Assembly (NCBI GenBank): GCA_003141315.1
Contig: PLLP01000024.1
Location: 204,395 to 268,394 of the forward strand
DNA from: Phycisphaerales bacterium
Lineage (GTDB): Bacteria > Planctomycetota > Phycisphaerae > Sedimentisphaerales > Anaerobacaceae
Direction of reading: 5' to 3'
DNA: 64,000 bases
In this document: positions 1 to 64,000 of the stretch, in pieces
How the letters are laid out: each line of letters starts with the position of its first letter
Numbering within the stretch: position 1 is the first letter of the stretch
The notes under the pieces: generated by a model
What the model was told of the DNA's origin: nothing
The model's database searches: none
Seen by the model: the letters and a program-made list of their open reading frames with translations, nothing else
Program-made: the position numbers and the translations under genes

Positions 1-1
1 C

Positions 2-3000
2 TCGCCGCCGAGCCCGTATTCGCGAAGCCCGGACCCTGCCGATGGCGCAGATAGTGTACCTCTCGATAAGGTTCTTGTTTGGGGACCCGGTGCCGGCGTC
101 GATTCGCACGATGTTTATCTGGGGACAAATTTTAACGATGTGAATAATGCAAACAATGGTATGCCCGTAGGCGGGATTTACAAAGGCAATCAGCCCGCTG
201 CAAATTGCAGCTATAATCCCGGCGCTTTGCAGGAAGGGTGCAGATATTATTGGCGAATTGATGAGAGGGTTGGCGCAACGATTTATAAAGGGGCCGTCTG
301 GACTTTCAAGGCATTCACAAATACCTTCGAAGATTTTGAAGGCTACGCCTCCGGCAGCGAGCTTGCCGCTGTCTGGGTGCCGGCCGGAACCGCAGTGGTG
401 ACACTTGCGACAGATGTTAACCGTACCGGCCAGAAGTCGATGAAACTTGCCTATAATAATGCTGCCGGCCCGTATTATGCCTCTGTCTGCCGGACGCTGA
501 ATCCTGCACAGGACTGGACGACAAATAATCTGCGCTCGATTTCAATTTACTTCAGGGGCAATCTCGATAATTCCTCCGATAAGTTGTATCTGATTTTTGA
601 GGATTCTGCCTGGCAGGCAAGCCAGACGGTAATTGAGTATGACGGCAATCTTAATAATCTTAAAAAGGAAGCCTGGAGCCGCTGGGATATCGACATCCAG
701 CAGCTGCTTGAACAAAATCCTGCCTTCAGACTTGCGAGCGTAAATAAAATTATCATCGCCCTGGGTAGTCCAACAAATCCATCGCCGGGCGGCGCAGGCA
801 GTATTTATATTGATGACATTGCTTTGTATACCGCCAGATGCATAGATAAAGATGCTCCCGTCGCTGATTTCAATGGCGACTGCATTGTCGATGCAAATGA
901 CCTTAAATTCCTCGCGGAGAGGTGGCTTACAAGTGATTTTGCGGCTGATGCATACCAGGATAAATTTGTCGATTTTAAGGACTACGCCGTCCTGGCGAAT
1001 AAATGGCTGGCGGAATATGAAATCTGGCCGCAGTTAATAGACCCTGATAAATTCCTTACGCCTGTGCCTTTCTATGATGTAAGCATCGTTGGCGGGTTGT
1101 GGGGCAAGCGTATTGTCACCGACAGGGATGTGACGATTCCGCACTGCTGGAACAAAAATGAAACCACTGCCGGCAGACTCGATAACTTCTATAATGCCAT
1201 CAGCCACACAGGCTCACACGCCGGTTATGTCTTTAACGATTCCGATATCTATAAAACACTCGAAGCAACCGCTTACTCGTTAAGATTATTCCCTGACCCG
1301 AATCTCGAAGCCTACGCCGACAACATAATCGATATCATCGGGCAGGTGCAGTCACAGTGGAATGGTATCGAAGATGGCTACCTTGATACACTTTATTCGG
1401 TTCCGAATCCCCAGCCTGGAAGTATATGGTCGGATGAAGCGGATAATCACGAGACTTATTGTGCCGGGCATTTATTTGAAAGCGCAATTGCCTATTACCA
1501 GACGACTGGAAAGCCGGAGATTCTGGATATTGCCAAGCGATTTGCCAATGAAATTAATGCGACGTTCGGGCCCGGCAAAACACATATGGAACCGCCTGGC
1601 CATCAGATAGTGGAATCGGCACTTGTCTGGCTCTATCACCAGACCGGCGACGCGAACTATTTTAATCTGGCCAAGTTCTTCGTTGACCAGCGCGGTAATG
1701 CCGCAGGGCACACTCTCTACGGCACATACAGCCAGGACGATAAGCCTTTTGTTGACCAGACTGAAGGCGTTGGCCACGCAGTCCGTGCCTGTTATTTCTA
1801 CACCGGCGCTGCTGATATCGCACGCGAAAATCTCGACCAGGCTTATATGAATTCTTTGATGCGTGTATGGGATAATATCGTAAGCAGCAAGACCTATATA
1901 ACCGGAGGTCTTGGCTCCAATCCCTCCATCGAAGGTTTTGGAGCTAATTACGAGTTGCCGAATACTTCTTATTGTGAAACCTGCGCATCGATTGCCTTTG
2001 CTATATGGAACCACAGGATGTTCCTCCTGACAGGCGACGGCAAATACCTCGATATGATGGAAAGGTCGATGCTGAATAATGTCCTTTCGGGCGTATCGAT
2101 TCCAGGCGACCTGTTTTTCTACCCAAATGCCCTCGCTACAAACGGAGCAGCCAGGGAGACCTGGCCCGGTTGTGCCTGCTGCCCGCCGAACGAGGCAAGG
2201 TTTATTATGAGTATAGGCGGCAGGGCGTATGCGTATAAAGGCAGCGATGTCTATATCAATACTTATATGAACGGCTCAGCACAGGTGCCGACACCCGGCA
2301 ACAATATTAATCTTGTTGTCGATACCAATTATCCCTGGAATGGCGACATCCATATTACCGTTAACCCGCAGCATTCCGGAACCTTTGCCTTGTATCTGCG
2401 GATTCCCGAATGGGCGCAGGGAAAACCTATGCCGGGCGACCTTTATGAATACGTCGATTCAACGCCTGCACAGGTTCAACTGAAGGTCAACGGTGTTTCA
2501 ACCGCGGTTAAAATTGAAAAAGGTTTCACCCGCATAAATCGGAACTGGCAGAGCAGCGATACAATCGAATTAATTTTGCCAATGCTGGTTCGCCGCTCTG
2601 TCACTCATCCCCTGGTCACAGCCGATATAGGGCTGGTTGCTCTCGAACGCGGGCCGATTGTTTATTGTGCCGAGTTTCCTGATGTTAATAGCGGCAATGT
2701 GAAGCATCTTGTGATTACCGATAGCGCCGCTCTCTCGCCGCAATATCGTACCAATCTTTTGAACAGCTCAACCGCTGTCACCGATGGCACAGTGCTTACC
2801 GGAACGGTAAAAGGCGCATATAAATTGCCCGATAACTCCGTTGAACTTCGCGATGAGCCTTTCACGGCGATTCCGTATTTTGCCTGGGCGCACAGAGGCT
2901 CCGGGCCAATGGCGGTCTGGCTGGCGAGAGACCCGAACAAGGCTACGCCGATGTCTCCTCCTGTTCCACCCGTTTATGAGATGTTCGGCTGGTGGAAGTT

Positions 3001-3607
3001 TAATGAAAGCTCGGGAACGACCGCTGCAGATTCGAGCGGCAAGGGCAAAACCGGCACACTTCTGCCGACCGCTAACCCGCCGACTTGGACTACCGGCAAA
3101 TTTGGTAGTGCCGTGCAATTAGACGGCACAAATGACTATGTGGATATACCTGATGGTTTCGATAATTTCCAGGCTGGCTTAACTATTAACGTCTGGGCAT
3201 ATCCGACGGCCGCGAACAATTATTGCAGATTTGTCGATTTCGGAAATGGGGCAGAGAATGACAATATAATATTAGGCAGGGTCGGCACGAGTAATGACCT
3301 GTTTGCCGAGGTCTGGAACGGCGGCTCGAATGGCGGCAGGATTACGGCAACAGGCGCAATCGCACTTAGCGCCTGGCAGATGTTCACTTTCACTGTTGAT
3401 TCAGCAGGTAATGCCAAAATCTACAAGAACGCCTCGCTAATCCAGACAGGCACGACGGCTGTTCCGCAGAATATAACGAGAATCAACAACTACATCGGCA
3501 GGAGCAACTGGTCTGACGCCTATTATAAGGGCAAGATTGATAATGTGCGAATATATAGCTACCCGCTTAATTCAGCTGCTATCACTGCCCTTTATACTGG
3601 AGAATAG
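2..3607 (+). CDS. GH127-type beta-L-arabinofuranosidase with dockerin and LamG modules (5' end outside window)
   Basis: The reading frame is open from base 2, so the N-terminus and signal peptide lie upstream; the first in-frame start seen (GTG at 140) is internal. Numbering from that GTG, the order is: a FnIII-like stretch (motif LVWGPG just upstream), a carbohydrate-binding-like segment at about 60-235, two dockerin-like calcium repeats at about 243-292 (DFNGDCIVDANDL), a DUF1680/GH127 catalytic region at about 305-930, and a C-terminal LamG/concanavalin-like domain at about 950-1155. The zinc and nucleophile residues of HypBA1-like enzymes are present: Glu613 and Cys615 in CETCA, Cys680 and Cys681 in CCPPN. 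The family removes beta-L-arabinofuranosyl residues from plant glycans, and the enzyme is probably secreted. The substrate is inferred from the family. Confidence 0.85.
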   Translation, partial: SPPSPYSRSPDPADGADSVPLDKVLVWGPGAGVDSHDVYLGTNFNDVNNANNGMPVGGIYKGNQPAANCSYNPGALQEGCRYYWRIDERVGATIYKGAVWTFKAFTNTFEDFEGYASGSELAAVWVPAGTAVVTLATDVNRTGQKSMKLAYNNAAGPYYASVCRTLNPAQDWTTNNLRSISIYFRGNLDNSSDKLYLIFEDSAWQASQTVIEYDGNLNNLKKEAWSRWDIDIQQLLEQNPAFRLASVNKIIIALGSPTNPSPGGAGSIYIDDIALYTARCIDKDAPVADFNGDCIVDANDLKFLAERWLTSDFAADAYQDKFVDFKDYAVLANKWLAEYEIWPQLIDPDKFLTPVPFYDVSIVGGLWGKRIVTDRDVTIPHCWNKNETTAGRLDNFYNAISHTGSHAGYVFNDSDIYKTLEATAYSLRLFPDPNLEAYADNIIDIIGQVQSQWNGIEDGYLDTLYSVPNPQPGSIWSDEADNHETYCAGHLFESAIAYYQTTGKPEILDIAKRFANEINATFGPGKTHMEPPGHQIVESALVWLYHQTGDANYFNLAKFFVDQRGNAAGHTLYGTYSQDDKPFVDQTEGVGHAVRACYFYTGAADIARENLDQAYMNSLMRVWDNIVSSKTYITGGLGSNPSIEGFGANYELPNTSYCETCASIAFAIWNHRMFLLTGDGKYLDMMERSMLNNVLSGVSIPGDLFFYPNALATNGAARETWPGCACCPPNEARFIMSIGGRAYAYKGSDVYINTYMNGSAQVPTPGNNINLVVDTNYPWNGDIHITVNPQHSGTFALYLRIPEWAQGKPMPGDLYEYVDSTPAQVQLKVNGVSTAVKIEKGFTRINRNWQSSDTIELILPMLVRRSVTHPLVTADIGLVALERGPIVYCAEFPDVNSGNVKHLVITDSAALSPQYRTNLLNSSTAVTDGTVLTGTVKGAYKLPDNSVELRDEPFTAIPYFAWAHRGSGPMAVWLARDPNKATPMSPPVPPVYEMFGWWKFNESSGTTAADSSGKGKTGTLLPTANPPTWTTGKFGSAVQLDGTNDYVDIPDGFDNFQAGLTINVWAYPTAANNYCRFVDFGNGAENDNIILGRVGTSNDLFAEVWNGGSNGGRITATGAIALSAWQMFTFTVDSAGNAKIYKNASLIQTGTTAVPQNITRINNYIGRSNWSDAYYKGKIDNVRIYSYPLNSAAITALYTGE

Positions 3608-3661
3608 CTTGTAATCAAGGTTGGCAGGTGTAAATATCGCGAGTAACGATGAGTGCGAGGC

Positions 3662-5380
3662 TTACCAGTTTTGCGCTAATGCAGCAAAATCTATAAAATC
3701 GACACTGCCGCTGTGGTTGCTGTCCATTCCTTCGCACCAGTCGGATGGTGAGCAATCCTGCAGCCAGTAATTTACAAATGTCGCCAGCAGATTCATTCTT
3801 GCCAGATTCATCGCCGCACTTGCGTCAACTAAGCCATAGCCAAAAGTGTTGTCTCTGCCCGGCTGGCCAAGGTCCTCAGCAGAATTGAATAGAATGTCAC
3901 GAACCTTTGCAGGAGTTGCGTTGTTGCCTTCGATGGCAAAAACAAGAGCCGCTACGCCTGCAACATGCGGGCACGACATTGATGTGCCGCTGTAGTACGC
4001 ATACAGTGTTGCATTGACCGACACTGTGCCGGTAATAATGCCCGACTCTGCGAGCACCTGAAGCTGGTCGCCGTCTGATTGTGAAATCGCTGCAACAACA
4101 AGAGGGCTTCCATCGCTGAGGGTGCCTTTGAAATTGCCGTCAACATTGTTCGAGATGATTACGCCGATAGCGCCTTTGGAGAGTGCGTGCGCTACTTTTT
4201 GTGCAAATGTGATAGTGCCTCTGCGGATGTGGGCGATATTTCCAGCCACCGAGTTTGGACAGGTATTCTGTAAGTCATTGCCAGTAGCAAGACCGCAATT
4301 GCAGATTGTCCCGCTCACAGTCCCTGTAGCTGTCCCGATTAATACATTTGCATCATGGCTGGCGCTGCTCCACACCACATTGGCAGTAGCGCCGGTAGTG
4401 TTATTAGCGTCAATCGGAGCAACCGTCGAGTAGACATTTACTCCCGGCGCCGCAATCGCTATAGTTGAACCATAATTTGAGAAGCTCGCCTTGTTTTTGT
4501 TCTGGTCAACCGCCATAACAGAAATCACTGAACTGAAAGCCGCCGGATAGGAAGGTGTGCTTGTGTTATCATTGCCTGCCGATGCGACCAGCAGAGTGCC
4601 GGCTGCGAACGCGTTGTTGCAGGCAGTTTTCAATGCCGCTGAGTTACTATCGCTGCCCAAACTCATGCTTATTACTTTGGCGTTGTTATTGACTGCCCAT
4701 TCAATACCGGAAATCAGCCAGCTTACTTGACCATTACCTGAGTTGTCCATTACTTTTGCGATGAGTAAATTGGCCTCCGGCGCAACCCCGACAACGCCAA
4801 TATCGTTATCCGCTGCCGCGATGGTGCCGGAAGTATGGGTGCCGTGGCCCTCAAAATCCTCTGCCGTTTCATTCGGTACGAAACTTACCGAACTGACGAC
4901 ATTACCTCTATCAGGATGATACATACTTATGCCGGTATCCATAACAGCGACTCTCACGCCTGCGCCTTTGGTTCTCGGCCAGACAGCAGGGGCGTTCACC
5001 ATAGTGATACCGTAAGGAATAGTTTGAGAAGAAGACTGAGCCTCGATGTTCGATGATGAACCGGCAGTCGTATCGACTCTGCCGAGTGCGTGAATTTTGT
5101 AGTCCGGCTCAATGTATGCAATGTCGGGATTGTCACGAAGTTGTTTAATCTGGTTGGCATCGAGCCGGGCAGCCACAGCGGGAATAATATTGAAGCTGCG
5201 CGATGCAGTGAACGTTTGGCTTCTTACCATATTTTGTTTTTGTGAATGGCTCTTGTAGACAATTATATAATCTTCCGGCTGCGCTTTGGCGGATTGGACG
5301 GTAAGCGATAATACCGTGAAAAATACAACCGAAAGCAGGGTGCTTATGCGTGTTTTTGCCTGTTCTGGATATTTTGCCAT
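3662..5380 (-). CDS. Secreted subtilisin-like serine protease (S8) with PA and dockerin modules
   Basis: A 572-residue pre-pro-protease. A signal peptide covers residues 1-34 (hydrophobic core, AKAQ end), then an I9 propeptide at about 37-98. The catalytic triad is visible: Asp148 in VAVMDTG, His179 in GHGTHTSG, and Ser at about 465 in SGTSMSCPHVAG. A PA-type insert lies between His and Ser, roughly residues 330-440. The C-terminus carries a planctomycete-type dockerin remnant (DSNHSGSVDFIDFAALAQNW). It is convergent with the GH127 gene, with a 54-bp gap. The start ATG at 5380 has AGGTAAG upstream. It probably acts extracellularly on proteins; the substrate is unknown. Confidence 0.92.
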   Translation of the reverse strand: MAKYPEQAKTRISTLLSVVFFTVLSLTVQSAKAQPEDYIIVYKSHSQKQNMVRSQTFTASRSFNIIPAVAARLDANQIKQLRDNPDIAYIEPDYKIHALGRVDTTAGSSSNIEAQSSSQTIPYGITMVNAPAVWPRTKGAGVRVAVMDTGISMYHPDRGNVVSSVSFVPNETAEDFEGHGTHTSGTIAAADNDIGVVGVAPEANLLIAKVMDNSGNGQVSWLISGIEWAVNNNAKVISMSLGSDSNSAALKTACNNAFAAGTLLVASAGNDNTSTPSYPAAFSSVISVMAVDQNKNKASFSNYGSTIAIAAPGVNVYSTVAPIDANNTTGATANVVWSSASHDANVLIGTATGTVSGTICNCGLATGNDLQNTCPNSVAGNIAHIRRGTITFAQKVAHALSKGAIGVIISNNVDGNFKGTLSDGSPLVVAAISQSDGDQLQVLAESGIITGTVSVNATLYAYYSGTSMSCPHVAGVAALVFAIEGNNATPAKVRDILFNSAEDLGQPGRDNTFGYGLVDASAAMNLARMNLLATFVNYWLQDCSPSDWCEGMDSNHSGSVDFIDFAALAQNW

Positions 5381-5576
5381 AAAACAATCTTACCTAAGGT
5401 CTACTATATCCAACACCTGGCTGTACCACCAGACATCTTAATTATGTTATATATACGGACGGTTCAGGAGTGGTGTTTTGTTGCAAATACTTATTTTTTT
5501 ACAAAGAAAATGTCTGCTGCACGGTTGATAGTTTTAAAAACTATTGTCTTGGGCTGCTCGACCAGCTCCACCAAAA

Positions 5577-5647
5577 TGGTGGACTTGACGAGAGTTGAAC
5601 CTGTGCGCCCTATTTGTAAAGGGCTGGCGCAGAACCGTCTCAAGCCC
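5577..5647 (-). tRNA. tRNA-like element (71 nt, encoded CCA, irregular D and anticodon arms)
   Basis: The minus strand begins GGGCUUG and ends CAAGUCC-A-CCA, giving a complete 7-bp acceptor stem with a G3:U70 pair, a discriminator A and an encoded CCA. The T arm has loop TTCAACT closed by G-C. Between them, GCCCT/AGGGC forms a 5-bp stem with an 8-nt loop rather than 7, and the D arm is only about 14 nt with no normal stem. G3:U70 and the 3' end recall alanine tRNA or the tRNA-like domain of tmRNA, but no tag frame or tmRNA body is attached. It could be a tRNA pseudogene, an integration scar, or an unusual tRNA-like RNA. In the 5381-5926 gap, only this, the overlapping plus-strand structure and the promoter at 5828 were seen. 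Confidence 0.35.
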
Positions 5648-5665
5648 ACTTTATATGATAGAACG

Positions 5666-5710
5666 CCCGTAATCAGCGATAACTGGTAACGGGTATTTTT
5701 ATCATTTTTT
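5666..5710 (+). terminator. Intrinsic terminator-like hairpin with T-rich tail
   Basis: Two 5-bp stems (CCCGT/ACGGG and ATCAG/CTGGT, one G-T pair) are separated by an A/A mismatch and capped by CGATAA, followed by TATTTTTATCATTTTTT. The orientation fits termination of a plus-strand transcript. Confidence 0.45.
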
Positions 5711-5827
5711 CGTTTCATAAGTTTATAAAATTACCTGAGCATCTGAAATAAACCACTATTTGCATCTTTTTATGGGACTAAAGGATTTTGATGTTGAAAT
5801 TAGGACACGACCTGCCGATGATAAAGA

Positions 5828-5856
5828 TTGACATTAAGGGGCAATTTCAGTATAAT
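5828..5856 (+). promoter_or_regulatory. Near-perfect sigma-70 promoter for the export lipoprotein gene
   Basis: TTGACA at 5828-5833 and TATAAT at 5851-5856, both full consensus, are separated by 17 bp. The predicted start is near 5863, giving a leader of about 60 nt before the lipoprotein start at 5927. Confidence 0.85.
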
Positions 5857-5926
5857 CTAAATACATAAGTTGCTGTGGGATATGGCCTAAGCGGATTAAA
5901 TATGAGTCCTTATGAAAGGTAAGAAA

Positions 5927-6673
5927 ATGGACGTGAAGCGGATTTTTTTAAACTTGAATTTGGTTTTATTCCTGTTCATATTAGCTGGTTGTTTTTCATC
6001 TAATCCGAGAGATATTAAGGCGTTCGCCAAGCCGTCACAGGTTCTTGTGACTTCGGATAAATACATACTTCAGCCGCCGGATGAAATCGAAATACATTGT
6101 CTGAAAGTAGCTGAGCTTAACCTGCAGAAACAAAGAATTCGCCCGGATGGAAAGGTGAACTTTGAAGCTATTGGAGAAATAGAAGTTGCCGGAAAAACGC
6201 CCGGAGAAGTTGGTGAAATACTGAAACAGAAAGCCCAGAAGCTTTACGCCCTTACCGGCGACAGCCCGATAGATGTGCGAATTGCTGTCTATGCGAGCCA
6301 GCACTACTATGTAATGGGCGAGGTGGAAAGCCCGGGGCCAAGAGTTTATACAGGCCGGGATACTGTTTTATTTGCTTTAACTGCTGCAAATCCAACGGTG
6401 TTAGCCTGGAAGGAACGCATCCAGATAATACGGCCATCCGGAGATAAAAATGTCAAACCCAAAATTTTCGAGGTGAATTTTGACAAGATGATTGCCCACG
6501 GCGACGCCAGTAAGGACGTATTATTACAGGAAGGCGATGTTATATATGTGCCGCCAACCATTCTGGCTGCTTTAGGAGAGAAAATCGAAGAGTTAGTCAG
6601 GCCTATCGGCCGGGTCTTTTCAACTGCATATTATATGCAGCGGTCCGGTGGAAGCGGTGGGGGCGGGTTCTAA
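5927..6673 (+). CDS. Wza-type polysaccharide export lipoprotein
   Basis: Poly_export (PF02563-like) outer-membrane export protein. The upstream ATG at 5912 has no ribosome site, while ATG 5927 follows AAAGG by 7 nt, so 5927 is preferred. A short basic N-terminus, hydrophobic core and lipobox LAGC indicate a lipoprotein. The Wza signature (KYILQPPDEIEIHCL...RPDGKVNFEAIGEIEVAGKT) lies in the N-terminal half, followed by an SLBB-like soluble-ligand domain (YYVMGEVESPGPRVYTG). The C-terminus is short and Gly-rich (GGSGGGGF), without the long Wza barrel helix. It probably forms the exit channel for the polysaccharide made by the 13-44 kb operon, although it lies outside that operon on the other strand. 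Confidence 0.88.
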   Translation: MDVKRIFLNLNLVLFLFILAGCFSSNPRDIKAFAKPSQVLVTSDKYILQPPDEIEIHCLKVAELNLQKQRIRPDGKVNFEAIGEIEVAGKTPGEVGEILKQKAQKLYALTGDSPIDVRIAVYASQHYYVMGEVESPGPRVYTGRDTVLFALTAANPTVLAWKERIQIIRPSGDKNVKPKIFEVNFDKMIAHGDASKDVLLQEGDVIYVPPTILAALGEKIEELVRPIGRVFSTAYYMQRSGGSGGGGF

Positions 6674-6734
6674 ATATTTGTGATTACAGTTCAATATCGG
6701 CGCCAGGGATGGCTGAGAATGCAACAGGCCATTT

Positions 6735-7547
6735 ATGGGCAAACACAGGCTGATAACGGCAATTCATTTAGCCGGTTTATTATGGCTGGCTCTATGTCTT
6801 TTGTATATTATGGCCCTTGCGCTGCGGTTCGCAGGAGTCCAGTGGTGGGTGATATTTTCCCTGTCAGGTTATTCGGCCTTGCTTGTATGTCTTCTGGTAA
6901 GTTTATACCTGTTTGCGGCATATAGAGGAGTTGCCAGAACACAAAGAATCGAGTTGGAACACCCTTTAACCACCAGCGATTACTATATGTTTTTTTACGT
7001 TGCTGCTCCGCTGTTAGGGGGCCTGACGGGCTGCTTTGGCGGAATAGGCGAAACTAAAACGTCTGAGTTTCTTTTGGAAATCGCCGTTGCAAGCCTGGGG
7101 ACAGCATTTCTGGTCTGGGTGATTGTTGACCCGATTGTGGGAGTTGTTGAAGTTTTTACGCCTGCCGGTCTGAAACACCGGGCCGAACGCCTTGCCCAGG
7201 CAAAAGCCGAGCGGGAAAGAAAAGAGCAGTACCGTCAGCTTTTACTGGCTGATGTGATTCAAAGAGAAGAGCTTACTCTTCACAGCAGGCAGGAACAGCT
7301 TGCTCCATTGGCAGAAAGACTTGCGGAGCTTCTCAATACAGAAGCAAAGGATTTTGAACGTGCTGAAGAGGAAGCAGCACAGATGGGCCTGAAGGCTTGG
7401 CAGATAGGCGGTTTGAGCTGTATGAAGCAGCTTCGGGATATGACAATTGCCGTTTATACTAAAAAGTGTACAGGTCTGCCGATTAACGATTACCTTGCAG
7501 CTTGGTGGGATGGGATTGGAAATTGGCGAAACCCATCCTTTGGTTAA
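6735..7547 (+). CDS. Membrane protein of unknown function with cytoplasmic coiled coil
   Basis: No family recognised. The 270-residue product shows about four membrane segments in residues 5-140 (two near 10-65, one near 90, one near 115-140), followed by a charged, Glu/Arg-rich helix at about 150-225 (RAERLAQAKAERERKEQ) likely to form a coiled coil, and a soluble C-terminus. It lies 62 bp after the export lipoprotein on the same strand and is probably cotranscribed with it. A role in export or envelope organisation is only a guess from position. The ribosome site before ATG 6735 is weak. Confidence 0.6.
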   Translation: MGKHRLITAIHLAGLLWLALCLLYIMALALRFAGVQWWVIFSLSGYSALLVCLLVSLYLFAAYRGVARTQRIELEHPLTTSDYYMFFYVAAPLLGGLTGCFGGIGETKTSEFLLEIAVASLGTAFLVWVIVDPIVGVVEVFTPAGLKHRAERLAQAKAERERKEQYRQLLLADVIQREELTLHSRQEQLAPLAERLAELLNTEAKDFERAEEEAAQMGLKAWQIGGLSCMKQLRDMTIAVYTKKCTGLPINDYLAAWWDGIGNWRNPSFG

Positions 7548-7602
7548 AAATGGATTATTAATACCAGAGCCGAATTTGAAATTTTTGATATGAGGAATGG
7601 GC

Positions 7603-9012
7603 ATGAAACAGACGAAGGCTCTATTCATTATCGTGCTTATTTTGTCCATCGCTTCTGTTTCCGGTGCAATCAACATTATATATGTGGATGTCAATGGACC
7701 TAATGACCCCGGCAGCGGTTCATACGCCGATCCATTCAGGAGAATCCAGAACGCAATTGATGATGCGAACACCGGCGATACTGTAGAGATAAGGCCCGGC
7801 GTTTATACCGGAGCGGGTAATTTCGACCTGGACCCGAACGGCAAATCAATTACTATTCGCAGCAACGATCCTAACAATCCGGAAATAATTGCTCAAACAA
7901 TAATTGACCCCAACCAGGCGGGCAGAGGTTTCTATTTCTGGAATGAGGAGGACGCGAACTGCATCATTTGGGGCCTGACCATCAGAAACGCCTCTACCGT
8001 GACCGGCTACAATGGGGCTGGCATTTACTGCGATAACAGCAGACCAACGATACGTAATTGCGTCATCAAGGACGGATATGCCAAAGGCTCAGGAGGCGGA
8101 ATTTGCTGCGACTCCAACAACACGACCATAATTAACTGCACTATAACTGGCAACACAGCAGATTATTATGGCGGTGGTATAAGTTGCATATTTTGTGCTC
8201 CTTTGATAACCGGCTGCACAGTAAGCGGCAACACAGCCAGCCGTGAAGGCGGCGGTATCGATAGCGGTCTAAGCGACCCCAACATTCTTAACTGTGTAAT
8301 CATTGACAATAATGCCCCTTTAGGAGGCGGCATAAACTGCTATTACCCTGGCGTTACCCGTGTGGTCAACTGCATACTTGTCGCAAACTCGTCCGAATAT
8401 TCAGGGGGGGGCGTGCATTGCTGGACAAAGGGCAGCGTAATCATCCAAAACAGCATTCTTTGGGCTAATTCATCGAGCGACGGTACACAACTCGGGCTGG
8501 AGCAGGAAGGAACGGCTTCCGTTGCCTATTGCGATGTGCTGGGCGGACAAACAGATGTTTACGACCCCTGCGGACTTTTGGTCTGGGACAGCGGCAACAT
8601 AAATGCCGACCCCTGTTTTGTGTCGTTTGAACCTAATGACAATCCCGGCTTGTGGGATTTTCACCTGCAAAGTAAATATGGCAGATGGGATTCAAATGTG
8701 CAAACATGGGTGATGGATTCTAATATGAGTGTATGTATCGATGCAGGAGACCCGAATTCCGACTGGACAGGTGAACCCTGGCCGAACGGCAGGCGAGTCA
8801 ATATGGGTTCTTTCGGCGGCACAAACCAGGCAAGCAAAAACGGCAATCCGGCCGACTTTGATATTAACGGAAAAGTTGATTTTAGGGACTTTGCTTTATT
8901 AGCAGATAAATGGATGTCTAATGGCAATTTTATTGAGGACTTGAATTTAGATGGCGTTGTGGAATTCGAAGACCTTAAAATTTTTGCCGAAAACTGGCTC
9001 TGGCAAAAATAA
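7603..9012 (+). CDS. Secreted right-handed beta-helix protein with C-terminal dockerin
   Basis: ATG 7603 follows GAGGA by 6 nt and is preferred to the in-frame ATG at 7597. A signal peptide ends near SVSGA. The DUF1565-like opening (YVDVNGPNDPGSGSYADPF) leads into Asn/Gly/Cys-rich coils of the pectate-lyase type (TIRNCVIKDGYAKGSGGGI, INCTITGNTADYYGGGI), typical of planctomycete extracellular beta-helix proteins. The C-terminal 50 residues are a two-repeat dockerin-like module (DFDINGKVDFRDFALLADKW, LNLDGVVEFEDLKIFAENWL). Enzymatic activity cannot be assigned because no catalytic lyase motif is evident. Confidence 0.85.
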   Translation: MKQTKALFIIVLILSIASVSGAINIIYVDVNGPNDPGSGSYADPFRRIQNAIDDANTGDTVEIRPGVYTGAGNFDLDPNGKSITIRSNDPNNPEIIAQTIIDPNQAGRGFYFWNEEDANCIIWGLTIRNASTVTGYNGAGIYCDNSRPTIRNCVIKDGYAKGSGGGICCDSNNTTIINCTITGNTADYYGGGISCIFCAPLITGCTVSGNTASREGGGIDSGLSDPNILNCVIIDNNAPLGGGINCYYPGVTRVVNCILVANSSEYSGGGVHCWTKGSVIIQNSILWANSSSDGTQLGLEQEGTASVAYCDVLGGQTDVYDPCGLLVWDSGNINADPCFVSFEPNDNPGLWDFHLQSKYGRWDSNVQTWVMDSNMSVCIDAGDPNSDWTGEPWPNGRRVNMGSFGGTNQASKNGNPADFDINGKVDFRDFALLADKWMSNGNFIEDLNLDGVVEFEDLKIFAENWLWQK

Positions 9013-9040
9013 TAACAAACCTCTATTTTTTCCTGCGTAT

Positions 9041-9072
9041 AAAAAAGGCCGGAACGAATTATCATTCCGGCC
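9041..9072 (-). terminator. Intrinsic terminator of the first PAPGA-tailed gene
   Basis: GGCCGGAA (9047-9054) and TTCCGGCC (9065-9072) form a perfect 8-bp stem. On the minus strand it is followed by six T residues (9041-9046). It lies 55 bp after the stop of the gene at 9127. Confidence 0.8.
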
Positions 9073-9126
9073 CTTAAGTTGTACTAATCTCCGCAATATT
9101 TTCCGCAGATACTTCTTAGCTTAATC

Positions 9127-9768
9127 TCACAATTGTTTTCGCCTTCTCATCCAGCCGACAAGGGCTACGCCGATACCGCCGAGCAGAACCGCCCCCGGGG
9201 CAGGGATAACAGGGGTGTTAGGCGAAATACTGAGATTATACAAAAAGGCGGATGTATCGAAATTTTCATCATTGTACAAATTGAACACTAATTTAACATT
9301 ACATCCAACCAGACCTAATACGTTAAGGCTACCCGTTCCTCCGTTTACTTCGTCGCTTGAAATTCTAAAGAAGTGCCCCAGCCCATCTACAGAAGGGCCA
9401 CGGTAGTTACCTCCATCGTCTATCAGTGCCGCAGTAAATATGCCGGACTCAGCACCAGATTCACTGAACACGACTTCAAAAGAAAGAATTTTTGAACCGG
9501 GTTCAATAGTAAAAAAATCTTGGCTTATTAGTTCGCTATTCGGAATTGGGTTTGTTTTTTCCTTATCATCCGGGAAAAACACCGCCGCCATGACAGGAGA
9601 GTCATCAGGATAATAAGGACCTGTAGATACTAATTCATTATGCGTCCAGCCGTCTAATCCATCGTCACCCTGTGAAAAATCGGGATTTTTTATATTGGCT
9701 GTTGCCGGATATGTCGGCAGGAATAAGAGTATTCCGGCAAAAATGGACAACAAAAAAAAGTTTTTCAT
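9127..9768 (-). CDS. Exosortase-sorted secreted protein (PEP-CTERM-like, PAPGA tail)
   Basis: A 213-residue protein with an N-terminal signal peptide (core FFLLSIFAGILLFL, end TANI), a short beta-rich ectodomain starting with NPDFSQGDDGLDGW, and a C-terminal tripartite sorting signal: IPAPGAVLLG, a hydrophobic helix, then WMRRRKQL. In Planctomycetes this PAPGA form replaces the PEP motif recognised by exosortases. GGAAGG before ATG 9768 supports the start. It is one of three neighbouring tail-bearing proteins. The likely processor is the exosortase fusion at 21684. The ectodomain function is unknown. Confidence 0.85.
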   Translation of the reverse strand: MKNFFLLSIFAGILLFLPTYPATANIKNPDFSQGDDGLDGWTHNELVSTGPYYPDDSPVMAAVFFPDDKEKTNPIPNSELISQDFFTIEPGSKILSFEVVFSESGAESGIFTAALIDDGGNYRGPSVDGLGHFFRISSDEVNGGTGSLNVLGLVGCNVKLVFNLYNDENFDTSAFLYNLSISPNTPVIPAPGAVLLGGIGVALVGWMRRRKQL

Positions 9769-9821
9769 CGTTTTCCTTCCTTGTGAATTACTTGTCAGAG
9801 CGTCTAACAGAATGATTTTAA

Positions 9822-9915
9822 GCCGCGGATTTTGCCTGTTTTTCTATAAATATTCTTTTAATCTGTGTAATCAGTCCGCCATAAGAACGGCGGATAAATT
9901 CCATCCGCGGGTTCA
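9822..9915. repeat. Palindromic spacer repeat upstream of the PAPGA-tailed gene
   Basis: The 9769-10109 gap has no gene. It contains TCCGCC (9875-9880) facing GGCGGA (9889-9894), within wider CCGCGGAT (about 9824) and ATCCGCGG (about 9903) arms. The inner pair resembles the TCCGCC/GGCGGA palindromes seen elsewhere in the window but with a longer loop. Confidence 0.5.
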
Positions 9916-10064
9916 TTTTGTTAGAATCCCTTAGTCTTTATCCGTAATGCGAACGGTTTTGTATAAAGCCATTTTGGTTTTAAGCCGGCTTATACAATCC
10001 CGCATTTCGAAAATTTAAAAACACAAATACATAGGGAATCCACTACAAGGCCTTCAAAGCTCTG

Positions 10065-10092
10065 CGATAGCGGGGTTTGTGCCCCGCTATCG
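10065..10092. terminator. 11-bp GC-rich hairpin after the second PAPGA-tailed gene
   Basis: CGATAGCGGGG (10065-10075) and CCCCGCTATCG (10082-10092) pair perfectly around a 6-nt loop. It lies 18 bp beyond the stop of the gene at 10110. There is no clear T tail on either strand, so it may be a transcript-end stabiliser rather than a classical terminator. Confidence 0.5.
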
Positions 10093-10109
10093 TTCGCTTT
10101 GTACAATTT

Positions 10110-10745
10110 TTACAGAGTTCTTCTTCGTCTCAGCCAGCCAACAAGAGATACCCCGATACCGCCCAAAATAATGGCGCCTGGCGCCGGAACACTTGGCGAC
10201 GGAGGCAGAGTGGAGTACTTAAACTCAATACTGCTACTGGTGTAATAACAATCCGGGTCCAGACCTATGCCGAGGATGCTGGGAGAAGTATTTACAAGGT
10301 AGCTCGTCAAGTCAATGCTAAAACTCTCTGGTGAATTCCCATTGTTGTCTTCGTATGTTTTGAGCCAAATGCCATACACGACAGGCCCCGCAGGGTCGAA
10401 GTTGTCACCGCCGCCCTCGTTGTCGTACCCGATGTAGCCGTAAGACGTTGACGACATACCGAGGCCGGAAACAGCGTTGCTAATGTCGGAGGCGCTCAAG
10501 AGGTGAATATACAGTTTGTCACCATTCTCTACCCGCCAGTCATTTATGTTATTGACATAGAGAGCCGCAGAGGTAATGACCTTTCCATTGGGAATTATCG
10601 TCCAGATGTAATAGTATTGATGTACAAGGTCCGACGACAATGTCGAGGGAGCGGAAATCGTATAGTCATACGTGCCATTAGCCATTGCACAGGCCGAAAA
10701 CACAGTCAGAAACAAAAATATGCGAAAGAAACTTAATTTCTTCAT
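10110..10745 (-). CDS. Exosortase-sorted secreted protein (PAPGA tail)
   Basis: ATG 10745 begins a normal signal peptide (MKKLSFFRIFLFLTVFSACA) after AAGG; the longer frame from 10799 adds 18 residues with no signal character and was not chosen. The mature part is Ser/Tyr/Gly-rich and beta-like, with no recognised domain. The tail is PPSPSVPAPGAIILG, a hydrophobic helix, then WLRRRRTL. It lies 79 bp after the next PAPGA-tailed gene, in the same direction, and the two are probably cotranscribed. Presumably secreted, cleaved by exosortase and released or attached at the surface. Confidence 0.85.
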   Translation of the reverse strand: MKKLSFFRIFLFLTVFSACAMANGTYDYTISAPSTLSSDLVHQYYYIWTIIPNGKVITSAALYVNNINDWRVENGDKLYIHLLSASDISNAVSGLGMSSTSYGYIGYDNEGGGDNFDPAGPVVYGIWLKTYEDNNGNSPESFSIDLTSYLVNTSPSILGIGLDPDCYYTSSSIEFKYSTLPPSPSVPAPGAIILGGIGVSLVGWLRRRRTL

Positions 10746-10824
10746 AAACGAACCGACCTTTCTTGAGCATTTTGAGGGGGAGGCATTTTTGCGTTCCACC
10801 CTTAATTGCTTCTGTTAAGCTCGC

Positions 10825-11445
10825 TTACAGTGTCCTTCTTCCGCGAAGCCAACCAACCAATGCTACACCAATACCGCCCAGCAGTATTGCACCCGGAACA
10901 GGAACCATCGTCGCAGAAGCATGGAAGTCATCTGGCCCACCGGCATTATTTTTAATCAATAAACCAGCCATATCGTTGGTACCTGGAGTTAGTCCTGCAA
11001 GACTCAGGGTTAGGTAGGATGATCCACCAAGAGGGGCAATTACTGTCCAACCAGATTGTGCCAATGTGCTGCCATCATAAGCATAGAGCGCGAAGGACCA
11101 GTTCTGCTGGTTGTCGTTATAGACTGTCAAACCAATATCAGTAGGAGCACCTGTCAACAAATCGACCGTGGTTCCTAAACCTAATTGTCCTGTAGTACCC
11201 ATATTTCCAAGGTTTAATGTCCAACCAACCTGTCCTGATAAAGGATTTGCCTCTCCATCAGGCCAAGTCGGCAAGGGACCGTTGTACGTCGCTAAAGTGC
11301 CGCCATAACTTGCGGTCGTAGCACCCGGCGTTGTAGTATCTATGGCGAAATTTTGCAGATTAGTTAAAGTAAACTGATAAGTCGGCACAGCGAAAACCGG
11401 TGTCGCCATTAGTGCTAAAATACATATTAAAATCAACTTCTTCAT
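10825..11445 (-). CDS. Exosortase-sorted secreted protein (PAPGA tail)
   Basis: A 206-residue protein with a clear signal peptide (MKKLILICILALMATPVFA), a Thr/Gly/Leu-rich ectodomain resembling PEP-CTERM beta-sandwich proteins, and the tail PVPGAILLG, a hydrophobic helix, then WLRGRRTL. GGAGG lies 8 nt before ATG 11445. The tail nearly matches its two downstream neighbours while the ectodomains are unrelated, as expected for separate substrates of one sorting enzyme. No catalytic motif is seen. Confidence 0.87.
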   Translation of the reverse strand: MKKLILICILALMATPVFAVPTYQFTLTNLQNFAIDTTTPGATTASYGGTLATYNGPLPTWPDGEANPLSGQVGWTLNLGNMGTTGQLGLGTTVDLLTGAPTDIGLTVYNDNQQNWSFALYAYDGSTLAQSGWTVIAPLGGSSYLTLSLAGLTPGTNDMAGLLIKNNAGGPDDFHASATMVPVPGAILLGGIGVALVGWLRGRRTL

Positions 11446-11542
11446 TTTAGTATTCCTCCAAGAGAATTCCTTGAAAAAAACAAATCCAATAAATTTTAAA
11501 GAACGTTTTTAGAATATGGAAAGTTTAAGATATTTTCTTTGG

Positions 11543-12289
11543 TTATCTGGGAGGGCCGCGGGCGAGCTTGCCGAATATAAAAGCCGGCATGAAATATGTA
11601 ATATGCTCGGTTTTCTTAACCGGACAGCTGAACAATGAGTTTAAAGGCTGTGAAGCTGCGATTGCATCGAGCAGCCTCTGCGCCTTATCGTATTTGAAAT
11701 TTGAAACTTGTCCGCCATTTGTGTGGCGTATTTGCGTTTTGAAATTTGAAGCTGGTATGCCGGCCAGATGGCGAAGTAATCCTGCATATCGAGTGTCTTC
11801 ATAATTGCCGGACAACCCGGAGAAATTCCTGTGATAAAGGATTGAATATAATTGTGCCGGCTGGCTTATGCTATTGCCTTTTGCCAGGCGGAGGACGAGT
11901 TTTGGTATGGCATTGATGCCCGCCTGACCTGCCCAAAATAAACCAGCCAACGCTACGAGCAAAACCCTGCGTTCATTAACGAACACGACGCAGAAAAACC
12001 CGCACAGAACCATAAAGATAGCTGCAGGGACGGCTGGCAGAGTCATAAAACCGGCAGATGTGTTGTCGGGTGATTGAATAAAAACCGCGGGCGGGTTGAG
12101 AAATTCCCTCGCGGCAGATGCCAGACTATTATCGAGGCATTCACTCTGCCGTTCAATTGTGGTGACAAGTTCTGCACTCGAACCGCTTTGCAATTGCATC
12201 ACAGAATCAACACCGAGCTGTTCTGTATTGTCAAATGCACAGACAGAACTTGCGCCCACCAAAAACAAGATGGTTATAGCCTTCCACAC
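11543..12289 (-). CDS. Secreted or membrane protein of unknown function with internal sorting-like segment
   Basis: No family recognised. It starts at GTG 12289, preceded by AGGTGT. A signal peptide (WKAITILFLVGASSVCA) is followed by about 60 polar residues, then LPAVPAAIFMVL, a hydrophobic helix, NERRVL and a second hydrophobic stretch near residues 110-125. About 125 more residues follow (LRLAKGNSISQPAQ to the end). The middle resembles a PAPGA-type sorting motif but is internal. Its position between the PAPGA substrates and luxR suggests membership of the exosortase region. Function is unknown. Confidence 0.6.
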   Translation of the reverse strand: MWKAITILFLVGASSVCAFDNTEQLGVDSVMQLQSGSSAELVTTIERQSECLDNSLASAAREFLNPPAVFIQSPDNTSAGFMTLPAVPAAIFMVLCGFFCVVFVNERRVLLVALAGLFWAGQAGINAIPKLVLRLAKGNSISQPAQLYSILYHRNFSGLSGNYEDTRYAGLLRHLAGIPASNFKTQIRHTNGGQVSNFKYDKAQRLLDAIAASQPLNSLFSCPVKKTEHITYFMPAFIFGKLARGPPR

Positions 12290-12327
12290 ACCTAAACCCG
12301 TCCTAACAAACGTTCTACAGTTAAACT

Positions 12328-12376
12328 CCTAATCAGTTAAGTTTTTCTCTTTAAAACTTTTTCTTAACTGATTAGG
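12328..12376. repeat. 14-bp perfect inverted repeat in the leader of the 11543 gene
   Basis: CCTAATCAGTTAAG (12328-12341) and CTTAACTGATTAGG (12363-12376) pair perfectly around a 21-nt A/T-rich spacer. It lies 39 bp upstream of the GTG start. It may be an RNA hairpin in the leader, an operator for a dimeric regulator, or a terminator of readthrough from luxR. Confidence 0.6.
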
Positions 12377-12710
12377 CATTATTACATTTATTGTTTATTA
12401 GGAGAATAAGGGGAATGCTTAATTTGCAGTGCGTAAAACTTCAAAATTCAGTTCTGTCTGTCAAAAGCCTTAAAGCTGGCGGCGATTGACGGCAGAAACT
12501 ATAGCACTTCCACCTTTATTAGTCACAAGAATCCTTCTGTGCGATGAGACCCTCTGCTCCGGCGAGCTAATCCACTTCCATAGCAGGGCCTTCTCCTAAT
12601 AAACTTATACTGCTATATGATACTGTGTTGGGGGGGAATGGTCAAGAAATAATTTGTAGAAATGTCGAAAAAGGGGGAAATTTTTTAATAAAAATTTGTT
12701 ATTGGCGGGA

Positions 12711-12741
12711 TTGACCTGTTATCTGCTACTTTCGGTATAAT
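12711..12741 (+). promoter_or_regulatory. Sigma-70-like promoter with no downstream gene on its strand
   Basis: TTGACC (12711-12716) and TATAAT (12736-12741) are separated by 19 bp, slightly long. Transcription would run toward, and antisense to, luxR. The remainder of the 12290-12880 gap holds two copies of CGAGGGATGG (12769-12778, 12842-12851), an ACGACTT/AAGTCGT hairpin between them and a T run near 12880, but no coding frame. Confidence 0.35.
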
Positions 12742-12880
12742 CCGAATGGCATAATTGACACTTTTTGTCGAGGGATGGACGACTTGTGGATTTGAAAAAG
12801 TCGTTGTAAGAACTCACAATACAGATTAGCTCTTGAAACAACGAGGGATGGGCACAAGCACTAATTAATTCTATCCGTTT

Positions 12881-13267
12881 TTACAATGGTAGTTGCCGGT
12901 TTCCAATATTTTCCTGTCGGGCTGCTTCGGCAGGGGGGGTATAGGCGGTGCCGGTTTGATGCTGAAGTTGCTGGACCTTTTCTATATATTTAAGCAGCAT
13001 TGATATCCTGTTTCGTGTTCGCGTTTTACCAAAGATATTTCGCAGGTGTGTTTTCACGGTTCCCGGCTGAACCCTTAATTTATCAGCTATAACTCCATTT
13101 GTAAAACCGCTGCAAACCAGCTTTGCCACCTGCAATTCGCGGGGACTCATCTCGTAATACCTTTGCAGGTAGCTCCATTCTTTCTCGTCAAGTATGGTTA
13201 CGCATGGTTCTTCACGAAAGGTTTCTTCTTTTTTGCCATTAGCATCGTATTGTTTATCCGCTGACAT
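12881..13267 (-). CDS. LuxR-family DNA-binding regulator
   Basis: A 128-residue protein with a GerE/LuxR helix-turn-helix at about residues 38-100 (MSPRELQVAKLVCSGFTNGV, then GTVKTHLRNIFGKT). No receiver or ligand-binding domain precedes it, so it is a minimal regulator or works with a partner. The start lies 2 bp after the stop of the large TPR gene, indicating translational coupling at the end of the exopolysaccharide operon. It may regulate this operon or the PAPGA-tailed genes downstream, by inference from position. Confidence 0.85.
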   Translation of the reverse strand: MSADKQYDANGKKEETFREEPCVTILDEKEWSYLQRYYEMSPRELQVAKLVCSGFTNGVIADKLRVQPGTVKTHLRNIFGKTRTRNRISMLLKYIEKVQQLQHQTGTAYTPPAEAARQENIGNRQLPL

Positions 13268-13269
13268 TT

Positions 13270-16200
13270 TTATTCTCCTCTCGACATTTCTTCCAGCAAG
13301 TTTCGGCCCTCTGTAAGCTCCGCTGGTGAGAGCCCGCCTATTTTTTCATTCAGTTTTATTGCCTGTTTCAGTATATCTACCGCTTTTGCTTTTTCCTGGA
13401 GCTTGTAGAAAGCCTTGGCAAGGTGGAAGTAAGATGCCGTACGCGAAGTGGCGTTGGGTAAATATAATTCTATGCACCTGTTGAAATCACTGATGGCCTC
13501 CTGCACATTTCCCATTTGGCTGTAAATCAGGCCCCGTGTATCGAGCAGGTCGGTATAATTCGGGGCTATTTTAAGGCCTTTTTGAGCAAGTTCGAGGGCA
13601 TGCTCATACTGGCCTTGGCCACACAATATCCACGCCAGATTGTTCATAGTGATAACATTATCAGGCATCAGTTCAAGGAGCCGTTGGTAAATACTTGTCG
13701 CTTGAGAAGATTGACCTCTCGAAGAAAACAACATGCCGAGGACACCAAGAGCCTCGGTGCTGGCGGGATCATCTTTAAGTATTAAGTTAAGGATATCTTC
13801 AGCTGCAATACCGGCTTGTTCATTGCCGCTTGCAACTAATTCCCCCGCGATAGTCACGACAGCCCGTTTATTCTCCGGATGCCGCTGATACCATATTGCG
13901 ACCTTTTGACGTATCTGGTCCCAAAGTTTGTCGTCCTTAAGCAGCCGGATATGCGTAAGCAGAACTCGAGGGTCATTCGCATCGGTCATATAAAGGGTGT
14001 TCAGGATTTCTTCTGCGTTATTTTTTTCGCCGCTTTTGTATAACGCTTTGGCCAGCAGCATATTTGTGTCACGTTCATAAGGTGTACCGCCATATACGGG
14101 CAGTTGTTTCCGGAGAAAAGCGACGGCATTTTGAGGTTGGCCGATTGTCAGGAACGTTTCACCAAGCATTAACGCAGCATCAATGTTGTTTGGTTCTTGC
14201 TCAAGCAGTCCCCTGAGGGTCACGATTGCGGAGGTTGGTGAAAGGATTGCCTCTCCTCTGGCCTTGAGCATAAGCAATGCCTTATCGTTGTGATTGTATG
14301 CGAGACCTTTTAAGGCAATGCCGATAGCGTCGCTTGGTTCCTGCTCGTATCTCAGCAATATCTCACCCAATAATATCCAGGCTTCGCGTTCACTCGGTTT
14401 CTCCTCGGTTATCGACCGGAGAATCGCTTCAGCCTGCTTAATAGCCGGGTAATTTATTTCAGCGAGCAGGGAACGAACTTTTAAAAGCCGAAGCTGGTAA
14501 TCATTCGGGTTGGCCTGCATAACCTCGCCGAGAAGTTTTATTCCGTCTTTTCTCAAATTCGGATTGGGGGATTCCATGTATAACGATATGGCACGCTTTC
14601 GAATTTGAAGATTGTTTGGCTCCAGGGTAATTGCGTGCCTGACATCCGACACAGCGTTTTCGAGCCGGCCGACGGAACGTTCGAAATCTGTTTTCGCAAC
14701 CCATGTCTGGATATTTTTGGGTTCTATGATGGTTGCCTGTTCGAAATCTTTAGCTGCCATTTCCGTTTGACTTAACATAGCATAAATTTTACCGCGAAGC
14801 AGGTAAGCCTGGGCGTCGTTGGATTTTTTCACAAGCTGGTCGCACATGGCTATCGCATCAGACCCCTTGTTCTGACGAACGTAGAGTTCAGCCTGGACTT
14901 CTATGGCTGCCGGCAAATCAGGCTCAAAACTCCTCAATCTTGTAAGCAGCTCTTCTGCGTCGGCGTATTGATGCTGCTGAATCTTAAAGGAGGCCAGCGA
15001 TAAACAAACCTGTGAATTGTTTGGGTCATCAGCGAGCATATCTTCGAGAATCTCTCCGGCAGGCTTTAATTCTCCGCGTAAAAGATGACTCTGCAGTTCC
15101 AGCCTTCTTAATTCGGGGTTAAATAGTTTTTCATTTGCTGCCTGTGCCAGAATCTCGTCTGCCTGAGTGTATTCGTTTGCCTTTTGAAGGGCAGTAGCAG
15201 TCTTAACTATCAGGCGGATATCCTGCGGCCAGTTGCTAAGAGCTTCTTTGAAGATTGAAGCCGCAAGGCGAAAATCCTGCGCTTTATTGTAAGTTTCGGC
15301 CAGCAGTATTCGGCTGTAGTTATCGTCCGGATTGGTAAGCAGGTTCTCTTTGAGAATTGAAACAATCTGCGGGTATTTTTGGCCGAAATCGCCGGATTGA
15401 TACCACAGGATTGCCTGCTCGTATCGCCACTGCCAGCCGTTTTCGCCCTCGATAGATTTTATTGAATCGATTAACTGCTGTGACTGCTGGGGGTTGTCCT
15501 TGTTCTTTTTGCACAGCAATAGTTGCCGCTTGACCGAAATATCCTGCGGGAACTGTTTTTCGAGCCCGGCGAGGCAGTCGTATGTAAGTTCTTGTTTTCC
15601 CCAGAGGCTGTAAATTTGAGATAGTAATATGCCTGTTTCTTTACGGGCTGACGGACTGTCGAGATGTGCCGACACCTCTTTTATCTGCTGTTCGCAATCT
15701 GCAAACTTCTTTTGTCCGACTAACAAAGATATGTAATATCCCAGCAGTTCGGTTGCCTGCGGAGATTTTTTTATTGCCTCGCTTAATACAGATAAAGATT
15801 TTTCGGGGTTTCCCTTGATGGAATAAAAAGAAGCGTCAGCCAGAATGACTTTTGAATCCGAGGGATACATCTGTTTTAGTTCGGATAAGACACTTTCTGC
15901 AGTTGTCAGGTCTTCTTTCATCAGGGCGCATTGAAATCTTACAAGCTTGACGTTCAGGGCGCCATTGCTGGCCTGGTCTAACGCCGCCAGCTCTCTTTCG
16001 ATATTCTGCCAGGCTTTTGCATCCTGACCGGCGGGACTAATTGTAAGCAGCCGGCTTCTTGCCCGCAGATTCAGTAATGCGGCTCCTAAATGGCCAGGTG
16101 AAAGCAACAAAGTCTTCTTTGACTGCTCTTCAGCTTCTGTCCACTGACCGACCTGAGCCAGCTGGGTTGCCAGTGCAAAATGTGCTTCAGGTAAATTGGG

Positions 16201-17442
16201 CGTTTCGGAAACCAGGGTTTTTAATTGCCGCAAAGCAGATTGATTATCTCCTAAATGGGAAAACGCCGAAGCCAGCATCAGTCTTGTTTGTGAAGACTTG
16301 TTCCCCAGCTTTATCGAGCGTTGCCAGCATTTTACCGCTTCGTAATCCTGTTCTTTGCGGTAGGCCATAAGCCCATCGAGAAATGCTGCCGCATCGGGCA
16401 GGATTTCCTTTTGCTGCATTTGTTTAATGCATTCTTCTGCTTTCGTGAAATCGCCGGACCGGATAAATAGTTCGGCAGCCAGAGGAATAAAATCCCACTT
16501 TTGTTCGGCAAGTTCCTTTAATCCGGCATCAGCTGTCTGCCGCATTTTTTCGGTTGAGCCCGACTTAAGCGCCAATTGCGCCCAGCTCTGCCACAGCAGC
16601 TGGTTTTGTGGTTCCGATTTTTTTATTTCAGAAAGATGCATTTCTGCCTGTTCGAAATTCCCGGCATTGATGAATTCTATTGCCAGCCGTAATCGCACGT
16701 TCACATCGGACAAATCCATCTGCTGGGCCTGTTGAAGGTCGGCCAAAGCCTTTGCCTGATTGTTGGTGCTTCTATAGAAGCCGGCGCGAGCTATATATGC
16801 AATCGCAGAAGACGGGTTGTTTTTGATTGCCTGGTTAAACCAGTAATCTGCGGCCTCATTAACCTCTTTAGGCCTTTGGAGGACAATTTGTCCTAACATC
16901 TCATAAGCTGACACCTGCGTCGGGTCTTCGGCGATTATGCTTTTCAATTCTTTAACAGCCTGCTCGAATTTACTTTGTGCAGCATAAGCCAAGGCCAGAT
17001 TTTTGCGGATTTTAGGGTCTTTTTGTGATTCGCAGTATCTTTTGGCAATCAGCTCGGCTTCACCGGCCTGACCTATACTAAGATACAACCCGGTTATCTC
17101 TGAAGCAGCGTTTGAATTGGCTTCGTCTAATCTCAAAACGGACCTGTAGGCGGCTATTGCCTGTTGTATGTTGCCGGATTTTATCGGCCCGTTTTTCATT
17201 TGAGAATCGGCATACTTAAGCAGTGCATTCACATCGTTTGGATAAACCGAAAGATAACGTCCGAACTGTCGTGACGCCTCTTCATAATTATGCGACTTGT
17301 ATGCCTTTTCGCCAAGCGAAAGACCGCTTTCTGCCCGCATGGTTCGACGCCATTGCCTGATTCCATAAAGGGTAATTGCTATAACTAAAATACTGAGCAA
17401 TATCGCAGAGGCAAGCTTCCAGTTAAAATATCTTCTTGGCAT
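13270..17442 (-). CDS. Large membrane-anchored TPR protein (PrsT-like)
   Basis: A 1390-residue protein with a short basic N-terminus, one membrane helix at about residues 10-29 (LASAILLSILVIAITLYGI), then tetratricopeptide repeats almost to the C-terminus (pattern A..EYARGL..DP). Its length and location beside Wzc-like and sugar transferase genes match the PEP-CTERM-system TPR proteins of the PrsT type, although those are lipoproteins and no lipobox is seen here. It probably acts as a periplasm-facing scaffold for exopolysaccharide assembly. The gene lies 26 bp after the sugar transferase and is coupled to luxR. Confidence 0.85.
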   Translation of the reverse strand: MPRRYFNWKLASAILLSILVIAITLYGIRQWRRTMRAESGLSLGEKAYKSHNYEEASRQFGRYLSVYPNDVNALLKYADSQMKNGPIKSGNIQQAIAAYRSVLRLDEANSNAASEITGLYLSIGQAGEAELIAKRYCESQKDPKIRKNLALAYAAQSKFEQAVKELKSIIAEDPTQVSAYEMLGQIVLQRPKEVNEAADYWFNQAIKNNPSSAIAYIARAGFYRSTNNQAKALADLQQAQQMDLSDVNVRLRLAIEFINAGNFEQAEMHLSEIKKSEPQNQLLWQSWAQLALKSGSTEKMRQTADAGLKELAEQKWDFIPLAAELFIRSGDFTKAEECIKQMQQKEILPDAAAFLDGLMAYRKEQDYEAVKCWQRSIKLGNKSSQTRLMLASAFSHLGDNQSALRQLKTLVSETPNLPEAHFALATQLAQVGQWTEAEEQSKKTLLLSPGHLGAALLNLRARSRLLTISPAGQDAKAWQNIERELAALDQASNGALNVKLVRFQCALMKEDLTTAESVLSELKQMYPSDSKVILADASFYSIKGNPEKSLSVLSEAIKKSPQATELLGYYISLLVGQKKFADCEQQIKEVSAHLDSPSARKETGILLSQIYSLWGKQELTYDCLAGLEKQFPQDISVKRQLLLCKKNKDNPQQSQQLIDSIKSIEGENGWQWRYEQAILWYQSGDFGQKYPQIVSILKENLLTNPDDNYSRILLAETYNKAQDFRLAASIFKEALSNWPQDIRLIVKTATALQKANEYTQADEILAQAANEKLFNPELRRLELQSHLLRGELKPAGEILEDMLADDPNNSQVCLSLASFKIQQHQYADAEELLTRLRSFEPDLPAAIEVQAELYVRQNKGSDAIAMCDQLVKKSNDAQAYLLRGKIYAMLSQTEMAAKDFEQATIIEPKNIQTWVAKTDFERSVGRLENAVSDVRHAITLEPNNLQIRKRAISLYMESPNPNLRKDGIKLLGEVMQANPNDYQLRLLKVRSLLAEINYPAIKQAEAILRSITEEKPSEREAWILLGEILLRYEQEPSDAIGIALKGLAYNHNDKALLMLKARGEAILSPTSAIVTLRGLLEQEPNNIDAALMLGETFLTIGQPQNAVAFLRKQLPVYGGTPYERDTNMLLAKALYKSGEKNNAEEILNTLYMTDANDPRVLLTHIRLLKDDKLWDQIRQKVAIWYQRHPENKRAVVTIAGELVASGNEQAGIAAEDILNLILKDDPASTEALGVLGMLFSSRGQSSQATSIYQRLLELMPDNVITMNNLAWILCGQGQYEHALELAQKGLKIAPNYTDLLDTRGLIYSQMGNVQEAISDFNRCIELYLPNATSRTASYFHLAKAFYKLQEKAKAVDILKQAIKLNEKIGGLSPAELTEGRNLLEEMSRGE

Positions 17443-17468
17443 ATCCTTATCTCCTTTTTATTTTGCCT

Positions 17469-19193
17469 TTACAGATGACTAACGAAAAGTTTAATAATTT
17501 TTCTGGCTGTCCTGAAGCATATCCACAAATCCAGCCTTAAAGACAATCCTCTTATATATTTGACATCGTAATGTATCCATTCCTGGAAATCTTTGAGCGG
17601 TTCCCGTGTGCCGAATACCTGCCAAAGCCCTGTAATCCCGGGCCGAACCGACAACCTTGCATAATGCCAGAACGGGCATAATTCATTTTCCGCTTCCGGC
17701 GAAGGACGCGGACCGATAACACTCATCTGACCAAGCAGGACATTTATAAACTGCGGCACTTCGTCGATGTATGTGGTTCTTAGGAATCTGCCAACGCTGT
17801 TGACGCGGGGGTCATCGTCCATTTTGAACTGCGGGCCGTCAACCTTGTTCAGTGCCCTCAGCTTATCCTGCATATCGTCTGCCCCGACAACCATAGTTCT
17901 GAACTTGATGCAGTTGAATTCCCTGCCGTGAAGTCCCTGCCGTTTGTCTTTGAAAAACAACGGACCTTTCGAAGACAGTTTTATGACAACTGCGATAACG
18001 GGGAAAAAAGGTGCGAAGAGCAGCAGGGCGATGCCGGCGGCAATTATGTCTGCGATTCGTTTGAAGAATCTTGCATAAGAAAATCTTGGCCAGATACGAA
18101 ACGTTTCATTGCCGGGCTTGCTGCTGATTATATTGTTATTATGCCGTTTTATCTGCTGTATGTGCTGTGGTAGGCTTTTTCTGCAATCGCAGGTCTTTGC
18201 AGAATCAGGAATACTTAAATGGTTAGATTCATACTTTGTAAGAACCCTGTTTTGTATATACTGCCCGGCCGGGATTGAAACATTCGAACCGATTATGGAT
18301 GAAGTTATTACGGTCTCGCCTTCAATCCTTACGCCGTCACCGATAATAGTTGGCCCTACAATAATTGCACGGGGGTCAATTTGGACGTTTTTACCCAGCA
18401 AGACTTTCCCAAAAAGCAGCGGATTATCCGGGCCGGCAGCATAATTAAACGGACGAGTCTCCGACACAATCTTTTTGCCTGCCCCGTTATGATGAACTGA
18501 TGCTGATGAACCGGGAGTGACGCTGCAGAAATCGAGCAGTCCGTTTTCTGTATCCAGGTACAGCACTTCCCCGCCCATTTTAATCGAGGCTGTTTTTAAC
18601 GAAGCCGACTTGCAGCCGGCCAGGAAATCAGGAAAATGTCCCGTCAGAATAATATTGTTTGAAATTTGCTCAAGGGCGGCGGTTCTGATGAAAATGCAGT
18701 GCGGCCAGTCCTCAGGTGTTGGCTCAGGCTCAAAAGAATCATAGTATAATCTGCGGAAACCGATGAGGCCCTGTGACGTTATTCGTGCTTTCTCATTATA
18801 TGCCTGCAAATCACTGCTTACATTAACTGTTATAAAATTAGCCTGAAGAGCAGAGAACATTTTTTCAAGTAATTGCGGCGCTATTTTGGTTGCAAATCTC
18901 CCGTTGAAGATGCAAAGCCACTTTTCCCGTCTGGCTTTTGGAAGGGTTTGCAGACAGACCGGCTCGTTATCCATATATGGAATTATCCGGTCTTCTTCAG
19001 CGAAGTTTTCACAGTTACAGTCCCCGGGGTATGCAACTATAGAGTTTCGGTGATTGCCGCCGGGCCAGGGCCAGGTTGTCAGCCCTTTAAGAATAGCGCC
19101 GGCAGCAGGGGAGCTGGAAAGCGCCTGGCGGAGCAAACTGTTATCCTTACTGTGCGTAGTCTGATTATCTTTGTGTATAATTATTAATCGCAT
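17469..19193 (-). CDS. Undecaprenyl-phosphate sugar transferase with N-terminal left-handed beta-helix module
   Basis: Residues 374-574 form a bacterial sugar transferase (WcaJ/PglC-like): amphipathic entry helix (FFKRIADIIAAGIALLLFAP), KFRTM, DPRVNSVGRFLR, DEVPQFINVLLGQMSVIGPR and RPGITGLWQV. It would transfer a hexose- or HexNAc-1-phosphate to the lipid carrier and start repeat-unit synthesis. Residues 1-250 are a diverged, nucleotidyltransferase-like region with no intact signature, and about 255-320 are hexapeptide repeats (VLLGKNVQIDPRAIIVGP). Standard WcaJ proteins instead carry membrane helices N-terminally, so this arrangement is unusual and mirrors the exosortase fusion nearby. Confidence 0.87.
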   Translation of the reverse strand: MRLIIIHKDNQTTHSKDNSLLRQALSSSPAAGAILKGLTTWPWPGGNHRNSIVAYPGDCNCENFAEEDRIIPYMDNEPVCLQTLPKARREKWLCIFNGRFATKIAPQLLEKMFSALQANFITVNVSSDLQAYNEKARITSQGLIGFRRLYYDSFEPEPTPEDWPHCIFIRTAALEQISNNIILTGHFPDFLAGCKSASLKTASIKMGGEVLYLDTENGLLDFCSVTPGSSASVHHNGAGKKIVSETRPFNYAAGPDNPLLFGKVLLGKNVQIDPRAIIVGPTIIGDGVRIEGETVITSSIIGSNVSIPAGQYIQNRVLTKYESNHLSIPDSAKTCDCRKSLPQHIQQIKRHNNNIISSKPGNETFRIWPRFSYARFFKRIADIIAAGIALLLFAPFFPVIAVVIKLSSKGPLFFKDKRQGLHGREFNCIKFRTMVVGADDMQDKLRALNKVDGPQFKMDDDPRVNSVGRFLRTTYIDEVPQFINVLLGQMSVIGPRPSPEAENELCPFWHYARLSVRPGITGLWQVFGTREPLKDFQEWIHYDVKYIRGLSLRLDLWICFRTARKIIKLFVSHL

Positions 19194-19296
19194 AAACCGA
19201 CCGTTCTGTTTGTGGATATTGTTCGTACTAATTTGAATCCGGCTGGTTCAGACCGCAGCGAAAGCCGGGTCACCTTAACCGGCGATCATAGTAAAT

Positions 19297-21651
19297 TTAT
19301 TGTGTCTCATCCTTATGATATGGCAATAAAAGCCCGGGTCTGCTTTGTCCTTTGTTGTTTTTCGGTTCACCGTATTTTGAATGATAGCCATAACCATAGC
19401 GGTAATAAGCTGCGTCAGACTGGACATTGCTAAGCACGGTGCCGAGCAGTTTGATATTTACCTGGTGAATTTTTTGTTTTGCCTCTTCAAGGTCATTGGA
19501 TGTTGTTCGGCCTGCAAAACTGGTCAAAATTACCGCATCGGCCATTTTGGCCCATAACATTGCGTCAGGGAAGGCAAGCATTGGAGGGGTATCGATTATC
19601 ACCTGGTCATATATCTCGGCGAATTTTTGCATATAGAGAGCAACTTCCGGCAAAGCCAGCAGCCGCAGAGGATTTGTTCCGTTGACAGAATTTGCTGCCA
19701 GTACGTCCAGACCATTTGATGAGACTTTATAAACGACCTGGCTAATTGGCATTCCGGCAAGAATATCCTGCAGGCCTTTAGGGTCGTCGGACAGGTTCAG
19801 AAGATGAGAAATATCAGGTTTTCGCAGGTCTCCATCTATCAAAAGGACTTTTTTACCCGACTTTGCAATGCTTGATGCCAGATTAATCGAGAAAGTAGTT
19901 TTTCCTTCACTCCTGCACGGGCTTGTTATAACCAGTTCTTTTGGTATTTTGCCGTTGTCGAGCAGTCCCAGGTTTACCCAGATGGTTTGATAATCCTGCT
20001 CAATCTGTTGCGGCAGAAGTTCGCGCTCGATTCCCTGTTGGCTGGATGTAGTCCCGATTACTCTTACGCCGATGTGTTTAACCACTTGTTCCGGCGTACG
20101 CAATCTCTTGTCTGCCTTGTCTATCAGAAAGGCCAGCAGTATTCCACCGAATAATGAGCCGAATAATAATGCAAAGGTAATTTTGACCCGCTTATCCTTA
20201 ATAGAAGAAACATCTGCATAAAAAGCAACGGAAATTCTTGCCGGCTGCTTCAGCTCCATTTCCATTTCTTCAATCCGTTTGAGAATCCCCCTTAGATTAT
20301 CCTGGTCCGTAGCAATTTGAAAATCGACGTCCTGGATGTCTAATTGTTTCAAACCCAGGTTTACGGTTTGGCTGCTTTCCATATCCTGTTTTGCCCTTAC
20401 CTCCCCAATTCTTTCTTTGAGGCGCTTTTCAAATTCTTTTTTTGCCTCCAGCTCGGCCCTGTCCATTAAGAAGAATCCCTTGGATATATCCTGTTTGCCG
20501 GCTTTTTCCTGTTTCTTTGCGAATGTCTTGTCAAACTGCTCACCCACCTGACGTCGCTGCTGCTCGAGGCGTGACTTGAGTGTGTCATAAATATCCTGTT
20601 TTTGTTTCAGATCAGGGTTCTCGGGCGCCAGTGAAAGTCTGGCCATAAGCAGATTCAGTTCCATCTGGTCCACATTTCTGGTTAAGCTTTGAACCGTCAG
20701 GTCGGCATTTATATAATTGGCGCGACTTGCCAGCTGTTCGTCAGGTGCATTCACGTCTTTATTATTAGCATCCTCCCTGGCATTTTCTTTTGCAATCATC
20801 TCCTCCGACAACTTTATCTTGGTTTCAAGTCTGATACTGTCCGTCTCTACCTTGGTCAGCTCGTTGGCCAAAACAGAAATCTGGTCTTGTAATGTTGTGT
20901 CCTTTCTGCCGCCTGAGGCGGTTGTCACATACTCCTGCACTGACCTGAGCTGTTGGCGCTCCCCTTTAATCTTTTCCTCCAGTTCCTTCTGGTATTTTTT
21001 CAGCTGTTCCAGATTATTAGCGCCATCTTGCATCTCATTAGAACTTTGTACCGCTTTATAATTATCGATAAAGGAATCAACTATTTTTTTCGCTTCCGCT
21101 GGTTTGTTACTTGTCACGGTGATTGTTATTAGCTCTGTTCGGCGAACAGGCTCGACCGTAATTACTCCATCCGTTTTTGCCTGCTTCAATACCGCTACAG
21201 GATCTTGTTGTATCGGAACATTGTCCACTTTACTCTTTATCTTTTCTACCAACCGGGTGCTTGGTTCCTTGAAGAAGGACAGGTTTTTGTTCGCCAGGTC
21301 GTCTGCCACCCTCTGTTCGACCCTGTCGCTGGTAATAAGTGCTGCCTGGGTATTCACGAAACTTTCATAGTTGGAAATCTCCCCTTTGTCTGATTCGCCT
21401 GTTACGATATTACGCAGAATTGGGGCAACGCGTATGGCACCGGTTACATCATACAATGGTTTGATGGTTAGCCAAACAAGCGGTATGCCTATGAAGAATA
21501 TAACCAGAAATGTTGCCGCTGCAATGTACCAGCGTCGCAGTATGCCTTTAATCATGTCGGCCATACCAACGCTTTCAGGCTCGGCTGGTGCTTCAAAAGT
21601 AACCGGTTCTCGTTCAACCAACTCGCCGTCGAATTTTTGTAGGTGATTCAT
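19297..21651 (-). CDS. Wzz/Wzc-type polysaccharide co-polymerase and bacterial tyrosine kinase
   Basis: A 784-residue protein. It has a Wzz domain with the first membrane helix at about residues 43-63, long periplasmic coiled coils (about 200-430), a second helix near 498-518, and a cytoplasmic BY-kinase domain. Walker A (SPCRSEGKTT) lies near residue 580, followed by VLLIDGDLRKPD (Walker A') and VIIDTPP (Walker B). The C-terminus has a Tyr cluster (YYRYGYGYHSKYG) for autophosphorylation. The protein sets chain length and couples polymerisation to export through the Wza-like channel. It lies 32 bp after the exosortase fusion and 103 bp before the sugar transferase. Confidence 0.92.
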   Translation of the reverse strand: MNHLQKFDGELVEREPVTFEAPAEPESVGMADMIKGILRRWYIAAATFLVIFFIGIPLVWLTIKPLYDVTGAIRVAPILRNIVTGESDKGEISNYESFVNTQAALITSDRVEQRVADDLANKNLSFFKEPSTRLVEKIKSKVDNVPIQQDPVAVLKQAKTDGVITVEPVRRTELITITVTSNKPAEAKKIVDSFIDNYKAVQSSNEMQDGANNLEQLKKYQKELEEKIKGERQQLRSVQEYVTTASGGRKDTTLQDQISVLANELTKVETDSIRLETKIKLSEEMIAKENAREDANNKDVNAPDEQLASRANYINADLTVQSLTRNVDQMELNLLMARLSLAPENPDLKQKQDIYDTLKSRLEQQRRQVGEQFDKTFAKKQEKAGKQDISKGFFLMDRAELEAKKEFEKRLKERIGEVRAKQDMESSQTVNLGLKQLDIQDVDFQIATDQDNLRGILKRIEEMEMELKQPARISVAFYADVSSIKDKRVKITFALLFGSLFGGILLAFLIDKADKRLRTPEQVVKHIGVRVIGTTSSQQGIERELLPQQIEQDYQTIWVNLGLLDNGKIPKELVITSPCRSEGKTTFSINLASSIAKSGKKVLLIDGDLRKPDISHLLNLSDDPKGLQDILAGMPISQVVYKVSSNGLDVLAANSVNGTNPLRLLALPEVALYMQKFAEIYDQVIIDTPPMLAFPDAMLWAKMADAVILTSFAGRTTSNDLEEAKQKIHQVNIKLLGTVLSNVQSDAAYYRYGYGYHSKYGEPKNNKGQSRPGLLLPYHKDETQ

Positions 21652-21683
21652 TTTAAATTCCTCTCATAATTTGGCTCTGTTTA

Positions 21684-23663
21684 TCACTTTCTTTCCACCA
21701 CCACTAAATCTTTCTTTTCAGGAGTTACCATCAACATTGACAGAAGCTTTAATTCCGCCACAATTGCTCCTAATGCCAGCGGCATCATTGCATATCCTCC
21801 GAAATCATGGAACATTTTCTCCCATCGTTCTCCGCTTAATATCGTAAATGCAACAGCTGTAATTGCCAGACGTATTGTGTTGCAGAGCAAAGCTATAGGC
21901 AGACATGAAATCAGGACAACCAGCTTCTCCCACCATTTGCGGTTGACCAACAGAACCACCCAAGCGCCGATTACAACAAAAGCGGTTATCATTCTCAGGC
22001 CGTTACAGGCCTCGGCAACAGCAACGCTTGACTTACCTATGTTGATGATGTTGCCTTCCTGAACAACCTCATAACCAACCAGTTCGAGGCAGAACACTGC
22101 TGAAGAGGTGGCCCATCGTTGAAGCGGCAGGGCAAGGGCAGCCTGAACACGGTTCGGCCACGGAAGCATCAGACATAAAAACAGCAATACCGTTGAAACC
22201 TTTTTGAAAAATTTCCACCCGCACATAAGCAATACCAAAGCGGCGATACTCAGAATAATTGACAATCTTTCCATTGAGCCATACATAAAGTAAAGTCCGA
22301 AGTACCTGACTGCCTGTGCAAAAAGAAAAGCAGGTACTCCCCACATAGACGGTCTTATGGGAGTCTGCGCAATTTCCTGTCGCCTCGACCATAAAATATA
22401 CAGGGCCAGAAATGGAACGAGCAGTCCTGATGAATATTCATCGCTCCTTATCCATACGCTCCAGAGGTCTTCAATGCCTGACCGGTAAGACCAGAAAAAG
22501 GCAAATAAAAGAATGATGACGGCAATTATGGATAAAACATCGGCTGTGTGTTTCTGTGCTGAATTTGGCAATAGCCTTACTAACCGTTCCTGCTGATTTT
22601 GCAGGATAGTTTTAATCTTAATCGCACTTTTTCTGGCGAGGTCATATCCTGTCGGGAACAAAGTTCGCAGTAATCCTGCCGGACGGGAAGGAACAGCCTC
22701 TTCTTCAACGGTGGTATTATTTCGCAAAAACGCCTGGTTGTCGAGTACACAACTTCGAACCATGCAGTTCTCTTCAATTTTAACATTGTCCCAAATAATG
22801 CTGTTCACTACCGCGTTATTAGCGCCAATATGACAATTGCGTCCGATGATAGCTGGGCCGGTGATAACGGCTCCCTCGGATATTGATGCCCCATCCAGAA
22901 TGGCTATATGGCCGAACATCCGTGCGGAAGGGGCTATATTTATATTGGCGCCTCTCCAGATTACCTGGTTATGATTATTTTGGGTAAGTTTTAAGCTTCC
23001 GCCTAAATCTGTTGTCTGCTGCATGTAATTACTGACGGCAGATAAGTAGCCCTGCCAATCCTGAAAATTCCCGGCGTCATTATTAAGAACAGCCGCATTT
23101 ACCGTTTTGCCGGCGCCGACCAATGCCGGAATAAGTCCTTGTTTAATATCGAAGTAGCCATCAGCGGGTATATAATCGAGAACATCACGGTCGCAAACAT
23201 AGATATCTGCAGGTCTGCCGAATCGCAGCTTTTCATTTTGGCCGGGATTGAAAAATGCCGTCAAATGAGACTTGCCATCATTGTGAACCCGCAGCAGCAA
23301 ATCGATTTCCGGCGGTGAAACCACAGCGGCAGAAAATATGATAAACAGCTGCCCGTCATCATTTTCGGCAGCCTTGCGAATGCATCCTGCCGTACCCATA
23401 GGAAGCGGCTCATCAAGAAATTTTAGATTCAAATTGTTTTTATGGTTGGAATTATTTATCTCAACAGGCAGCGAAGCATCACTGTTGGAACAGATGACCG
23501 CTTTTGTTATTCCCTGTTGCGACAAATGTTCGAGCAGATGCTGTAAGACGGATTCTTCCCCGACCGGCCACAAGGCGGTCGATAAAGATGACTCTAAAGA
23601 ACGTTTGTCGAATCCGCGACAACCCGCGAGAACAATAGCTATTACTGACTTGTCATTAATCAT
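21684..23663 (-). CDS. Exosortase fused to nucleotidyltransferase-like and left-handed beta-helix domains
   Basis: One uninterrupted 659-residue frame. Residues 1-215 resemble a sugar-phosphate nucleotidyltransferase, but the signature is degenerate (VLAGCRGFDKRSL in place of GG-x-GTRL...K), suggesting lost catalysis. Residues 225-320 are hexapeptide repeats (ARMFGHIAILDGASISEGA). From about 372 to 645 is a multi-pass exosortase with the transpeptidase triad: Cys553 in EACNGLRM, Arg598 in CNTIRLA and His619 in FHDFGGYAM. Exosortases cleave PEP-CTERM-type tails, and the probable substrates are the PAPGA proteins at 9-11 kb. EpsI is not fused here but encoded at the far end of the operon. The fusion may tie sorting to sugar-nucleotide state (inference). 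Confidence 0.9.
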   Translation of the reverse strand: MINDKSVIAIVLAGCRGFDKRSLESSLSTALWPVGEESVLQHLLEHLSQQGITKAVICSNSDASLPVEINNSNHKNNLNLKFLDEPLPMGTAGCIRKAAENDDGQLFIIFSAAVVSPPEIDLLLRVHNDGKSHLTAFFNPGQNEKLRFGRPADIYVCDRDVLDYIPADGYFDIKQGLIPALVGAGKTVNAAVLNNDAGNFQDWQGYLSAVSNYMQQTTDLGGSLKLTQNNHNQVIWRGANINIAPSARMFGHIAILDGASISEGAVITGPAIIGRNCHIGANNAVVNSIIWDNVKIEENCMVRSCVLDNQAFLRNNTTVEEEAVPSRPAGLLRTLFPTGYDLARKSAIKIKTILQNQQERLVRLLPNSAQKHTADVLSIIAVIILLFAFFWSYRSGIEDLWSVWIRSDEYSSGLLVPFLALYILWSRRQEIAQTPIRPSMWGVPAFLFAQAVRYFGLYFMYGSMERLSIILSIAALVLLMCGWKFFKKVSTVLLFLCLMLPWPNRVQAALALPLQRWATSSAVFCLELVGYEVVQEGNIINIGKSSVAVAEACNGLRMITAFVVIGAWVVLLVNRKWWEKLVVLISCLPIALLCNTIRLAITAVAFTILSGERWEKMFHDFGGYAMMPLALGAIVAELKLLSMLMVTPEKKDLVVVERK

Positions 23664-23677
23664 TAATCATTCACTTT

Positions 23678-24160
23678 TCAATCTTGTAAATTATTAATAA
23701 AAGAACAGATTCTGTCTGCCACGGCGGCAGGATTAGACAGTCTTGGCTTTGGGGTAAAGCATTTAAGTTTTTGAATCCCCCGATGCAATCCATCTTTGTC
23801 TGTCGCAACCAGGATACAGCCGAGCTCTTCGAATTTTTCTGTTACTGCCGCCTGGTGGTCGTTCACAACCTCACCGAACTTTTTACATCTCGGCATAACC
23901 AGCAGGGGCTTTTTATATTCCAATGCCATCATTATGACTCCCATGCCGGCGTGACTTATTATTCCTGTCGCATTCCTTACATAACTGTCAAATTGATTTT
24001 TTTGCAGGAACTCCACATATTCAAAATTTCGCGGCTTATACTCGCTGCTGCCTATCTGTGCGTAAACCTGGTCGTCAACCAAGCCTTTTTCGATTGCCTC
24101 GTCAACAGCTTTTACGAGTCTGTCGAAGGGAAATTGAGTTCCGACGGTAAGGAAAATCAT
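23678..24160 (-). CDS. PssE/Alg13-like glycosyltransferase catalytic subunit
   Basis: A 160-residue GT28 C-terminal-type protein: MIFLTVGTQFPFDRLV at the start and the nucleotide-sugar-binding segment ISHAGMGVIMMALEYKKPLL followed by PR and DHQ. Such proteins pair with a membrane-associated PssD/Alg14 subunit, here encoded immediately upstream with a 4-bp ATGA overlap. The pair would add the second sugar to the lipid-linked primer on the cytoplasmic face. The sugar is unknown. Confidence 0.88.
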   Translation of the reverse strand: MIFLTVGTQFPFDRLVKAVDEAIEKGLVDDQVYAQIGSSEYKPRNFEYVEFLQKNQFDSYVRNATGIISHAGMGVIMMALEYKKPLLVMPRCKKFGEVVNDHQAAVTEKFEELGCILVATDKDGLHRGIQKLKCFTPKPRLSNPAAVADRICSFINNLQD

Positions 24161-24606
24161 ATAATCTGCCCCGCATATTCGACGTTCTTATATTTTTCAG
24201 CAAGCTCCGGCCACTGAACAAGAAACAGGTCGGCTATATATCTAACCATTCTTCCTGACAAGGACAGCCGCTTAACATTTGTAATACTATCAATCCAGAT
24301 GACCTTTGCGCCCAGCATCTTCCCAAGAAAACATACTATACAACCAGCCGCAGCCCCTGTGCTTATTACTACTTTTGGTCTCTCATGTAGAATCACATTT
24401 ATACACTTAAAAAGAACTGTGATCACCTGAATCGGATGCTCCCGATTGCACTCTCCAACGACATAAACATTCCCAAGCTTGCGAAGCTGTTCAGCAACGA
24501 GAGGTGTTGTGGCGACACAAAAGACCTCATGGCCATTACAGCTATCCTTTATTTTGAGCAGTTGGCTCATGTGTCCTCCTGCTGATGCTGCCAAACAAAT
24601 TTTCAT
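24157..24606 (-). CDS. PssD/Alg14-like glycosyltransferase membrane subunit
   Basis: A 149-residue protein opening with MKICLAASAGGHMSQLL, the Alg14/PssD signature, with GAAAGCIVCFLGKMLGAKVIWIDS near residues 85-110. It recruits the PssE/Alg13-like subunit to the membrane and binds the acceptor lipid. It overlaps pssE by 4 bp and starts 10 bp after the capA-like stop. Together the two replace a single-chain GT1 enzyme. Confidence 0.88.
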   Translation of the reverse strand: MKICLAASAGGHMSQLLKIKDSCNGHEVFCVATTPLVAEQLRKLGNVYVVGECNREHPIQVITVLFKCINVILHERPKVVISTGAAAGCIVCFLGKMLGAKVIWIDSITNVKRLSLSGRMVRYIADLFLVQWPELAEKYKNVEYAGQII

Positions 24607-24616
24607 TTTTTTGCCA

Positions 24617-25705
24617 TCACCATATTCCCAAGCGTCTCTGGATGGGTCGGAATAGAATCTGCAGCCAATAAATCGGCTTATAGCGGAAGAATCTTTTTGC
24701 GATGTCCAACCACAACCTGCGTCGGGACTTTGCTTCTAATGATTTCAATTCTGATACGTATTCTCTTTGGTACTCCTCTGTATTGGTAGGCGGCTGATTC
24801 AAGAGCCGACATCGTCGTGTTATTTCTTTTTGTAGTTGGCTTTTTTGTTCGCCTTGGGCAAGTATAGGTCGATAGTCTCGGTCTCTTATTACAGGGATAG
24901 CTTCCCATCCGAGCATTTTTTTGCCGGATATTGTTATACTAAGTATTACAGACCAGCCGGTAATCTCGGAGTTGCCGTCAAAGATGAAATTGCCGAGGCT
25001 GTAAGCTATCAAATTACTGTCGGTGCTATCGATGCCCTGTACTACATGAGGATGATGGCCTATGACCAGTGATGCACCGGCATTAGCGAATTCTTCCGCA
25101 ACTTCTTTTTGCCAAATGCTCGGACGGTCTATTAGTTCATCACCCCAGTGAATCGAAACTACCACCAGGTTATTCTTGTCTGCTTCGGTTTTTATAGCCT
25201 TGAAGACTTCATTTATATTACTACTGAAGGCATATTTACCGTTGTGGAAGCACGCTCCGATTATAGCAATGGGTTGGTTGCTGAATTGTAGGTGGAGAGG
25301 TTCGATTCCAGGTTGGAAACTGCTGTTTTTGCCTGCGCCAACTGTTCTTATCCCAGCGGTTTCCAATTGCCGGACTGTGTCAACAGCGGCCTCCATACCC
25401 TGCTCAAGTATGTGATTGTTGGCGACATGTGCGACTGTTATTCCCCATTTGGCCAGATACTTGGCTGTTTTCGGTCGGCCTCGCATATGAAGGGTGCGTA
25501 AGCTGGTTTCTTTGCGGCCGATATCAGATAAAACACACTCCACGTTGCAAAGTACTATATCGTGTGAAGAAAAGATATTAACGATTTCAGGAGATAGAAA
25601 ATCGCTGCCGTATTTATCCAAACTGGAGGCAGTGCCACAACCCAGCAGGTTAAACGAGTCCCCACACATCGTATCGCCGACACAAGCTATCTTTAACTGG
25701 CTCAT
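24617..25705 (-). CDS. CapA-family (PGA_cap) metallophosphatase-like protein
   Basis: A 362-residue protein with CapA landmarks: ACVGDTMCGDSF (metal-binding GD) near residue 8, NVECVLSD, HVANNHILEQG and SIHWGDEL, then GHHPHVVQG. The family (PF09587) has a calcineurin-like fold and is tied to capsule and poly-gamma-glutamate synthesis. The role inside polysaccharide loci is not settled. No signal peptide is seen. The start overlaps the preceding glycosyltransferase stop by 4 bp. Confidence 0.85.
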   Translation of the reverse strand: MSQLKIACVGDTMCGDSFNLLGCGTASSLDKYGSDFLSPEIVNIFSSHDIVLCNVECVLSDIGRKETSLRTLHMRGRPKTAKYLAKWGITVAHVANNHILEQGMEAAVDTVRQLETAGIRTVGAGKNSSFQPGIEPLHLQFSNQPIAIIGACFHNGKYAFSSNINEVFKAIKTEADKNNLVVVSIHWGDELIDRPSIWQKEVAEEFANAGASLVIGHHPHVVQGIDSTDSNLIAYSLGNFIFDGNSEITGWSVILSITISGKKMLGWEAIPVIRDRDYRPILAQGEQKSQLQKEITRRCRLLNQPPTNTEEYQREYVSELKSLEAKSRRRLWLDIAKRFFRYKPIYWLQILFRPIQRRLGIW

Positions 25706-26928
25706 CGTTTAATTTTCCCAAGTGATTGACTGGCAGGATGGAACCGGCCACTTTGTTTGGCTGTTATTGTGTTTTCAATCAATTCCGATATTTTTTCTAC
25801 ATGCTTATCCCAGCTTTGGTTTTTTGCAGTTTCGATTCGTTTGCGGGACCGTTCTGGGGTATCATTTTGTAATTCCCAGCGAATTGCCTCGGCAAACTCA
25901 TCCTTACTGGATGCGATGCTAATAATGTCAGAGTACTGCATTGTTTCTTTAATAGGTACCGATACGATTGGCTTGCCGGAGGCCATATATTCAAACATCT
26001 TTAGTGGATTACAGCATCTTATCCAATCGCTCATTTTCCACTGTAATAAGCATACATCAAAAGACGCACACAATTTAGGTATTTTCTCGTATGGAATTCT
26101 GCCTAAAAAATATACGTTATCCAGTCGTTTCAATCCCGAGTAATCACCACCGGTAATCTGTCCGGCAAAAACAAAAGACACATTTCGCAGCTGCTTTGCG
26201 CAATACTCCAGCAGCTCAATATCATTATAAGCGGTTAGAGTGCCGAAATAACCTGCTATTGGCCGAGGAATAGCAGCCAGTTCCTGCATCATCTCATCCT
26301 TTTTCGTAGCTTCCTGAAATAAATCAAAATCCACGCCATGTGGTATATAAAAGACATTCTCCCTATCATCGCATTTCAATGCATAGAGTTCTCTGGAGAC
26401 ACAGATAACCACATCACTCGTTTCTGTAACACGCTTTTCTCGCTGGTTTTGCAATTGTCGATGTGCAGTATACAAGTCAGCAGAAAATAAATCGGAAACA
26501 TGGTACACAATCAATTCTGATTTAAAATGTACCGCTATATCAACTGCTCTGACATTTTCTATCCACAGAATCGGATTAGAAATACCGAGAAGCCAGCAGA
26601 TTGTCTTGACCTGAAACCCGATTAAAAAATTATTAATGTTATCTGTAACCCGTTTACCTTGTACAGGGAGAAAGATTGGGCTCAAAATATAGAGATTTTT
26701 CGCAGGTCTTCTAAAAAACATAGTAACGCTCTTGAGTTTCCTGGCAATTCGCGAACCAAGACCTCTTGTCCTCCCCCCAGCACTACCTAACAAATCAGAA
26801 CTGAAAGGATTAATATATAAAACTTTGTTATTCTCCGCCAACCTCTTCATAATGTGGGTTGTGCAGCTTGGGTTCATTCCCCACCAGTCGCTTGGTGCAA
26901 AACAAATTATATTGCATTTGCTAATCAC
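25702..26928 (-). CDS. GT4-like glycosyltransferase
   Basis: A 408-residue GT-B enzyme. The N-terminal half starts CNIICFAPSDWWGMNPSCTTH. The C-terminal donor-binding half shows IAGYFGTLTAYNDIELL, FAGQITGG, YFLGRIPYEKIPKLCASFDV and, after SDWIRCCNPLKMFEYMASGKPIVS, the acidic GT4 region (E in FEYMASG). It would add one sugar to the repeat unit at the cytoplasmic face. Donor and linkage cannot be deduced. It lies 12 bp after the PaaK-like gene in the operon. Confidence 0.85.
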   Translation of the reverse strand: MISKCNIICFAPSDWWGMNPSCTTHIMKRLAENNKVLYINPFSSDLLGSAGGRTRGLGSRIARKLKSVTMFFRRPAKNLYILSPIFLPVQGKRVTDNINNFLIGFQVKTICWLLGISNPILWIENVRAVDIAVHFKSELIVYHVSDLFSADLYTAHRQLQNQREKRVTETSDVVICVSRELYALKCDDRENVFYIPHGVDFDLFQEATKKDEMMQELAAIPRPIAGYFGTLTAYNDIELLEYCAKQLRNVSFVFAGQITGGDYSGLKRLDNVYFLGRIPYEKIPKLCASFDVCLLQWKMSDWIRCCNPLKMFEYMASGKPIVSVPIKETMQYSDIISIASSKDEFAEAIRWELQNDTPERSRKRIETAKNQSWDKHVEKISELIENTITAKQSGRFHPASQSLGKIKR

Positions 26929-26939
26929 GACCGAACACT

Positions 26940-28277
26940 TTATACCTTTCCCATCAGTGAAACGACAGGTCTGATTTTCCCACTGGATGTCCGCTGCACA
27001 GCTTTGACTTGTTTGAATTCAACACTCAGTTCGCTCGGAAGATGTTGGGCAATAAGCCCCTCAAAATCTTTCAAATCCTTCGTCGAAAATTTCTCGCTTG
27101 GTACATACTCAACGGTTATATGATCTAATTTGTCTTGGATTATTTGGCTTTCGGCTATGTGGGCAGTACCATAAAGTACGTGGGTCAATATTGCTGGCCC
27201 AAACTTCCTCCCAGATGGTGTCTTTATTGTATCTGCTTCACGTCCAATTACAGATTTAATCACTTGAAAAGCCCTGCCACAGGTACAATTATTATTTGAC
27301 ATGACAACAACATCTCCTATATCGTACCTAATAAGCGGCATGGCCAAATTCCAGAACCCTGTTGAGATTATTTTGCATTTATCGCCAATAGTATCATCGA
27401 TGGGTACCAACTCGGTCAGACCATATTCAGGTATGATGTGATAACAACCGTGTTCGCAAGTATGGATATAGCATACACGTTCAGCACCGCCATAAAAATC
27501 AAATACTTTGCAACCAAACGCTTTTTCTATTGTCTGCCTCATGGACTCAGTTAATACCTCAGATGAAGTTAACGCGGACTTTAGCTTAACCTCGATACCT
27601 GAATCCAAACAGGTTCGCGCAAGAAAATAAACTGCCGACGGATACCCGACAATAGCTTTAACTTTGTATTGCTTCATTAAGAGAGCATAGTCTTGTGCTG
27701 TTTTTTGTGATAGATGATATGTTGAAAGTATTAGTTCTTTCATAAAAGGGTCATACGCAAATAATTGCCCGTCCTGTTTATCAGGCGGCACTATCAGCCT
27801 GCCCGTAAGAAAAGCACATTTATCTGACAAACCGATTCCAGCCCAATCCCACTGCCGCCTGACAAAGGCGTGCTCGTTACCTATCGAAAAGATGTTCCTG
27901 TGGAGCATTAATGGTGTGCCTGTTGTCCCCCCTGTGAAAGCCTTGGCGAGCAGCCAGCGAGGATACATGGTCGAGACGATTGAGTCTCCTGCGAGTAAGA
28001 CATCGTTTTTCGTGAGAATAGGAAACTGTTTTATATCTTCCAGTCGTTTTATGCCTTCAGATTTTATATGATGCTGGTCCATCAGCTTTCGGTAATATGG
28101 CACAGTATTATAGCTGTGTGTAATGAGGCGTTTGAGCAGTTTTAGCTGCAGCTTATCCAATTCCTGCTGACTCCACCATTGCGTTTTTGCCAGTTGTCTC
28201 CGCCGGAACCAGAATGGACCGGCGAAGCGCTTGGAAAGTAGTGCGATTACACCTTTTGCTATGACTTTACAATTCAT
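26940..28277 (-). CDS. PaaK/CapK-like adenylate-forming enzyme
   Basis: A 445-residue protein of the phenylacetate-CoA ligase/coenzyme F390 synthetase family, CapK branch. The phosphate-binding motif TGGTTGTPL lies near residues 114-122, with FDFYGGAERVC and RYDIGDVV (ATP-site Asp) downstream and a metal-site-like cysteine stretch (NNNCTCGRAF). These proteins recur in capsule and exopolysaccharide loci, where they probably activate a carboxylic acid for attachment to sugar. The substrate is unknown. It starts 39 bp after the acyltransferase-like gene. Confidence 0.87.
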   Translation of the reverse strand: MNCKVIAKGVIALLSKRFAGPFWFRRRQLAKTQWWSQQELDKLQLKLLKRLITHSYNTVPYYRKLMDQHHIKSEGIKRLEDIKQFPILTKNDVLLAGDSIVSTMYPRWLLAKAFTGGTTGTPLMLHRNIFSIGNEHAFVRRQWDWAGIGLSDKCAFLTGRLIVPPDKQDGQLFAYDPFMKELILSTYHLSQKTAQDYALLMKQYKVKAIVGYPSAVYFLARTCLDSGIEVKLKSALTSSEVLTESMRQTIEKAFGCKVFDFYGGAERVCYIHTCEHGCYHIIPEYGLTELVPIDDTIGDKCKIISTGFWNLAMPLIRYDIGDVVVMSNNNCTCGRAFQVIKSVIGREADTIKTPSGRKFGPAILTHVLYGTAHIAESQIIQDKLDHITVEYVPSEKFSTKDLKDFEGLIAQHLPSELSVEFKQVKAVQRTSSGKIRPVVSLMGKV

Positions 28278-28316
28278 AATTTGCTGCCTGCCGATTGAAC
28301 CTGCCGCTGTCCCCGG

Positions 28317-29582
28317 CTATAAACAAAATTGGGTGCGAATCCATATTTTCCACAAAGGCCGAGGTTTCAGCTTCAGCCAGAGAGTAACCCTGCGAAACCA
28401 TATTTTGTGATACACAATATTAAGAAGCCCTGCCAAAATGCGGAAGATAAAGACTCGAATCATCACGGGTAATCTCCTGGGAATAATATAAAGACCTCTA
28501 ATCGGGAAAAGTTTCCCGCCGAGCCGGAGTTTATATTCGTCCTTGCCTTGCATCATATCAATGTAATTGACGTTTTCTTTGGTCGCGTTCTTGACCTGCT
28601 CTTCGTAAAGAATGGTCCCAATGTTTATGCTATGGTCGAGATAAGGTAACTGCTCGATATCAGCACGTGCGTTAAGAATCGCATAATATAGATTTCCGAA
28701 TTTGTAGTCGTACTCATAGCCCAGAGGGCAATCTCCCAGTCTTATCTGCAACAACCTCAGTCTGTTCTTTTGCAACTGAACTTTAGCTGTTTCGAAATGA
28801 AAATTGTGAGCGTCCGGCCAATCCGCAAAATGACCTAATTTGCCCAATTTCTGCCAATGGGATTGATGCATTTGAACAAAACCGACAAAAATCTCCTCAA
28901 AGTTGTCCAACGTTGCAAGATTCGAAATAAACGGCAGTTTCTTATCACATGCAACTTGTAATAAGTCTTTATAACTTCGTTTAATAGTGCGTCTTTGGTT
29001 CTTGCTGAGACTATCAATCTGTTTTTCCAAACTTTCCGATAACTTGACGTACGTTTGATTACCATTAAGTTTGCTCAGTACATAGTTGGAACTCCCGAAA
29101 GACCGAATTAAAGCATCTTTTAGATTATCGTAATGACCATAAAGGCCGGCGATGGGACCTATGTGCAAAATATCCCATTTTTCCCCGGCAAGTGATTCAA
29201 AGAATCTTTGCAAAACTGGTTTTATATAGTCGCTAAGCACAGGTATAGTTATTTGGTCTCCTGTAAAATCTGAAGACACGATTTTAGCTGCTCTTACGAA
29301 CACAGGACCCAGCCAAATTCTCTCAAAGAACAAAGGTATTATGCCGACTAATTTATCTTTATCGTCGAAGAACAGGGAAACCTGTAGCCTGCGCCCTCCG
29401 CCGTAGTATTTCCACCAGATTCGGCACCAATCATATGTCAAAAAAATATCACCACCTGCTAATTCAACAAAATCATCCCATTTCTGTTGAATAGGCTCCA
29501 ACTGCTCGAAATTATCACAGAGGCGGACTTTTACAGCTTTTTCAGGATTTACGTCCATTTTATTGGTATGCAGGTTAATCAC
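28317..29582 (-). CDS. CelD/BcsL-type GNAT acyltransferase
   Basis: A 421-residue protein of the Acetyltransf_6 (PF13480) type. An N-terminal half with DIFLTYDWCRIWWKYYGGGR leads to an acceptor-recognition region and a central LSKNQRRTIKRSYKDLL motif, followed by a GNAT-like half (LGYEYDYKFGNLYYAILNA). Relatives include BcsL/CelD and FemAB-like aminoacyltransferases in cellulose and PEP-CTERM exopolysaccharide loci. It may acylate the polysaccharide or a sugar nucleotide. It is one of three such genes in the operon. Confidence 0.8.
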   Translation of the reverse strand: MINLHTNKMDVNPEKAVKVRLCDNFEQLEPIQQKWDDFVELAGGDIFLTYDWCRIWWKYYGGGRRLQVSLFFDDKDKLVGIIPLFFERIWLGPVFVRAAKIVSSDFTGDQITIPVLSDYIKPVLQRFFESLAGEKWDILHIGPIAGLYGHYDNLKDALIRSFGSSNYVLSKLNGNQTYVKLSESLEKQIDSLSKNQRRTIKRSYKDLLQVACDKKLPFISNLATLDNFEEIFVGFVQMHQSHWQKLGKLGHFADWPDAHNFHFETAKVQLQKNRLRLLQIRLGDCPLGYEYDYKFGNLYYAILNARADIEQLPYLDHSINIGTILYEEQVKNATKENVNYIDMMQGKDEYKLRLGGKLFPIRGLYIIPRRLPVMIRVFIFRILAGLLNIVYHKIWFRRVTLWLKLKPRPLWKIWIRTQFCL

Positions 29583-29592
29583 TTTTCAAGGG

Positions 29593-30624
29593 CTACTTTT
29601 TGAAGAGATTGTATATTTTCTCGGAGATATGCCAAACTGCTTTGGCACGTGAGTTCGCACAGGCTTCGAAAGCCCCGATATAGACAGCCTCATCCGCTCC
29701 CATTCTTGACTCGAATTTATAAACACTAGGGTTATTTTTGGGGTCAATTCCTCCGAGGTCATATCTTTTCATACCAGCACGTTTAGCGGCTATCAACGCC
29801 TTCCACCAAACCAGATAGGACGACCCTAACTGCAAACCTTCTTCACTGCTTGCCTGGAAAATCCCGACTGCAGTATCGCCCATGTAGCTGGTGACATCGG
29901 CTGTTAGAGGCCGGCCGTTATAATAAGCCAGCACTACATTCATCTTTTGTCCCAGCGGCAACAACCGCTGAGTTCTGATAAATAGCTGCATGTCAAGGCC
30001 TTTGAATCTTTTTCGTTTTTGAGCACTCATATATAGTCCGTCCAAGACCCTAAAATATTCCTCGTCTGACCCTTCTTTAATCTCAATATTATTGCGTTCA
30101 GCTCTTTTGAGAAAGCTGTGCCATTTACGATGAAATTTGCTTCGCATTTGATCCTCACTTATATTCAACGGGAACATCATAGTATGATAGGGCTTGACTG
30201 AGTGAGTTGGTTGAAATCCGCTTGATACCAGCATCTCTAATAATTCCTGGCCAGTTTCATCGGCACAAACATTTGGTGCAATTCTCAGCACATTTACTTT
30301 AGGTCCAACGTATAAGCTGCGAAGGGCTTGCAGCACCTCGATGGAACATTTCAATGTTCCATCGGCAGCGCGAACCAATGGCCCCCATTGTATATAACCT
30401 ATTTTGAGACCCAGAGGTTTGATATCTTTCATCCGCACATGTCCCATAGTCACTGGCAGTCCTTTCTCATCCTTGATAATGACCCTGCTTAATTTTTGAC
30501 CATCCAATTCCGCTCGTGTCTGCTGATATGGCCAGGTCTGGTATATGCTATAGTCGGCGAAACTGCCGGCATATCGTTCCCAGTCTTGATTAGTTATGTT
30601 ATCAATCAGTGACATATAAGCCAT
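29593..30624 (-). CDS. FemAB-like aminoacyl/acyl transferase
   Basis: A 343-residue protein with a tandem-GNAT FemAB layout: an N-terminal GNAT half with FADYSIYQTWPYQQTRAELD, a basic RSKFHRKWHSFLKRAERN motif at about residues 160-180, and a C-terminal AVGIFQASSEEGLQLGSSYL ... YDLGGIDP region typical of FemX/lipid II-type enzymes. FemAB proteins are hallmarks of PEP-CTERM exopolysaccharide loci, where their acceptor is unproven. It lies 10 bp upstream of the CelD-like gene and is cotranscribed. Confidence 0.87.
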   Translation of the reverse strand: MAYMSLIDNITNQDWERYAGSFADYSIYQTWPYQQTRAELDGQKLSRVIIKDEKGLPVTMGHVRMKDIKPLGLKIGYIQWGPLVRAADGTLKCSIEVLQALRSLYVGPKVNVLRIAPNVCADETGQELLEMLVSSGFQPTHSVKPYHTMMFPLNISEDQMRSKFHRKWHSFLKRAERNNIEIKEGSDEEYFRVLDGLYMSAQKRKRFKGLDMQLFIRTQRLLPLGQKMNVVLAYYNGRPLTADVTSYMGDTAVGIFQASSEEGLQLGSSYLVWWKALIAAKRAGMKRYDLGGIDPKNNPSVYKFESRMGADEAVYIGAFEACANSRAKAVWHISEKIYNLFKK

Positions 30625-30642
30625 TCAGGTCGCTCCTTGTTC

Positions 30643-31428
30643 TTAGTATCTCAACAGTTTCCTTTTGATGGTCATTACAGAGCCTACTATTTGATATGCT
30701 CCGCCGACTTTAAGCTTGAACTTAAATAGGCTGTCTTTAAGAGAGACGGCGACACGACCGATTTGCATAGTGTCTGCCGAGGTATTTACTATGAAAGGCT
30801 CAATAGTGAAACCGAGCCGATAGCCAGCTCGTCTAGCGGCGTTACAAACTCTTGAGTTGTAAGCTCCATGTGGATAGCTGATGCCGCAAACTTCGTAACC
30901 GAGGATTTTTTCTAATGCCAATTTCGAGTTAGATAATTCAGCTTTTAGGGTATTATCGTTTAATTCAGTCAAAATGGGGTGCGAGATTGTATGCGAGAGA
31001 ATCTCAAAACCATACTTATTAGCCTCTATTAGCTGTTTTTCGTTCATCACAATATCATTTTTATCCGGAGAATTTTCGGGAATATTCCATCTGGGTGGCT
31101 GGCCTAGATTGCCGGTCGGTATGAAGATTGAGGCTGGCAGACTATGTTTTTTTAGCACCGGCAGGGCGTTTTCAAAAACGCTTACAAAAGCGTCATCGAA
31201 TGTTATCGCGGCAATCGGATTGACCCCATCCATAGAAGCTGTAAGTATTTCGGATGCCTTGACAACTTTGCAATTACTTGCCAGGTAGGCCATTTGTTTT
31301 TCGAAACTGCCGATGTCCTGTTTTTTTACCGAATGGTAGTACATTACGATTCGACAGGGCTTTTTCCGGGCCACAGACGAAGTGGCAGCGTAAGTTATTG
31401 CCAGGACTGTCTTTACTATTTCCTTCAT
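30643..31428 (-). CDS. Polysaccharide deacetylase (NodB-like), variant motifs
   Basis: A 261-residue CE4-family protein. ITFDDAF supplies the catalytic and metal Asp pair near residue 77, SHTISH supplies the metal His pair near 145, and SYPHGAY stands where RxPxG normally lies. This resembles the IcaB/PgaB-like branch of short deacetylases. An uncleaved N-terminal hydrophobic stretch (TVLAITYAATSSVA) may target it to the membrane. It may remove N-acetyl groups from the growing exopolysaccharide. A second deacetylase at 32414 has canonical motifs, so the two may act on different residues. Confidence 0.88.
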   Translation of the reverse strand: MKEIVKTVLAITYAATSSVARKKPCRIVMYYHSVKKQDIGSFEKQMAYLASNCKVVKASEILTASMDGVNPIAAITFDDAFVSVFENALPVLKKHSLPASIFIPTGNLGQPPRWNIPENSPDKNDIVMNEKQLIEANKYGFEILSHTISHPILTELNDNTLKAELSNSKLALEKILGYEVCGISYPHGAYNSRVCNAARRAGYRLGFTIEPFIVNTSADTMQIGRVAVSLKDSLFKFKLKVGGAYQIVGSVMTIKRKLLRY

Positions 31429-31462
31429 ATAAGCGAGAGCTTCATTCGTAGTATTCTACTTT

Positions 31463-32413
31463 TTATGGTTCCAGGCCGAAGGCACAATATTTGAACACGA
31501 CCCACTGTTTTTGTTTTTCCTTCAACTCGTAAGTGACATTTTGTCGCGCGATAGTTTTTCTAAACAGTCTCAGCACAATTTCAAGATATCGGCAAGCAGT
31601 GTAGAAAACCAGCAGCAAGCGTGCGAGGAAGTAGTGAATTGTGCTATAGTGTTTCTTGAAGAAAAGCAAGATGCTTTTTTTCATTTGAACTTCCAACTGC
31701 AATTCTTTTGTTTTGCTGCTATGTCCGCCTCCACCGAGGTGAAGTATCACTGCGCCCGGCCAAAACAACATTTTCCAGCCGGCTTTTGAAAATCGATAGC
31801 ACCAGTCAGTTTCTTCGCAATACAGGAAATAATCCTCGTCCATCACCCCAACTTCATCTATAGCCTCATGTCTGACAAGCATAAACATTCCCGAAACGAC
31901 ATCGACCTGGCGTTCACTATCACGTTGCCACCATCGTATATCCTCACGATCAAAAAATCTGTTCTTTTTGAAACATCTCGCCAATCCAGACGAACGCAGA
32001 AAAAGGTTGAGCAAGCTGGGAAATTGAAAACAGGTCATCTGAACCTTATCAGGGTTTTCTCTGACTTGACAACCGATAACCGCTGCTTCCGGATGCTTAT
32101 CAGCATACCGGACGGTCTTTTCAATAGCTGCATCACAAATTAATGTGTCACTATTCAGAACTAACACATATCGGCCATGAGCAATTCTTATCCCATCGTT
32201 AATAGCTGCCGCATAACCACGGTTGGTTGGCTCGACAATGAGAATAACTTCAGGAAATTCAGACCGCACCATTTCACAAGAACCGTCTGATGAAGCATTA
32301 TCAATCACAATAATTTCGTAATTTACACTACCGGCCTGCTCATAAATCGACGCAATACAATTCCGAAGCAGTTCTTTTGTGTTCCAGTTAACTATAATTG
32401 CAGATACGTCCAA
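31463..32413 (-). CDS. GT2 glycosyltransferase, rhamnosyltransferase-like
   Basis: A 316-residue GT-A enzyme: VSAIIVNWNTKELL at the start, IIVIDNASSDGS, VLVLNSDT (DxD variant) near residue 92, and SGMFMLVRHEAIDEVGVMDE then CEETDWCYRF, the ED-type catalytic region. The architecture matches RfbF/WbbL rhamnosyltransferases. The C-terminal ~50 residues are basic and amphipathic, which would hold it to the membrane. It starts one base before the deacetylase stop, so the two are coupled. Confidence 0.9.
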   Translation of the reverse strand: MDVSAIIVNWNTKELLRNCIASIYEQAGSVNYEIIVIDNASSDGSCEMVRSEFPEVILIVEPTNRGYAAAINDGIRIAHGRYVLVLNSDTLICDAAIEKTVRYADKHPEAAVIGCQVRENPDKVQMTCFQFPSLLNLFLRSSGLARCFKKNRFFDREDIRWWQRDSERQVDVVSGMFMLVRHEAIDEVGVMDEDYFLYCEETDWCYRFSKAGWKMLFWPGAVILHLGGGGHSSKTKELQLEVQMKKSILLFFKKHYSTIHYFLARLLLVFYTACRYLEIVLRLFRKTIARQNVTYELKEKQKQWVVFKYCAFGLEP

Positions 32414-33088
32414 CTAATTCCCCCTTTTGTCTCGGCTAAACAATTCTGAGCAGGTCAATACTTGCATGCCGGTCTGCTGAGCCATTGCCAAAGCCAACCT
32501 GACTGACTCAAGGATTAATGGGTCTAACGTGTCATCAGAACGATCAAAATCATGAGCTAACGAGACTGCTCCGCCGGCTTTCTCCGCCAGATGTGCAATT
32601 CTGCAGGTGTCAATTGTTTCTAGCCAGGTGTCACCTAAATCCGAAGACCAGTAGATAATCGGAACCCTGCGAATCCATAGATACAAAAGTAAAACAAGGT
32701 TTAACCTTCCCCTGGGTGGCCGGAATGGATATGTACTATGATTGTTACCTAAAGCAACATTAATTGCCTGCCAGCCTCGTTTTATGTCCTTTAATGCACG
32801 AACAGGCGAAGTTGTCCAATAGTCAAGGTGGTCGTAACCATGCGAACATATTTCGTGACCCCGTGTTGCTATTTGTTGGACAATTTCTTCCCGGCCTGCA
32901 ATATTTCTGCCAAGTAGGAAAAAAGTGGCTTTGGCGTTATATTCAGCAAGCAGTTTGAGAATAGCCGGCGTTAATCTATTGCCTGGGCCGTCGTCAAAAG
33001 TGAGAACAAGTGTCCTCACTTTTGCAGCTTTCCGTCCAAGCAGTATTCGCAAATATCTTCCATAAATTAAGGGGACACCTGCATACAT
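32414..33088 (-). CDS. Polysaccharide deacetylase (canonical CE4), probable N-terminal membrane anchor upstream
   Basis: All CE4 motifs are present: LTFDDGPG (metal Asp), SHGYDH (metal His pair), RPPRGR (Arg/Pro motif), WSSDLGDTW and LAHDFD. It would de-N-acetylate the polysaccharide. From ATG 33088 the product begins at MYAGVPLIYG, but the frame stays open upstream and encodes IIIIITLVGLIFFIFVL, a clear membrane helix. No ATG, GTG or TTG lies in that extension. GGGAGGT at 33149-33155 sits about 9 nt before an ATC codon at 33137-33139, so initiation at a rare ATC/ATT/ATA codon, or a sequence error, is possible. The ATG is used here conservatively. Confidence 0.85.
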   Translation of the reverse strand: MYAGVPLIYGRYLRILLGRKAAKVRTLVLTFDDGPGNRLTPAILKLLAEYNAKATFFLLGRNIAGREEIVQQIATRGHEICSHGYDHLDYWTTSPVRALKDIKRGWQAINVALGNNHSTYPFRPPRGRLNLVLLLYLWIRRVPIIYWSSDLGDTWLETIDTCRIAHLAEKAGGAVSLAHDFDRSDDTLDPLILESVRLALAMAQQTGMQVLTCSELFSRDKRGN

Positions 33089-33126
33089 AAGAACGAAGAT
33101 GAAGAAAATAAGTCCAACTAGTGTGA

Positions 33127-34398
33127 TTATAATGATGATTTTGGTTTACCTCCCGGATTGATTATTTGCTTGGCGGTGCTTTGTTGTAATAAACTGCGCC
33201 AGCATCGTTTTATCCAATTGAGCATGCCTACTCTGTTGACGATATACTTTAAGCCAGAGTCCAGAGCCAGCATTATGGTTTGTAGTGTATTGATAAGTAT
33301 TGGATAAGGCCTCGGCGCAAAAATGTAGACAGAGGCTTCCATCCAATGCTCGTTACAATATTGTTGTTTGTACGGTGCATCGCCAAAGCCAAAATCAAAG
33401 TAATCTGTAGCCCCTTCCTGGCATAGGATTTCCAACACTTTCAGCAAAGTGACGGTGCCAACGTTCAAATCCTTCCATTTCGAATCATAACCGGTTGCTT
33501 CGCCAAAATAGGTCCTGCCATATTTTAAGGCATATTCGAAAGCTGTGGGCTCTTCGTTTATGTAGAGAATATGCACTCGAAACCACCCCTTTGTGGCGGC
33601 CGTATTTAATAAGATATGATTCTGCAGGGTATCCGCAAAGCCAGCCCCTAAAGCATGCTGGTAGGTATTTTTTGAGATGTATGTAACGTCCCTTATGGCT
33701 TGGGGCACATCCTCAAGTTTGCTATAGGTGTGTATTCTAACTTTTCCAGGGTATTTCTTTCCCAGTTTGTTGAGATGGCTCTTTAGATTGCTCCGAGTAT
33801 TTTTAGAGAGTGACGCAAAAAATTCCTCCATATTCTTGGGTATGAGCATTCGCCAGTGAGGTTCAATCACCGGGAATTGGTCGCGGCACGGAAGAGTTGG
33901 CATCTTGCGAACCTGCCGATAAAAAGCCGAGTCCACACGGAGATGATTAAAGAAGATCAAATCTGCTTGGCCCTGTTGTAGTAGACTCATTAATTCCCGA
34001 ACCAATAGCGCACTGGTACCCTCATCTGGTTGACCGAGGACGCCGCCGTATACTACCGTCATACTGCGGAGTTTCGGCTTCATGATTGTTTTATATCCCA
34101 CCCGCAAGGGGATGGCGTGTCTCTCCAGCCGGCCTATGACCATGGCCCGAGGCTGGCTATTATGATAAAAAATCATAATGTAGGGTTTCACTTCGTGGTC
34201 TGCTGAATGTATCACTGAAAGGTACCGGTCTATGTTGGCGTTAAGTTTGGGGAAACTTTCATTTTGCTGCATCTGCTCCCATAACGGTCGAATCGCATTG
34301 ATTTGGTTAAGAGTTCTTGCAATGGATATTTTCCAGCCGTCATCGTATTTTGTGTCTGCTGTTGGCGGGTCGGTTATGATATATCCTTGGTCAGGCAT
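33127..34398 (-). CDS. FemAB/CelD-like acyltransferase
   Basis: A 423-residue protein of the PF13480-type GNAT group: LNQINAIRPLWEQMQQNESF near residue 30, ASLSKNTRSNLKSHLNKLGK (acceptor-basic motif) near 215, and EPTAFEYALKYGRTYFGEAT, then DYFDFGFGDAPYKQQYC near the C-terminus. It is the third such enzyme in the operon. The family transfers acyl or aminoacyl groups in envelope polymers, and the acceptor here is unknown. It lies 24 bp after the polymerase gene. Its 3' end overlaps the putative membrane-anchor coding extension of the next gene. Confidence 0.8.
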   Translation of the reverse strand: MPDQGYIITDPPTADTKYDDGWKISIARTLNQINAIRPLWEQMQQNESFPKLNANIDRYLSVIHSADHEVKPYIMIFYHNSQPRAMVIGRLERHAIPLRVGYKTIMKPKLRSMTVVYGGVLGQPDEGTSALLVRELMSLLQQGQADLIFFNHLRVDSAFYRQVRKMPTLPCRDQFPVIEPHWRMLIPKNMEEFFASLSKNTRSNLKSHLNKLGKKYPGKVRIHTYSKLEDVPQAIRDVTYISKNTYQHALGAGFADTLQNHILLNTAATKGWFRVHILYINEEPTAFEYALKYGRTYFGEATGYDSKWKDLNVGTVTLLKVLEILCQEGATDYFDFGFGDAPYKQQYCNEHWMEASVYIFAPRPYPILINTLQTIMLALDSGLKYIVNRVGMLNWIKRCWRSLLQQSTAKQIINPGGKPKSSL

Positions 34399-34422
34399 TT
34401 AATTTATTCCTGTGCGTGAGAG

Positions 34423-35790
34423 TCAGATATGGTAAGGTTGTATTTCTGCAGTCTGCTTTTCAAGGCATAAAAGATTCCGCCTATCCTTTATCAGTGATAG
34501 GTTGTTTTCTGCAGCAATCATCATGGGGGCTGTGCCGGCGCAGGCGAGCATTATAAAAAAGACGCTGGTAGGCTGTCCGAATAATGCCACGGAAAATGAG
34601 GCAACCAACAGGCCGAACAATGCTCCGGACATACACCAAATAAGCCATCTATCCGAGTTTTGAGTGCATATTTTGAAAGCGTCAGCAAGATTCCTACAGG
34701 CTGTGACAACAACTGCCAGGAAGGGTATTAGTCCTATCAATCCAAAACATGAGAGGACGAACAAATAGTGATTTGTGATATCAGTCAGCTCACCTTCTCC
34801 ATACATTTTAGCGCCCCAGCCTGGGTCGGCATCTCCGAATCCTGTGAGCCAGTGACCTGACATGCCGCCTTTAAATAGAGCTACTTCCACCAGAAGACTG
34901 CGATGGCGAGCAGTTCCGGCATCGAAAGTAAACTGGCCGAGGATGTCATAAAAGTGCCGGTTGCTTATGATCTCCACAATGCTGCACATCAAGATGATTA
35001 TTGTTAAAGCTATCCTCCAATACCGGCGGTAGTGATAAAAAGCAATAAAAATGGCAGCCAACAGGGCAGCCAAAAAAGGGCCGCTTGACATCGAAGAAAA
35101 AACGCCGATACCCATAAGGGTTATCCCGAGCGAATACAATATCTTATTGCCTTTTTTCTCTTTAAGCAGGCCGGCACACATAGGTCCAAACATTGCAAAA
35201 AATAGACCGAACATAATTGACATAGAAAAGGTTACATCCGCACGATACAAACCGTGTCTTGCTATCGGAGTATAGGTGGACCCTCCCCATGCAGAGTATT
35301 CTTCCAGAAATCCAACCGGATTTTTCCCTGTCAAACACTGGTAAAAGCCGATTATCGCCAGAGGCGCCGCTATAATCAGAACAGCTTTAAGCAGCGTTAA
35401 ATACTGCTGTTTACTTCTTATTATTAACCGGACGGCGAAGTATGGCAAAACCATATCAAAGATTGCCCCGCCACGGTTCTCCATGAATGCTTCCAGAGAT
35501 TGAGTTGTTGTGGCTCCTGCCAGAATCTCAGCTAAGAAGTATATAATCACAAGCTTGTCAAGCAGTATGAGTTTAAACCGATTGGGCCTATCCGTTTGAA
35601 TAAACAGCTTGCCGAGTACCGCCAGGATTACTATTCGGCGGACTGTGAAATCAATAGTTCCTATTGAAATTGCCAGATACGATGGGTACCAGACCAGTGC
35701 CGCAATGTACACTACGAGCCCATACAGGGGCGGTAAAAAGAGTACCAAAGCAGTTGCTATCGCTGCAACTATGGAAGTTAAAGATTGCAC
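34423..35790 (-). CDS. Wzy/O-antigen-ligase-like polymerase
   Basis: A 455-residue protein with about ten to twelve membrane helices and a large loop near residues 285-320 (TARHRSLLVEVALFKGGMSG then HWLTGFGDADPGWGAKMYGE), the profile of Wzy/WaaL-type polymerases (PF04932). It would polymerise lipid-linked repeat units delivered by the Wzx flippase, on the periplasmic side. Its ATG overlaps the FrhB-like stop by one base. The alternative role as ligase is less likely because Wzx and Wzc are in the same operon. Confidence 0.85.
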   Translation of the reverse strand: MQSLTSIVAAIATALVLFLPPLYGLVVYIAALVWYPSYLAISIGTIDFTVRRIVILAVLGKLFIQTDRPNRFKLILLDKLVIIYFLAEILAGATTTQSLEAFMENRGGAIFDMVLPYFAVRLIIRSKQQYLTLLKAVLIIAAPLAIIGFYQCLTGKNPVGFLEEYSAWGGSTYTPIARHGLYRADVTFSMSIMFGLFFAMFGPMCAGLLKEKKGNKILYSLGITLMGIGVFSSMSSGPFLAALLAAIFIAFYHYRRYWRIALTIIILMCSIVEIISNRHFYDILGQFTFDAGTARHRSLLVEVALFKGGMSGHWLTGFGDADPGWGAKMYGEGELTDITNHYLFVLSCFGLIGLIPFLAVVVTACRNLADAFKICTQNSDRWLIWCMSGALFGLLVASFSVALFGQPTSVFFIMLACAGTAPMMIAAENNLSLIKDRRNLLCLEKQTAEIQPYHI

Positions 35791-37109
35791 TATGTTTCCT
35801 CTCTTGAGATGGTTTTTATTACGGCGGGCGAAGCGAAGTCTTCGTTAACTGTGATTGTACCAGACAAGTATTTCTTCTGGGGTCTGTAGAGTTTTTCAGA
35901 GATGGTGTGCCAAAGCATAGCCAGTACGGGGCGAAATCTGTTCCAAAATTTTAATTGGTGCCAATTTTCTATCAAGCTAAATCCATTAAAAGAAGGAGTC
36001 GGAAGTCGCATCAGGTGCATTGCGAGGAGTTGGCCAAAAAGGGTTCGTCTTCCATTGAGAAGTGCTGGCTGGCTGCGAGGCAAGGTGCTAATGTGCGCTG
36101 GGGCGAGTGTTACGTAGCCTAACCGCATTGCCCGATGCAGAATTTCTCTGCCCTTTTCGGTCCGGACCAGCACAAGAGAGTACCCCGGCTGGGATTGCTC
36201 GACTTTTCTATGCCACGGGTCTCCACAGGCGATATCAGCGAATTCACCTGTTGTATCCGGGCAAATGAGGCATCTGAATTGGCCGAAGTTGCTCAGTATT
36301 TTACCCCAACATTCGCTGTAGCTTAACTGGTGTACATCTGCATCGCTACCCTTAACTTTCACTGTGACCTTACCGGGCCAGCCGTAACCACGATATCTGA
36401 TTTCTGAAACTCCTTGCGGTTTGACACCAAGTGTAGCAAGCAAGTCGTAAGTCCCTTTGGTGGTCGGCGTGCCCGCACAAAAGATACTAACCGCTAAGCC
36501 AATTTTGTCGTTGAGTGTCTGGTTAATTGATTGTGACTTGCGTAGTGCAGCGACATCGCAAGGCTTACCGATAAATACACAAGGTGAATCAGCTTGTTCA
36601 ATCCACTTTAGTTTCTCACAGGGTGCCGCAGGGGAATAGCGAGAGCCAGTTCTTGCCAAAAGCTCCTCTTTGTTCTTACTGAAAAACGGAACATTCTGCA
36701 GCGGAGACTCCAAATTGGCACCAACGTGCAGTACCCCTGCCATTTGTTCGTGTTGTAAGCAGAAAAGTGCTATTGCCGTGACCGCACCTCCGGAAGAACC
36801 TTTGAAGCGAATCTCCGGATCAGTTGCATAACCCTCCCATACTTCCATAACCGGTCCCCAGGCTTGACGCAATTCTGGTATTGTCTGGTCGTTAAACTGC
36901 CCATGAGATATTTCGATTCCTGGACAGACTCTTATGCACCTGCCACATTCCACACATTCGGTCCTGTCGACTATAGGCCGGATGCCCTGATCCAAGATAT
37001 CGACCAGTTGAATGGCATTGGTGGGGCATACGGGAGCGCAAGCTCCACAACCTGTGCATAATCGCCAAGAAACAACTTGTGTAACAACTTTAAAATGTGT
37101 ATTTATCAG
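35790..37109 (-). CDS. FrhB-like iron-sulfur/flavin protein of polysaccharide loci (CTG start proposed)
   Basis: A coenzyme F420 hydrogenase/dehydrogenase beta-subunit-like protein. Two [4Fe-4S] motifs open it: CTGCGACAPVCP then CVECGRCIRVCP. The TTG at 36995 would cut off the first motif, so the start must lie upstream. No ATG, GTG or TTG exists there in frame; CTG 37109 lies 6 nt after GAGGA and overlaps the previous stop, and is proposed here. The FrhB core (SSGGAVTAI, FIGKPCDVAALR, IFCAGTP, CPDTTGEFADIACGD) follows. Such proteins pair with polysaccharide pyruvyl transferases, as here, and may oxidise or reduce a sugar substituent. Confidence 0.87.
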   Translation of the reverse strand: MINTHFKVVTQVVSWRLCTGCGACAPVCPTNAIQLVDILDQGIRPIVDRTECVECGRCIRVCPGIEISHGQFNDQTIPELRQAWGPVMEVWEGYATDPEIRFKGSSGGAVTAIALFCLQHEQMAGVLHVGANLESPLQNVPFFSKNKEELLARTGSRYSPAAPCEKLKWIEQADSPCVFIGKPCDVAALRKSQSINQTLNDKIGLAVSIFCAGTPTTKGTYDLLATLGVKPQGVSEIRYRGYGWPGKVTVKVKGSDADVHQLSYSECWGKILSNFGQFRCLICPDTTGEFADIACGDPWHRKVEQSQPGYSLVLVRTEKGREILHRAMRLGYVTLAPAHISTLPRSQPALLNGRRTLFGQLLAMHLMRLPTPSFNGFSLIENWHQLKFWNRFRPVLAMLWHTISEKLYRPQKKYLSGTITVNEDFASPAVIKTISREET

Positions 37110-38413
37110 GAAATATCCTCGAATATATTTAAGATATTTTGTTGCACAGAGGGAATAAGAGCCTTAAGGTGTTTTGCAATTACTTCTCGTCGTTCAAAAG
37201 CTTTATTTATTGCAGTTGTTATTTCTGCAACTTCGGCATGTCGCATATCTACTACAATATCCTCGAGACCTATGGAGCCAAATACACCAACAAATTTTTT
37301 GCTATAGGATAGGCCAACAGCTGGAATGCCTTGAGAAAGCGCTGCAATACAGGCGTGCATTCGCGAACCGATGAAGAAATCGCATAGTCCTATTATATAT
37401 TTGCTTTCATTTTGATTGTATTGGTCGCGTATTAAGAACATTCGGTCTTTGTATTTTTGACTTGCTGACTCATAGACTGCCAGGCAGGCCTGGGGGTCAC
37501 TTTCAACCTCAAGTTCGGGCGGAGGAAACACGTGCGGCACCAGGAGCACAACTGTGTTGCCATGATTCATAAGCAGGTCTATAACGGCATTAATCATCTG
37601 GCGGTAATCTGTCTTAAGGCCGAACATATTATTCTTTGTATAACCACCATTATAAAGCAGACCGCTGACGTTAAGGCCGACAAGGGTGACATTTTTAGTC
37701 TTGATAGTTTTCAATGGGCTTATATCGATGTGTTTCGGCTCGCGGGAGTCCAAAATAAAAGCAACATCGGGAGCGAACCTAACCTTCCCGTTCTGGCGAT
37801 TATTTAGCAGTGCGTTAACATATTCTATTCCAGCCCGGTCCCTCGAATAGATAAGACTAGCGCGCTTCAGAATGCATCTGGCCATCATTTTTGTTATTCG
37901 TTTTTTGAAAGGCCCGTACGTCTGTGGCAGAAGAACCAGCTTTTTCCCTAGGAAAATAACCGGCCATTTTTCCAGGTATCCCAAAAAGAACCTTCGAAAA
38001 CCGTAGATGTCGCTGAAACTGTCACCTCCGGTGATATCCGCCACAAGATTTGCCTCATACAAAATCTTGAAATAGGGGTTACGATTAACCAAGGCATCTT
38101 TTAGCATTGACTTCGGCAACAACTTCGCAACTGAAGCGTAAAATGCAAACCAGAGGAAGTGGTAAGGCAAAAAGATATTTTTTGAAAACCTTATAGGAAC
38201 CGTTCTTACACAAATCCCTTTCCCTAAAATAGACAGGTTGTACTCCATAGGTACATAACCGCTGCCAAGAAGTATAATTTCGGCGTCAGGCCATCGATTG
38301 AGAATGAGTTTTATGCTTGACTCAGCCAAGGCACTGACTCCCAAATTGCCGGTGTCAAAAGAAGCGCCAAGCAAACAAATTTTTACATTTCTTTTTTTAT
38401 CTTTCGTTGCCAT
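37106..38413 (-). CDS. Polysaccharide pyruvyl transferase family protein
   Basis: A 435-residue PF04230-type protein (CsaB/WcaK-like): LLGASFDTGNLGVSALAES at the N-terminus, ADITGGDSFSDIYG near residue 127, LVLLPQTYGPF, and GSRMHACIAALSQGIPAVGL near residue 355. It would ketalise sugars with pyruvate, giving the polymer negative charge. It overlaps the preceding GT2 gene by 17 bp and the FrhB-like gene by a few bases, so the three are tightly coupled. Confidence 0.9.
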   Translation of the reverse strand: MATKDKKRNVKICLLGASFDTGNLGVSALAESSIKLILNRWPDAEIILLGSGYVPMEYNLSILGKGICVRTVPIRFSKNIFLPYHFLWFAFYASVAKLLPKSMLKDALVNRNPYFKILYEANLVADITGGDSFSDIYGFRRFFLGYLEKWPVIFLGKKLVLLPQTYGPFKKRITKMMARCILKRASLIYSRDRAGIEYVNALLNNRQNGKVRFAPDVAFILDSREPKHIDISPLKTIKTKNVTLVGLNVSGLLYNGGYTKNNMFGLKTDYRQMINAVIDLLMNHGNTVVLLVPHVFPPPELEVESDPQACLAVYESASQKYKDRMFLIRDQYNQNESKYIIGLCDFFIGSRMHACIAALSQGIPAVGLSYSKKFVGVFGSIGLEDIVVDMRHAEVAEITTAINKAFERREVIAKHLKALIPSVQQNILNIFEDIS

Positions 38414-39230
38414 GACGAGTAAGGAAGTTTATCACTCTCTTTTTGATTCTGTGCAATTTGCCTCGCCAACCAATATAGTGTTTCACGTCCCACGGGTCGT
38501 CAAGGATATTGTCTACTACGATTTTGTGCCAAGCCTTGGCGTCTTCGATGCTGCGAAATTTTTGGTCTCCCGCACCAATACTACTTTGTGCCCACTGTTC
38601 CCAGTCGCTCCCAAACGCGAAGTGTTCTGACCAGGGATAATCCATGTGCTCGACATATACCAGTGGAAAATAGTATCCGTTAACATAGCCCTTCTGGGCC
38701 ATACGTCTCCAGTAATCAGGGGTTCCATCGGACTCAAGTAATCCACATTCTCTCACAGCCTTGAGCTTTACAAGCCCACCAGCTCCTCCGGTCCACGGGT
38801 GTCGAAGAATCTGGTGGTGTCCATATCTTTGTATTTTGTGGCGAGCTCGCGATTCGTCAAAGAACTCTTTTCCAAGATGCCAGCACCCAAGGAGTCCAAA
38901 CTCAGGTACATCTGCATGCGCCTGGGCAAGAGGGCGGGTCCAGCCCGGAGTAACCAAAAGGTCATTAGGCACAATTCCAACCAAGTCAGCCGACGACTTG
39001 CTGAGCAAGTAGTTAACTGCGCCCCGCAAGCCCAGGTTCTCCTTGTTGAATACCTTTTTCACTATACGTGGGTCATTCACGGATGATAAAAAATCTTTAG
39101 TGCCATCAGTCGAGGCATTATCCCATATTATCAGAGAGAACTCTTCAGTAGAATCTCCCAATAATGCAGGCAATGCTAATTTTGTGTAAGCCAGACGATT
39201 ATAAGTTATAAATATCAGGTCTATTTTCAT
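38397..39230 (-). CDS. GT2 glycosyltransferase
   Basis: A 277-residue GT-A enzyme: DLIFITYNRLAYTKLALPAL at the start, IIWDNASTDGTKDFL, LVGIVPNDLLVTPGWTRPL (DxD-like D/N) near residue 90, then WTGGAGGLVKLKAVRECGLL. It lacks membrane helices. It would add a sugar to the lipid-linked unit. The gene overlaps its downstream neighbour by 17 bp, an unusually long overlap for this operon. Confidence 0.87.
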   Translation of the reverse strand: MKIDLIFITYNRLAYTKLALPALLGDSTEEFSLIIWDNASTDGTKDFLSSVNDPRIVKKVFNKENLGLRGAVNYLLSKSSADLVGIVPNDLLVTPGWTRPLAQAHADVPEFGLLGCWHLGKEFFDESRARHKIQRYGHHQILRHPWTGGAGGLVKLKAVRECGLLESDGTPDYWRRMAQKGYVNGYYFPLVYVEHMDYPWSEHFAFGSDWEQWAQSSIGAGDQKFRSIEDAKAWHKIVVDNILDDPWDVKHYIGWRGKLHRIKKRVINFLTRHGNER

Positions 39231-39320
39231 CTCTTTCCTTGTTTGTTAGATTATGATTCAATCAGAAAAGCGTTATATTTTATAATATTCTCAATATCAG
39301 CGGTACTTTTGAATAGAGGT

Positions 39321-39863
39321 TCAATTAGGCTCGTAAAATTGCCTTCCATTAACTAATGTTTTTGTATGCTCTGCATCTCGATACCCGATTATCCGGGGCT
39401 TGTCATTGACAACGACAGCATTTTCTGGCACCTCGCCACTAATGACTGTTCCCATTCCTATGACCGCACCATCGCCAATTTTCGTTCCCGGCGTGATGGT
39501 AACATTCATTCCTATCCACACATAACGACCGATATGAACGGGTTTCAGAACAACATCGTCATCATAAGGTAAGCAACGCGGATTCTTAAAGTTATGGTCG
39601 TACGAGTAAATCGTTACGCCCCGGCTTAATACCGAGTAATCGCCAATAGTCACACCGCCTTTACAGTTTATATAAGCGTCTTTGCCGATATGAATATGCT
39701 CACCAAGAGTTAAATTCTCTCCATAAATAAGCATTATTTTTCCCTCAAGATGTAACCCCTTCCCGCCATTCACACACTTGAGCAGTCTCTGGCGATGCCA
39801 GTTGAGCAGAATCCGGTCTAAATACCGTCTCACTGCACGGTAAAATAGCGAAATGATATTCAT
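39321..39863 (-). CDS. Hexapeptide-repeat O-acyltransferase (WcaF/CysE-like)
   Basis: A 180-residue left-handed beta-helix protein with hexapeptide repeats from about residue 40 to 155 (IYGENLTLGEHIHIGKDAYI, VHIGRYVWIGMNVTITPGTK, IGDGAVIGMGTVISGEVP). YDHNF supplies the acetyl-transfer His. It probably O-acetylates a sugar of the repeat unit, using acetyl-CoA. A 160-bp spacer with no visible gene separates it from the flippase gene upstream. Confidence 0.9.
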   Translation of the reverse strand: MNIISLFYRAVRRYLDRILLNWHRQRLLKCVNGGKGLHLEGKIMLIYGENLTLGEHIHIGKDAYINCKGGVTIGDYSVLSRGVTIYSYDHNFKNPRCLPYDDDVVLKPVHIGRYVWIGMNVTITPGTKIGDGAVIGMGTVISGEVPENAVVVNDKPRIIGYRDAEHTKTLVNGRQFYEPN

Positions 39864-40023
39864 TGTCCTTTAGTCAAAAATGATTGAAACTTCATTGTAT
39901 AAATCCATACGGCTGGTACTTGGGATGATACCCATAAGCAAGCATCGCAGTAAGAGACAAATCATAATTTATTGCTTCTTCGACTTTTTTGATAATCACC
40001 CAGTATTTGTCTTTCGAATAAGC

Positions 40024-41586
40024 TTAAGGTCGGATTTTCTTCCCGAACATCAGCGGTACATACGACCGGAACTCACGCAGTGTTTGGGATCCACCCGGTA
40101 TTAAGACCCACACCAAAAGATACGCTGACAGGCCAAGGACGAAACAGGTCCCGATCACCATAATGTCTGACTGATTTTGCAAAAACAAGTAACATGGGAA
40201 AATGGCCGCTCCCATGCAAACACTGGCTATAATTGGCCGTAAAACTGCTTGCATAAATGCTGCTATCGACATAGGTGACCGTCGAAAACAATACCACAAA
40301 CACGGAAAAACGAGAAGGTAATTCACTATAGCATACGATGTTGCAATACCCACTGCTCCCCACGGAAGTCCGACAATGAAAGACACAACGGTAATTATAC
40401 TGTTAAAAACCCCCCATTTCAGATACCTTTTAGATTGTCCAAGCGAAACAAGTACAAGTCCCGCTGGACTTACGACAGGTTGAATAAAGGCAGCTATAGC
40501 CAGTATCTTGAAAATGCTGGCGGCTCCTGACCATTGGCTACCCAACAAAAGATGAATGGTCTGGTCTCCGCAGACAAATAGAAATACTATCAATGGCATC
40601 GTCAAGAAAGCTATCAAAGAAACCAGCTTCGTGAAATATTTCTGATAAATGACAAAATCGTTTTGGATATGGCATAGTGCCGGTGTCGCTACCGATTGTA
40701 ACGGGACCCTGATTTGATCTATCGGTAACATCATTATGCTATAGGCCCTGCTGTATAAACCAAGAATGCCAGCACCGCAAAATCGCCCTAAGAGGATTTT
40801 GTCAAAATTGCGAGCAAAGTAATTAGCTATATTGAAACCTGTTATGTGCCCGCCAAAGGCCAGCATAGAAGAAACTCCTGCCCCACGAACAGGCAAACAA
40901 GGCCGCCAGCCGCAAAAACCCCAAACCAGAACCGCATTGCATATTGCCGTGCCCACAGATAATCCCACCAACGCCCAATGTCGCATGCCGTACCACGCCA
41001 GAACGACGGCTGTGATGATACCAATAACCATAGACCCTGTTTCAATCACAGCAAGAGCCGAAAAACGCATTTGCCTGCGAAGCAGGGCGTCGTGTTGCAC
41101 TGTCAAACCTGAAAATATAAAAGTGCTGGCCAAGACAAGGGTAATGTTTGTCAACCGTGGCTCGCCATAGAACCATGAGATTATCGGAGCCGCCAAAACC
41201 AAAAATAATGCAAGCACAATCCCGACTGCTACATTGATCCAGAAAAGTGTACTAATCTGATGGTGATTAATCTCCGCTCTTTGGATGGTAGCCGCAGATA
41301 ACCCCATATTCTTGAACAATGCAGCAAATGCGGTAATTGCGGTAACCATAGCAATCAGACCGTAATCATGCGGAGTCAATAAACGCGACAATACCACTGT
41401 CGAACCTGTTTGTAGCAGGAACTGGGCTACTTGAGCAGTCATGGTGACTGCCCCGCCTCGTACGGAACGCCCTTTCAGGTCAGACTTGAGGTGTTCCGTA
41501 TCAAAGAATTTTTGGAACCCTGCCGTAATTAAAGCAGGTGATTCCCTCGCCCTTTCATAAATGTTATCCGTTGTAAGATGTCCCAT
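40024..41586 (-). CDS. Wzx-type polysaccharide flippase
   Basis: A 520-residue MVF/MOP-superfamily transporter with about 14 membrane helices (PF13440-like, WzxC branch). GLIAMVTAITAFAALFKNMG and HHQISTLFWINVAVGIVLAL near the N-terminus are typical. A soluble N-terminal stretch of about 45 residues precedes the first helix. It would flip undecaprenyl-linked repeat units to the periplasm for Wzy. Downstream of the epsI remnant and cotranscribed with the operon. Confidence 0.92.
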   Translation of the reverse strand: MGHLTTDNIYERARESPALITAGFQKFFDTEHLKSDLKGRSVRGGAVTMTAQVAQFLLQTGSTVVLSRLLTPHDYGLIAMVTAITAFAALFKNMGLSAATIQRAEINHHQISTLFWINVAVGIVLALFLVLAAPIISWFYGEPRLTNITLVLASTFIFSGLTVQHDALLRRQMRFSALAVIETGSMVIGIITAVVLAWYGMRHWALVGLSVGTAICNAVLVWGFCGWRPCLPVRGAGVSSMLAFGGHITGFNIANYFARNFDKILLGRFCGAGILGLYSRAYSIMMLPIDQIRVPLQSVATPALCHIQNDFVIYQKYFTKLVSLIAFLTMPLIVFLFVCGDQTIHLLLGSQWSGAASIFKILAIAAFIQPVVSPAGLVLVSLGQSKRYLKWGVFNSIITVVSFIVGLPWGAVGIATSYAIVNYLLVFPCLWYCFRRSPMSIAAFMQAVLRPIIASVCMGAAIFPCYLFLQNQSDIMVIGTCFVLGLSAYLLVWVLIPGGSQTLREFRSYVPLMFGKKIRP

Positions 41587-41600
41587 TTAATTCTGTTTTC

Positions 41601-41945
41601 GCACACTCCGTCCCTGTCGGTTACTTTGAAAAATTTCAACGTAACTTCTTATCTTAACGGTGCTTATATCACCAGTTCCACTATTATGCCGCTCTTTGCC
41701 GGCATACCTTAATTCACTTCGAGTCCCTGCTCAAAGGCTAGGAGTACCCAGCCACTTTAACTATACCGTTCTGGTCAGGGAAAAAATCGAGTATCGGGTC
41801 GGCCATAGCCATAGCAGCTTGCCGAACCGAATTTTCGACAACTGAACTTATCTGCACCTGCACCACATAACGCGCCGGGTCGCCGGCGATATTAAGCCTT
41901 CGGCCAAAAGGCCCGGAAAAATCGTTCTCGTTCGCGGTAATTTTT
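41601..41945. repeat. Imperfect direct repeat, copy A (epsI 3' region and flank)
   Basis: Matches 42821-43165 over roughly 340 bp, covering the epsI 3' coding end, the downstream spacer with its GTTAC...GTAAC hairpin (41620-41645 here, one mismatch) and a G-rich stretch. The two copies flank the methyltransferase gene. Confidence 0.8.
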
Positions 41946-41992
41946 CCGGTTTCTTGCCATTTCCATTTAATAATTGGAACCAGACGTTTGAA
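41738..41992 (-). pseudogene. Truncated epsI copy (C-terminal fragment)
   Basis: In frame to TAG 41738, the translation contains DPARYVVQVQISSVVENS and ILDFFPDQNGIVKVAGYS, closely matching the C-terminus of EpsI at 42933 (NPARYVVQVQISSVVENS, IIDFFPDKNGIVKEAGYS). Upstream similarity fades near 41980 and the frame hits a stop at 41993-41995, just before the methyltransferase stop. There is no start codon with a ribosome site, and the EpsI N-terminal two thirds are absent. It is therefore a remnant of a second epsI copy. The frame is intact over about 70 codons with many silent changes, which implies that it was functional for some time after duplication. Confidence 0.8.
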
Positions 41993-41997
41993 CTATG

Positions 41998-42624
41998 CTA
42001 CTTATTCGTTGTTCGATAAATAAGCACACGCTGACCATTAAGTCGATGATAGTCGGAAAATACTTTTAACCATGGGAATTCGTTAAAGATGTGACTTAAT
42101 GTGGCATTCATGTAGATAATTACTAATGGCTTTTTCAAGACGTTATATGTTCTCTCGATATTTTCTAAAACATTTTTTAGAGTCTTTGCGCCAAAAGGAT
42201 TGAACATGTAGAAGATTGTTCCCTCGCCGAGATATGCGGTCGCAACGTCCATGTTTAATATTTCAATTGGGGCATGCGGTCTACGGAGTGATTGAGCATT
42301 GGATTTAGCAATCTCTGAAAGAAACTTGGAGATTTCAATCCCTACCACTCTGCGTACATGACACCGGGCGAAGTGACATAAAGCTCTGCCTTTGCCGCAA
42401 CCCAATTCAAAGACAACATCATCAGGTTTTGGTTTAACCAGTCGTATGATTCTCAAGATAGAAAGATGTGTGGTGCCCTCAAACCTAAATGCATCTTGGT
42501 TTCTACCGCGGTCCTCAGGCTCGAAAGATAAACCCCTCGAGTGTATGTGTAGCCCCCAATCGCCGATTATAGAATCCGCAGTACGAGCAATAGAGAATAG
42601 TGTCTGTTTCACTATCTTTTTCAT
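41998..42624 (-). CDS. Class I SAM-dependent methyltransferase
   Basis: A 208-residue Rossmann-fold methyltransferase: FELGCGKGRALCHFAR (SAM motif I) near residues 71-86, VVGIEISKFL (acidic ribose contact), and ILNMDVATAY; IFYMFNPFG is motif IV-like. No membrane segment is seen. It may methylate a sugar or the carrier-linked unit. It sits precisely between the two epsI-derived repeats, with the truncated copy downstream and the intact epsI upstream, so it may be an insertion into a former tandem epsI pair. Confidence 0.85.
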   Translation of the reverse strand: MKKIVKQTLFSIARTADSIIGDWGLHIHSRGLSFEPEDRGRNQDAFRFEGTTHLSILRIIRLVKPKPDDVVFELGCGKGRALCHFARCHVRRVVGIEISKFLSEIAKSNAQSLRRPHAPIEILNMDVATAYLGEGTIFYMFNPFGAKTLKNVLENIERTYNVLKKPLVIIYMNATLSHIFNEFPWLKVFSDYHRLNGQRVLIYRTTNK

Positions 42625-42820
42625 TTTTCAAGCTCCTCTCATTAAGCTTTAGTATAGCTGGTGTGACTTTGCGTCCCATTTGAGCGAAGAACCTACAACA
42701 CCCAATGCATCCACACTATGGGCGTTTCTGGCCTTCAGGGTAGTACTTAACAACTGGCCGATTCTGAATGTAATACTGGTTTTTAAGACGTAAGGCGAAT
42801 TCAATTTGGCATATCCTCAG

Positions 42821-43165
42821 GCACACCCCGTCCCCGTCGGTTACATTGAAGGATTTCAATGTAACTTCTTTTCTCAACTGTAGTTATATCACAATTGCAA
42901 TGTTATGCCACTCTCTTGCGGCATATCTGAATTCACTTCAAATTCCCGCTCAGAGGCTGGGAGTACCCAGCCTCTTTAACTATACCATTCTTGTCAGGGA
43001 AAAAATCTATTATCTGATCAGCTATGGCCTTTGCTATTTCTCGGATCGAATTCTCAACAACCGAGCTTATCTGCACCTGCACTACATAACGTGCGGGATT
43101 GCCGGAAATGTTTGGACTTCTTCCAAGCAGCCCGGAAAAATCGTCCTCTCGAGTTGTAATCTGTC
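42821..43165. repeat. Imperfect direct repeat, copy B (within and after intact epsI)
   Basis: Counterpart of 41601-41945. Contains a perfect 11-bp inverted repeat, GTTACATTGAA (42840-42850) and TTCAATGTAAC (42855-42865), with a 4-base loop, located 3' of epsI. The 42625-42932 gap holds this and nothing else recognisable. Confidence 0.8.
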
Positions 43166-43724
43166 CATTCAATATATAAAAATTCAAGACAACCGTCTCG
43201 CGATACTGCGGTTCAGGCGTGTGGAAGCGGTGAATTAAACATGATATTTTTCTCCCAGAGGCGGTTTCAAAAGACGATTTATCGGTACTATCCTGAACCC
43301 AGCCGGAAGCTGGATAGCAGACTGCGGGCTGATGGCCAAGTATTCCGCCAGGTCTGGTCGAGCAGTAGACAACATAGACGTCTGCCCACGCATTGGTTTG
43401 TGAATTGATGTATCTTCTGCTGAAGAAATCATCTGCAAAGTTTTGTTCCATATATTCTTTAGTAGTGCTGCGAATGGGCAATTCTATACCTGTCCAGTTT
43501 CCGATTTCTTTGGGAAAATTGCTTAATGGTATTGCGAGCTTAATTGGTGAATGAAGAGCTTTTTGTAGCCGGCTGGTGACTCCGCGATATAATATACCGG
43601 ACGATATTACCAATAATACTGCCAGCAACCATATCCGCGATGTGCCGATAGCCAAACGCCCGCCACAACTGCCGGTAATTGGTTTGCCGCTTCCTTTTAC
43701 TTCCGTCATCCAAACTTTCTCCAT
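42933..43724 (-). CDS. EpsI family exosortase-associated protein
   Basis: A 263-residue DUF3485/EpsI protein: an N-terminal membrane helix at about residues 28-46 (WLLAVLLVISSGILYRG), then LSNFPKEIGNWTGIELPI, the family's opening motif, YVVYCSTRPGGILGHQPAVC with CYPASGW, and IHRFHTPEPQYRETVVLNFY. EpsI is often the C-terminal domain of exosortases or a neighbour. Here it is the first gene of the operon, about 19 kb from the exosortase fusion. The exact biochemical role is unproven; it may assist the exosortase or polymer assembly. A duplicated C-terminal fragment lies downstream. Confidence 0.9.
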   Translation of the reverse strand: MEKVWMTEVKGSGKPITGSCGGRLAIGTSRIWLLAVLLVISSGILYRGVTSRLQKALHSPIKLAIPLSNFPKEIGNWTGIELPIRSTTKEYMEQNFADDFFSRRYINSQTNAWADVYVVYCSTRPGGILGHQPAVCYPASGWVQDSTDKSSFETASGRKISCLIHRFHTPEPQYRETVVLNFYILNGQITTREDDFSGLLGRSPNISGNPARYVVQVQISSVVENSIREIAKAIADQIIDFFPDKNGIVKEAGYSQPLSGNLK

Positions 43725-44223
43725 TATCGCATACTTGCCCGAGTTGGCAAATTGACTAACAATACGTCATACCTAACGAAAAGTTGCATTACATAATCTA
43801 TACAGTTCCTTAAAGAGACCCAGCCTAAAAGCATAAGCCGATAGTAGTAATTGAGGTTCAAAAAATAAAAAGGCTTTTTGGACCTTTTTAGTCAAACCTC
43901 AACAGAGCCTACAAGCAAAATACATTCACATACGAACAGGTGAAATTAGTCAAATCCCTAATCCACGCCTCGTAAATGCCTATATTCCCAAAAACACAGG
44001 CATTTACTTCTATGTGAATTGCCTGGTGCAAGAATCCTTCCATCCAAGAAAGTAGTATCTAAACACCCGCCTCCATTGCTTGGTTATTTAATCACTAATA
44101 TACTTTTTTGGTAGGCGGATGTCAACTCTTTTCTACATCAAAAATCCAGTCTTAGAATCAATTGCCCCCTCAGTTTTGCAGGTTAAGTCCTATAAAAGCG
44201 GCAAAAGTCTCATGAAATTTGCC

Positions 44224-44240
44224 TTGCAATATAGCCCCCA
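44224..44240 (-). promoter_or_regulatory. Sigma-54-like -24/-12 element upstream of epsI
   Basis: The minus strand reads TGGGGGCTATATTGCA, with GG and GC 10 bp apart, matching the sigma-54 spacing; TTGCA is the full -12 element. It lies about 500 bp upstream of epsI. PEP-CTERM loci in other phyla use sigma-54 activators (PrsR), but no activator gene is in this window. The 43725-44597 gap otherwise holds ATCCCGA/TCGGGAT (44371-44394) and no gene. Confidence 0.3.
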
Positions 44241-44597
44241 CAGGTTGTAGTTCAATAAAAGTGAAACATCAACATGTTGAGTATGGAGCGATGTTTAACA
44301 ATCTTTAATGAAACCATTAATCACATTAATCACCCATAAAAATTAACCGAAAATTAGGATATATGGTAGAATCCCGACGCTTGTTTATCGGGATATATGC
44401 GGCCCGCATAGTTAATTGTGCAGTGTAGCAATAGATTACTTATCGGACCGTCAGCGGTTTGATGTCGTATATATAATATATCAGGGTTTTTTTGCCGAAC
44501 AACATTATGTCACAGATTTGGTTTTATTGAATTTTATTGTTAATACTTAAAATGCGCCAATGCGTTTCAGTAGGAAGGTTTTTTTGGGTGAACCATT

Positions 44598-47500
44598 ATG
44601 TTAAAATTACTCTTAACTTTCTCGATAGCAAGAAAATTGCAACGTCAGCCTCGACGGACATTCTTTCGGCAATCTCACGATAGTGGGCAACGCCGAATCA
44701 TTTTTATGTTATGCTTGTTGACTTCCGCAATTTTCTATATTACTGCTGCTAATACAGCAAATGCGACAACCTATTATGTCGACCCAAATGGAAGCGATAG
44801 TGCTGCAGGTGACTCTGCTCATCCGTGGAAAACAGTAGCCAGAGCACTGCCTAATTATACTGGTTCAGGCACCAAAGTCATAGGCGGCGACACGGTCAAA
44901 TTTAGGACTGGCAATTATGGGGCTTTTAGCCTGACTAATTACTCCAATACAAACTGGATAATTTATACAAAGGATACTGGTGCAACTCCAGTTTTTACAG
45001 GTATAAACATAACAAATGCCACTAAGCGTGATATTTATCTCAAATTTGATGGAATCAACATAACACAACCGAACCCCAATCTTGACCCAAACCTTCCACC
45101 GTGGCCAAAGACGATAGCTGTTGATGTCGAATATGGCAACTATTTTGATATATGTAACTGCACCATCAAGGGGTGGAACAGGTATCTGACTGGCCAGGCA
45201 TTTGAGAGTTATGATTCTGATTATGCTACAGTTGAAAATTGTGAGATTTATGATACTGGTTCCGGGGTAAGGTTTATTGCGGGTAACCACACTACCTTAA
45301 AAAGCTGCAATATGCACGACTTTGCTGCCAGTGCCGTCGATACGCACGGTGATATAACCGTTACCAATTTTTTGATAGAACGTAATCATATTCATAGTCA
45401 AAAGGATTTTTATGATGGAAATGACCCGCAAAGTATTTATTTTCCCCCTGACAGATTAGACCTTGATTTAACAACTTATCCTTACAATGGCGGTGTTCCT
45501 CCTGGCGCACTGGCGAACCTTATCCCAGGAGAACAAGTGTGGTGTTCAGGGCGGGCAGCAGGAAATGGAAGTGATTTTGTTGCAAAGGGGATTTTAATGC
45601 GAACCCCGTATTGGAGCACTTCATTATCTCCTCATCATTGGGTTCTATATTTCCGAAAGATTACTGGTACTCAAACTTGGGCTTATGTTTATGACACCAA
45701 TTCGCCTTATGGGTTAATTGGTTTTGCCGAATGTATTGGGCAGACAAGTGGAGCACATTTTACTCCCTATGATTGGGGTGAGGGCATGCACGGGGGTTCT
45801 GCTTTGGCGATACGGTCACGAAATGTAACAATAAAAAAGAACATTATCCACAACTGGGGTGGTCAAGGCATATATTTCTATCCTGACGCATCAGGGTATT
45901 CGGGGATGACAATCGAGAACAATCTCGTCTATGATGTATATAATAGTAATGCTTTTACAAGTCTTAATGGAACTTGCTTAATCAGGAACAATACACTTAT
46001 TGGGTTTATTTCGACTACTGCACAAGGTGCAGATGGTGTGGTAGATAGATACCGTAATGCCGGAGGGCCAACACTCCTTGCGGGTTATGATGGAACTGGC
46101 GTGGAAATGTATAATAATGTATTTGTGGGGGGGCCTCCACTTCCTCTTGACCCAAATAAATATGTAGAGAATTACAACATCTACTCATACGGAATAGGCA
46201 GGGGCGGGGCCGAAACTTTGCAGGGTGCAAATTCAAAGATTACAGTCTGGAAAGGAACTGCCCTACAGGGCTATCCTCTTCGTGGCTGGCCTAATTATTT
46301 TGAAAATATAAATTATACTTACGCAGGAGGTAGAACTGGTATAAATATGTTTGTAAGCGGTTTTCCCCCTCCTTATGATTATGATTACGCCAGAGATGGA
46401 ATCCAAGCATTTTTTGTAAGTCCTGGTTTCAAGACTAATATATCGACAACAGGGATTGCAAATGGTTATAATACGGATACAGGAAAAACTTGGGATTATC
46501 ATCTTGCCGCAGGTTCGCCAGGAATCAATTTTGGCAACCAGGCTAATCAGCCAACAGACAGCCTTGGCACAATTGGTTCCGATGGTTTTATTGTGGATGA
46601 CGGACCTGCCCGTGATTCAAGTCACCATAGTGCCGGCTGCTATGAGTATGTATCGGGTATTCAGACCTATACTTTGAACATAACGGCTTCTTACGGCACG
46701 GTTGCCAAGTCGCCGAACAAGACCAGTTACACTTCAGGCGAAACAGCTACCCTCCAGGCAACGCCAAATACAGGTTATCATTTCGTCAGTTGGTCAGGCG
46801 ATGCTTCGGGAACAAGCGATTCAACAACAATCACAATGACTTCGAACAAGTCCGTAACCGCCAACTTTGCTATAAATACCTATACGCTGAGCATAACAGC
46901 AAGCAATGGCCTGGTTGCCAAATCGCCCAATAAAAGTTCTTACGATTACGGTGAAATTGTCACCCTTACAGCCACGGCGAATTACGGCTATAGCTTCTCA
47001 AGCTGGTCAGGCGATGCCTCCGGAACGAGCAGCACCACGACCGTCACTATGAACAGCAATAAATCTGTCACCGCAAATTTTTCAACACTTACCTACAGCC
47101 TGACTATAAATTCAAGCAATGGTTCGGTAACTAAGACTCCCGAGAAAACGGTTTATAATTACGGTGAGCAGGTGGTGTTGCAGGCGGTTGCAGATACCGG
47201 CTATCATTTCACCGGCTGGTCTGGCGGCGCTTCAGGCACTGCCAACCCGGTGACAATAACAATGACCGCAAATAAGACGGTTACCGCAAGCTTTGCAATC
47301 AACACCTATACATTGGCTACTTCAGCGGTTTTTGGTTCAGTTACCAAATCACCCAGTAAAGCCCTGTATGACTATGGCGAGACGGTCACTCTCCAGGCTG
47401 TTCCCAACACTAATTATGCCTTCACCGGCTGGTCTGGTGATGCATCCGGCAGCACCAATCCTGTAAGTCTTACGATGAACGCAAGTAAATCCGTCAGTGC

Positions 47501-49577
47501 GAATTTCGTGTATACAATTCCTGATAATAATGCCCCGAGCATCGATAAATCCAGATGCTATCCCCGGCCTGACGCAATACAGGTGCCTCTGCGAACCCTT
47601 ATCATTCTTTACCTCACTGACGTCGGCACAGGCGTTGATGGTAATACTGTATCCATCGATGTTAATGGCGAAAATGTTTATACAGGAAACGTTAGTAGTT
47701 TCAGCAGCACTCAGGGCCGATGTCACAGGATAGGAAATATCTCCCGCTTTATATTTATATACCAGCCTTATCTGGATTTTGATTATGACCAGACCGTCAC
47801 TATTGCGGTTGACGCAAACGACCTGTCCGGCAATAAAATGAATGACTCGTATTCGTTCACGACTGAAATGCTTTCGTTCGGAAAAAATGAGAAAGTTGAT
47901 TCAGGTTCGAGCAGTATTGCGGATGGGCATACTGCAACCGCTGCGGACAGCGGCGGAAACATCTGGGCTGTCTGGCAGAAAGGGGCAACGGGGAGCAGGG
48001 ATATTTACATCGGCAAACTAACGGCAGATGCAGCGGCTTTTGGAACAAGCGCTCAGTTGACTAATGATTCCTATGACCAGTGCAATCCTGCAATAGCAGT
48101 GGATTCGAGCGATAAGATTTATGCCGTATGGCAGGATAACAGGCGGGGATACTGGGATGTTTTTTGTTCAACTTCGACCGATGGTGCAACATGGTCGAGC
48201 GCAGTGAGAATCACCGACTCTAATTCTAATCATATCAATCCTGAAATAGCTATCGACCATTCATCACCGAATAAAGTTTATGTTGTCTGGCAGGACGACC
48301 AAAATGTAAATCAGGATATTTTCGTGGCATCTTCAACCAATTCCTTTTCTACAAAAACCATTACCCAGGTTACCTCGAATACCTCAGACCAGACAAAGCC
48401 GGCTGTTGTTGTCGATGCCGCCAATACGGCTTACATATTCTGGACGGATTTGAGAAACGGCACCAAAGATATTTACGGTGCGGCTTCTAACAGCGGTCCC
48501 TGGACAAATGTTGCGGTCGTCACCGGCGCCGATGACCAGTCTGAACCGGCTGTTGCTGCCGAATCGACAGGAGCGGCTCTGCACTTGTTGTGGGTCGACG
48601 TTAATTCATCTGGAAACGAGGACATATACTATTCTGCATGCAGCGGCGGTCTGCACGCACTTACAGGAAAGGATATTATTGATGATACTACCCACGCCGA
48701 CCAGAACCAGCCGGCGATAACTGTAAGAGGAAGTGCCGCAGGCAATTTAGATATCTATGCCTGCTGGCGAGACAAACGTAATACTGATACTGACCTTTAT
48801 CTTGTCCAGATTGGTCAGGGCAGCGGAACAAATGTTTTTGTTGGAGATGACAGCAGCACTTCAGCCCAGTCAGGCCCCGCCATTGGCGTTGACGCCGATG
48901 GATACCCTTACATAGTGTGGGTCGATGGCAGGGATACAGCCGCAGCTATCTACTATGCAGGCGCAACTCATATAAAAACCGACCCGCTTCTTGAACAGGA
49001 TGTGTTAATAGCGTCCAATACCACGGTTGGCACAGACCCGTCTGCCATAAGCAGCATCAATGACATTTCGGTTTTCTTCCCGGCAGATTCGTATTTGTGC
49101 GATGTGAACCTTACCTGTTCGGAGGTCGAGAACCCGCCTAAATTTGAAATGAGTATTTTAAGCAGTCCTTACGAATTCGGGCCAAGCGGGATTGATTTTG
49201 AACAGCCGGTTACCATTGTTATACCCTATATTGCCGGTTCCGGCAGCGCAAGCGTCTATTGGTATAATACGCTTACTGCCCAGGCCAGCCAGACGGGCAT
49301 AACGAACATCCAGGACACTACAATATTTGGCTCTCTTCACGCCATTAGCTTTAAGACTACCCACTTCACCTGGTATTTTGTCGGGTCAAGCAGTAGTACA
49401 AGCAGCAGCGGCGGTGGCGGCGGGGGAGGCGGCTGTTCACTTGCTCCGCCGGGAAAAAGCGGCGGGGTTATCGAATTTTTCCTGCCGTTCCTGGCGATGG
49501 GACTTGTAATGGCTATAATAAAGTGGCAGGACAGGCGAAATCTGAAAAGGTCGGACTCTAAAACGGACAGGATTTGA
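44598..49577 (+). CDS. Giant surface protein: beta-helix, InlB-like repeats, seven-blade propeller, Gly-Cys C-terminal tail
   Basis: A 1659-residue protein. A basic N-terminus of about 35 residues precedes a signal peptide (MLCLLTSAIFYITAANTANA). Residues 58-680 are a right-handed beta-helix (TYYVDPNGSDSAAGD start). About 688-970 are four ~70-residue InlB/List-type repeats (ANFAIN...WSGDASG). A Ca/Ig-like linker follows, then seven W-x-D-x-R...DIY blades at about 1110-1465, consistent with a seven-blade propeller. The C-terminus is Ser/Gly-rich, then GGGGCSLAPPGKSGG (Cys about 1613), a hydrophobic helix and QDRRNLKR. This matches the layout of MYXO-CTERM/JDVT-CTERM-like tags processed by CPBP intramembrane proteases. 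The next gene encodes one. Probably surface-anchored and possibly adhesive. Confidence 0.87.
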   Translation: MLKLLLTFSIARKLQRQPRRTFFRQSHDSGQRRIIFMLCLLTSAIFYITAANTANATTYYVDPNGSDSAAGDSAHPWKTVARALPNYTGSGTKVIGGDTVKFRTGNYGAFSLTNYSNTNWIIYTKDTGATPVFTGINITNATKRDIYLKFDGINITQPNPNLDPNLPPWPKTIAVDVEYGNYFDICNCTIKGWNRYLTGQAFESYDSDYATVENCEIYDTGSGVRFIAGNHTTLKSCNMHDFAASAVDTHGDITVTNFLIERNHIHSQKDFYDGNDPQSIYFPPDRLDLDLTTYPYNGGVPPGALANLIPGEQVWCSGRAAGNGSDFVAKGILMRTPYWSTSLSPHHWVLYFRKITGTQTWAYVYDTNSPYGLIGFAECIGQTSGAHFTPYDWGEGMHGGSALAIRSRNVTIKKNIIHNWGGQGIYFYPDASGYSGMTIENNLVYDVYNSNAFTSLNGTCLIRNNTLIGFISTTAQGADGVVDRYRNAGGPTLLAGYDGTGVEMYNNVFVGGPPLPLDPNKYVENYNIYSYGIGRGGAETLQGANSKITVWKGTALQGYPLRGWPNYFENINYTYAGGRTGINMFVSGFPPPYDYDYARDGIQAFFVSPGFKTNISTTGIANGYNTDTGKTWDYHLAAGSPGINFGNQANQPTDSLGTIGSDGFIVDDGPARDSSHHSAGCYEYVSGIQTYTLNITASYGTVAKSPNKTSYTSGETATLQATPNTGYHFVSWSGDASGTSDSTTITMTSNKSVTANFAINTYTLSITASNGLVAKSPNKSSYDYGEIVTLTATANYGYSFSSWSGDASGTSSTTTVTMNSNKSVTANFSTLTYSLTINSSNGSVTKTPEKTVYNYGEQVVLQAVADTGYHFTGWSGGASGTANPVTITMTANKTVTASFAINTYTLATSAVFGSVTKSPSKALYDYGETVTLQAVPNTNYAFTGWSGDASGSTNPVSLTMNASKSVSANFVYTIPDNNAPSIDKSRCYPRPDAIQVPLRTLIILYLTDVGTGVDGNTVSIDVNGENVYTGNVSSFSSTQGRCHRIGNISRFIFIYQPYLDFDYDQTVTIAVDANDLSGNKMNDSYSFTTEMLSFGKNEKVDSGSSSIADGHTATAADSGGNIWAVWQKGATGSRDIYIGKLTADAAAFGTSAQLTNDSYDQCNPAIAVDSSDKIYAVWQDNRRGYWDVFCSTSTDGATWSSAVRITDSNSNHINPEIAIDHSSPNKVYVVWQDDQNVNQDIFVASSTNSFSTKTITQVTSNTSDQTKPAVVVDAANTAYIFWTDLRNGTKDIYGAASNSGPWTNVAVVTGADDQSEPAVAAESTGAALHLLWVDVNSSGNEDIYYSACSGGLHALTGKDIIDDTTHADQNQPAITVRGSAAGNLDIYACWRDKRNTDTDLYLVQIGQGSGTNVFVGDDSSTSAQSGPAIGVDADGYPYIVWVDGRDTAAAIYYAGATHIKTDPLLEQDVLIASNTTVGTDPSAISSINDISVFFPADSYLCDVNLTCSEVENPPKFEMSILSSPYEFGPSGIDFEQPVTIVIPYIAGSGSASVYWYNTLTAQASQTGITNIQDTTIFGSLHAISFKTTHFTWYFVGSSSSTSSSGGGGGGGGCSLAPPGKSGGVIEFFLPFLAMGLVMAIIKWQDRRNLKRSDSKTDRI
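46662..47515 (+). repeat. Four tandem ~210-bp coding repeats (InlB/List-type)
   Basis: Each unit encodes about 70 residues with the pattern TYTLxIxxSNGxVxKSP, YxYGExVTLxA and FxxWSGDASG...SVTANF. The four units are diverged in DNA, so the duplication is not recent. Confidence 0.85.
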
Positions 49578-49579
49578 AT

Positions 49580-50329
49580 ATGCCTGCTATATCCGCAAAT
49601 TCCTGTGCTGCATCTTATAAGCCGCCTTCGGCGAGCCTCGGCGGGGCCTGCTTAATCCGGAAAAAATTATTATCCTTTAATACTCTGCTTTTTATCGAGA
49701 CAATTCTTGTAATCGCTGCTGCAGTATGGATTATTAAACTGTTGTTTAATTCTGGTGCAGCCGACGTTGCCAGGCTGATTATACCGGCTGTCCTTATGAC
49801 GGCTGCGATAGTGCCAACTCTAATCAGGGGACGCAAACTAAGGCGTATCGGCCTGAATGTAAAAAATGCGAGGCTGTCTATGCGGCTGTTTTTTTGGGCT
49901 TCGCTTTTGATTCTTCCATCGGTGCTTCTTGTTATATGGCTGTTCAGATTGTGCGGCATAAATTCGCCTTTGCAGCAGGGCGGCGGATTGCAAAACAGAT
50001 GGTGCTACTGGATTGTTTTTCAGTTCCTTTACATAGCGATGGCGGAGGAATTGTTCTTTAGAGGGTATCTGCAAACCAACATTCTTGCGATTACTAAAAA
50101 GCTGATGCGCCGCGGCTTATTCCAAAGGTTTGTTGTCGTGTTTGCGTCTGCGATATGTTTTGCAGCTGCTCACATGATAATTCGTTTCCAAATTGCCGGA
50201 ATCCTTACATTCTTTCCGGGCCTCGTTCTCGGATGGCTTTTTTTGCGAACAAGGTCGCTTTTGGCGCCTGTCTTGTTCCACGGCCTTGCCAACACCTGTT
50301 TTGTTTTGATTTGTATGTTTCTGACGTAA
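49580..50329 (+). CDS. CPBP-family glutamic intramembrane protease, candidate C-terminal sorting enzyme
   Basis: About 249 residues with roughly six to seven membrane helices. The CPBP/Abi motifs are present: MAEELFFRGYLQ (catalytic EE and R) near residue 158, AAAHMII (His) near 198 and HGLANTC near 237. ATG 49580 lies 3 bp after the previous stop; a TTG at 49574 would give a 4-bp overlap. The N-terminal ~25 residues include KPPSASLGGA, encoded by a CCGCC/GGCGG palindrome. Myxosortase and related CPBP enzymes cut Gly-Cys tails, and the immediate upstream product carries one, so this is probably its dedicated processor. Confidence 0.87.
   Translation: MPAISANSCAASYKPPSASLGGACLIRKKLLSFNTLLFIETILVIAAAVWIIKLLFNSGAADVARLIIPAVLMTAAIVPTLIRGRKLRRIGLNVKNARLSMRLFFWASLLILPSVLLVIWLFRLCGINSPLQQGGGLQNRWCYWIVFQFLYIAMAEELFFRGYLQTNILAITKKLMRRGLFQRFVVVFASAICFAAAHMIIRFQIAGILTFFPGLVLGWLFLRTRSLLAPVLFHGLANTCFVLICMFLT
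49621..49647. repeat. CCGCC...GGCGG palindrome inside the CPBP gene
   Basis: GCCGCCTTCGGC followed by GAGCCTCGGCGGGGC. This is the most diverged member of the window's palindrome family, and encodes part of the extra N-terminal residues of the protease. Confidence 0.5.
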
Positions 50330-50370
50330 AATCAACAGTATCGCAGACCTTGAACTATCATTCGTTTTGC

Positions 50371-50395
50371 AGTTTTTGTGTCCTATAAAAACTGT
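50371..50395 (+). terminator. Weak hairpin after the CPBP gene
   Basis: CAGTTTTT and AAAAACTG form an 8-bp stem around a 9-base loop, 42 bp after the protease stop. There is no pure T tail. It may separate the protease transcript from the type II secretion operon. Confidence 0.35.
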
Positions 50396-50508
50396 CCGTC
50401 AACCCCCCAGTTTCCAATATTTGGTATTCTGCGGCTTGCCGAAAGGCCGCTTAAGTGGCCTATAAAACGTGTCGATAAACTTCGATATAGTGAAGAAGGT
50501 GCATTTAA

Positions 50509-51393
50509 ATGGATAAAAAAAATAAATTACTCGTTCGTAAGATTATGTCGCTAAGCAAGTTAGCGTTAGTTATTACGCTGGCGGCTGTAGCCCTGAGGAT
50601 GGTCTTAATTCTGCGGCAGGCAGACTCCGGTTTTGGGCCTCGTTCAGCCGTTGCCGCTCCGGATTTTTCTGAATTGAAACCGGTATCCAAAAGCCCGGCA
50701 ACGCCTGCCGATTATGCAGCTATTTTTGAGAAGAGCATCTTCAAAGGTGCCGCGATTAAATTTGAGCCTGAGACTACTTCAGTCCTGCCGGAAGCCTCGG
50801 AGCTATTGGGCATGCAGCTTTCCGGCACGATTGCCGGCAGTCCCGGCATCGCGCGGGCAATCATAAAAGACCTTAAAACTAATATGCCCGGACTCTACAA
50901 AATTGGCGACAAGGTAAGAGGGGCGACTATCGAGAAAATCGAAAATAATTACGTCGTTTTGCTCCTCGACAGCCAGATGAAGGTGCTTAACCTTTACACC
51001 AAAGAGGGTACTCAATCGAAAACTGATAGCAGAGGGCTTGTGGCGATGAAACAGGATGTAAGTGCGATCGCAGCCGGCGCAGGCAGCGAAACTGAAACAA
51101 AAACATACTCCCAATTCAGCGGAATAGAGAGGGTGCTGAAAACAGCAATCATCGAACCAAATCGGGTCGGCGGCAAAGTCGAAGGGCTTTCAATCGAAAA
51201 CCTCGGCAACTCTGAAATAGCAGCCGCACTTGGTTTTAAAAATGGAGACGTCATCAATGCGGTCAACAACCAGAAATTGACAAGCACACAGAAGGCTTTT
51301 CAGGTTCTCAAAAAGGCCAGAAGCCAGACGGCTATAACAGTTAATCTTTCACGGGATGGAAAACCCGAAACGTTATCGTTTCCGCTAAGGTAA
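50509..51393 (+). CDS. gspC: Type II secretion protein GspC
   Basis: A 294-residue inner-membrane protein with one helix near residues 17-35 (LALVITLAAVALRMVLIL), an HR domain at about 85-160 (LLGMQLSGTIAGSPGIARAI), and a PDZ domain near 210-294 (GGKVEGLSIENLGNSEIAAALGF). GspC links the inner-membrane platform to the secretin and may select substrates. GAAGAAGGTG precedes the ATG. It begins the operon gspC-D-E-F-G-I-J-K-L-M. Confidence 0.88.
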   Translation: MDKKNKLLVRKIMSLSKLALVITLAAVALRMVLILRQADSGFGPRSAVAAPDFSELKPVSKSPATPADYAAIFEKSIFKGAAIKFEPETTSVLPEASELLGMQLSGTIAGSPGIARAIIKDLKTNMPGLYKIGDKVRGATIEKIENNYVVLLLDSQMKVLNLYTKEGTQSKTDSRGLVAMKQDVSAIAAGAGSETETKTYSQFSGIERVLKTAIIEPNRVGGKVEGLSIENLGNSEIAAALGFKNGDVINAVNNQKLTSTQKAFQVLKKARSQTAITVNLSRDGKPETLSFPLR

Positions 51394-51397
51394 AAAA

Positions 51398-53665
51398 ATG
51401 AAGACTATGTGGATATTAAAACATAAAAATTTCGGAGCCTCGAGGCTGCCCCTGTTAAGGCATACTGAACCTTTGCTGCTTGTTTGTGCAATGTGCCTTA
51501 TATCATTATCTTTTTCCGGCTGTACACGGGAAGCGAAAGAAACGTCGCTGATGCCGCACCAGGGCAATCAGGAATTCGTTAGAAGCGGCAGTCCTGTTGG
51601 AGCAGTCGGCGGCAAAGCCAGTTCGGATTCTGCGGCCATTACCAGCCAGGAGCAAACCGAAAAGACAATTGCTCCGAAGGGCAATATGGAATCGGCTCAA
51701 AACACGCAGGCTGATTCACCGGCGGAAATTGAAACGCCTGCTCAGCCGGTTCAGGATACTTTGCCTGTTGCCGCTGTTGTGCCGGATGAGAAGCAGGAAT
51801 CCGCCGACACGGTGTTTAAGTCGCCGAAGTTGACCGATGCCAATATGGCAAATGAGCTTATATCGGTAAATTTCGACCAGATGGATATACGCACGGTTCT
51901 GAAGACCATCGGAGATATTACCGGCATCAACTTTGTTATCGATGACGGCGTTCAGGGCACTGTCACTGTGATGTCTCCTACCAAAATACGCGTGGCAGAT
52001 TTATATGAGTTTCTCCAGTCAATTCTTGAGGTCAAAGGGTATGCCGCGGTGCCTGCGGGCAATCTTGTGAAGATAGTTTCGCGTGCTGAGGCAACAAAAC
52101 GCAATCTTACAGTTCGCATCGGCAGCAACCCGTCGGATATACCCGAAAATGATACAATCGTCACCCAGATGCTTCCTCTTACGCACGCGGATGCTGCGGA
52201 AGTAAGCCAGATTATCAAGCCGCTTCTGAGCGCCGGTGCGCAAATGTCAACGTACCCCAGGACAAACACAATTGTTATTACTGATACCTCGTCGAATATA
52301 TTCCACGCCGCCAGGGTCATACAGCAGCTTGACCGTATGGGTGCGGAAGAAAAGGTTTCGGTTATCTACCTTTCTCATGCCTCTGCGGATGTTGTAAGCG
52401 AACAAATCACCCAGATAATGGAGAAGGGTAAATCTCCACAGGCGGGCGGCGGCAAGGCAGCCTCCGATTCGCAGCTCAAAATTTCTACCGACTCAAGGAC
52501 AAATTCGCTTCTGGTTGTCGCCAACATAAAAGATACCGAGAGAATAAAATCGCTTGCCAAACAACTGGATGTCGAAAGACCTCGCGGCAGCAATAACGTT
52601 CACGTCAAGTACCTCAAGAACGCGCAGGCGAAAGAGGCCGCGCTATCGCTGACGGCGGCGCTTGCTAACCTGAAAATCTCTGGCGCTATCGGCAACGCAT
52701 CCACCCAGCAGGTCTACGTTTCCGCGGATGAAAGCACCAACGCCCTTATTATAACCGCCTCTGCACAGGATTATGAGGTAATCAACGAAATCATCGAGAA
52801 GCTCGACGTCGTCCGGCAATCGGTTCTCGTCGAGATGCTTATTGTTGAGATTAGCCAGGACAGCCTTAACGAAATCGGTGTGGACTGGGCTACGTTCGAC
52901 CAGGCTGTCCAGGGCGGCGTACGGTATTTTGGAGCGACAAATTTAGGTGTGCGCGAGGGCTATGCTGCCGGCGACCTTGAAGGTTTGGTTGTCGGTGCGT
53001 GGAAGAAAAATGGTTCGAATGTGACAATAGGCGCGATTATGAACGCCCTTGAAAAAACATCCGGCGTGAATATCCTTTCCACCCCGCACCTCCTTACGTT
53101 AAACCATCACAAGGCGCAGTTCATAGTCGGCGAGAATATGCCGTTCGTTACGCAGTCGAGAATTACCGACACGGAACCGCAGACGCCGACCGTAATCAAA
53201 ACCTTCGAATACAAGGATGTCGGAATTACCCTCGATATAACCCCGCACATTAGCCAGGGAGGATTAGTCAGGCTCGAAATTGACAGCCAATTCACCAAGC
53301 TCATCGAGTCGGTCTCTGCGGCCGCGGCAGCGGCATCGCTCGATACGCCGACAACCGCCAAACGGCAGGTACAGACAGTCGTATCTATGAATGACGGCTC
53401 CACCGTTGTGATAGGCGGCCTTATTCGTGATGATAAAGTCACGCTGCACACTAAGATTCCCATCGTCGGGGATATTCCTCTGATTGGTTCGCTCTTCAGT
53501 TTCAAGAAAGACCAAATTCAGAAAACCAATTTGCTTATGTTTATAACGCCGCACATTGTCGATTCTCAGCAGGACCTCGATAGGCTCACTGTCGAAAAGA
53601 AACAGCAGATGAATGCAGCCGTTAAAGGTATCGGCGGCGAGAAAAATAATGCCGGCGGCAAATAA
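51398..53665 (+). CDS. gspD: Type II secretion secretin GspD
   Basis: A 755-residue secretin. The N-terminus is a lipoprotein signal (LLVCAMCLISLSFSGC, Cys near residue 42), followed by a Pro/Ala/Glu-rich linker, N0 (ISVNFDQMDIRTVLKTIGDI) near 150, two or three N domains, and the C-terminal secretin region with VLVEMLIVEISQDSLNEIGV, GVNILSTPHLLTLNH and TVVIGGLIRDDKV. It forms the outer-membrane pore. The gene starts 4 bp after gspC. Confidence 0.93.
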   Translation: MKTMWILKHKNFGASRLPLLRHTEPLLLVCAMCLISLSFSGCTREAKETSLMPHQGNQEFVRSGSPVGAVGGKASSDSAAITSQEQTEKTIAPKGNMESAQNTQADSPAEIETPAQPVQDTLPVAAVVPDEKQESADTVFKSPKLTDANMANELISVNFDQMDIRTVLKTIGDITGINFVIDDGVQGTVTVMSPTKIRVADLYEFLQSILEVKGYAAVPAGNLVKIVSRAEATKRNLTVRIGSNPSDIPENDTIVTQMLPLTHADAAEVSQIIKPLLSAGAQMSTYPRTNTIVITDTSSNIFHAARVIQQLDRMGAEEKVSVIYLSHASADVVSEQITQIMEKGKSPQAGGGKAASDSQLKISTDSRTNSLLVVANIKDTERIKSLAKQLDVERPRGSNNVHVKYLKNAQAKEAALSLTAALANLKISGAIGNASTQQVYVSADESTNALIITASAQDYEVINEIIEKLDVVRQSVLVEMLIVEISQDSLNEIGVDWATFDQAVQGGVRYFGATNLGVREGYAAGDLEGLVVGAWKKNGSNVTIGAIMNALEKTSGVNILSTPHLLTLNHHKAQFIVGENMPFVTQSRITDTEPQTPTVIKTFEYKDVGITLDITPHISQGGLVRLEIDSQFTKLIESVSAAAAAASLDTPTTAKRQVQTVVSMNDGSTVVIGGLIRDDKVTLHTKIPIVGDIPLIGSLFSFKKDQIQKTNLLMFITPHIVDSQQDLDRLTVEKKQQMNAAVKGIGGEKNNAGGK

Positions 53666-53683
53666 CTTTCAGGAGAGTTAATC

Positions 53684-55282
53684 GTGGAAACAGCAGGGAG
53701 AGAAAATTCGGCTTTGAAGCAAAGTAATTATCTTCAGACCATATCGCCTGAGCAGCTTGTGCCGGGCCTGGTAAGGAAGCTGCCTCTGGAGTTTCTCAAG
53801 AAGCACGTCGCAATTCCCATCAGGCTCGAAAACGGCTCAGTCGCAATCGCATTATCTGACCCGCTGAATTTCGAGGCCTACGATTCTATATCGGGCGTCC
53901 TCGGCATGACCTGCGAAAGAGTAATCTGCCCAGCTTCTGAAATCGAGCATGCCATAAGCCGGTGTTTCTACCAGGATTCAGAACCCGGCGACGACGCTGA
54001 AGATATAACGGGCGGCGATTCTCCTGCCGGCGAGGATAAATTTGACGCAGCTTCTTTCGCTCCCCGGGCCGAGGACCTTTTGAGCATCGCCAACAAGGCG
54101 CCGACCGTCAAACTTGTTAACAGGATTCTTTTTCAGGCGCTGCAAAGCCGCTCCAGCGACATACATATCGAGCCTTACGAAGACGATGTAAAAGTCCGCT
54201 TCAGGGTTGATGGTGTGCTGCATAATGTATTTGCCCTGCCCAAAGGCCAGATGAGCGGCCTGGTATCGCGACTGAAAATAATGGCGAACCTCAATATCGC
54301 CGAGCAGCGTTTACCGCAGGACGGCCAAAGCCGCGTCAAAATCGGAAAAAAAGTAATTGATATTCGAATGTCTGTAATACCGACACAGGGCGGTGAGCGG
54401 ATGATGTTGAGGCTTTTAGACAAAAGCAACAGAAAACTCGGCCTCGACGAAATTGGTTTCTCATCGGACCTGCTGGAGAGTTTCAAAAAACTTATCAGCC
54501 TGCCGCACGGGATAATCCTCTTAACCGGTCCTACCGGCAGCGGCAAGACCACGACGCTCTATGCGACTATTAATCAGCTCAACAGCGAGGTGCGAAATAT
54601 CCTCACAGTCGAAGACCCGATAGAATATCAGCTGCCCGGCGTCGGGCAAATGCAGGTTAAGCCGAAAATTAAGCTCACCTTCGCGAGCTGCCTGCGTCAT
54701 ATTCTTCGCCAGGACCCGGACGTAATTATGATAGGCGAAATCCGCGACATTGAAACGGCGGAAATTGCAATCCAGGCCTCGCTTACCGGCCATTTGGTGT
54801 TAAGCACATTGCACACCAATGATTCGTCCTCGGCGGTCACCAGGCTTATCGATATGGGTGTCGAACCTTATTTGATTTCTTCCTCGGTGATTGCCATTAT
54901 GGCGCAGCGTCTGGTGCGGACTATATGCCCCGATTGCAGGAGACCTTACCAGAATAAGCAGCAAATGGAACTGCTCGGTAGCGGGAATTTTCCGCCGGGC
55001 TTCTCCGGACAGCTCTATAAAGGTCAGGGCTGCAAATACTGTCTCCAGACGGGATACTTCGGAAGAACCGCCATTTTTGAACTTTTAACAATTGATGACG
55101 AAATCAGGGAACTGATATTGAAAAGAAGCAGCTCTCATATCATAAAACAGCTTGCGGTCAAAAAAGGATTGAAAACGCTTCGCGATGACGGTCTGCAGAG
55201 AGTGCTGGCGGGCGAAACCACACTCGAAGAGATAATCAGGGTCACGCAGGATAATGCGCAGTTTTGTGCGGAGGTAAGTTAA
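53684..55282 (+). CDS. gspE: Type II secretion ATPase GspE
   Basis: A 532-residue ATPase starting at GTG 53684 after AGGAGAG. It has an MshEN/N-terminal domain to about residue 110, Walker A GPTGSGKTT near residue 281, Asp boxes (EDPIEYQLPGVGQMQV), Walker B (VIMIGEIRD) and His box (STLHTNDSSSA). CPDC near 414 and CKYC near 449 form the zinc-binding CM domain. It powers pseudopilus assembly. Confidence 0.94.
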   Translation: METAGRENSALKQSNYLQTISPEQLVPGLVRKLPLEFLKKHVAIPIRLENGSVAIALSDPLNFEAYDSISGVLGMTCERVICPASEIEHAISRCFYQDSEPGDDAEDITGGDSPAGEDKFDAASFAPRAEDLLSIANKAPTVKLVNRILFQALQSRSSDIHIEPYEDDVKVRFRVDGVLHNVFALPKGQMSGLVSRLKIMANLNIAEQRLPQDGQSRVKIGKKVIDIRMSVIPTQGGERMMLRLLDKSNRKLGLDEIGFSSDLLESFKKLISLPHGIILLTGPTGSGKTTTLYATINQLNSEVRNILTVEDPIEYQLPGVGQMQVKPKIKLTFASCLRHILRQDPDVIMIGEIRDIETAEIAIQASLTGHLVLSTLHTNDSSSAVTRLIDMGVEPYLISSSVIAIMAQRLVRTICPDCRRPYQNKQQMELLGSGNFPPGFSGQLYKGQGCKYCLQTGYFGRTAIFELLTIDDEIRELILKRSSSHIIKQLAVKKGLKTLRDDGLQRVLAGETTLEEIIRVTQDNAQFCAEVS

Positions 55283-55283
55283 A

Positions 55284-56489
55284 GTGCCATCAGTCAGACA
55301 CAATTTTGCCCGCCGTTTATCAGACGATAAGCAGGCACAAAAACAGGGAACAGCCGGCAGAGGCAATTTGCCGAAGGCGGATAAATCCAGTGTTCGTGAG
55401 GCGGATTTGTCGCAAAGAGTAAGCAGGCAGGATGTGTGCAGGCTTACCCGTCAACTGGCTGTTTTATTGCGGGCGGGTATGCCGCTTTTGTTTTCATTAG
55501 AGGCGCTCGCCGAGCAGCTAAGGGATAGCACTGATGGACGATTTAACTGGTCAGGCCGAAAAGATGCGTATCTTGCCGATATTATAGAAGATATTGCCAT
55601 CGCTGTTGATTCGGGCAGCAGCCTCGCTTCCGCACTTTCCAGGCATCCCGAAATTTTTCCCGATTATTACACGGGTATGATAGCTGCCGGCGAGGAAAGC
55701 GGAAATCTCGAACAGGTGCTTTTGCACCTTGCGGATATGCTGGAGAAGAGGTTAAACGTTTCGGCGAAGGTTAAAAGCGCACTCGCGTATCCGGCTGTGA
55801 TGGCCGTTGTTGCAGTCGGGGTTGTGGTATTCCTGCTTTCGTTTGTGGTGCCGGATATAACACGCATTTTTATCGAGACCAACCAGCCGCTTCCATGGCC
55901 GACCCGTCTTCTTATCTCGATGAGCGCATTTGTGAAAACTTACGCTCCGTTTATGGCTGTCCTGCTTGTGGCGGGAATATTTGCCGCTGCGGCGGCATAT
56001 AAAACGACTAAGGGAAGACTGCTGGCGGACCGCTGGAAACTTAAGGCGCCGCTTTTCGGCTCTCTATTGCTGAAACTCGAAATTGCACGGATGTGCAGGA
56101 TGCTCGGGATTATGCTTGTAAGCGGAATACCGATACTTGCGGCATTGCAGATAGTAAAAAAAGTAGTGCGAAACAGCCTGATTGCAGGTTCAATCGACCA
56201 GGTGAGGGATTTGGTTGCAAAGGGTGAGTCAGTGGCGAACGCCGTAAGAAAAACGCATCTGTTCCCGCCTATTATCTGCCATATCCTGGCGACCGGCCAG
56301 GTAAGCGGGGATATTGAAACCAGTCTTTTAAGTATAGCTGATATGTATGATAACGAAATTGAGATTGCCGCAAAAACCCTTACCGCTCTGCTTGAGCCCG
56401 CGATACTTTTGGTTATGGGGGCTGTTGTGGCGTTTATCGTGCTTGCCGTTCTGCTTCCGATATTTGAAATAAGCCAGGTTTTAAGATGA
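55284..56489 (+). CDS. gspF: Type II secretion inner-membrane platform protein GspF
   Basis: A 401-residue protein starting at GTG 55284. Two GspF domains (about 55-180 and 270-395), each with the family pattern (LTRQLAVLLRAGMPLLFSLE; LARMCRMLGIMLVSGIPILA-like), and three membrane helices near 165, 215 and 375. About 50 charged residues precede the first domain. It starts one base after the gspE stop. Confidence 0.92.
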   Translation: MPSVRHNFARRLSDDKQAQKQGTAGRGNLPKADKSSVREADLSQRVSRQDVCRLTRQLAVLLRAGMPLLFSLEALAEQLRDSTDGRFNWSGRKDAYLADIIEDIAIAVDSGSSLASALSRHPEIFPDYYTGMIAAGEESGNLEQVLLHLADMLEKRLNVSAKVKSALAYPAVMAVVAVGVVVFLLSFVVPDITRIFIETNQPLPWPTRLLISMSAFVKTYAPFMAVLLVAGIFAAAAAYKTTKGRLLADRWKLKAPLFGSLLLKLEIARMCRMLGIMLVSGIPILAALQIVKKVVRNSLIAGSIDQVRDLVAKGESVANAVRKTHLFPPIICHILATGQVSGDIETSLLSIADMYDNEIEIAAKTLTALLEPAILLVMGAVVAFIVLAVLLPIFEISQVLR

Positions 56490-56501
56490 GGTGAAAATAG
56501 A

Positions 56502-56936
56502 ATGAAAAAGTCCAAATATTTTACGCTTAAAGGTTTCACGCTTGTAGAGCTTATGATAGTGGTCGTGATACTGGGCCTTTTGGCAACCGTTGTTGTGCCG
56601 AGGATGCTGGGCAGACCCGAACAGGCCAGGCGAACAAAGGCGAAAATAGACATCCGCAGCATAGAGGCAAGCCTGTCGCTTTTCAAGGCTGATACCGGGC
56701 GTTTCCCGACCACAGCCGAAGGTCTCGATGCCCTCGTGAAAAATCCGGGTATAAAAGGCTATAGCGAAGACGGTTATCTGGATAAGACGCCTTTAGACCC
56801 CTGGGGCAACAGGTATATCTACATCTGTCCCGGCGTTCACAGCAAAGATTACGACCTGAAATCTTACGGCAAAGACGGAGAAGATGGCGGCACAGGCGAC
56901 AACAGCGATATCGAAAGCTGGAACCTTACTGAGTAA
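56502..56936 (+). CDS. gspG: Type II secretion major pseudopilin GspG
   Basis: A 144-residue pseudopilin. MKKSKYFTLKG is cut before FTLVELMIVVVILGLLATVV (Glu5 present). The C-terminal half has the GspG-type DTGRFPTTAEGLDALVKNPG and PLDPWGNRYIYICPG with a terminal Gly/Asp-rich calcium-site-like segment (KDGEDGGTGDNSD). It has the normal short leader, unlike gspI and gspJ. Confidence 0.94.
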   Translation: MKKSKYFTLKGFTLVELMIVVVILGLLATVVVPRMLGRPEQARRTKAKIDIRSIEASLSLFKADTGRFPTTAEGLDALVKNPGIKGYSEDGYLDKTPLDPWGNRYIYICPGVHSKDYDLKSYGKDGEDGGTGDNSDIESWNLTE

Positions 56937-56940
56937 GATT

Positions 56941-57456
56941 ATGACAAAACAAAAATTGAACATTACGGGCGGCAGGGGGTTCACCCCGTTAGAGAAATCT
57001 GCTGATTTAAATCGGCGGATTATTTTTAATGGAATTAGAAAACGGTGTTCTCTACCGGGATTCACCTTAATGGAAGTTGTGATTGCCCTCGCAATCACCT
57101 CCATATCCCTGCTGGCATTGCTCAGGCTGCATTTGGTTAGTGCTCGTTTAGTCGATACTGCGGAGCTGAAATCACAGGCGGTTCTCCTGGCGGATGGAAA
57201 AATTGCGGAGGCGCTGGCCGATGGCTTCCCGAACGTTGGCACAACCAGCGGCGCCGTTCAGCATGGCGGCACGAGCTTTCAATGGCAAAGAGAAGTTGCG
57301 AATTTATACCCCGCTGAATTGAGTAATTTTAATCCCGATTTTCAGGGCAATGGACTTAGAAAAATATCAGTCAGCATTGATTGGAAGACCGGCATAGCAG
57401 AAAAGCATTTGAATATGTTCACTTACGTTGCGGACAGTCCGCCGAAGGTGGATTAA
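56941..57456 (+). CDS. gspI: Minor pseudopilin GspI with an 81-bp insertion in the leader
   Basis: ATG 56941, 4 bp after gspG stop, is preferred; the longer frame from 56884 overlaps gspG. The prepilin motif GFTLMEVVIALAITSISLLA is preceded by GFTPLEKSADLNRRIIFNG, encoded by the MITE-like insertion, which makes the leader about 39 residues instead of roughly 8-12. The mature part has GspI features (VSARLVDTAELKSQAVLLAD, then GISVDW-like C-terminus). It should initiate the pseudopilus tip with GspJ and GspK. Confidence 0.88.
   Translation: MTKQKLNITGGRGFTPLEKSADLNRRIIFNGIRKRCSLPGFTLMEVVIALAITSISLLALLRLHLVSARLVDTAELKSQAVLLADGKIAEALADGFPNVGTTSGAVQHGGTSFQWQREVANLYPAELSNFNPDFQGNGLRKISVSIDWKTGIAEKHLNMFTYVADSPPKVD
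56977..57066 (+). mobile_element. MITE-like 81-bp insertion, copy 1 (in gspI)
   Basis: GGGTTCACC (56977-56985) and GGATTCACC (57058-57066) form a 9-bp near-direct repeat, as a target duplication would. Inside are inverted ends CCCGTTAGAGAA and TTCTCTACCGGG and a GATTTAAATC core. The repeat offset is 81 bp, a multiple of three, and the repeat encodes GFT. Confidence 0.75.
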
Positions 57457-58275
57457 ATGAACCGGAAAACGAAAAACAAAGGATTCACCCCGTTAGAGAA
57501 GGCCGCAGATTTAAATCGGCGGATTGTTTTTAATGGATATAGAAAACGGTGTTCTCTAACGGGGTTCACGCTTATCGAGATTCTGGTTGCTATAACAATG
57601 ATAGCGATGGTCTTTGCTCTTGTGTTTGGCACAAGCGCCGCCATTACCGGCGCGGTGCGGGCCTACAACGCGAGGCGGGATTTGGTTTCGCCGGTCAAAT
57701 CGGTTATCAGGAATATGGCCCGGCAGATAAGATGTGCGTATGCACCTCACGTCGAAACGAAAGCCGTTAATCTGCAATCTTCCACAATAAATAATCAATC
57801 GTTAATAACAAAAGGCTTTGCGTATTTCAGTTGCTTACCTTCGGTACACCTTCGGTCCGCCTTCGGCGGACTGCACCTGATAACCACAAGCGGGTTTTCC
57901 ATCGGGAGCTGCGAGCAGGATGGAATGTACGACGTCGCATACAGATTCGACAGCGACACCGGCACACTTTTTTATAGCCAGAGGCCCTTTGCTCCTGTTG
58001 GTGAAGACCTTAATGAGAATTGGTCCGCCGAAGGCAGAGTCGCAGAAGGCATCGACCGGATTACCCTGAAGTTCTTCGACGGCAAGACCTGGCTGCAAAG
58101 CTGGGATTGGTATGAACAAAAACAAAAGCTGCCTGCTGCTGTTAGCATTGAAATAACTTTGAAAGGCGAGCAAAACTATCAATACCGGTATGAAACAGTC
58201 GCCTTTGTGATGGCTGCTGAAAATCGCAGCGAGCAGACAGAATTGAAACAGTTGGCATCTGTGGGGAAGCAATGA
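57457..58275 (+). CDS. gspJ: Minor pseudopilin GspJ with an 81-bp insertion in the leader
   Basis: A 272-residue protein. MNRKTKNKGFTPLEKAADL leads through the inserted segment to GFTLIEILVAITMIAMVF, the true prepilin motif with Glu5. The mature part contains KSVIRNMARQIRCAY and LNENWSAEGRVAEGIDRITL, typical of GspJ. A CCTTCGGT-rich patch with a TCCGCC/GGCGGA palindrome at 57855-57871 also lies inside the gene. ATG 57457 follows the gspI stop directly. Confidence 0.9.
   Translation: MNRKTKNKGFTPLEKAADLNRRIVFNGYRKRCSLTGFTLIEILVAITMIAMVFALVFGTSAAITGAVRAYNARRDLVSPVKSVIRNMARQIRCAYAPHVETKAVNLQSSTINNQSLITKGFAYFSCLPSVHLRSAFGGLHLITTSGFSIGSCEQDGMYDVAYRFDSDTGTLFYSQRPFAPVGEDLNENWSAEGRVAEGIDRITLKFFDGKTWLQSWDWYEQKQKLPAAVSIEITLKGEQNYQYRYETVAFVMAAENRSEQTELKQLASVGKQ
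57481..57570 (+). mobile_element. MITE-like 81-bp insertion, copy 2 (in gspJ)
   Basis: GGATTCACC (57481-57489) and GGGTTCACG (57562-57570) are spaced 81 bp apart, as in copy 1. The inverted ends CCCCGTTAGAGAA and TTCTCTAACGGGG are perfect here. The internal sequence closely matches copy 1 (GATTTAAATCGGCGGATT). Confidence 0.78.
57855..57871. repeat. Palindrome GTCCGCC/GGCGGAC inside gspJ
   Basis: A perfect hairpin with a cTTCGg loop, preceded by two further CCTTCGGT units (57837-57856). The codons read within the GspJ mature domain (HLRSAFGGLH). Confidence 0.7.
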
Positions 58276-59354
58276 AGACAAGGAATATAAAACAACGAGG
58301 CGGTTTTGTAATAGTCGTTGTCCTGAGCATTGTGACAATGCTGGCGGTTATTCTGCTTTGCTTTAACCGCCAGTCGGAAAAAGACCTGCTCGCCGCAGAG
58401 GGTCTCGAAGAGACATACCAGGCTTATAACTGTGCCAGGAGCGGGCTGAATATTGCAATCGCGGCGATTAATCCGCCTTCGGCGGACCCCGGCATCATCG
58501 CCGACAAGTCTTATGTCCGCCCCGGCGGATTTTCATCCGGTAAAATTTTCAATATCGATTTGTGTCGGTGTTCGGTGAAGATTACCGATGAAAGCAGCAG
58601 GATAAATCTGAACAGGTTAATCGACGAGCAGGGCAAACCCTGCAGGGCTGCGATTGAACAGTTCTATCGCTTGATTGACGTCCTGAACCGGCAGGGCGGG
58701 CCGCACATCGATTACGGCATTGTGCCTGCGATTATTGACTGGATTGACGCCGATGATAATATTGCCGCCTTGCCGCCTGTAAGCGGGGTCGCACCGCTTT
58801 TGCAAAATGGTAATATAGGTGCGGAATCCGCTTATTATATGAAGCTAAATCCCCCGTACAAATGCAGGAATGCGCCGCTGGAAACCGTTGATGAGCTTCT
58901 ACTCGTAAGGGGCATTACTTCCGAAACATACTCGCGCATACGAAATTATGTGACAGTATGCGGGGACGGAAAAATTAACATCAATTTCGCAGCGAAAGAG
59001 GTTATAGAAAGCCTGTCCGAAAAAATGGATGTCTGCCTTGCACAGGCAATCATAGATAATCGCGGCGAAAAATTTTTCGATACCGTCGCGCAGCTTCGCC
59101 AGTTTCCCTGGATGACGGATGCGATTTATAACGAAATCAAGGACAAACTTACCACGAAGCCGGCAGAGCAATACTACACTATTACTTCCAGGGCAGAATA
59201 TGCCTCCTCGCCAGGCGATTCCGAGACAGCGGCAAACGGCTATTGTGTTGTCGCCATGATTAAATTAGACGAACAGACAAAAAAAGTAAATGTCCTCTGG
59301 TGTAGAGAATTTAACTGCGAGAGGGCAGGAGCATCTGAGGGAAAAAATGGTTAA
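58272..59354 (+). CDS. gspK: Type II secretion minor pseudopilin GspK
   Basis: A 360-residue protein overlapping gspJ by 4 bp. The prepilin-like segment is RGGFVIVVVLSIVTMLAVIL, without the usual Glu5, as in other GspK. The large globular domain has ITDESSRINLNRLIDEQGKP and helix-hairpin-helix-like LETVDELLLVRGITSETY. A TCCGCC/GGCGGA palindrome lies at 58472-58486 within the gene. GspK caps the tip with GspI and GspJ. Confidence 0.9.
   Translation: MKTRNIKQRGGFVIVVVLSIVTMLAVILLCFNRQSEKDLLAAEGLEETYQAYNCARSGLNIAIAAINPPSADPGIIADKSYVRPGGFSSGKIFNIDLCRCSVKITDESSRINLNRLIDEQGKPCRAAIEQFYRLIDVLNRQGGPHIDYGIVPAIIDWIDADDNIAALPPVSGVAPLLQNGNIGAESAYYMKLNPPYKCRNAPLETVDELLLVRGITSETYSRIRNYVTVCGDGKININFAAKEVIESLSEKMDVCLAQAIIDNRGEKFFDTVAQLRQFPWMTDAIYNEIKDKLTTKPAEQYYTITSRAEYASSPGDSETAANGYCVVAMIKLDEQTKKVNVLWCREFNCERAGASEGKNG
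58472..58486. repeat. Palindrome TCCGCC/GGCGGA inside gspK
   Basis: Perfect 6-bp arms around TTC. It encodes part of NPPSADPGI. Confidence 0.65.
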
Positions 59355-60885
59355 ACGATGCGTTGGTATTGATATTGGCTCAACGTATATATCCGCGATT
59401 CAAATGGTGCGCTCGGCGGAACTTATTGTCGTCGAGAAGACCTTCAAAACGCAGATGCGGCGAAGGACAGATTCGCCCGTATTGCATCTTAAGCAGCTTT
59501 TCAGCAAATACGGTTTCGACCCGCATGCGAAGATAGCTATCTCAATGCCCGATGACAAGGTTTTCTTCCACAAGTTGGAAAGCGGTCGAAGGGAGCAGGA
59601 TAATCGAGAGCAACAGACTTTGGCGGGTTCCGATGAGATGAACTATTCCGCTGCGCAAACAGCGGACAAGTCGGCATTGGAGCAGGATTTTCCGGTTCCG
59701 GCAGACCAGCTCGTTCTGCAATTTACCCCGGACCGAAAAAACGCGGTAAGCAGGCACGCAGTGCTTGCGGCGACAACCAAAACCTCCATTCACGAAATGC
59801 TCGATATGGCTGCCGAGGCATCCGTATATCCGGATATGGTTGAGGCTGCCGTTTTTGCGGCGTACTCATCGGTTAATTTTAACTACCCTGAAATCGCGAA
59901 CGAAACTTGTATTATTGCGCGTATTGATGAAACCGGCCTGGCGATGGCAGTGATTCAAAATGGCAGCATTGTGCTGGTGCGGAATCTGCCGCTTATGTCG
60001 AAAGAATCCGATTTGAAAATGAACACCGACCGGCTGGCGGATATTTTGCGGCAGGAGGCAGAGGCAACCTGGCAGCTGCTGTACGGCGCAGGCATAGAGA
60101 AGAAAACCAGGATTTTTCTGGTTCCGTCCGGCGGCGTTAATGCCGGTTTAGGGCAGGCGCTGGAGCAAAAACTGAATTGCGGGGTGGTTATTGCCGACCC
60201 CTGCATAATCGTGAAATCTTCGGACGATTGCGAAATCGATTCAGGCTTATGCACCGCCGAGGGGCTTGCACTTGGTTTATTGGAACCGCAGCAGGCCGGC
60301 TCGTTCAATTTCCTGCGGTCGTCGGTTTTTGATGACGACCCCGTGCCGGCAATCAAAAAGGATTTGGTGATTTGTGCCGCGCTCGTCGCAGGCATTATTG
60401 TGTTTCTGATTCTCGGAATGTATGCCCGCCTGTTTTATCTCGAAAAAGAATATTCCTCCGTCAGGGCGGATATGAAAGAAGTTTTCAAAAAAACTCTGCC
60501 TGATGAGAAGACTGTTGTTGACCCTCTTATCCAGCTCGAACAGAAGCTTGTATCCCTGCGGGACGATTACAAAAAATTCGACCCGTCATTGGCCGGCGCC
60601 GCCAAACCGCTCGAGATACTTCGCAGCATCAGCTTGACTGCTCCTTCACAGTCGAATATCACGGTCAACAATATCCTGCTTACAGACAAATCTGTCCGCC
60701 TGTCGGGAAGCTCGGCGTCTTTCAAGTCCGTTTATGACTGGCAGAGTCGGCTTAAAGCGAATCCTAAATTTTCCGCGGTGGATATCCTGAATATCGATGG
60801 GGCATCGTCGGCTGTCTCGCGACAGGAAGATGCCGGCATAAAGTTCATAATTTTAATATCTTTGGATGATTCGGAGCGAATATGA
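59347..60885 (+). CDS. gspL: Type II secretion protein GspL (PilM/actin-like fused to PilN-like)
   Basis: ATG 59347 follows GAGGG and overlaps the gspK stop by 8 bp; the longer frame from 59290 lies inside gspK. The 512-residue product has a cytoplasmic actin-like fold (VGIDIGSTYISAIQMV start), a membrane helix near residues 340-362 (DLVICAALVAGIIVFLILGM), then a periplasmic coiled coil and ferredoxin-like domain. It binds GspE and GspM. Confidence 0.87.
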   Translation: MVKRCVGIDIGSTYISAIQMVRSAELIVVEKTFKTQMRRRTDSPVLHLKQLFSKYGFDPHAKIAISMPDDKVFFHKLESGRREQDNREQQTLAGSDEMNYSAAQTADKSALEQDFPVPADQLVLQFTPDRKNAVSRHAVLAATTKTSIHEMLDMAAEASVYPDMVEAAVFAAYSSVNFNYPEIANETCIIARIDETGLAMAVIQNGSIVLVRNLPLMSKESDLKMNTDRLADILRQEAEATWQLLYGAGIEKKTRIFLVPSGGVNAGLGQALEQKLNCGVVIADPCIIVKSSDDCEIDSGLCTAEGLALGLLEPQQAGSFNFLRSSVFDDDPVPAIKKDLVICAALVAGIIVFLILGMYARLFYLEKEYSSVRADMKEVFKKTLPDEKTVVDPLIQLEQKLVSLRDDYKKFDPSLAGAAKPLEILRSISLTAPSQSNITVNNILLTDKSVRLSGSSASFKSVYDWQSRLKANPKFSAVDILNIDGASSAVSRQEDAGIKFIILISLDDSERI

Positions 60886-61421
60886 TACGGCTTACACACA
60901 GAGAACGCTGGCTGATTACTGCAATCACTACGATTGTTGCGGTCTGGGCATTTTACATCTTCGGATTAAGGCCTGCAATCGAGCGCATAAAAACCCTCAA
61001 TCGCGTAATACCCGAAAACCAGGCGAAGCTCGCTGAGCTTAAGGCAAAGAGCAGGCAATATCTCGCCTTGGCGGCAGCGATGGAAAATGTGAAAAATAAC
61101 AAGGTCGGCGGTCCTGATAATTTCGAGCTTGTCCCATTTCTCGAATCCACCTGCAAAGACTGCGGGCTTGCAAAAAAAGTTGTCACGATGAAACAGCAGG
61201 TTATTGCCGCGGACTCGAAGTATTCCGAGATAACAGCCGATATACAGTTCGAGAACATAACGCTCCAGCAGCTTGTCGAGTTCCTGCTCAAAACCGGGTC
61301 GTTAAACAAACCGTTGTGGGTAAAAAGCCTCTATGTTTCACAGGCCAAAACTGATTTAAGCCTGATTGGCGTCACTCTGCAGATTTCCTCTTTCAAACCG
61401 AACCCGACCCTCCACCCTTAA
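60882..61421 (+). CDS. gspM: Type II secretion protein GspM
   Basis: A 179-residue protein overlapping gspL by 4 bp. One N-terminal membrane helix (WLITAITTIVAVWAFYIFGL), a coiled coil (TLNRVIPENQAKLAELKAK) and a small ferredoxin-like domain ending near LQISSFKPNP. Sequence is weakly conserved in the family, so the assignment rests partly on position as the last gene of the operon. No gspH, gspN or gspO lies in the window. Confidence 0.8.
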   Translation: MIRLTHRERWLITAITTIVAVWAFYIFGLRPAIERIKTLNRVIPENQAKLAELKAKSRQYLALAAAMENVKNNKVGGPDNFELVPFLESTCKDCGLAKKVVTMKQQVIAADSKYSEITADIQFENITLQQLVEFLLKTGSLNKPLWVKSLYVSQAKTDLSLIGVTLQISSFKPNPTLHP

Positions 61422-61424
61422 CTC

Positions 61425-61560
61425 TTCTCTTTGTGCTTTTTGTGGCTAATATTTATTTTTCTTTTTTGAGCCTTTTTGTCCGCCTTCGGCGGACAAATCC
61501 TGTTAATCCCGTTATCCTGTCAATTTTTCTTTGTGCCTCTGTGCCTTTGTGGCTAATTTT
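61425..61560. repeat. Spacer with tandem CTTTGTG...TGGCTAAT repeats
   Basis: TTCTCTTTGTGC...TTTGTGGCTAATATTT (61425-61454) recurs as TTCTTTGTGCC...TTTGTGGCTAATTTTT (61527-61560). Between them are ATCCTGTTAATCC and TTATCCTGTC units. No gene is seen in 61422-61565. Confidence 0.7.
61475..61497. terminator. Perfect GTCCGCC/GGCGGAC hairpin with TTCG loop after gspM
   Basis: TTTGTCCGCC and GGCGGACAAA pair perfectly, 10 bp, around TTC (a cTTCGg tetraloop). It belongs to the same palindrome family as copies within gspJ and gspK. It could serve as a bidirectional terminator for the gsp operon and the convergent gene at 61566. Confidence 0.55.
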
Positions 61561-61565
61561 TGCCG

Positions 61566-62246
61566 CTACATTTCCGGCACGACTTCGGGATATACCTGGC
61601 CGGCAGAGCTTACCTTGAAAACGTAAATCAGTCCTTCCTTTAACTGCTGATAAACCGCATTGCCGTAAATTGCCTCGATGCCGTAATCTTTCAGCTTCTC
61701 CTTGTCATTGGCAAGCTGCCAGATATTGGACCAGAAAAGTTTCCTGTCCTTCATACGCAGCTTCTGTAGCATATCAGCGTATCTTGCGGGTTCCTGACCC
61801 GCCTGTTCGATTGCAAAACCGTTTTCAGGCGATGTTTTTTCGCCATATATTCTTCGCCAGAGATAAATGGACTTTTGCTTTCCGTCCATTACCATTTTAT
61901 CTGTAAATTTTACAATCAGCGCATCGAAGTTCACAACGTCCCCTTCGATTGTATAATTTTTTTCGAGAATCCTTTTCAATTTGTCATCGCGGGCTGTCTC
62001 GACGAACTTTATTGTGGTATAAACCTTGCCATTTTTATTTTCTTTCGAGATTACCTTTGCATATCCAATCTGGTCTTCCTGTGTGAGATTGGTAATGGCT
62101 TCCTTCAGGAGTTTATTTTCAGCCAGCAGTTCGCGTATTGTTTTAGGCATCAATAGATTACTTAACGCACTTATCAGTATAACTGCCAGCAGCACGAGAA
62201 TTATTAAATAGACGAAAAATTTGAAGGTTTTACTCACTTTTGCCAT
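61566..62246 (-). CDS. Membrane-anchored protein of unknown function
   Basis: No family recognised. It has one membrane helix near residues 8-28 (FKFFVYLIILVLLAVILISA), a short coiled coil, and about 190 soluble residues with mixed alpha/beta character (VYTTIKFVETARDDKLKRIL; KFTDKMVMDGKQKSIYLWRR). It lies convergent to gspM. No catalytic or ligand motif is visible. Confidence 0.7.
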   Translation of the reverse strand: MAKVSKTFKFFVYLIILVLLAVILISALSNLLMPKTIRELLAENKLLKEAITNLTQEDQIGYAKVISKENKNGKVYTTIKFVETARDDKLKRILEKNYTIEGDVVNFDALIVKFTDKMVMDGKQKSIYLWRRIYGEKTSPENGFAIEQAGQEPARYADMLQKLRMKDRKLFWSNIWQLANDKEKLKDYGIEAIYGNAVYQQLKEGLIYVFKVSSAGQVYPEVVPEM

Positions 62247-62407
62247 AAGTTAATCTGCCTTAATAAGCCTTTACAGAAATACTTGTATCATCGGCATTAA
62301 CCTGGCCGACCCAAAACTGACCCACTCTGCTCAAGAACGGTCTTTTCCAGGCAAGCCGGCATTCGGAGCAGAATCGTAATATGGCCGTAGAAAAGGAGTT
62401 CCAGCAA

Positions 62408-62481
62408 CGCGCCCGGCAGGGATCGAACCTGCAACCTTCGGATTCGAAGTCCGGCACTCTATCCAATTGAGCTACGGGCGC
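62408..62481 (-). tRNA. tRNA-Arg, anticodon UCG
   Basis: A 74-nt cloverleaf. The acceptor GCGCCCG pairs with CGGGCGC, the discriminator is G, and CCA is not encoded. The D arm GCTC...GAGT, anticodon loop CTTCGAA (anticodon TCG, reading CGA) and T loop TTCGATC are standard. The first pair of the anticodon stem is a C-A mismatch. It lies 161 bp upstream of the anchored-protein gene on the same strand. Confidence 0.95.
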
Positions 62482-62486
62482 TTGTA

Positions 62487-62515
62487 ATCGTAAAAACACA
62501 CAAACAATTTTCCAA
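62487..62515 (-). promoter_or_regulatory. Sigma-70-like promoter of tRNA-Arg
   Basis: On the minus strand TTGGAA (62510-62515) is followed 17 bp later by TACGAT (62487-62492), 5 bp before the tRNA 5' end. Confidence 0.5.
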
Positions 62516-62641
62516 AAATATTTTTATCTTCTTGCGATGTATCCTAACATAAAATTTTAAAATTTCAAATCGCAAATTTGTCTCATTTTTGTCTGGCGAC
62601 GTACGCTTTAGCAACAGTTTCAACTTGATGTGCCAAATTTA

Positions 62642-62669
62642 TTGACATATCTGATATACAAATTATAAT
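62642..62669 (+). promoter_or_regulatory. Consensus sigma-70 promoter of the rhomboid-like gene
   Basis: TTGACA (62642-62647) and TATAAT (62664-62669), both consensus, are spaced by 16 bp. The predicted start is near 62676, giving a leader of about 53 nt. Confidence 0.8.
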
Positions 62670-62728
62670 TAACATAGTCAGAATTGTTGGAGATTCTTAC
62701 CCGTACAGCGTAAATGAGAGGAATCTTT

Positions 62729-63397
62729 ATGGAGATGTCGGAACAAACACAATGGACTTTTCGCCCATCAGGCAAACTTTTCACGCCGGCAGTAACTTGT
62801 ATCATTGCGCTGTCAATCGCGGGAACTTTATCATCAGTTTTCATGCCAAATTTTACGAAAAGTTTTTTAGCCGTTAGTGCAGCAGGAGTAACCAATGGCA
62901 GGATTTGGCAGTTGGTTACATATCCTTTTGTTGCAGATTCGCCGATGAATATACTTATCAGCGGCTTAATGATTCTTTTTGTCGGCAGTGTAATCGAAAG
63001 GGAATGGAAGACTGTTTCTTTTGTGATTCTATGGCTGGTTGTGTCAACGGGGTGCGGCTTGATTTGGGTTATTGTGAATCTTTTGACAGGCAATGACTTT
63101 GTCGGCTCCGGTGCTGTAGGATGCAGCTACGGACTTATAACGATTCTGGGATTTATCTTCCGGGGCAGAAAATTCTTTGTGTTTTTCAGCGCTGTCAAAT
63201 CAGAATATATAGTTTTGATTTTTATAGCCATAGGAATCCTGATGAGCATAACCTCTCCAATGAATCTGGTGTGGATTTCCGGTGCTTTGCTTGCATATCT
63301 CTACTGGAAGCTGCGGCAGCGAATGATTTACAAAGGTTACGGCATCGGAAAAACGGCAGGCCAAAAACGTTCCGGCGGATTTGTAGATATTGACTAA
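62729..63397 (+). CDS. Rhomboid-like membrane protein lacking the catalytic histidine
   Basis: ATG 62729 follows GAGAGGA by 6 nt and is preferred to ATG 62714. The 222-residue product has about six membrane helices. The rhomboid order is visible: LVTYPFVADSPMNILISGLM in TM2 (normally with His and Asn), then GSGAVGCSYGLI, which keeps the nucleophile Ser in GxS, and SPMNLVWISGALLAYLYWKL in the last helix, where the catalytic His of the A-H-xx-G motif is not present. The C-terminal tail is basic. It is probably a pseudoprotease that binds membrane proteins, or an unusual enzyme. Confidence 0.75.
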   Translation: MEMSEQTQWTFRPSGKLFTPAVTCIIALSIAGTLSSVFMPNFTKSFLAVSAAGVTNGRIWQLVTYPFVADSPMNILISGLMILFVGSVIEREWKTVSFVILWLVVSTGCGLIWVIVNLLTGNDFVGSGAVGCSYGLITILGFIFRGRKFFVFFSAVKSEYIVLIFIAIGILMSITSPMNLVWISGALLAYLYWKLRQRMIYKGYGIGKTAGQKRSGGFVDID

Positions 63398-63408
63398 ATT
63401 ATATAATT

Positions 63409-64000
63409 ATGAATGCAGAAGCACATAAAGAGGCATCGGCGAGGGCAAGGCAGGCAAGGGAAGAATTAAACTGCTGCAGGCTTTGCCCCCGTGAGTGCGG
63501 CGTTAACCGAACAGCCGGCGAAAAAGGTTATTGTGGACTGGACGCCACTGTTCGCGTTTTTCGGGAAATGATATATTGTGGCGAGGAACAGGAGCTAATA
63601 CCTTCACACCAGGTCCATTTCACCGGATGCAACCTGAGATGCGAATTTTGTCTTGTGGGAGAATGGAATGAAGAACCCCGGGCAGCAGAAAAAATAAATT
63701 ATGACGATATGGCAAAAAGAATCGCCCGACGCCGGAAAGAAGGGGCGAAAACACTTAACTTACTTGGAGGCGAACCTGCAGTAAACCTGCACGGGGTTCT
63801 CGAGCTGCTTTCGCGAGTAGATTCAAAGACAAGAGTTGTGTGGAACTCTAACATGTATTATAATAACGTAGTGGACAGGCTGATGACAGGGTTGGCAGAT
63901 GTATATCTCGCGGATTTGAAATGTGGAGACTCCAGATGCGCGGAGGCTTTGCTTGGAGCACGAGATTATGTTGAAGTAGTAAAGGAGAATATACTGAAAG
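63409..64000 (+). CDS. PflA-like radical SAM protein (3' end outside window)
   Basis: The frame from ATG 63409 is open to the window end, about 197 codons. The N-terminus has CCRLCPRECGVNR...GYCG, a Cys-rich motif of the COG1313 (PflX/YfkAB-like) branch, then FTGCNLRCEFC, the radical SAM cluster motif CxxxCxxC, and LLGGEPAVNL, the GGEP-type SAM-binding motif. It resembles pyruvate formate-lyase activating enzymes, but no glycyl radical enzyme gene is visible in the window. The substrate cannot be given from this partial sequence. Confidence 0.87.
   Translation, partial: MNAEAHKEASARARQAREELNCCRLCPRECGVNRTAGEKGYCGLDATVRVFREMIYCGEEQELIPSHQVHFTGCNLRCEFCLVGEWNEEPRAAEKINYDDMAKRIARRRKEGAKTLNLLGGEPAVNLHGVLELLSRVDSKTRVVWNSNMYYNNVVDRLMTGLADVYLADLKCGDSRCAEALLGARDYVEVVKENILK

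Follow-up and report, generated by a model that had tools for sequence, protein, structure and literature searches.

Related nucleotidyltransferase–beta-helix modules on the phosphoglycosyl transferase and the exosortase of one planctomycetal operon

Gene content of the locus

The window, by which we mean the whole analysed stretch of 64,000 nucleotides from a Phycisphaerales bacterium, contains an operon in which two enzymes, a monotopic phosphoglycosyl transferase (PGT) and an exosortase, each carry an N-terminal module made of a nucleotidyltransferase (NTase)-fold domain followed by a left-handed beta-helix (LbH). We refer to the module of the PGT protein as P-type and to that of the exosortase protein as X-type (Table 1). 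The exosortase fusion, a Wzc-like kinase, the PGT fusion and a PrsT-type TPR protein are encoded in this order and form a conserved block, the prevailing layout across the bacterial order, and no active NTase of the P or X module type was found in the operon of the window.

Table 1. Genes and protein features of the locus (positions in the window)
Feature	Position	Strand	Evidence and remarks
PGT-fusion gene, 574 aa	17469..19193	-	degenerate NTase, short LbH and monotopic PGT
P-type NTase-fold domain, residues 1-228	18510..19193	-	fold model; class-wide profile similarity to the X-type module; no nucleotide-binding signature loop
P-type conserved hairpin, residues 134-150, E ... G-F-R-R-x-Y	18744..18794	-	located where active NTases have the 'EKP' hairpin
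P-type LbH, residues 259-318	18240..18419	-	Hexapep match, profile scores, fold model
Monotopic PGT catalytic domain, residues 372-574	17472..18080	-	hydrophobic helix 376-409, Asp477-Glu478
Wzc-like chain-length protein / tyrosine autokinase, 784 aa	19297..21651	-	sits between both module genes
Exosortase-fusion gene, 659 aa	21684..23663	-	pseudo-NTase, LbH and exosortase; two genes upstream of the PGT gene
X-type pseudo-NTase domain, residues 1-222	22998..23663	-	catalytic Arg, Lys and Asp gone; H127, D172, K174 and the G90-x-A-G93 loop retained
X-type LbH, residues 233-325	22689..22967	-	LbH_EIF2B PF25084, 5.7e-18
Exosortase transmembrane domain, residues 371-645	21729..22553	-	Cys553, Arg598, His619
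PrsT-type TPR protein, 1390 aa	13270..17442	-	TIGR02917, 3.3e-98; fourth gene of the conserved block
LuxR-type HTH protein adjoining PrsT	12881..13267	-	PF00196, 3.3e-12

Two adjacent small proteins (10110-11445, minus strand) end in near-identical PEP-CTERM-like tails (VPxPGAIxLGGIGVxLVGWLRxRRTL) and are probable exosortase substrates. A DUF3485 (EpsI-like) gene (42933-43724, minus strand) lies about 19 kb from the exosortase gene, whereas at some other loci EpsI is found beside EpsH or fused to it. Three GNAT/FemAB-type acyltransferases and two polysaccharide deacetylases are encoded at 26940-34398 (minus strand), along with one AMP-binding-like protein that scores below the Pfam cut-off; the whole set is typical of exosortase-linked EPS clusters.

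The N-terminal module of the phosphoglycosyl transferase

The first-pass annotation of this DNA had placed an NTase-like/hexapeptide region at the N-terminus of the PGT, where WcaJ relatives have membrane helices, and our results bear it out. Pfam detects Bac_transf (PF02397) at residues 378-567 (1.9e-59) and Hexapep at residues 265-297 (5e-7), and it returns no match at E 0.1 for residues 1-255, so that the NTase-like label of this region is unprovable by Pfam. Fold models of the PGT and exosortase proteins were derived from 62 and 67 aligned natural sequences, respectively. The PGT model has a pLDDT of 78.7 overall and above 90 for the majority of blocks within residues 91-220 and 261-320, and its residues 1-334 match NTase-LbH structures, namely GMPPA/GMPPB, VTC1 and eIF2B (Foldseek, VIA). 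Against the best of these structures the module reaches Z 12-14 with an rmsd of 6-8 over ~270 residues (for GMPPA/GMPPB 7d72, Z 14.1 and rmsd 6.8 over 275), a looser match than that of the exosortase module, and this lower Z fits the low-confidence linker 229-252 of the model. At the level of the predicted fold, this settles the NTase-LbH nature of residues 1-334. We found no hydrophobic stretch before residue 376 of the PGT protein and, therefore, N-terminal membrane helices of the WcaJ/WbaP type are absent; likewise, none of the 62 P-type members scanned matches PF13727, the usual cytoplasmic domain.

The C-terminal half has the features of a PGT core. Asp477-Glu478 is invariant in 62/62 rows, the membrane-dipping hydrophobic helix is present, and the catalytic domain matches PglC and WbaP structures (8t53, Z 14.4), with the proviso that the VIA match lists bear little on the catalytic half of either model. 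By contrast with active NTases, the P-type domain has no PF00483 match in any of the 62 members and no signature loop visible by eye. What it does conserve is the hairpin, where E134, R148 and Y150 are kept in 97%, 95% and 85% of 84 rows, and, within the LbH, G280-P281 (95-98% of the same number of rows). The corresponding motif, E...D..G....R.Y, is readable by eye in the P-type modules of distant members of the class, including the PGTs L150:3775-5232 and L151:14354-15820, which keep it even though their LbH is undetectable. Judging from these alignments, the P-type module appears to have lost the nucleotide loop and kept the 'EKP' hairpin, the converse of the X-type module.

The exosortase carries a pseudo-nucleotidyltransferase

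The exosortase two genes upstream had been described as having the same layout, and Pfam indeed finds NTP_transferase (residues 9-149), LbH_EIF2B (234-324) and exosortase (387-639) domains in succession. The exosortase domain (PF09721, 2.1e-55) has C553 and R598 invariant and H619 in at least 90% of 67 rows. Residues 1-337 of the fold model match eIF2B epsilon and GMP pyrophosphorylases with Z ~28-32 and rmsd 2.6-3.4 (VIA), and PF00483 is detected in 52/67 X-type sequences. The top sequence match of the X-type profile among solved structures is tlr0611 (8x7s), a UTP-glucose-1-phosphate uridylyltransferase, with 154 bits covering NTase and LbH end to end; tlr0611 has the GxGTR, PK and GD residues as well as the EKP hairpin, all of which the X-type module lacks.

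We scored the catalytic Arg (GxGTR), Lys (PK) and metal-binding Asp (GD) in 99 X-type modules: 74 fused to an exosortase, two fused to a PGT and 23 stand-alone (25 rows minus the ordinary NTases L081 and L146:5359). Not one retains two or more of the three residues, single ones persisting in a handful of cases (R in 5, K in 4, D in 1). Where active NTases read GGxGTRLxPLT...PK...NGD, the X-type consensus is GxRDFGRCPLASRLPxALWPV without GD. The 'EKP' hairpin is also missing, ~24-27 residues of 8x7s, 7whr and 7x8j remaining unmatched at that place. To judge by its sequence, the X-type module, in its exosortase-fused form as in its stand-alone relatives, is apparently a catalytically inactive pseudoenzyme. 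Its pocket nonetheless reflects more than simple decay, since all 99 modules retain both GTAG-loop glycines, and H127, D172 and K174 are found in 95-100% of 99 rows (from an alignment partly different from that of the residue count). Between the module and the first helix of the exosortase lies a basic linker (9 K/R, 3 D/E). Under the positive-inside rule the module is then cytoplasmic, on the same side of the membrane as the working site of a PGT.

The same genome possesses four other NTP_transferase genes, two of which (L083 and L085) show all three catalytic residues in a profile alignment where the control NTases L084 and L086 are partly misaligned. It also encodes a second, bare exosortase (G000:C10:105077-106054, L080) near a TPR protein (1619 aa) and a kinase-like protein (771 aa), and a small PGT without N-terminal module (G000:C16:146418-147101, L081); within a few kb of this PGT lies an ordinary NTase whose signature is intact, a possible NDP-sugar source for another pathway.

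Two anciently diverged modules

The similarity of the two modules proved to exceed that of random left-handed helices. With the PGT LbH profile, the LbH of the exosortase obtains 59.8 bits, against 14.2-25.6 bits for five unrelated LbHs that the genome also encodes (LpxA, two LpxD, CysE and a WbbJ-type protein), and seven stand-alone X-type relatives score 20.4-62.2 bits, only L143 (20.4) falling in the control range. When the whole genome is searched with the PGT module profile, the exosortase comes second with 59.3 bits and the next protein reaches 23.3. These profile scores indicate that the two LbHs are specifically related. In BLASTP of the two window proteins, the LbHs alone align (28% over 75 aa). 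Profile–profile comparison of the NTase halves succeeded or failed according to the depth of the profiles: with those of the order itself, hhalign gives a probability of 0.6 and a score of 17.1, below the column-shuffle maximum of 22.7, whereas class-wide profiles (84 and 98 rows) give a probability of 91.6 and a score of 47.8 against a shuffle maximum of 27.8 (0/150). The NTase halves are related as far as profiles tell, with significance solely at the class-wide level. Hence, the idea of a common module stands in so far as both enzymes bear a specifically related NTase-LbH; it does not extend to a close copy, as P and X are anciently diverged and each has lost different parts of the NTase fold. 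A recent duplication of the module inside the operon is rejected, because only the LbHs align between the window proteins and the NTase halves fail with own-order profiles.

Both modules evolve rapidly. Over 53 loci, the mean p-distance is 0.69 for the P and 0.59 for the X module, compared with 0.32 and 0.40 for their catalytic partners, a divergence that suits loose tethers and sensors alike. Mirror-tree partial correlations over the same number of loci (P-X 0.27, P-exosortase 0.41, P-kinase 0.12) do not single out the X-P pair.

Gene order and distribution

Using the exosortase fusion as query, we found 80 named loci, all in records labelled Planctomycetota except a few. The fusion occurs in 70 of them, a share that is uninformative because the fusion was itself the search query. 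Among the ten non-fused loci, the exosortase ORF starts at the contig edge in six (L244-L247, L249, L250), module and exosortase are separate neighbouring ORFs in L242 and L243, and L248 and L252 are bare exosortases. An apparent kinase–PGT fusion in L250 was rejected as an out-of-frame ORF extension. Downstream sequence of at least 4.5 kb is available for 54 fused loci, and 53 of these have a P-type PGT. The exception, L193 (11990-13345), has no PGT within 10 kb; its kinase ORF is also short, and the operon is perhaps rearranged or disrupted. The two modules co-occur across 62 genomes of the order (X+P+ 32, X+P- 1, X-P+ 2, X-P- 27; concordant 59/62), a pattern for which Fisher values are a guide only because related genomes are not independent, and the discordant genomes (G577, G601 and G646) are all fragmented assemblies.

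Outside the order, the X-type module is often a protein in its own right. Stand-alone X-type proteins of ~350-470 aa are encoded upstream of kinase and P-type PGT in the groups f106, f109, f114 and f115, and the loci L134-L141, L149 and L152 show this arrangement with no exosortase within 18-19 kb. L142 and L147 combine a stand-alone X-type with a P-type PGT, and neither an exosortase nor a kinase match was found within 18-19 kb; in L148, no P-type PGT was seen in the stretch examined around the stand-alone X-type. In f5, f8 and f9 (L077, L143-L146), the stand-alone X-type gene lies directly 5' of a bare exosortase gene. Genome-wide, an exosortase is encoded somewhere in 19 of the 20 genomes searched, including bare exosortases elsewhere in genomes with a stand-alone X-type. 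Direct fusion of an X-type module to a PGT is seen in L070, L076 and L078. In a quick tree built from 64 rows, fusion to the exosortase calls for three changes, and L153 (G537; 9432-10532), nested in the exosortase-fused clade, keeps the X module directly upstream of the kinase with the exosortase domain gone, an apparent secondary loss. Given the stand-alone, PGT-fused and L153 layouts, the X module follows PGT and polysaccharide genes at least as closely as it follows the exosortase. A 1384-aa ORF (L186:2-4156) continues past the NTase-LbH-exosortase fusion, without a change of frame, into the Wzc-like kinase and is possibly a genuine three-part fusion; G598:C211 likewise has a 1384-aa open frame.

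A possible regulatory pair

We tentatively favour, at somewhat less than even confidence, a model in which P and X are a non-catalytic regulatory or scaffolding NTase-LbH pair for EPS initiation, with X later fused to the exosortase. The P-type module would stand in for the four-helix bundle and PF13727 domain of WbaP, sensing a nucleotide or sugar phosphate and controlling how the PGT oligomerises. The X-type module would originally have been a separate pseudo-NTase-LbH protein of the same operon and the regulatory partner of the P-type, a pairing that may be likened to GMPPA with GMPPB or to eIF2B gamma with epsilon. In this order, its fusion to the exosortase would have placed PEP-CTERM sorting on the EPS-initiating complex at the cytoplasmic membrane face. 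Ligand binding, the X-P contact and an effect on PGT or exosortase activity are all inferred. Contact between the LbHs would be inessential in L150 and L151, where the LbH of the PGT has been lost while the exosortase fusion remains. In Methylobacillus, disruption of EpsH left EPS production intact (PMC1569441, in part), so that feedback on EPS from the fused exosortase is not required. A more daring variant, which we consider a long shot, is a split pseudo-NTase in which the GTAG loop of X and the 'EKP' hairpin of P (with its Arg) would form one composite ligand site licensing EPS initiation and surface-protein sorting together.

The two modules might also have been recruited independently, each LbH homotrimerising or dimerising its own enzyme with the dead NTase as a spacer and without communication between PGT and exosortase. 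LbHs commonly trimerise, those found here are short (~60 residues in P, ~90 in X), and the rapid divergence of the modules together with the loss of the P-type LbH in L150/L151 would agree with such a role. Yet the P and X LbHs resemble one another more than they do the other LbHs of the genome, the NTase parts retain near-invariant pocket residues and not fold residues alone, and the X-type stays beside the P-type PGT even in the absence of an exosortase, which together make independent recruitment rather unlikely. The catalytic residues decide against another possibility, that the modules are active atypical nucleotidyltransferases making the NDP-sugar of the PGT on site. Such channelling would suit the NDP-sugar pyrophosphorylase fold, the consecutive order of the pyrophosphorylase and PGT steps and the PGT-fused X-type modules mentioned above, but with no X-type module of the 99 keeping even two catalytic residues, the P-type devoid of nucleotide loop and PF00483 match, and other NTP_transferase genes available in the genome, two of them with all three residues, we reject it as very improbable.

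The first-pass annotation had also proposed a common regulatory or scaffolding partner bound by both enzymes. Nothing that was found points to a third partner other than the Wzc-type kinase, which might recruit or phosphorylate both proteins. In its favour are the position of its gene between the two module genes wherever a locus of the order spans both of them, the L186 contig, on which exosortase fusion and kinase share one open frame, and the precedent of CapM, a PGT activated through phosphorylation by a regulatory kinase (cited in PMC10942596). However, gene neighbourhood alone fits any complex, the partial correlation between P-module and kinase distances is low, and no kinase match lies between the X-type and PGT genes in L142 and L147. 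Kinase genes of the Wzc kind also accompany module-less PGTs in many EPS loci, and we hold a shared kinase partner to be unlikely. The comparative data fit a simpler idea, namely that P and X are each other's partners or sensors of one metabolite with no third partner needed, since elsewhere in the class a free X-type protein adjoins the same PGT in loci with no exosortase.

Comparison with known systems

NTase-LbH proteins paired with a catalytically dead paralogue are known from GMPPA/GMPPB, plant VTC1-KJC2 and eIF2B gamma/epsilon, and GMPPA/GMPPB, VTC1 and eIF2B are among the top structural matches of both our models. GMPPA is non-catalytic, binds GDP-mannose and inhibits GMPPB, according to the excerpted text of PMC11228364. 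The X-type module resembles it as an NTase-LbH paralogue without catalytic residues, and both models share with active NDP-sugar pyrophosphorylases an NTase fold followed by an LbH, although not the catalytic signature. Unlike GMPPA/GMPPB, the modules described here are bacterial, fused to a PGT and an exosortase, and both degenerate.

The large monotopic PGTs WbaP, WcaJ and EpsZ likewise join a C-terminal catalytic domain to an N-terminal regulatory region; however, the present protein has the NTase fold and LbH instead of the four-helix bundle and PF13727 of WbaP/WcaJ. As excerpts of the respective papers describe, the N-terminal domain of unknown function of WbaP senses UMP and supports the dimer (PMC10942596), and a partner protein has been proposed to promote the active dimer of Myxococcus EpsZ (PMC12802240). 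Bifunctional monotopic PGTs, such as Neisseria PglB with its aminotransferase domain (PMC10942596, PMC6133551, both in part), also carry an extra domain on the PGT core, but here this domain is without the active-NTase signature loop and apparently non-catalytic, so that it does not count as a second catalytic domain, and a second enzyme of the operon carries a related domain. With the EpsH/exosortase and PEP-CTERM system, the locus shares PF09721 with its Cys, Arg and His, an EPS locus, a PrsT-type TPR protein and nearby PEP-CTERM-like proteins. The exosortase fusions described in the part of PMC1569441 consulted involve EpsI or CAAX-protease-like domains, an NTase-LbH fusion not being among them.

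Novelty and significance

Each component of this locus is of a known kind, and the combination, as read from these sequences, was not met in the literature searched, which comprised open-licence PMC papers and so does not imply absence from print. Fusions of a PGT with an active nucleotidyltransferase may already be on record. Within open-licence PMC, the pairing of exosortase and nucleotidyltransferase returned only a cyanobacterial genome paper, and no paper was found for phosphoglycosyl transferase together with nucleotidyl transferase, or for a pseudoenzyme nucleotidyltransferase in a polysaccharide context.

Exosortase genes nearly always lie in EPS loci, a placement whose reason has been an open question ever since the first account of the PEP-CTERM system (PMC1569441, in part). 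The exosortase studied here is joined to a domain with free-standing relatives next to the EPS-initiating PGT, making a physical or metabolic link directly testable, and the shared modules suggest that EPS-chain initiation and surface-protein sorting are controlled together. If true, the P and X modules would give bacteria an equivalent of GMPPA and other dead NTase regulators, and monotopic PGTs a second type of regulatory N-terminal region.

Follow-up and report, generated by a model that had tools for sequence, protein, structure and literature searches.

A palindromic MITE-like element in the leaders of gspI and gspJ belongs to a family found in many bacterial phyla and unusually often at prepilin cleavage-site codons

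Palindromes that invade proteins in frame are, to our knowledge, known mainly from Rickettsia and Wolbachia; both the Rickettsia palindromic elements (RPEs) and the protein-coding palindromes of Wolbachia were reportedly described by Ogata, Claverie and co-workers. RPEs are short palindromic repeats that occur between genes and also in frame within unrelated conserved genes, with no known transposase (PMC10969869, PMC2229807), and their target duplication is entered as "?" in the second of these papers (PMC2229807). Here we analyse two insertions in neighbouring minor pseudopilin genes, gspI and gspJ, within a 64,000-nucleotide stretch of DNA (hereafter the window). The genes belong to a type II secretion operon that includes a gspD-like frame from 51398 and a gspM-like frame ending at 61421. 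We consider it very probable that gspI and gspJ each harbour a copy of a non-autonomous palindromic mobile element (a MITE) that generates a 4-bp duplication, survives in frame and finds a safe harbour in prepilin genes.

All features of the two genes described here lie on the + strand. gspI occupies 56941..57456 in the ORF list, with the start chosen so as not to overlap gspG (an alternative in-frame ATG lies at 56884), and its product gives an N_methyl match (PF07963) together with a sub-threshold T2SSI match (PF02501). Its leader contains a 77-bp element copy at 56984..57060 (covariance model E 6.6e-12 in a search of the window), whose inverted ends lie at 56984-56996 and 57048-57060 and which sits between a left TTCA at 56980..56983, read as a 4-bp target duplication from the sequence and from the duplications seen on other copies, and a right TTCA at 57061..57064. 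In gspJ (57457..58275; T2SSJ, PF11612, above cut-off) the leader holds a second 77-bp copy at 57488..57564 (E 2.7e-12 in the same search), with perfect inverted ends at 57488-57500 and 57552-57564 and TTCA at 57484..57487 and 57565..57568. Both inserts lie just behind the codons for Phe-Thr in the prepilin motif and have near-perfect 13-bp inverted ends; the right end in gspI shows two changes (CTACCGGGA vs CTAACGGGG), and the Gly codon there has worn to GGA. The two cores are 86% identical, each being the other's closest relative among all copies in the genome, and both copies fold strongly (z -4.1 and -5.1). At the right-hand junctions, GGA (57058-57060) plus TTCA (57061-57064) restores a Gly-Phe-Thr cleavage site in gspI, giving a predicted leader of 40 residues, and GGG (57562-57564) plus TTCA (57565-57568) does so in gspJ, giving a predicted leader of 36 residues.

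A sequence-only reading of the window had described twin MITE-like insertions, in frame and offset by 81 bp, with inverted ends and a common core, that lengthen each leader by 27 residues and leave a decoy GFTPLEK. This description holds in full: a 77-bp element plus a 4-bp duplication adds 27 codons to each gene. The same reading bounded the inserts by a GGRTTCACS repeat; a duplication is indeed present, but its length is not 8-9 bp, for it consists of the 4-bp TTCA next to the element's own GGGG end. The Gly of GFT must be apportioned in the same way, the left Gly codon belonging to the gene and the right one to the GGG end of the element.

Two further observations come from the window. The gspG leader (56513-56545) reads YFTLKGFTLVEL, which contains the near-repeat TTTACGCTT / TTTCACGCTT; a worn insertion or mere chance could account for it. 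A second short palindrome, TCCGCCTTCGGCGGA, occurs six times in the window with up to 2 mismatches (55367, 57438, 57856, 58024, 58472 and 61479; 0.13 expected), several times inside gspI, gspJ and gspK or at their ends, and some copies of the main element also contain similar GCCGGCGG-type palindromes.

The sequence-only reading had staked its case on further copies in the genome and on empty sites in orthologues, and both are found. The 12-nt end CCCGTTAGAGAA has 28 matches in the 2.35-Mb genome vs 2 for the reversed control and, because of these counts and the covariance-model E-values at both inserts, we regard the element family as not due to chance. Searching the genome with the covariance model, which was built from 20 elements, placed copies at about 30 distinct sites, most of them 45-121 bp long and located both between genes and in frame within them. 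In a 294-genome sample of the phylum every other genome has at most 2 matches to the 12-nt end, which is the chance level, and true paired copies occur in 3 of 60 relatives (G042, G054 and G058, from another family of the same order); such a patchy distribution is as expected for mobile DNA. When the gspI and gspJ leaders of relatives were compared directly, the gspJ homologues of about 20 relatives and two gspI-like genes proved to have short leaders without the insert, and one relative (G034) has an insert in gspG instead. Since the relatives' genes are without it, the insert in gspI and gspJ was gained. Within this genome there is also a subfamily of 75-78 bp copies that have a core of their own and are up to 90% identical to each other (L018 1134-1211, L266, L269, L275 and L276); it takes in the insert in dnaE and several copies outside recognised genes, and is perhaps the most recent expansion here.

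The duplication is a regular companion of the element. In an unbiased sample of 25 copies from other genomes, taken by their left end only, 24 have the same 4-mer on both sides (shuffle mean 11.2, max 18), and these include the rare identical 4-mers CTTA, TTGA, TTCG and CTAA. TTCA and TTTA also agree between the two sides among the matches listed from a cross-phylum scan described below (10/3/0/86; Fisher P 2e-11 at the variable position). Insertion favours TTYA with a C next to it, and the identical 4-mers argue for staggered cutting, with joining of the ends, at TTYA|C. The flanks are not GGNTTCAC, a constancy that the sequence-only reading had put up for testing: a 4-bp duplication, usually TTYA and then C, is what the copies have in common, and TTGG, CAAA, CTTA, TTGA, TTCG, CTAA and CCAG are among the less usual 4-mers.

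Transposases of the PF01609 and PF13701 families are rare in carrier genomes, and only isolated end matches with 2-3 mismatches accompany them. Y1 transposase genes (PF01797) are frequent in these genomes, and 30 such loci had no end at up to 1 mismatch nearby, only isolated 2-mismatch matches. A search for an autonomous copy as a long pair of inverted ends with matching flanks found none; the candidate spans were rejected, as they enclose ordinary genes such as neighbouring prepilins and ribosomal proteins, and the unpaired ends mostly belong to short copies with one worn end. Because neither a transposase nor an autonomous copy emerged from the searches of PF01609, PF13701, PF01797 and long end pairs, we can only infer the mobilising enzyme, which would act in trans, making 4-bp staggered cuts and joining the ends of the element to them.

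A prepilin gene would be a particularly forgiving place for such an insertion. The prepilin site, GGN TTY ACN, contains the preferred target TTYAC. Insertion there would keep Gly-Phe-Thr upstream, followed by element-encoded Pro-Leu-Glu-Lys, while the duplication would restore Phe-Thr and the GGGG end of the element would supply a new Gly codon in front of it. The rebuilt site would adjoin the hydrophobic helix and the 27 extra residues would fall in the leader, so that the mature pseudopilin is predicted to be unchanged after leader removal. Prepilins are processed by prepilin peptidase, and since the rebuilt Gly-Phe-Thr stands next to the hydrophobic helix the enzyme should cut there, discarding the 27 residues. 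In the upstream GFTPLEK, Gly, Phe and Glu stand at canonical spacing but no hydrophobic stretch comes after them, and cutting is therefore expected at the second GFT. Taken together, the rebuilding of the site and the TTYAC target would make prepilin genes a safe harbour.

Copies in other genes have survived as well. Thirteen copies lie in open coding frames of this genome: in six prepilin genes, polA, dnaE, lnt, ribF, addB and the genes of an AAA-domain protein and an FtsX-type permease. The polA insert corresponds to an exact 12-residue gap in alignment with the E. coli Klenow fragment, the dnaE, ribF and lnt alignments are likewise interrupted at the insert, and in other phyla there are in-frame copies in glyS, proB and a DEAD-box helicase gene. 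The coding copies that were measured have lengths that are multiples of three, vs 8 of 16 elsewhere (P 0.008), a bias that is partly to be expected because a frameshifting copy would escape recognition as coding. Read on either strand, the element ends have two frames of three without stop codons (TPLE...SLTG and PVRE...SNGV); short copies can therefore be read through, and a copy persists within a gene as an added peptide if its length is divisible by three.

The family extends far beyond this genome. We scanned 84,980 species genomes with TTCTCTAACGGGGTTYAC, requiring TTYAC, and obtained at least 119 stretches. Among the matches listed, 54 are from Omnitrophota and 13 from one MAG that is titled Deltaproteobacteria and filed under Myxococcota; further groups among them are Elusimicrobiota, Nitrospirota, Auribacterota, Thermodesulfobacteriota, Planctomycetota, Bacillota and several Patescibacteria groups, and for some of the groups with one or two matches chance may be responsible. 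Among copy-rich genomes, Omnitrophota DeMMO3_19 (1.7 Mb) has 109 end matches, Meg22_1012_Bin_121 (5.5 Mb) has 78, and one MAG each of Elusimicrobia and Uhrbacteria has 52 and 17, respectively, against 0-1 for the control in each case. The same element family is thus common to many distantly related, mostly uncultured bacterial phyla. Plasmid, phage and viral-contig collections contained no match to the element, and Rfam gave no match at the window inserts up to E 1 and, at six other loci, nothing beyond an ordinary tRNA. In several phyla there are also minimal copies with TTTA on both sides, about 31 bp long and with one hairpin (CCCCGTTAGAGAACGAAGTTCTCTAACGGGG; L043, L062, L079, L129, L153 and others), which may insert independently or may be products of deletion.

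Prepilin genes are occupied far more often than their number would suggest. About 30 prepilin genes are present in this genome and six contain the element, at the same codons each time, whereas about 0.1 such insertions are expected under random use of TTYAC and 0.7 if 15% of TTYAC sites are usable (P 5e-5), both expectations being based on site numbers extrapolated from the window. Elsewhere the element occupies 10-11 of 26 prepilins in an Omnitrophota genome (G060), 2 of 9 in G070 and about 1 of 10 in G066, and none of 13 in G067 despite some 25 element copies; in the cross-phylum scan, which itself required TTYAC, 26 of 128 distinct sites among the matches listed are prepilin motifs. The proposal that the element targets prepilin genes is therefore right as regards a hot spot and wrong if read as exclusive, an exclusivity that we reject because the majority of copies sit outside prepilin genes. 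It should rather read that TTYAC is preferred and that the GFT codons of prepilins are unusually often occupied. Tolerance accounts for survival in prepilins, though perhaps not for the whole excess. The element end TTCACCCCGTTAGAG resembles the prepilin codons TTCACNCTNNTNGAG, and a choice of end-like targets or homologous copying could add to the excess; no GG lies upstream of copies outside prepilin genes.

Under local gene conversion, a single prepilin gene would have received the element and passed copies on to the others by way of their common GFTLIE motif; we think this a possible but less probable explanation. It would fit the mutual closeness of the gspI and gspJ cores (86%), the identical or near-identical copies in neighbouring prepilin genes of other genomes (L083, L045) and the inserts in three consecutive pseudopilin genes at another locus (L091). 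Gene duplication, however, can account for some of the identical neighbours, the copies outside prepilin genes have target duplications of their own, and the other four prepilin copies here differ in subfamily and length. Since most prepilin copies in this genome fall into different subfamilies, they probably stem from several independent insertions, and within the MITE reading the gspI and gspJ copies may still be one insertion copied to its neighbour. At the Omnitrophota locus just mentioned (L091 1349-3103), each of the three genes has the insert, intact or degenerate, and the inner sequences diverge widely, suggesting old, repeated insertions.

The structure of the element raises a different question, that of how it moves. 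The family has 13-bp inverted ends, YCCCGTTAGAGAA, and a full-length form of about 108-111 bp with internal hairpins, of which most copies in this genome, both window copies included, are shortened relatives. Full-length copies have in common an outer stem, hairpin A (GCCRCCGACT..AGTCGGYGG) and hairpin B around GGTGGTTTAATGCCACC, and in many of them a third hairpin adjoins the right end. Hairpins A and B pair far better than slid controls and show 58 compensatory-change cells across phyla vs 19.8 +/- 4.2 in shuffles; because the shuffle control takes no account of sequence relatedness and a single member supplied the structure, we regard this conservation as strong but not final. Folding of the full-length copies likewise exceeds that of shuffled sequence by a wide margin (z -4.7 and -10.8).

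These hairpins could mean that the element moves as a folded single-stranded intermediate, of RNA or ssDNA, and not passively as a DNA MITE on which a DDE transposase acts; the hairpins would then be required for movement. Compensatory changes that keep two internal hairpins across phyla go beyond what a plain MITE needs, and the strong folding of full-length copies points the same way. A 4-bp duplication with inverted ends, however, usually marks DDE-type insertion, none of the 30 Y1 transposase loci has ends beside it, the hairpins are lost in many copies, and the shuffle control has the limit just given; on balance we find a folded intermediate rather doubtful. A broader proposal, tentative and on balance improbable, is that one folded mini-element family spread over more than ten phyla through a fold-dependent intermediate, with prepilin genes as safe harbours in which the peptidase site is regenerated. 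If that were true, the pseudopilin leaders of whole lineages would consist of mobile DNA.

We think it improbable that the prepilin inserts are kept because they are useful, as a longer leader or as an mRNA hairpin near the start codon that regulates pseudopilin synthesis or processing. Recurrence at the same codons, the persistence of some sequence-degenerate inserts in frame (L187, L091) and the strong folding of both window copies would suit such a role, but relatives manage without the insert, the occupied prepilin genes differ from genome to genome, and the same element is found in polA, dnaE and intergenic DNA. Finally, although each insert resembles a duplicated GFT motif, an old vertically inherited part of the leaders or a tandem GFT duplication is scarcely credible given the inverted ends, target duplications, non-prepilin sites and family members in other phyla, and we reject it on the roughly 30 dispersed copies and the empty sites in relatives.

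How, then, does the element compare with what has been described? It is short, non-coding and multi-copy, with terminal inverted repeats and a target-site duplication. Bacterial MITEs such as RUP, Correia/NEMIS, ERIC and Nezha (PMC2229807, PMC3733652) are likewise short, non-autonomous and multi-copy with inverted ends and a target duplication; the present element differs from them in its frequent in-frame coding insertions and in hairpins conserved across phyla, and neither a parent insertion sequence nor a match in plasmid and phage collections was found for it. REP/REPIN sequences with their RAYTs, and TIRtrons (PMC3733652), are also palindromic, repeated and widespread, and Y1 transposases are present in many carriers of our element; the latter, in contrast, has a 4-bp duplication and no association with Y1 genes at 30 loci. 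Identity with REP/REPIN and RAYT was rejected, as copies flank none of the 30 PF01797 loci convincingly.

The closest known system is that of the RPEs, whose repeats likewise have inverted ends and sit within unrelated protein genes in a frame that they leave open. Here, too, a palindromic element is found in frame in unrelated genes (polA, dnaE, lnt, ribF, addB and prepilins). A search of the open-access literature for GFTPLEK, for Omnitrophica palindromes and for a MITE in prepilin genes found no earlier report, though one may still exist, and we rate the element as a new, multi-phylum variant of RPE-like palindromic elements. It accounts for the recurrent "GFTPLEK...SLTGFTLIE" leader of predicted prepilins, which can mislead the annotation of cleavage sites. 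In these prepilins the peptidase meets two sites that both have the correct Gly, Phe and Glu, so that its choice between them can be studied in nature, and PolA, DnaE and GlyS are among the many naturally occurring proteins that tolerate a mobile peptide. The element works like an RPE; as the likeness is one of behaviour, we do not class it as an RPE. It differs from RPEs in its presence in unrelated, mostly uncultured phyla, in its prepilin hot spot and in its clear 4-bp duplication: RPE-like behaviour is thereby extended to those phyla, and the duplication marks it there as true insertion through staggered cuts.
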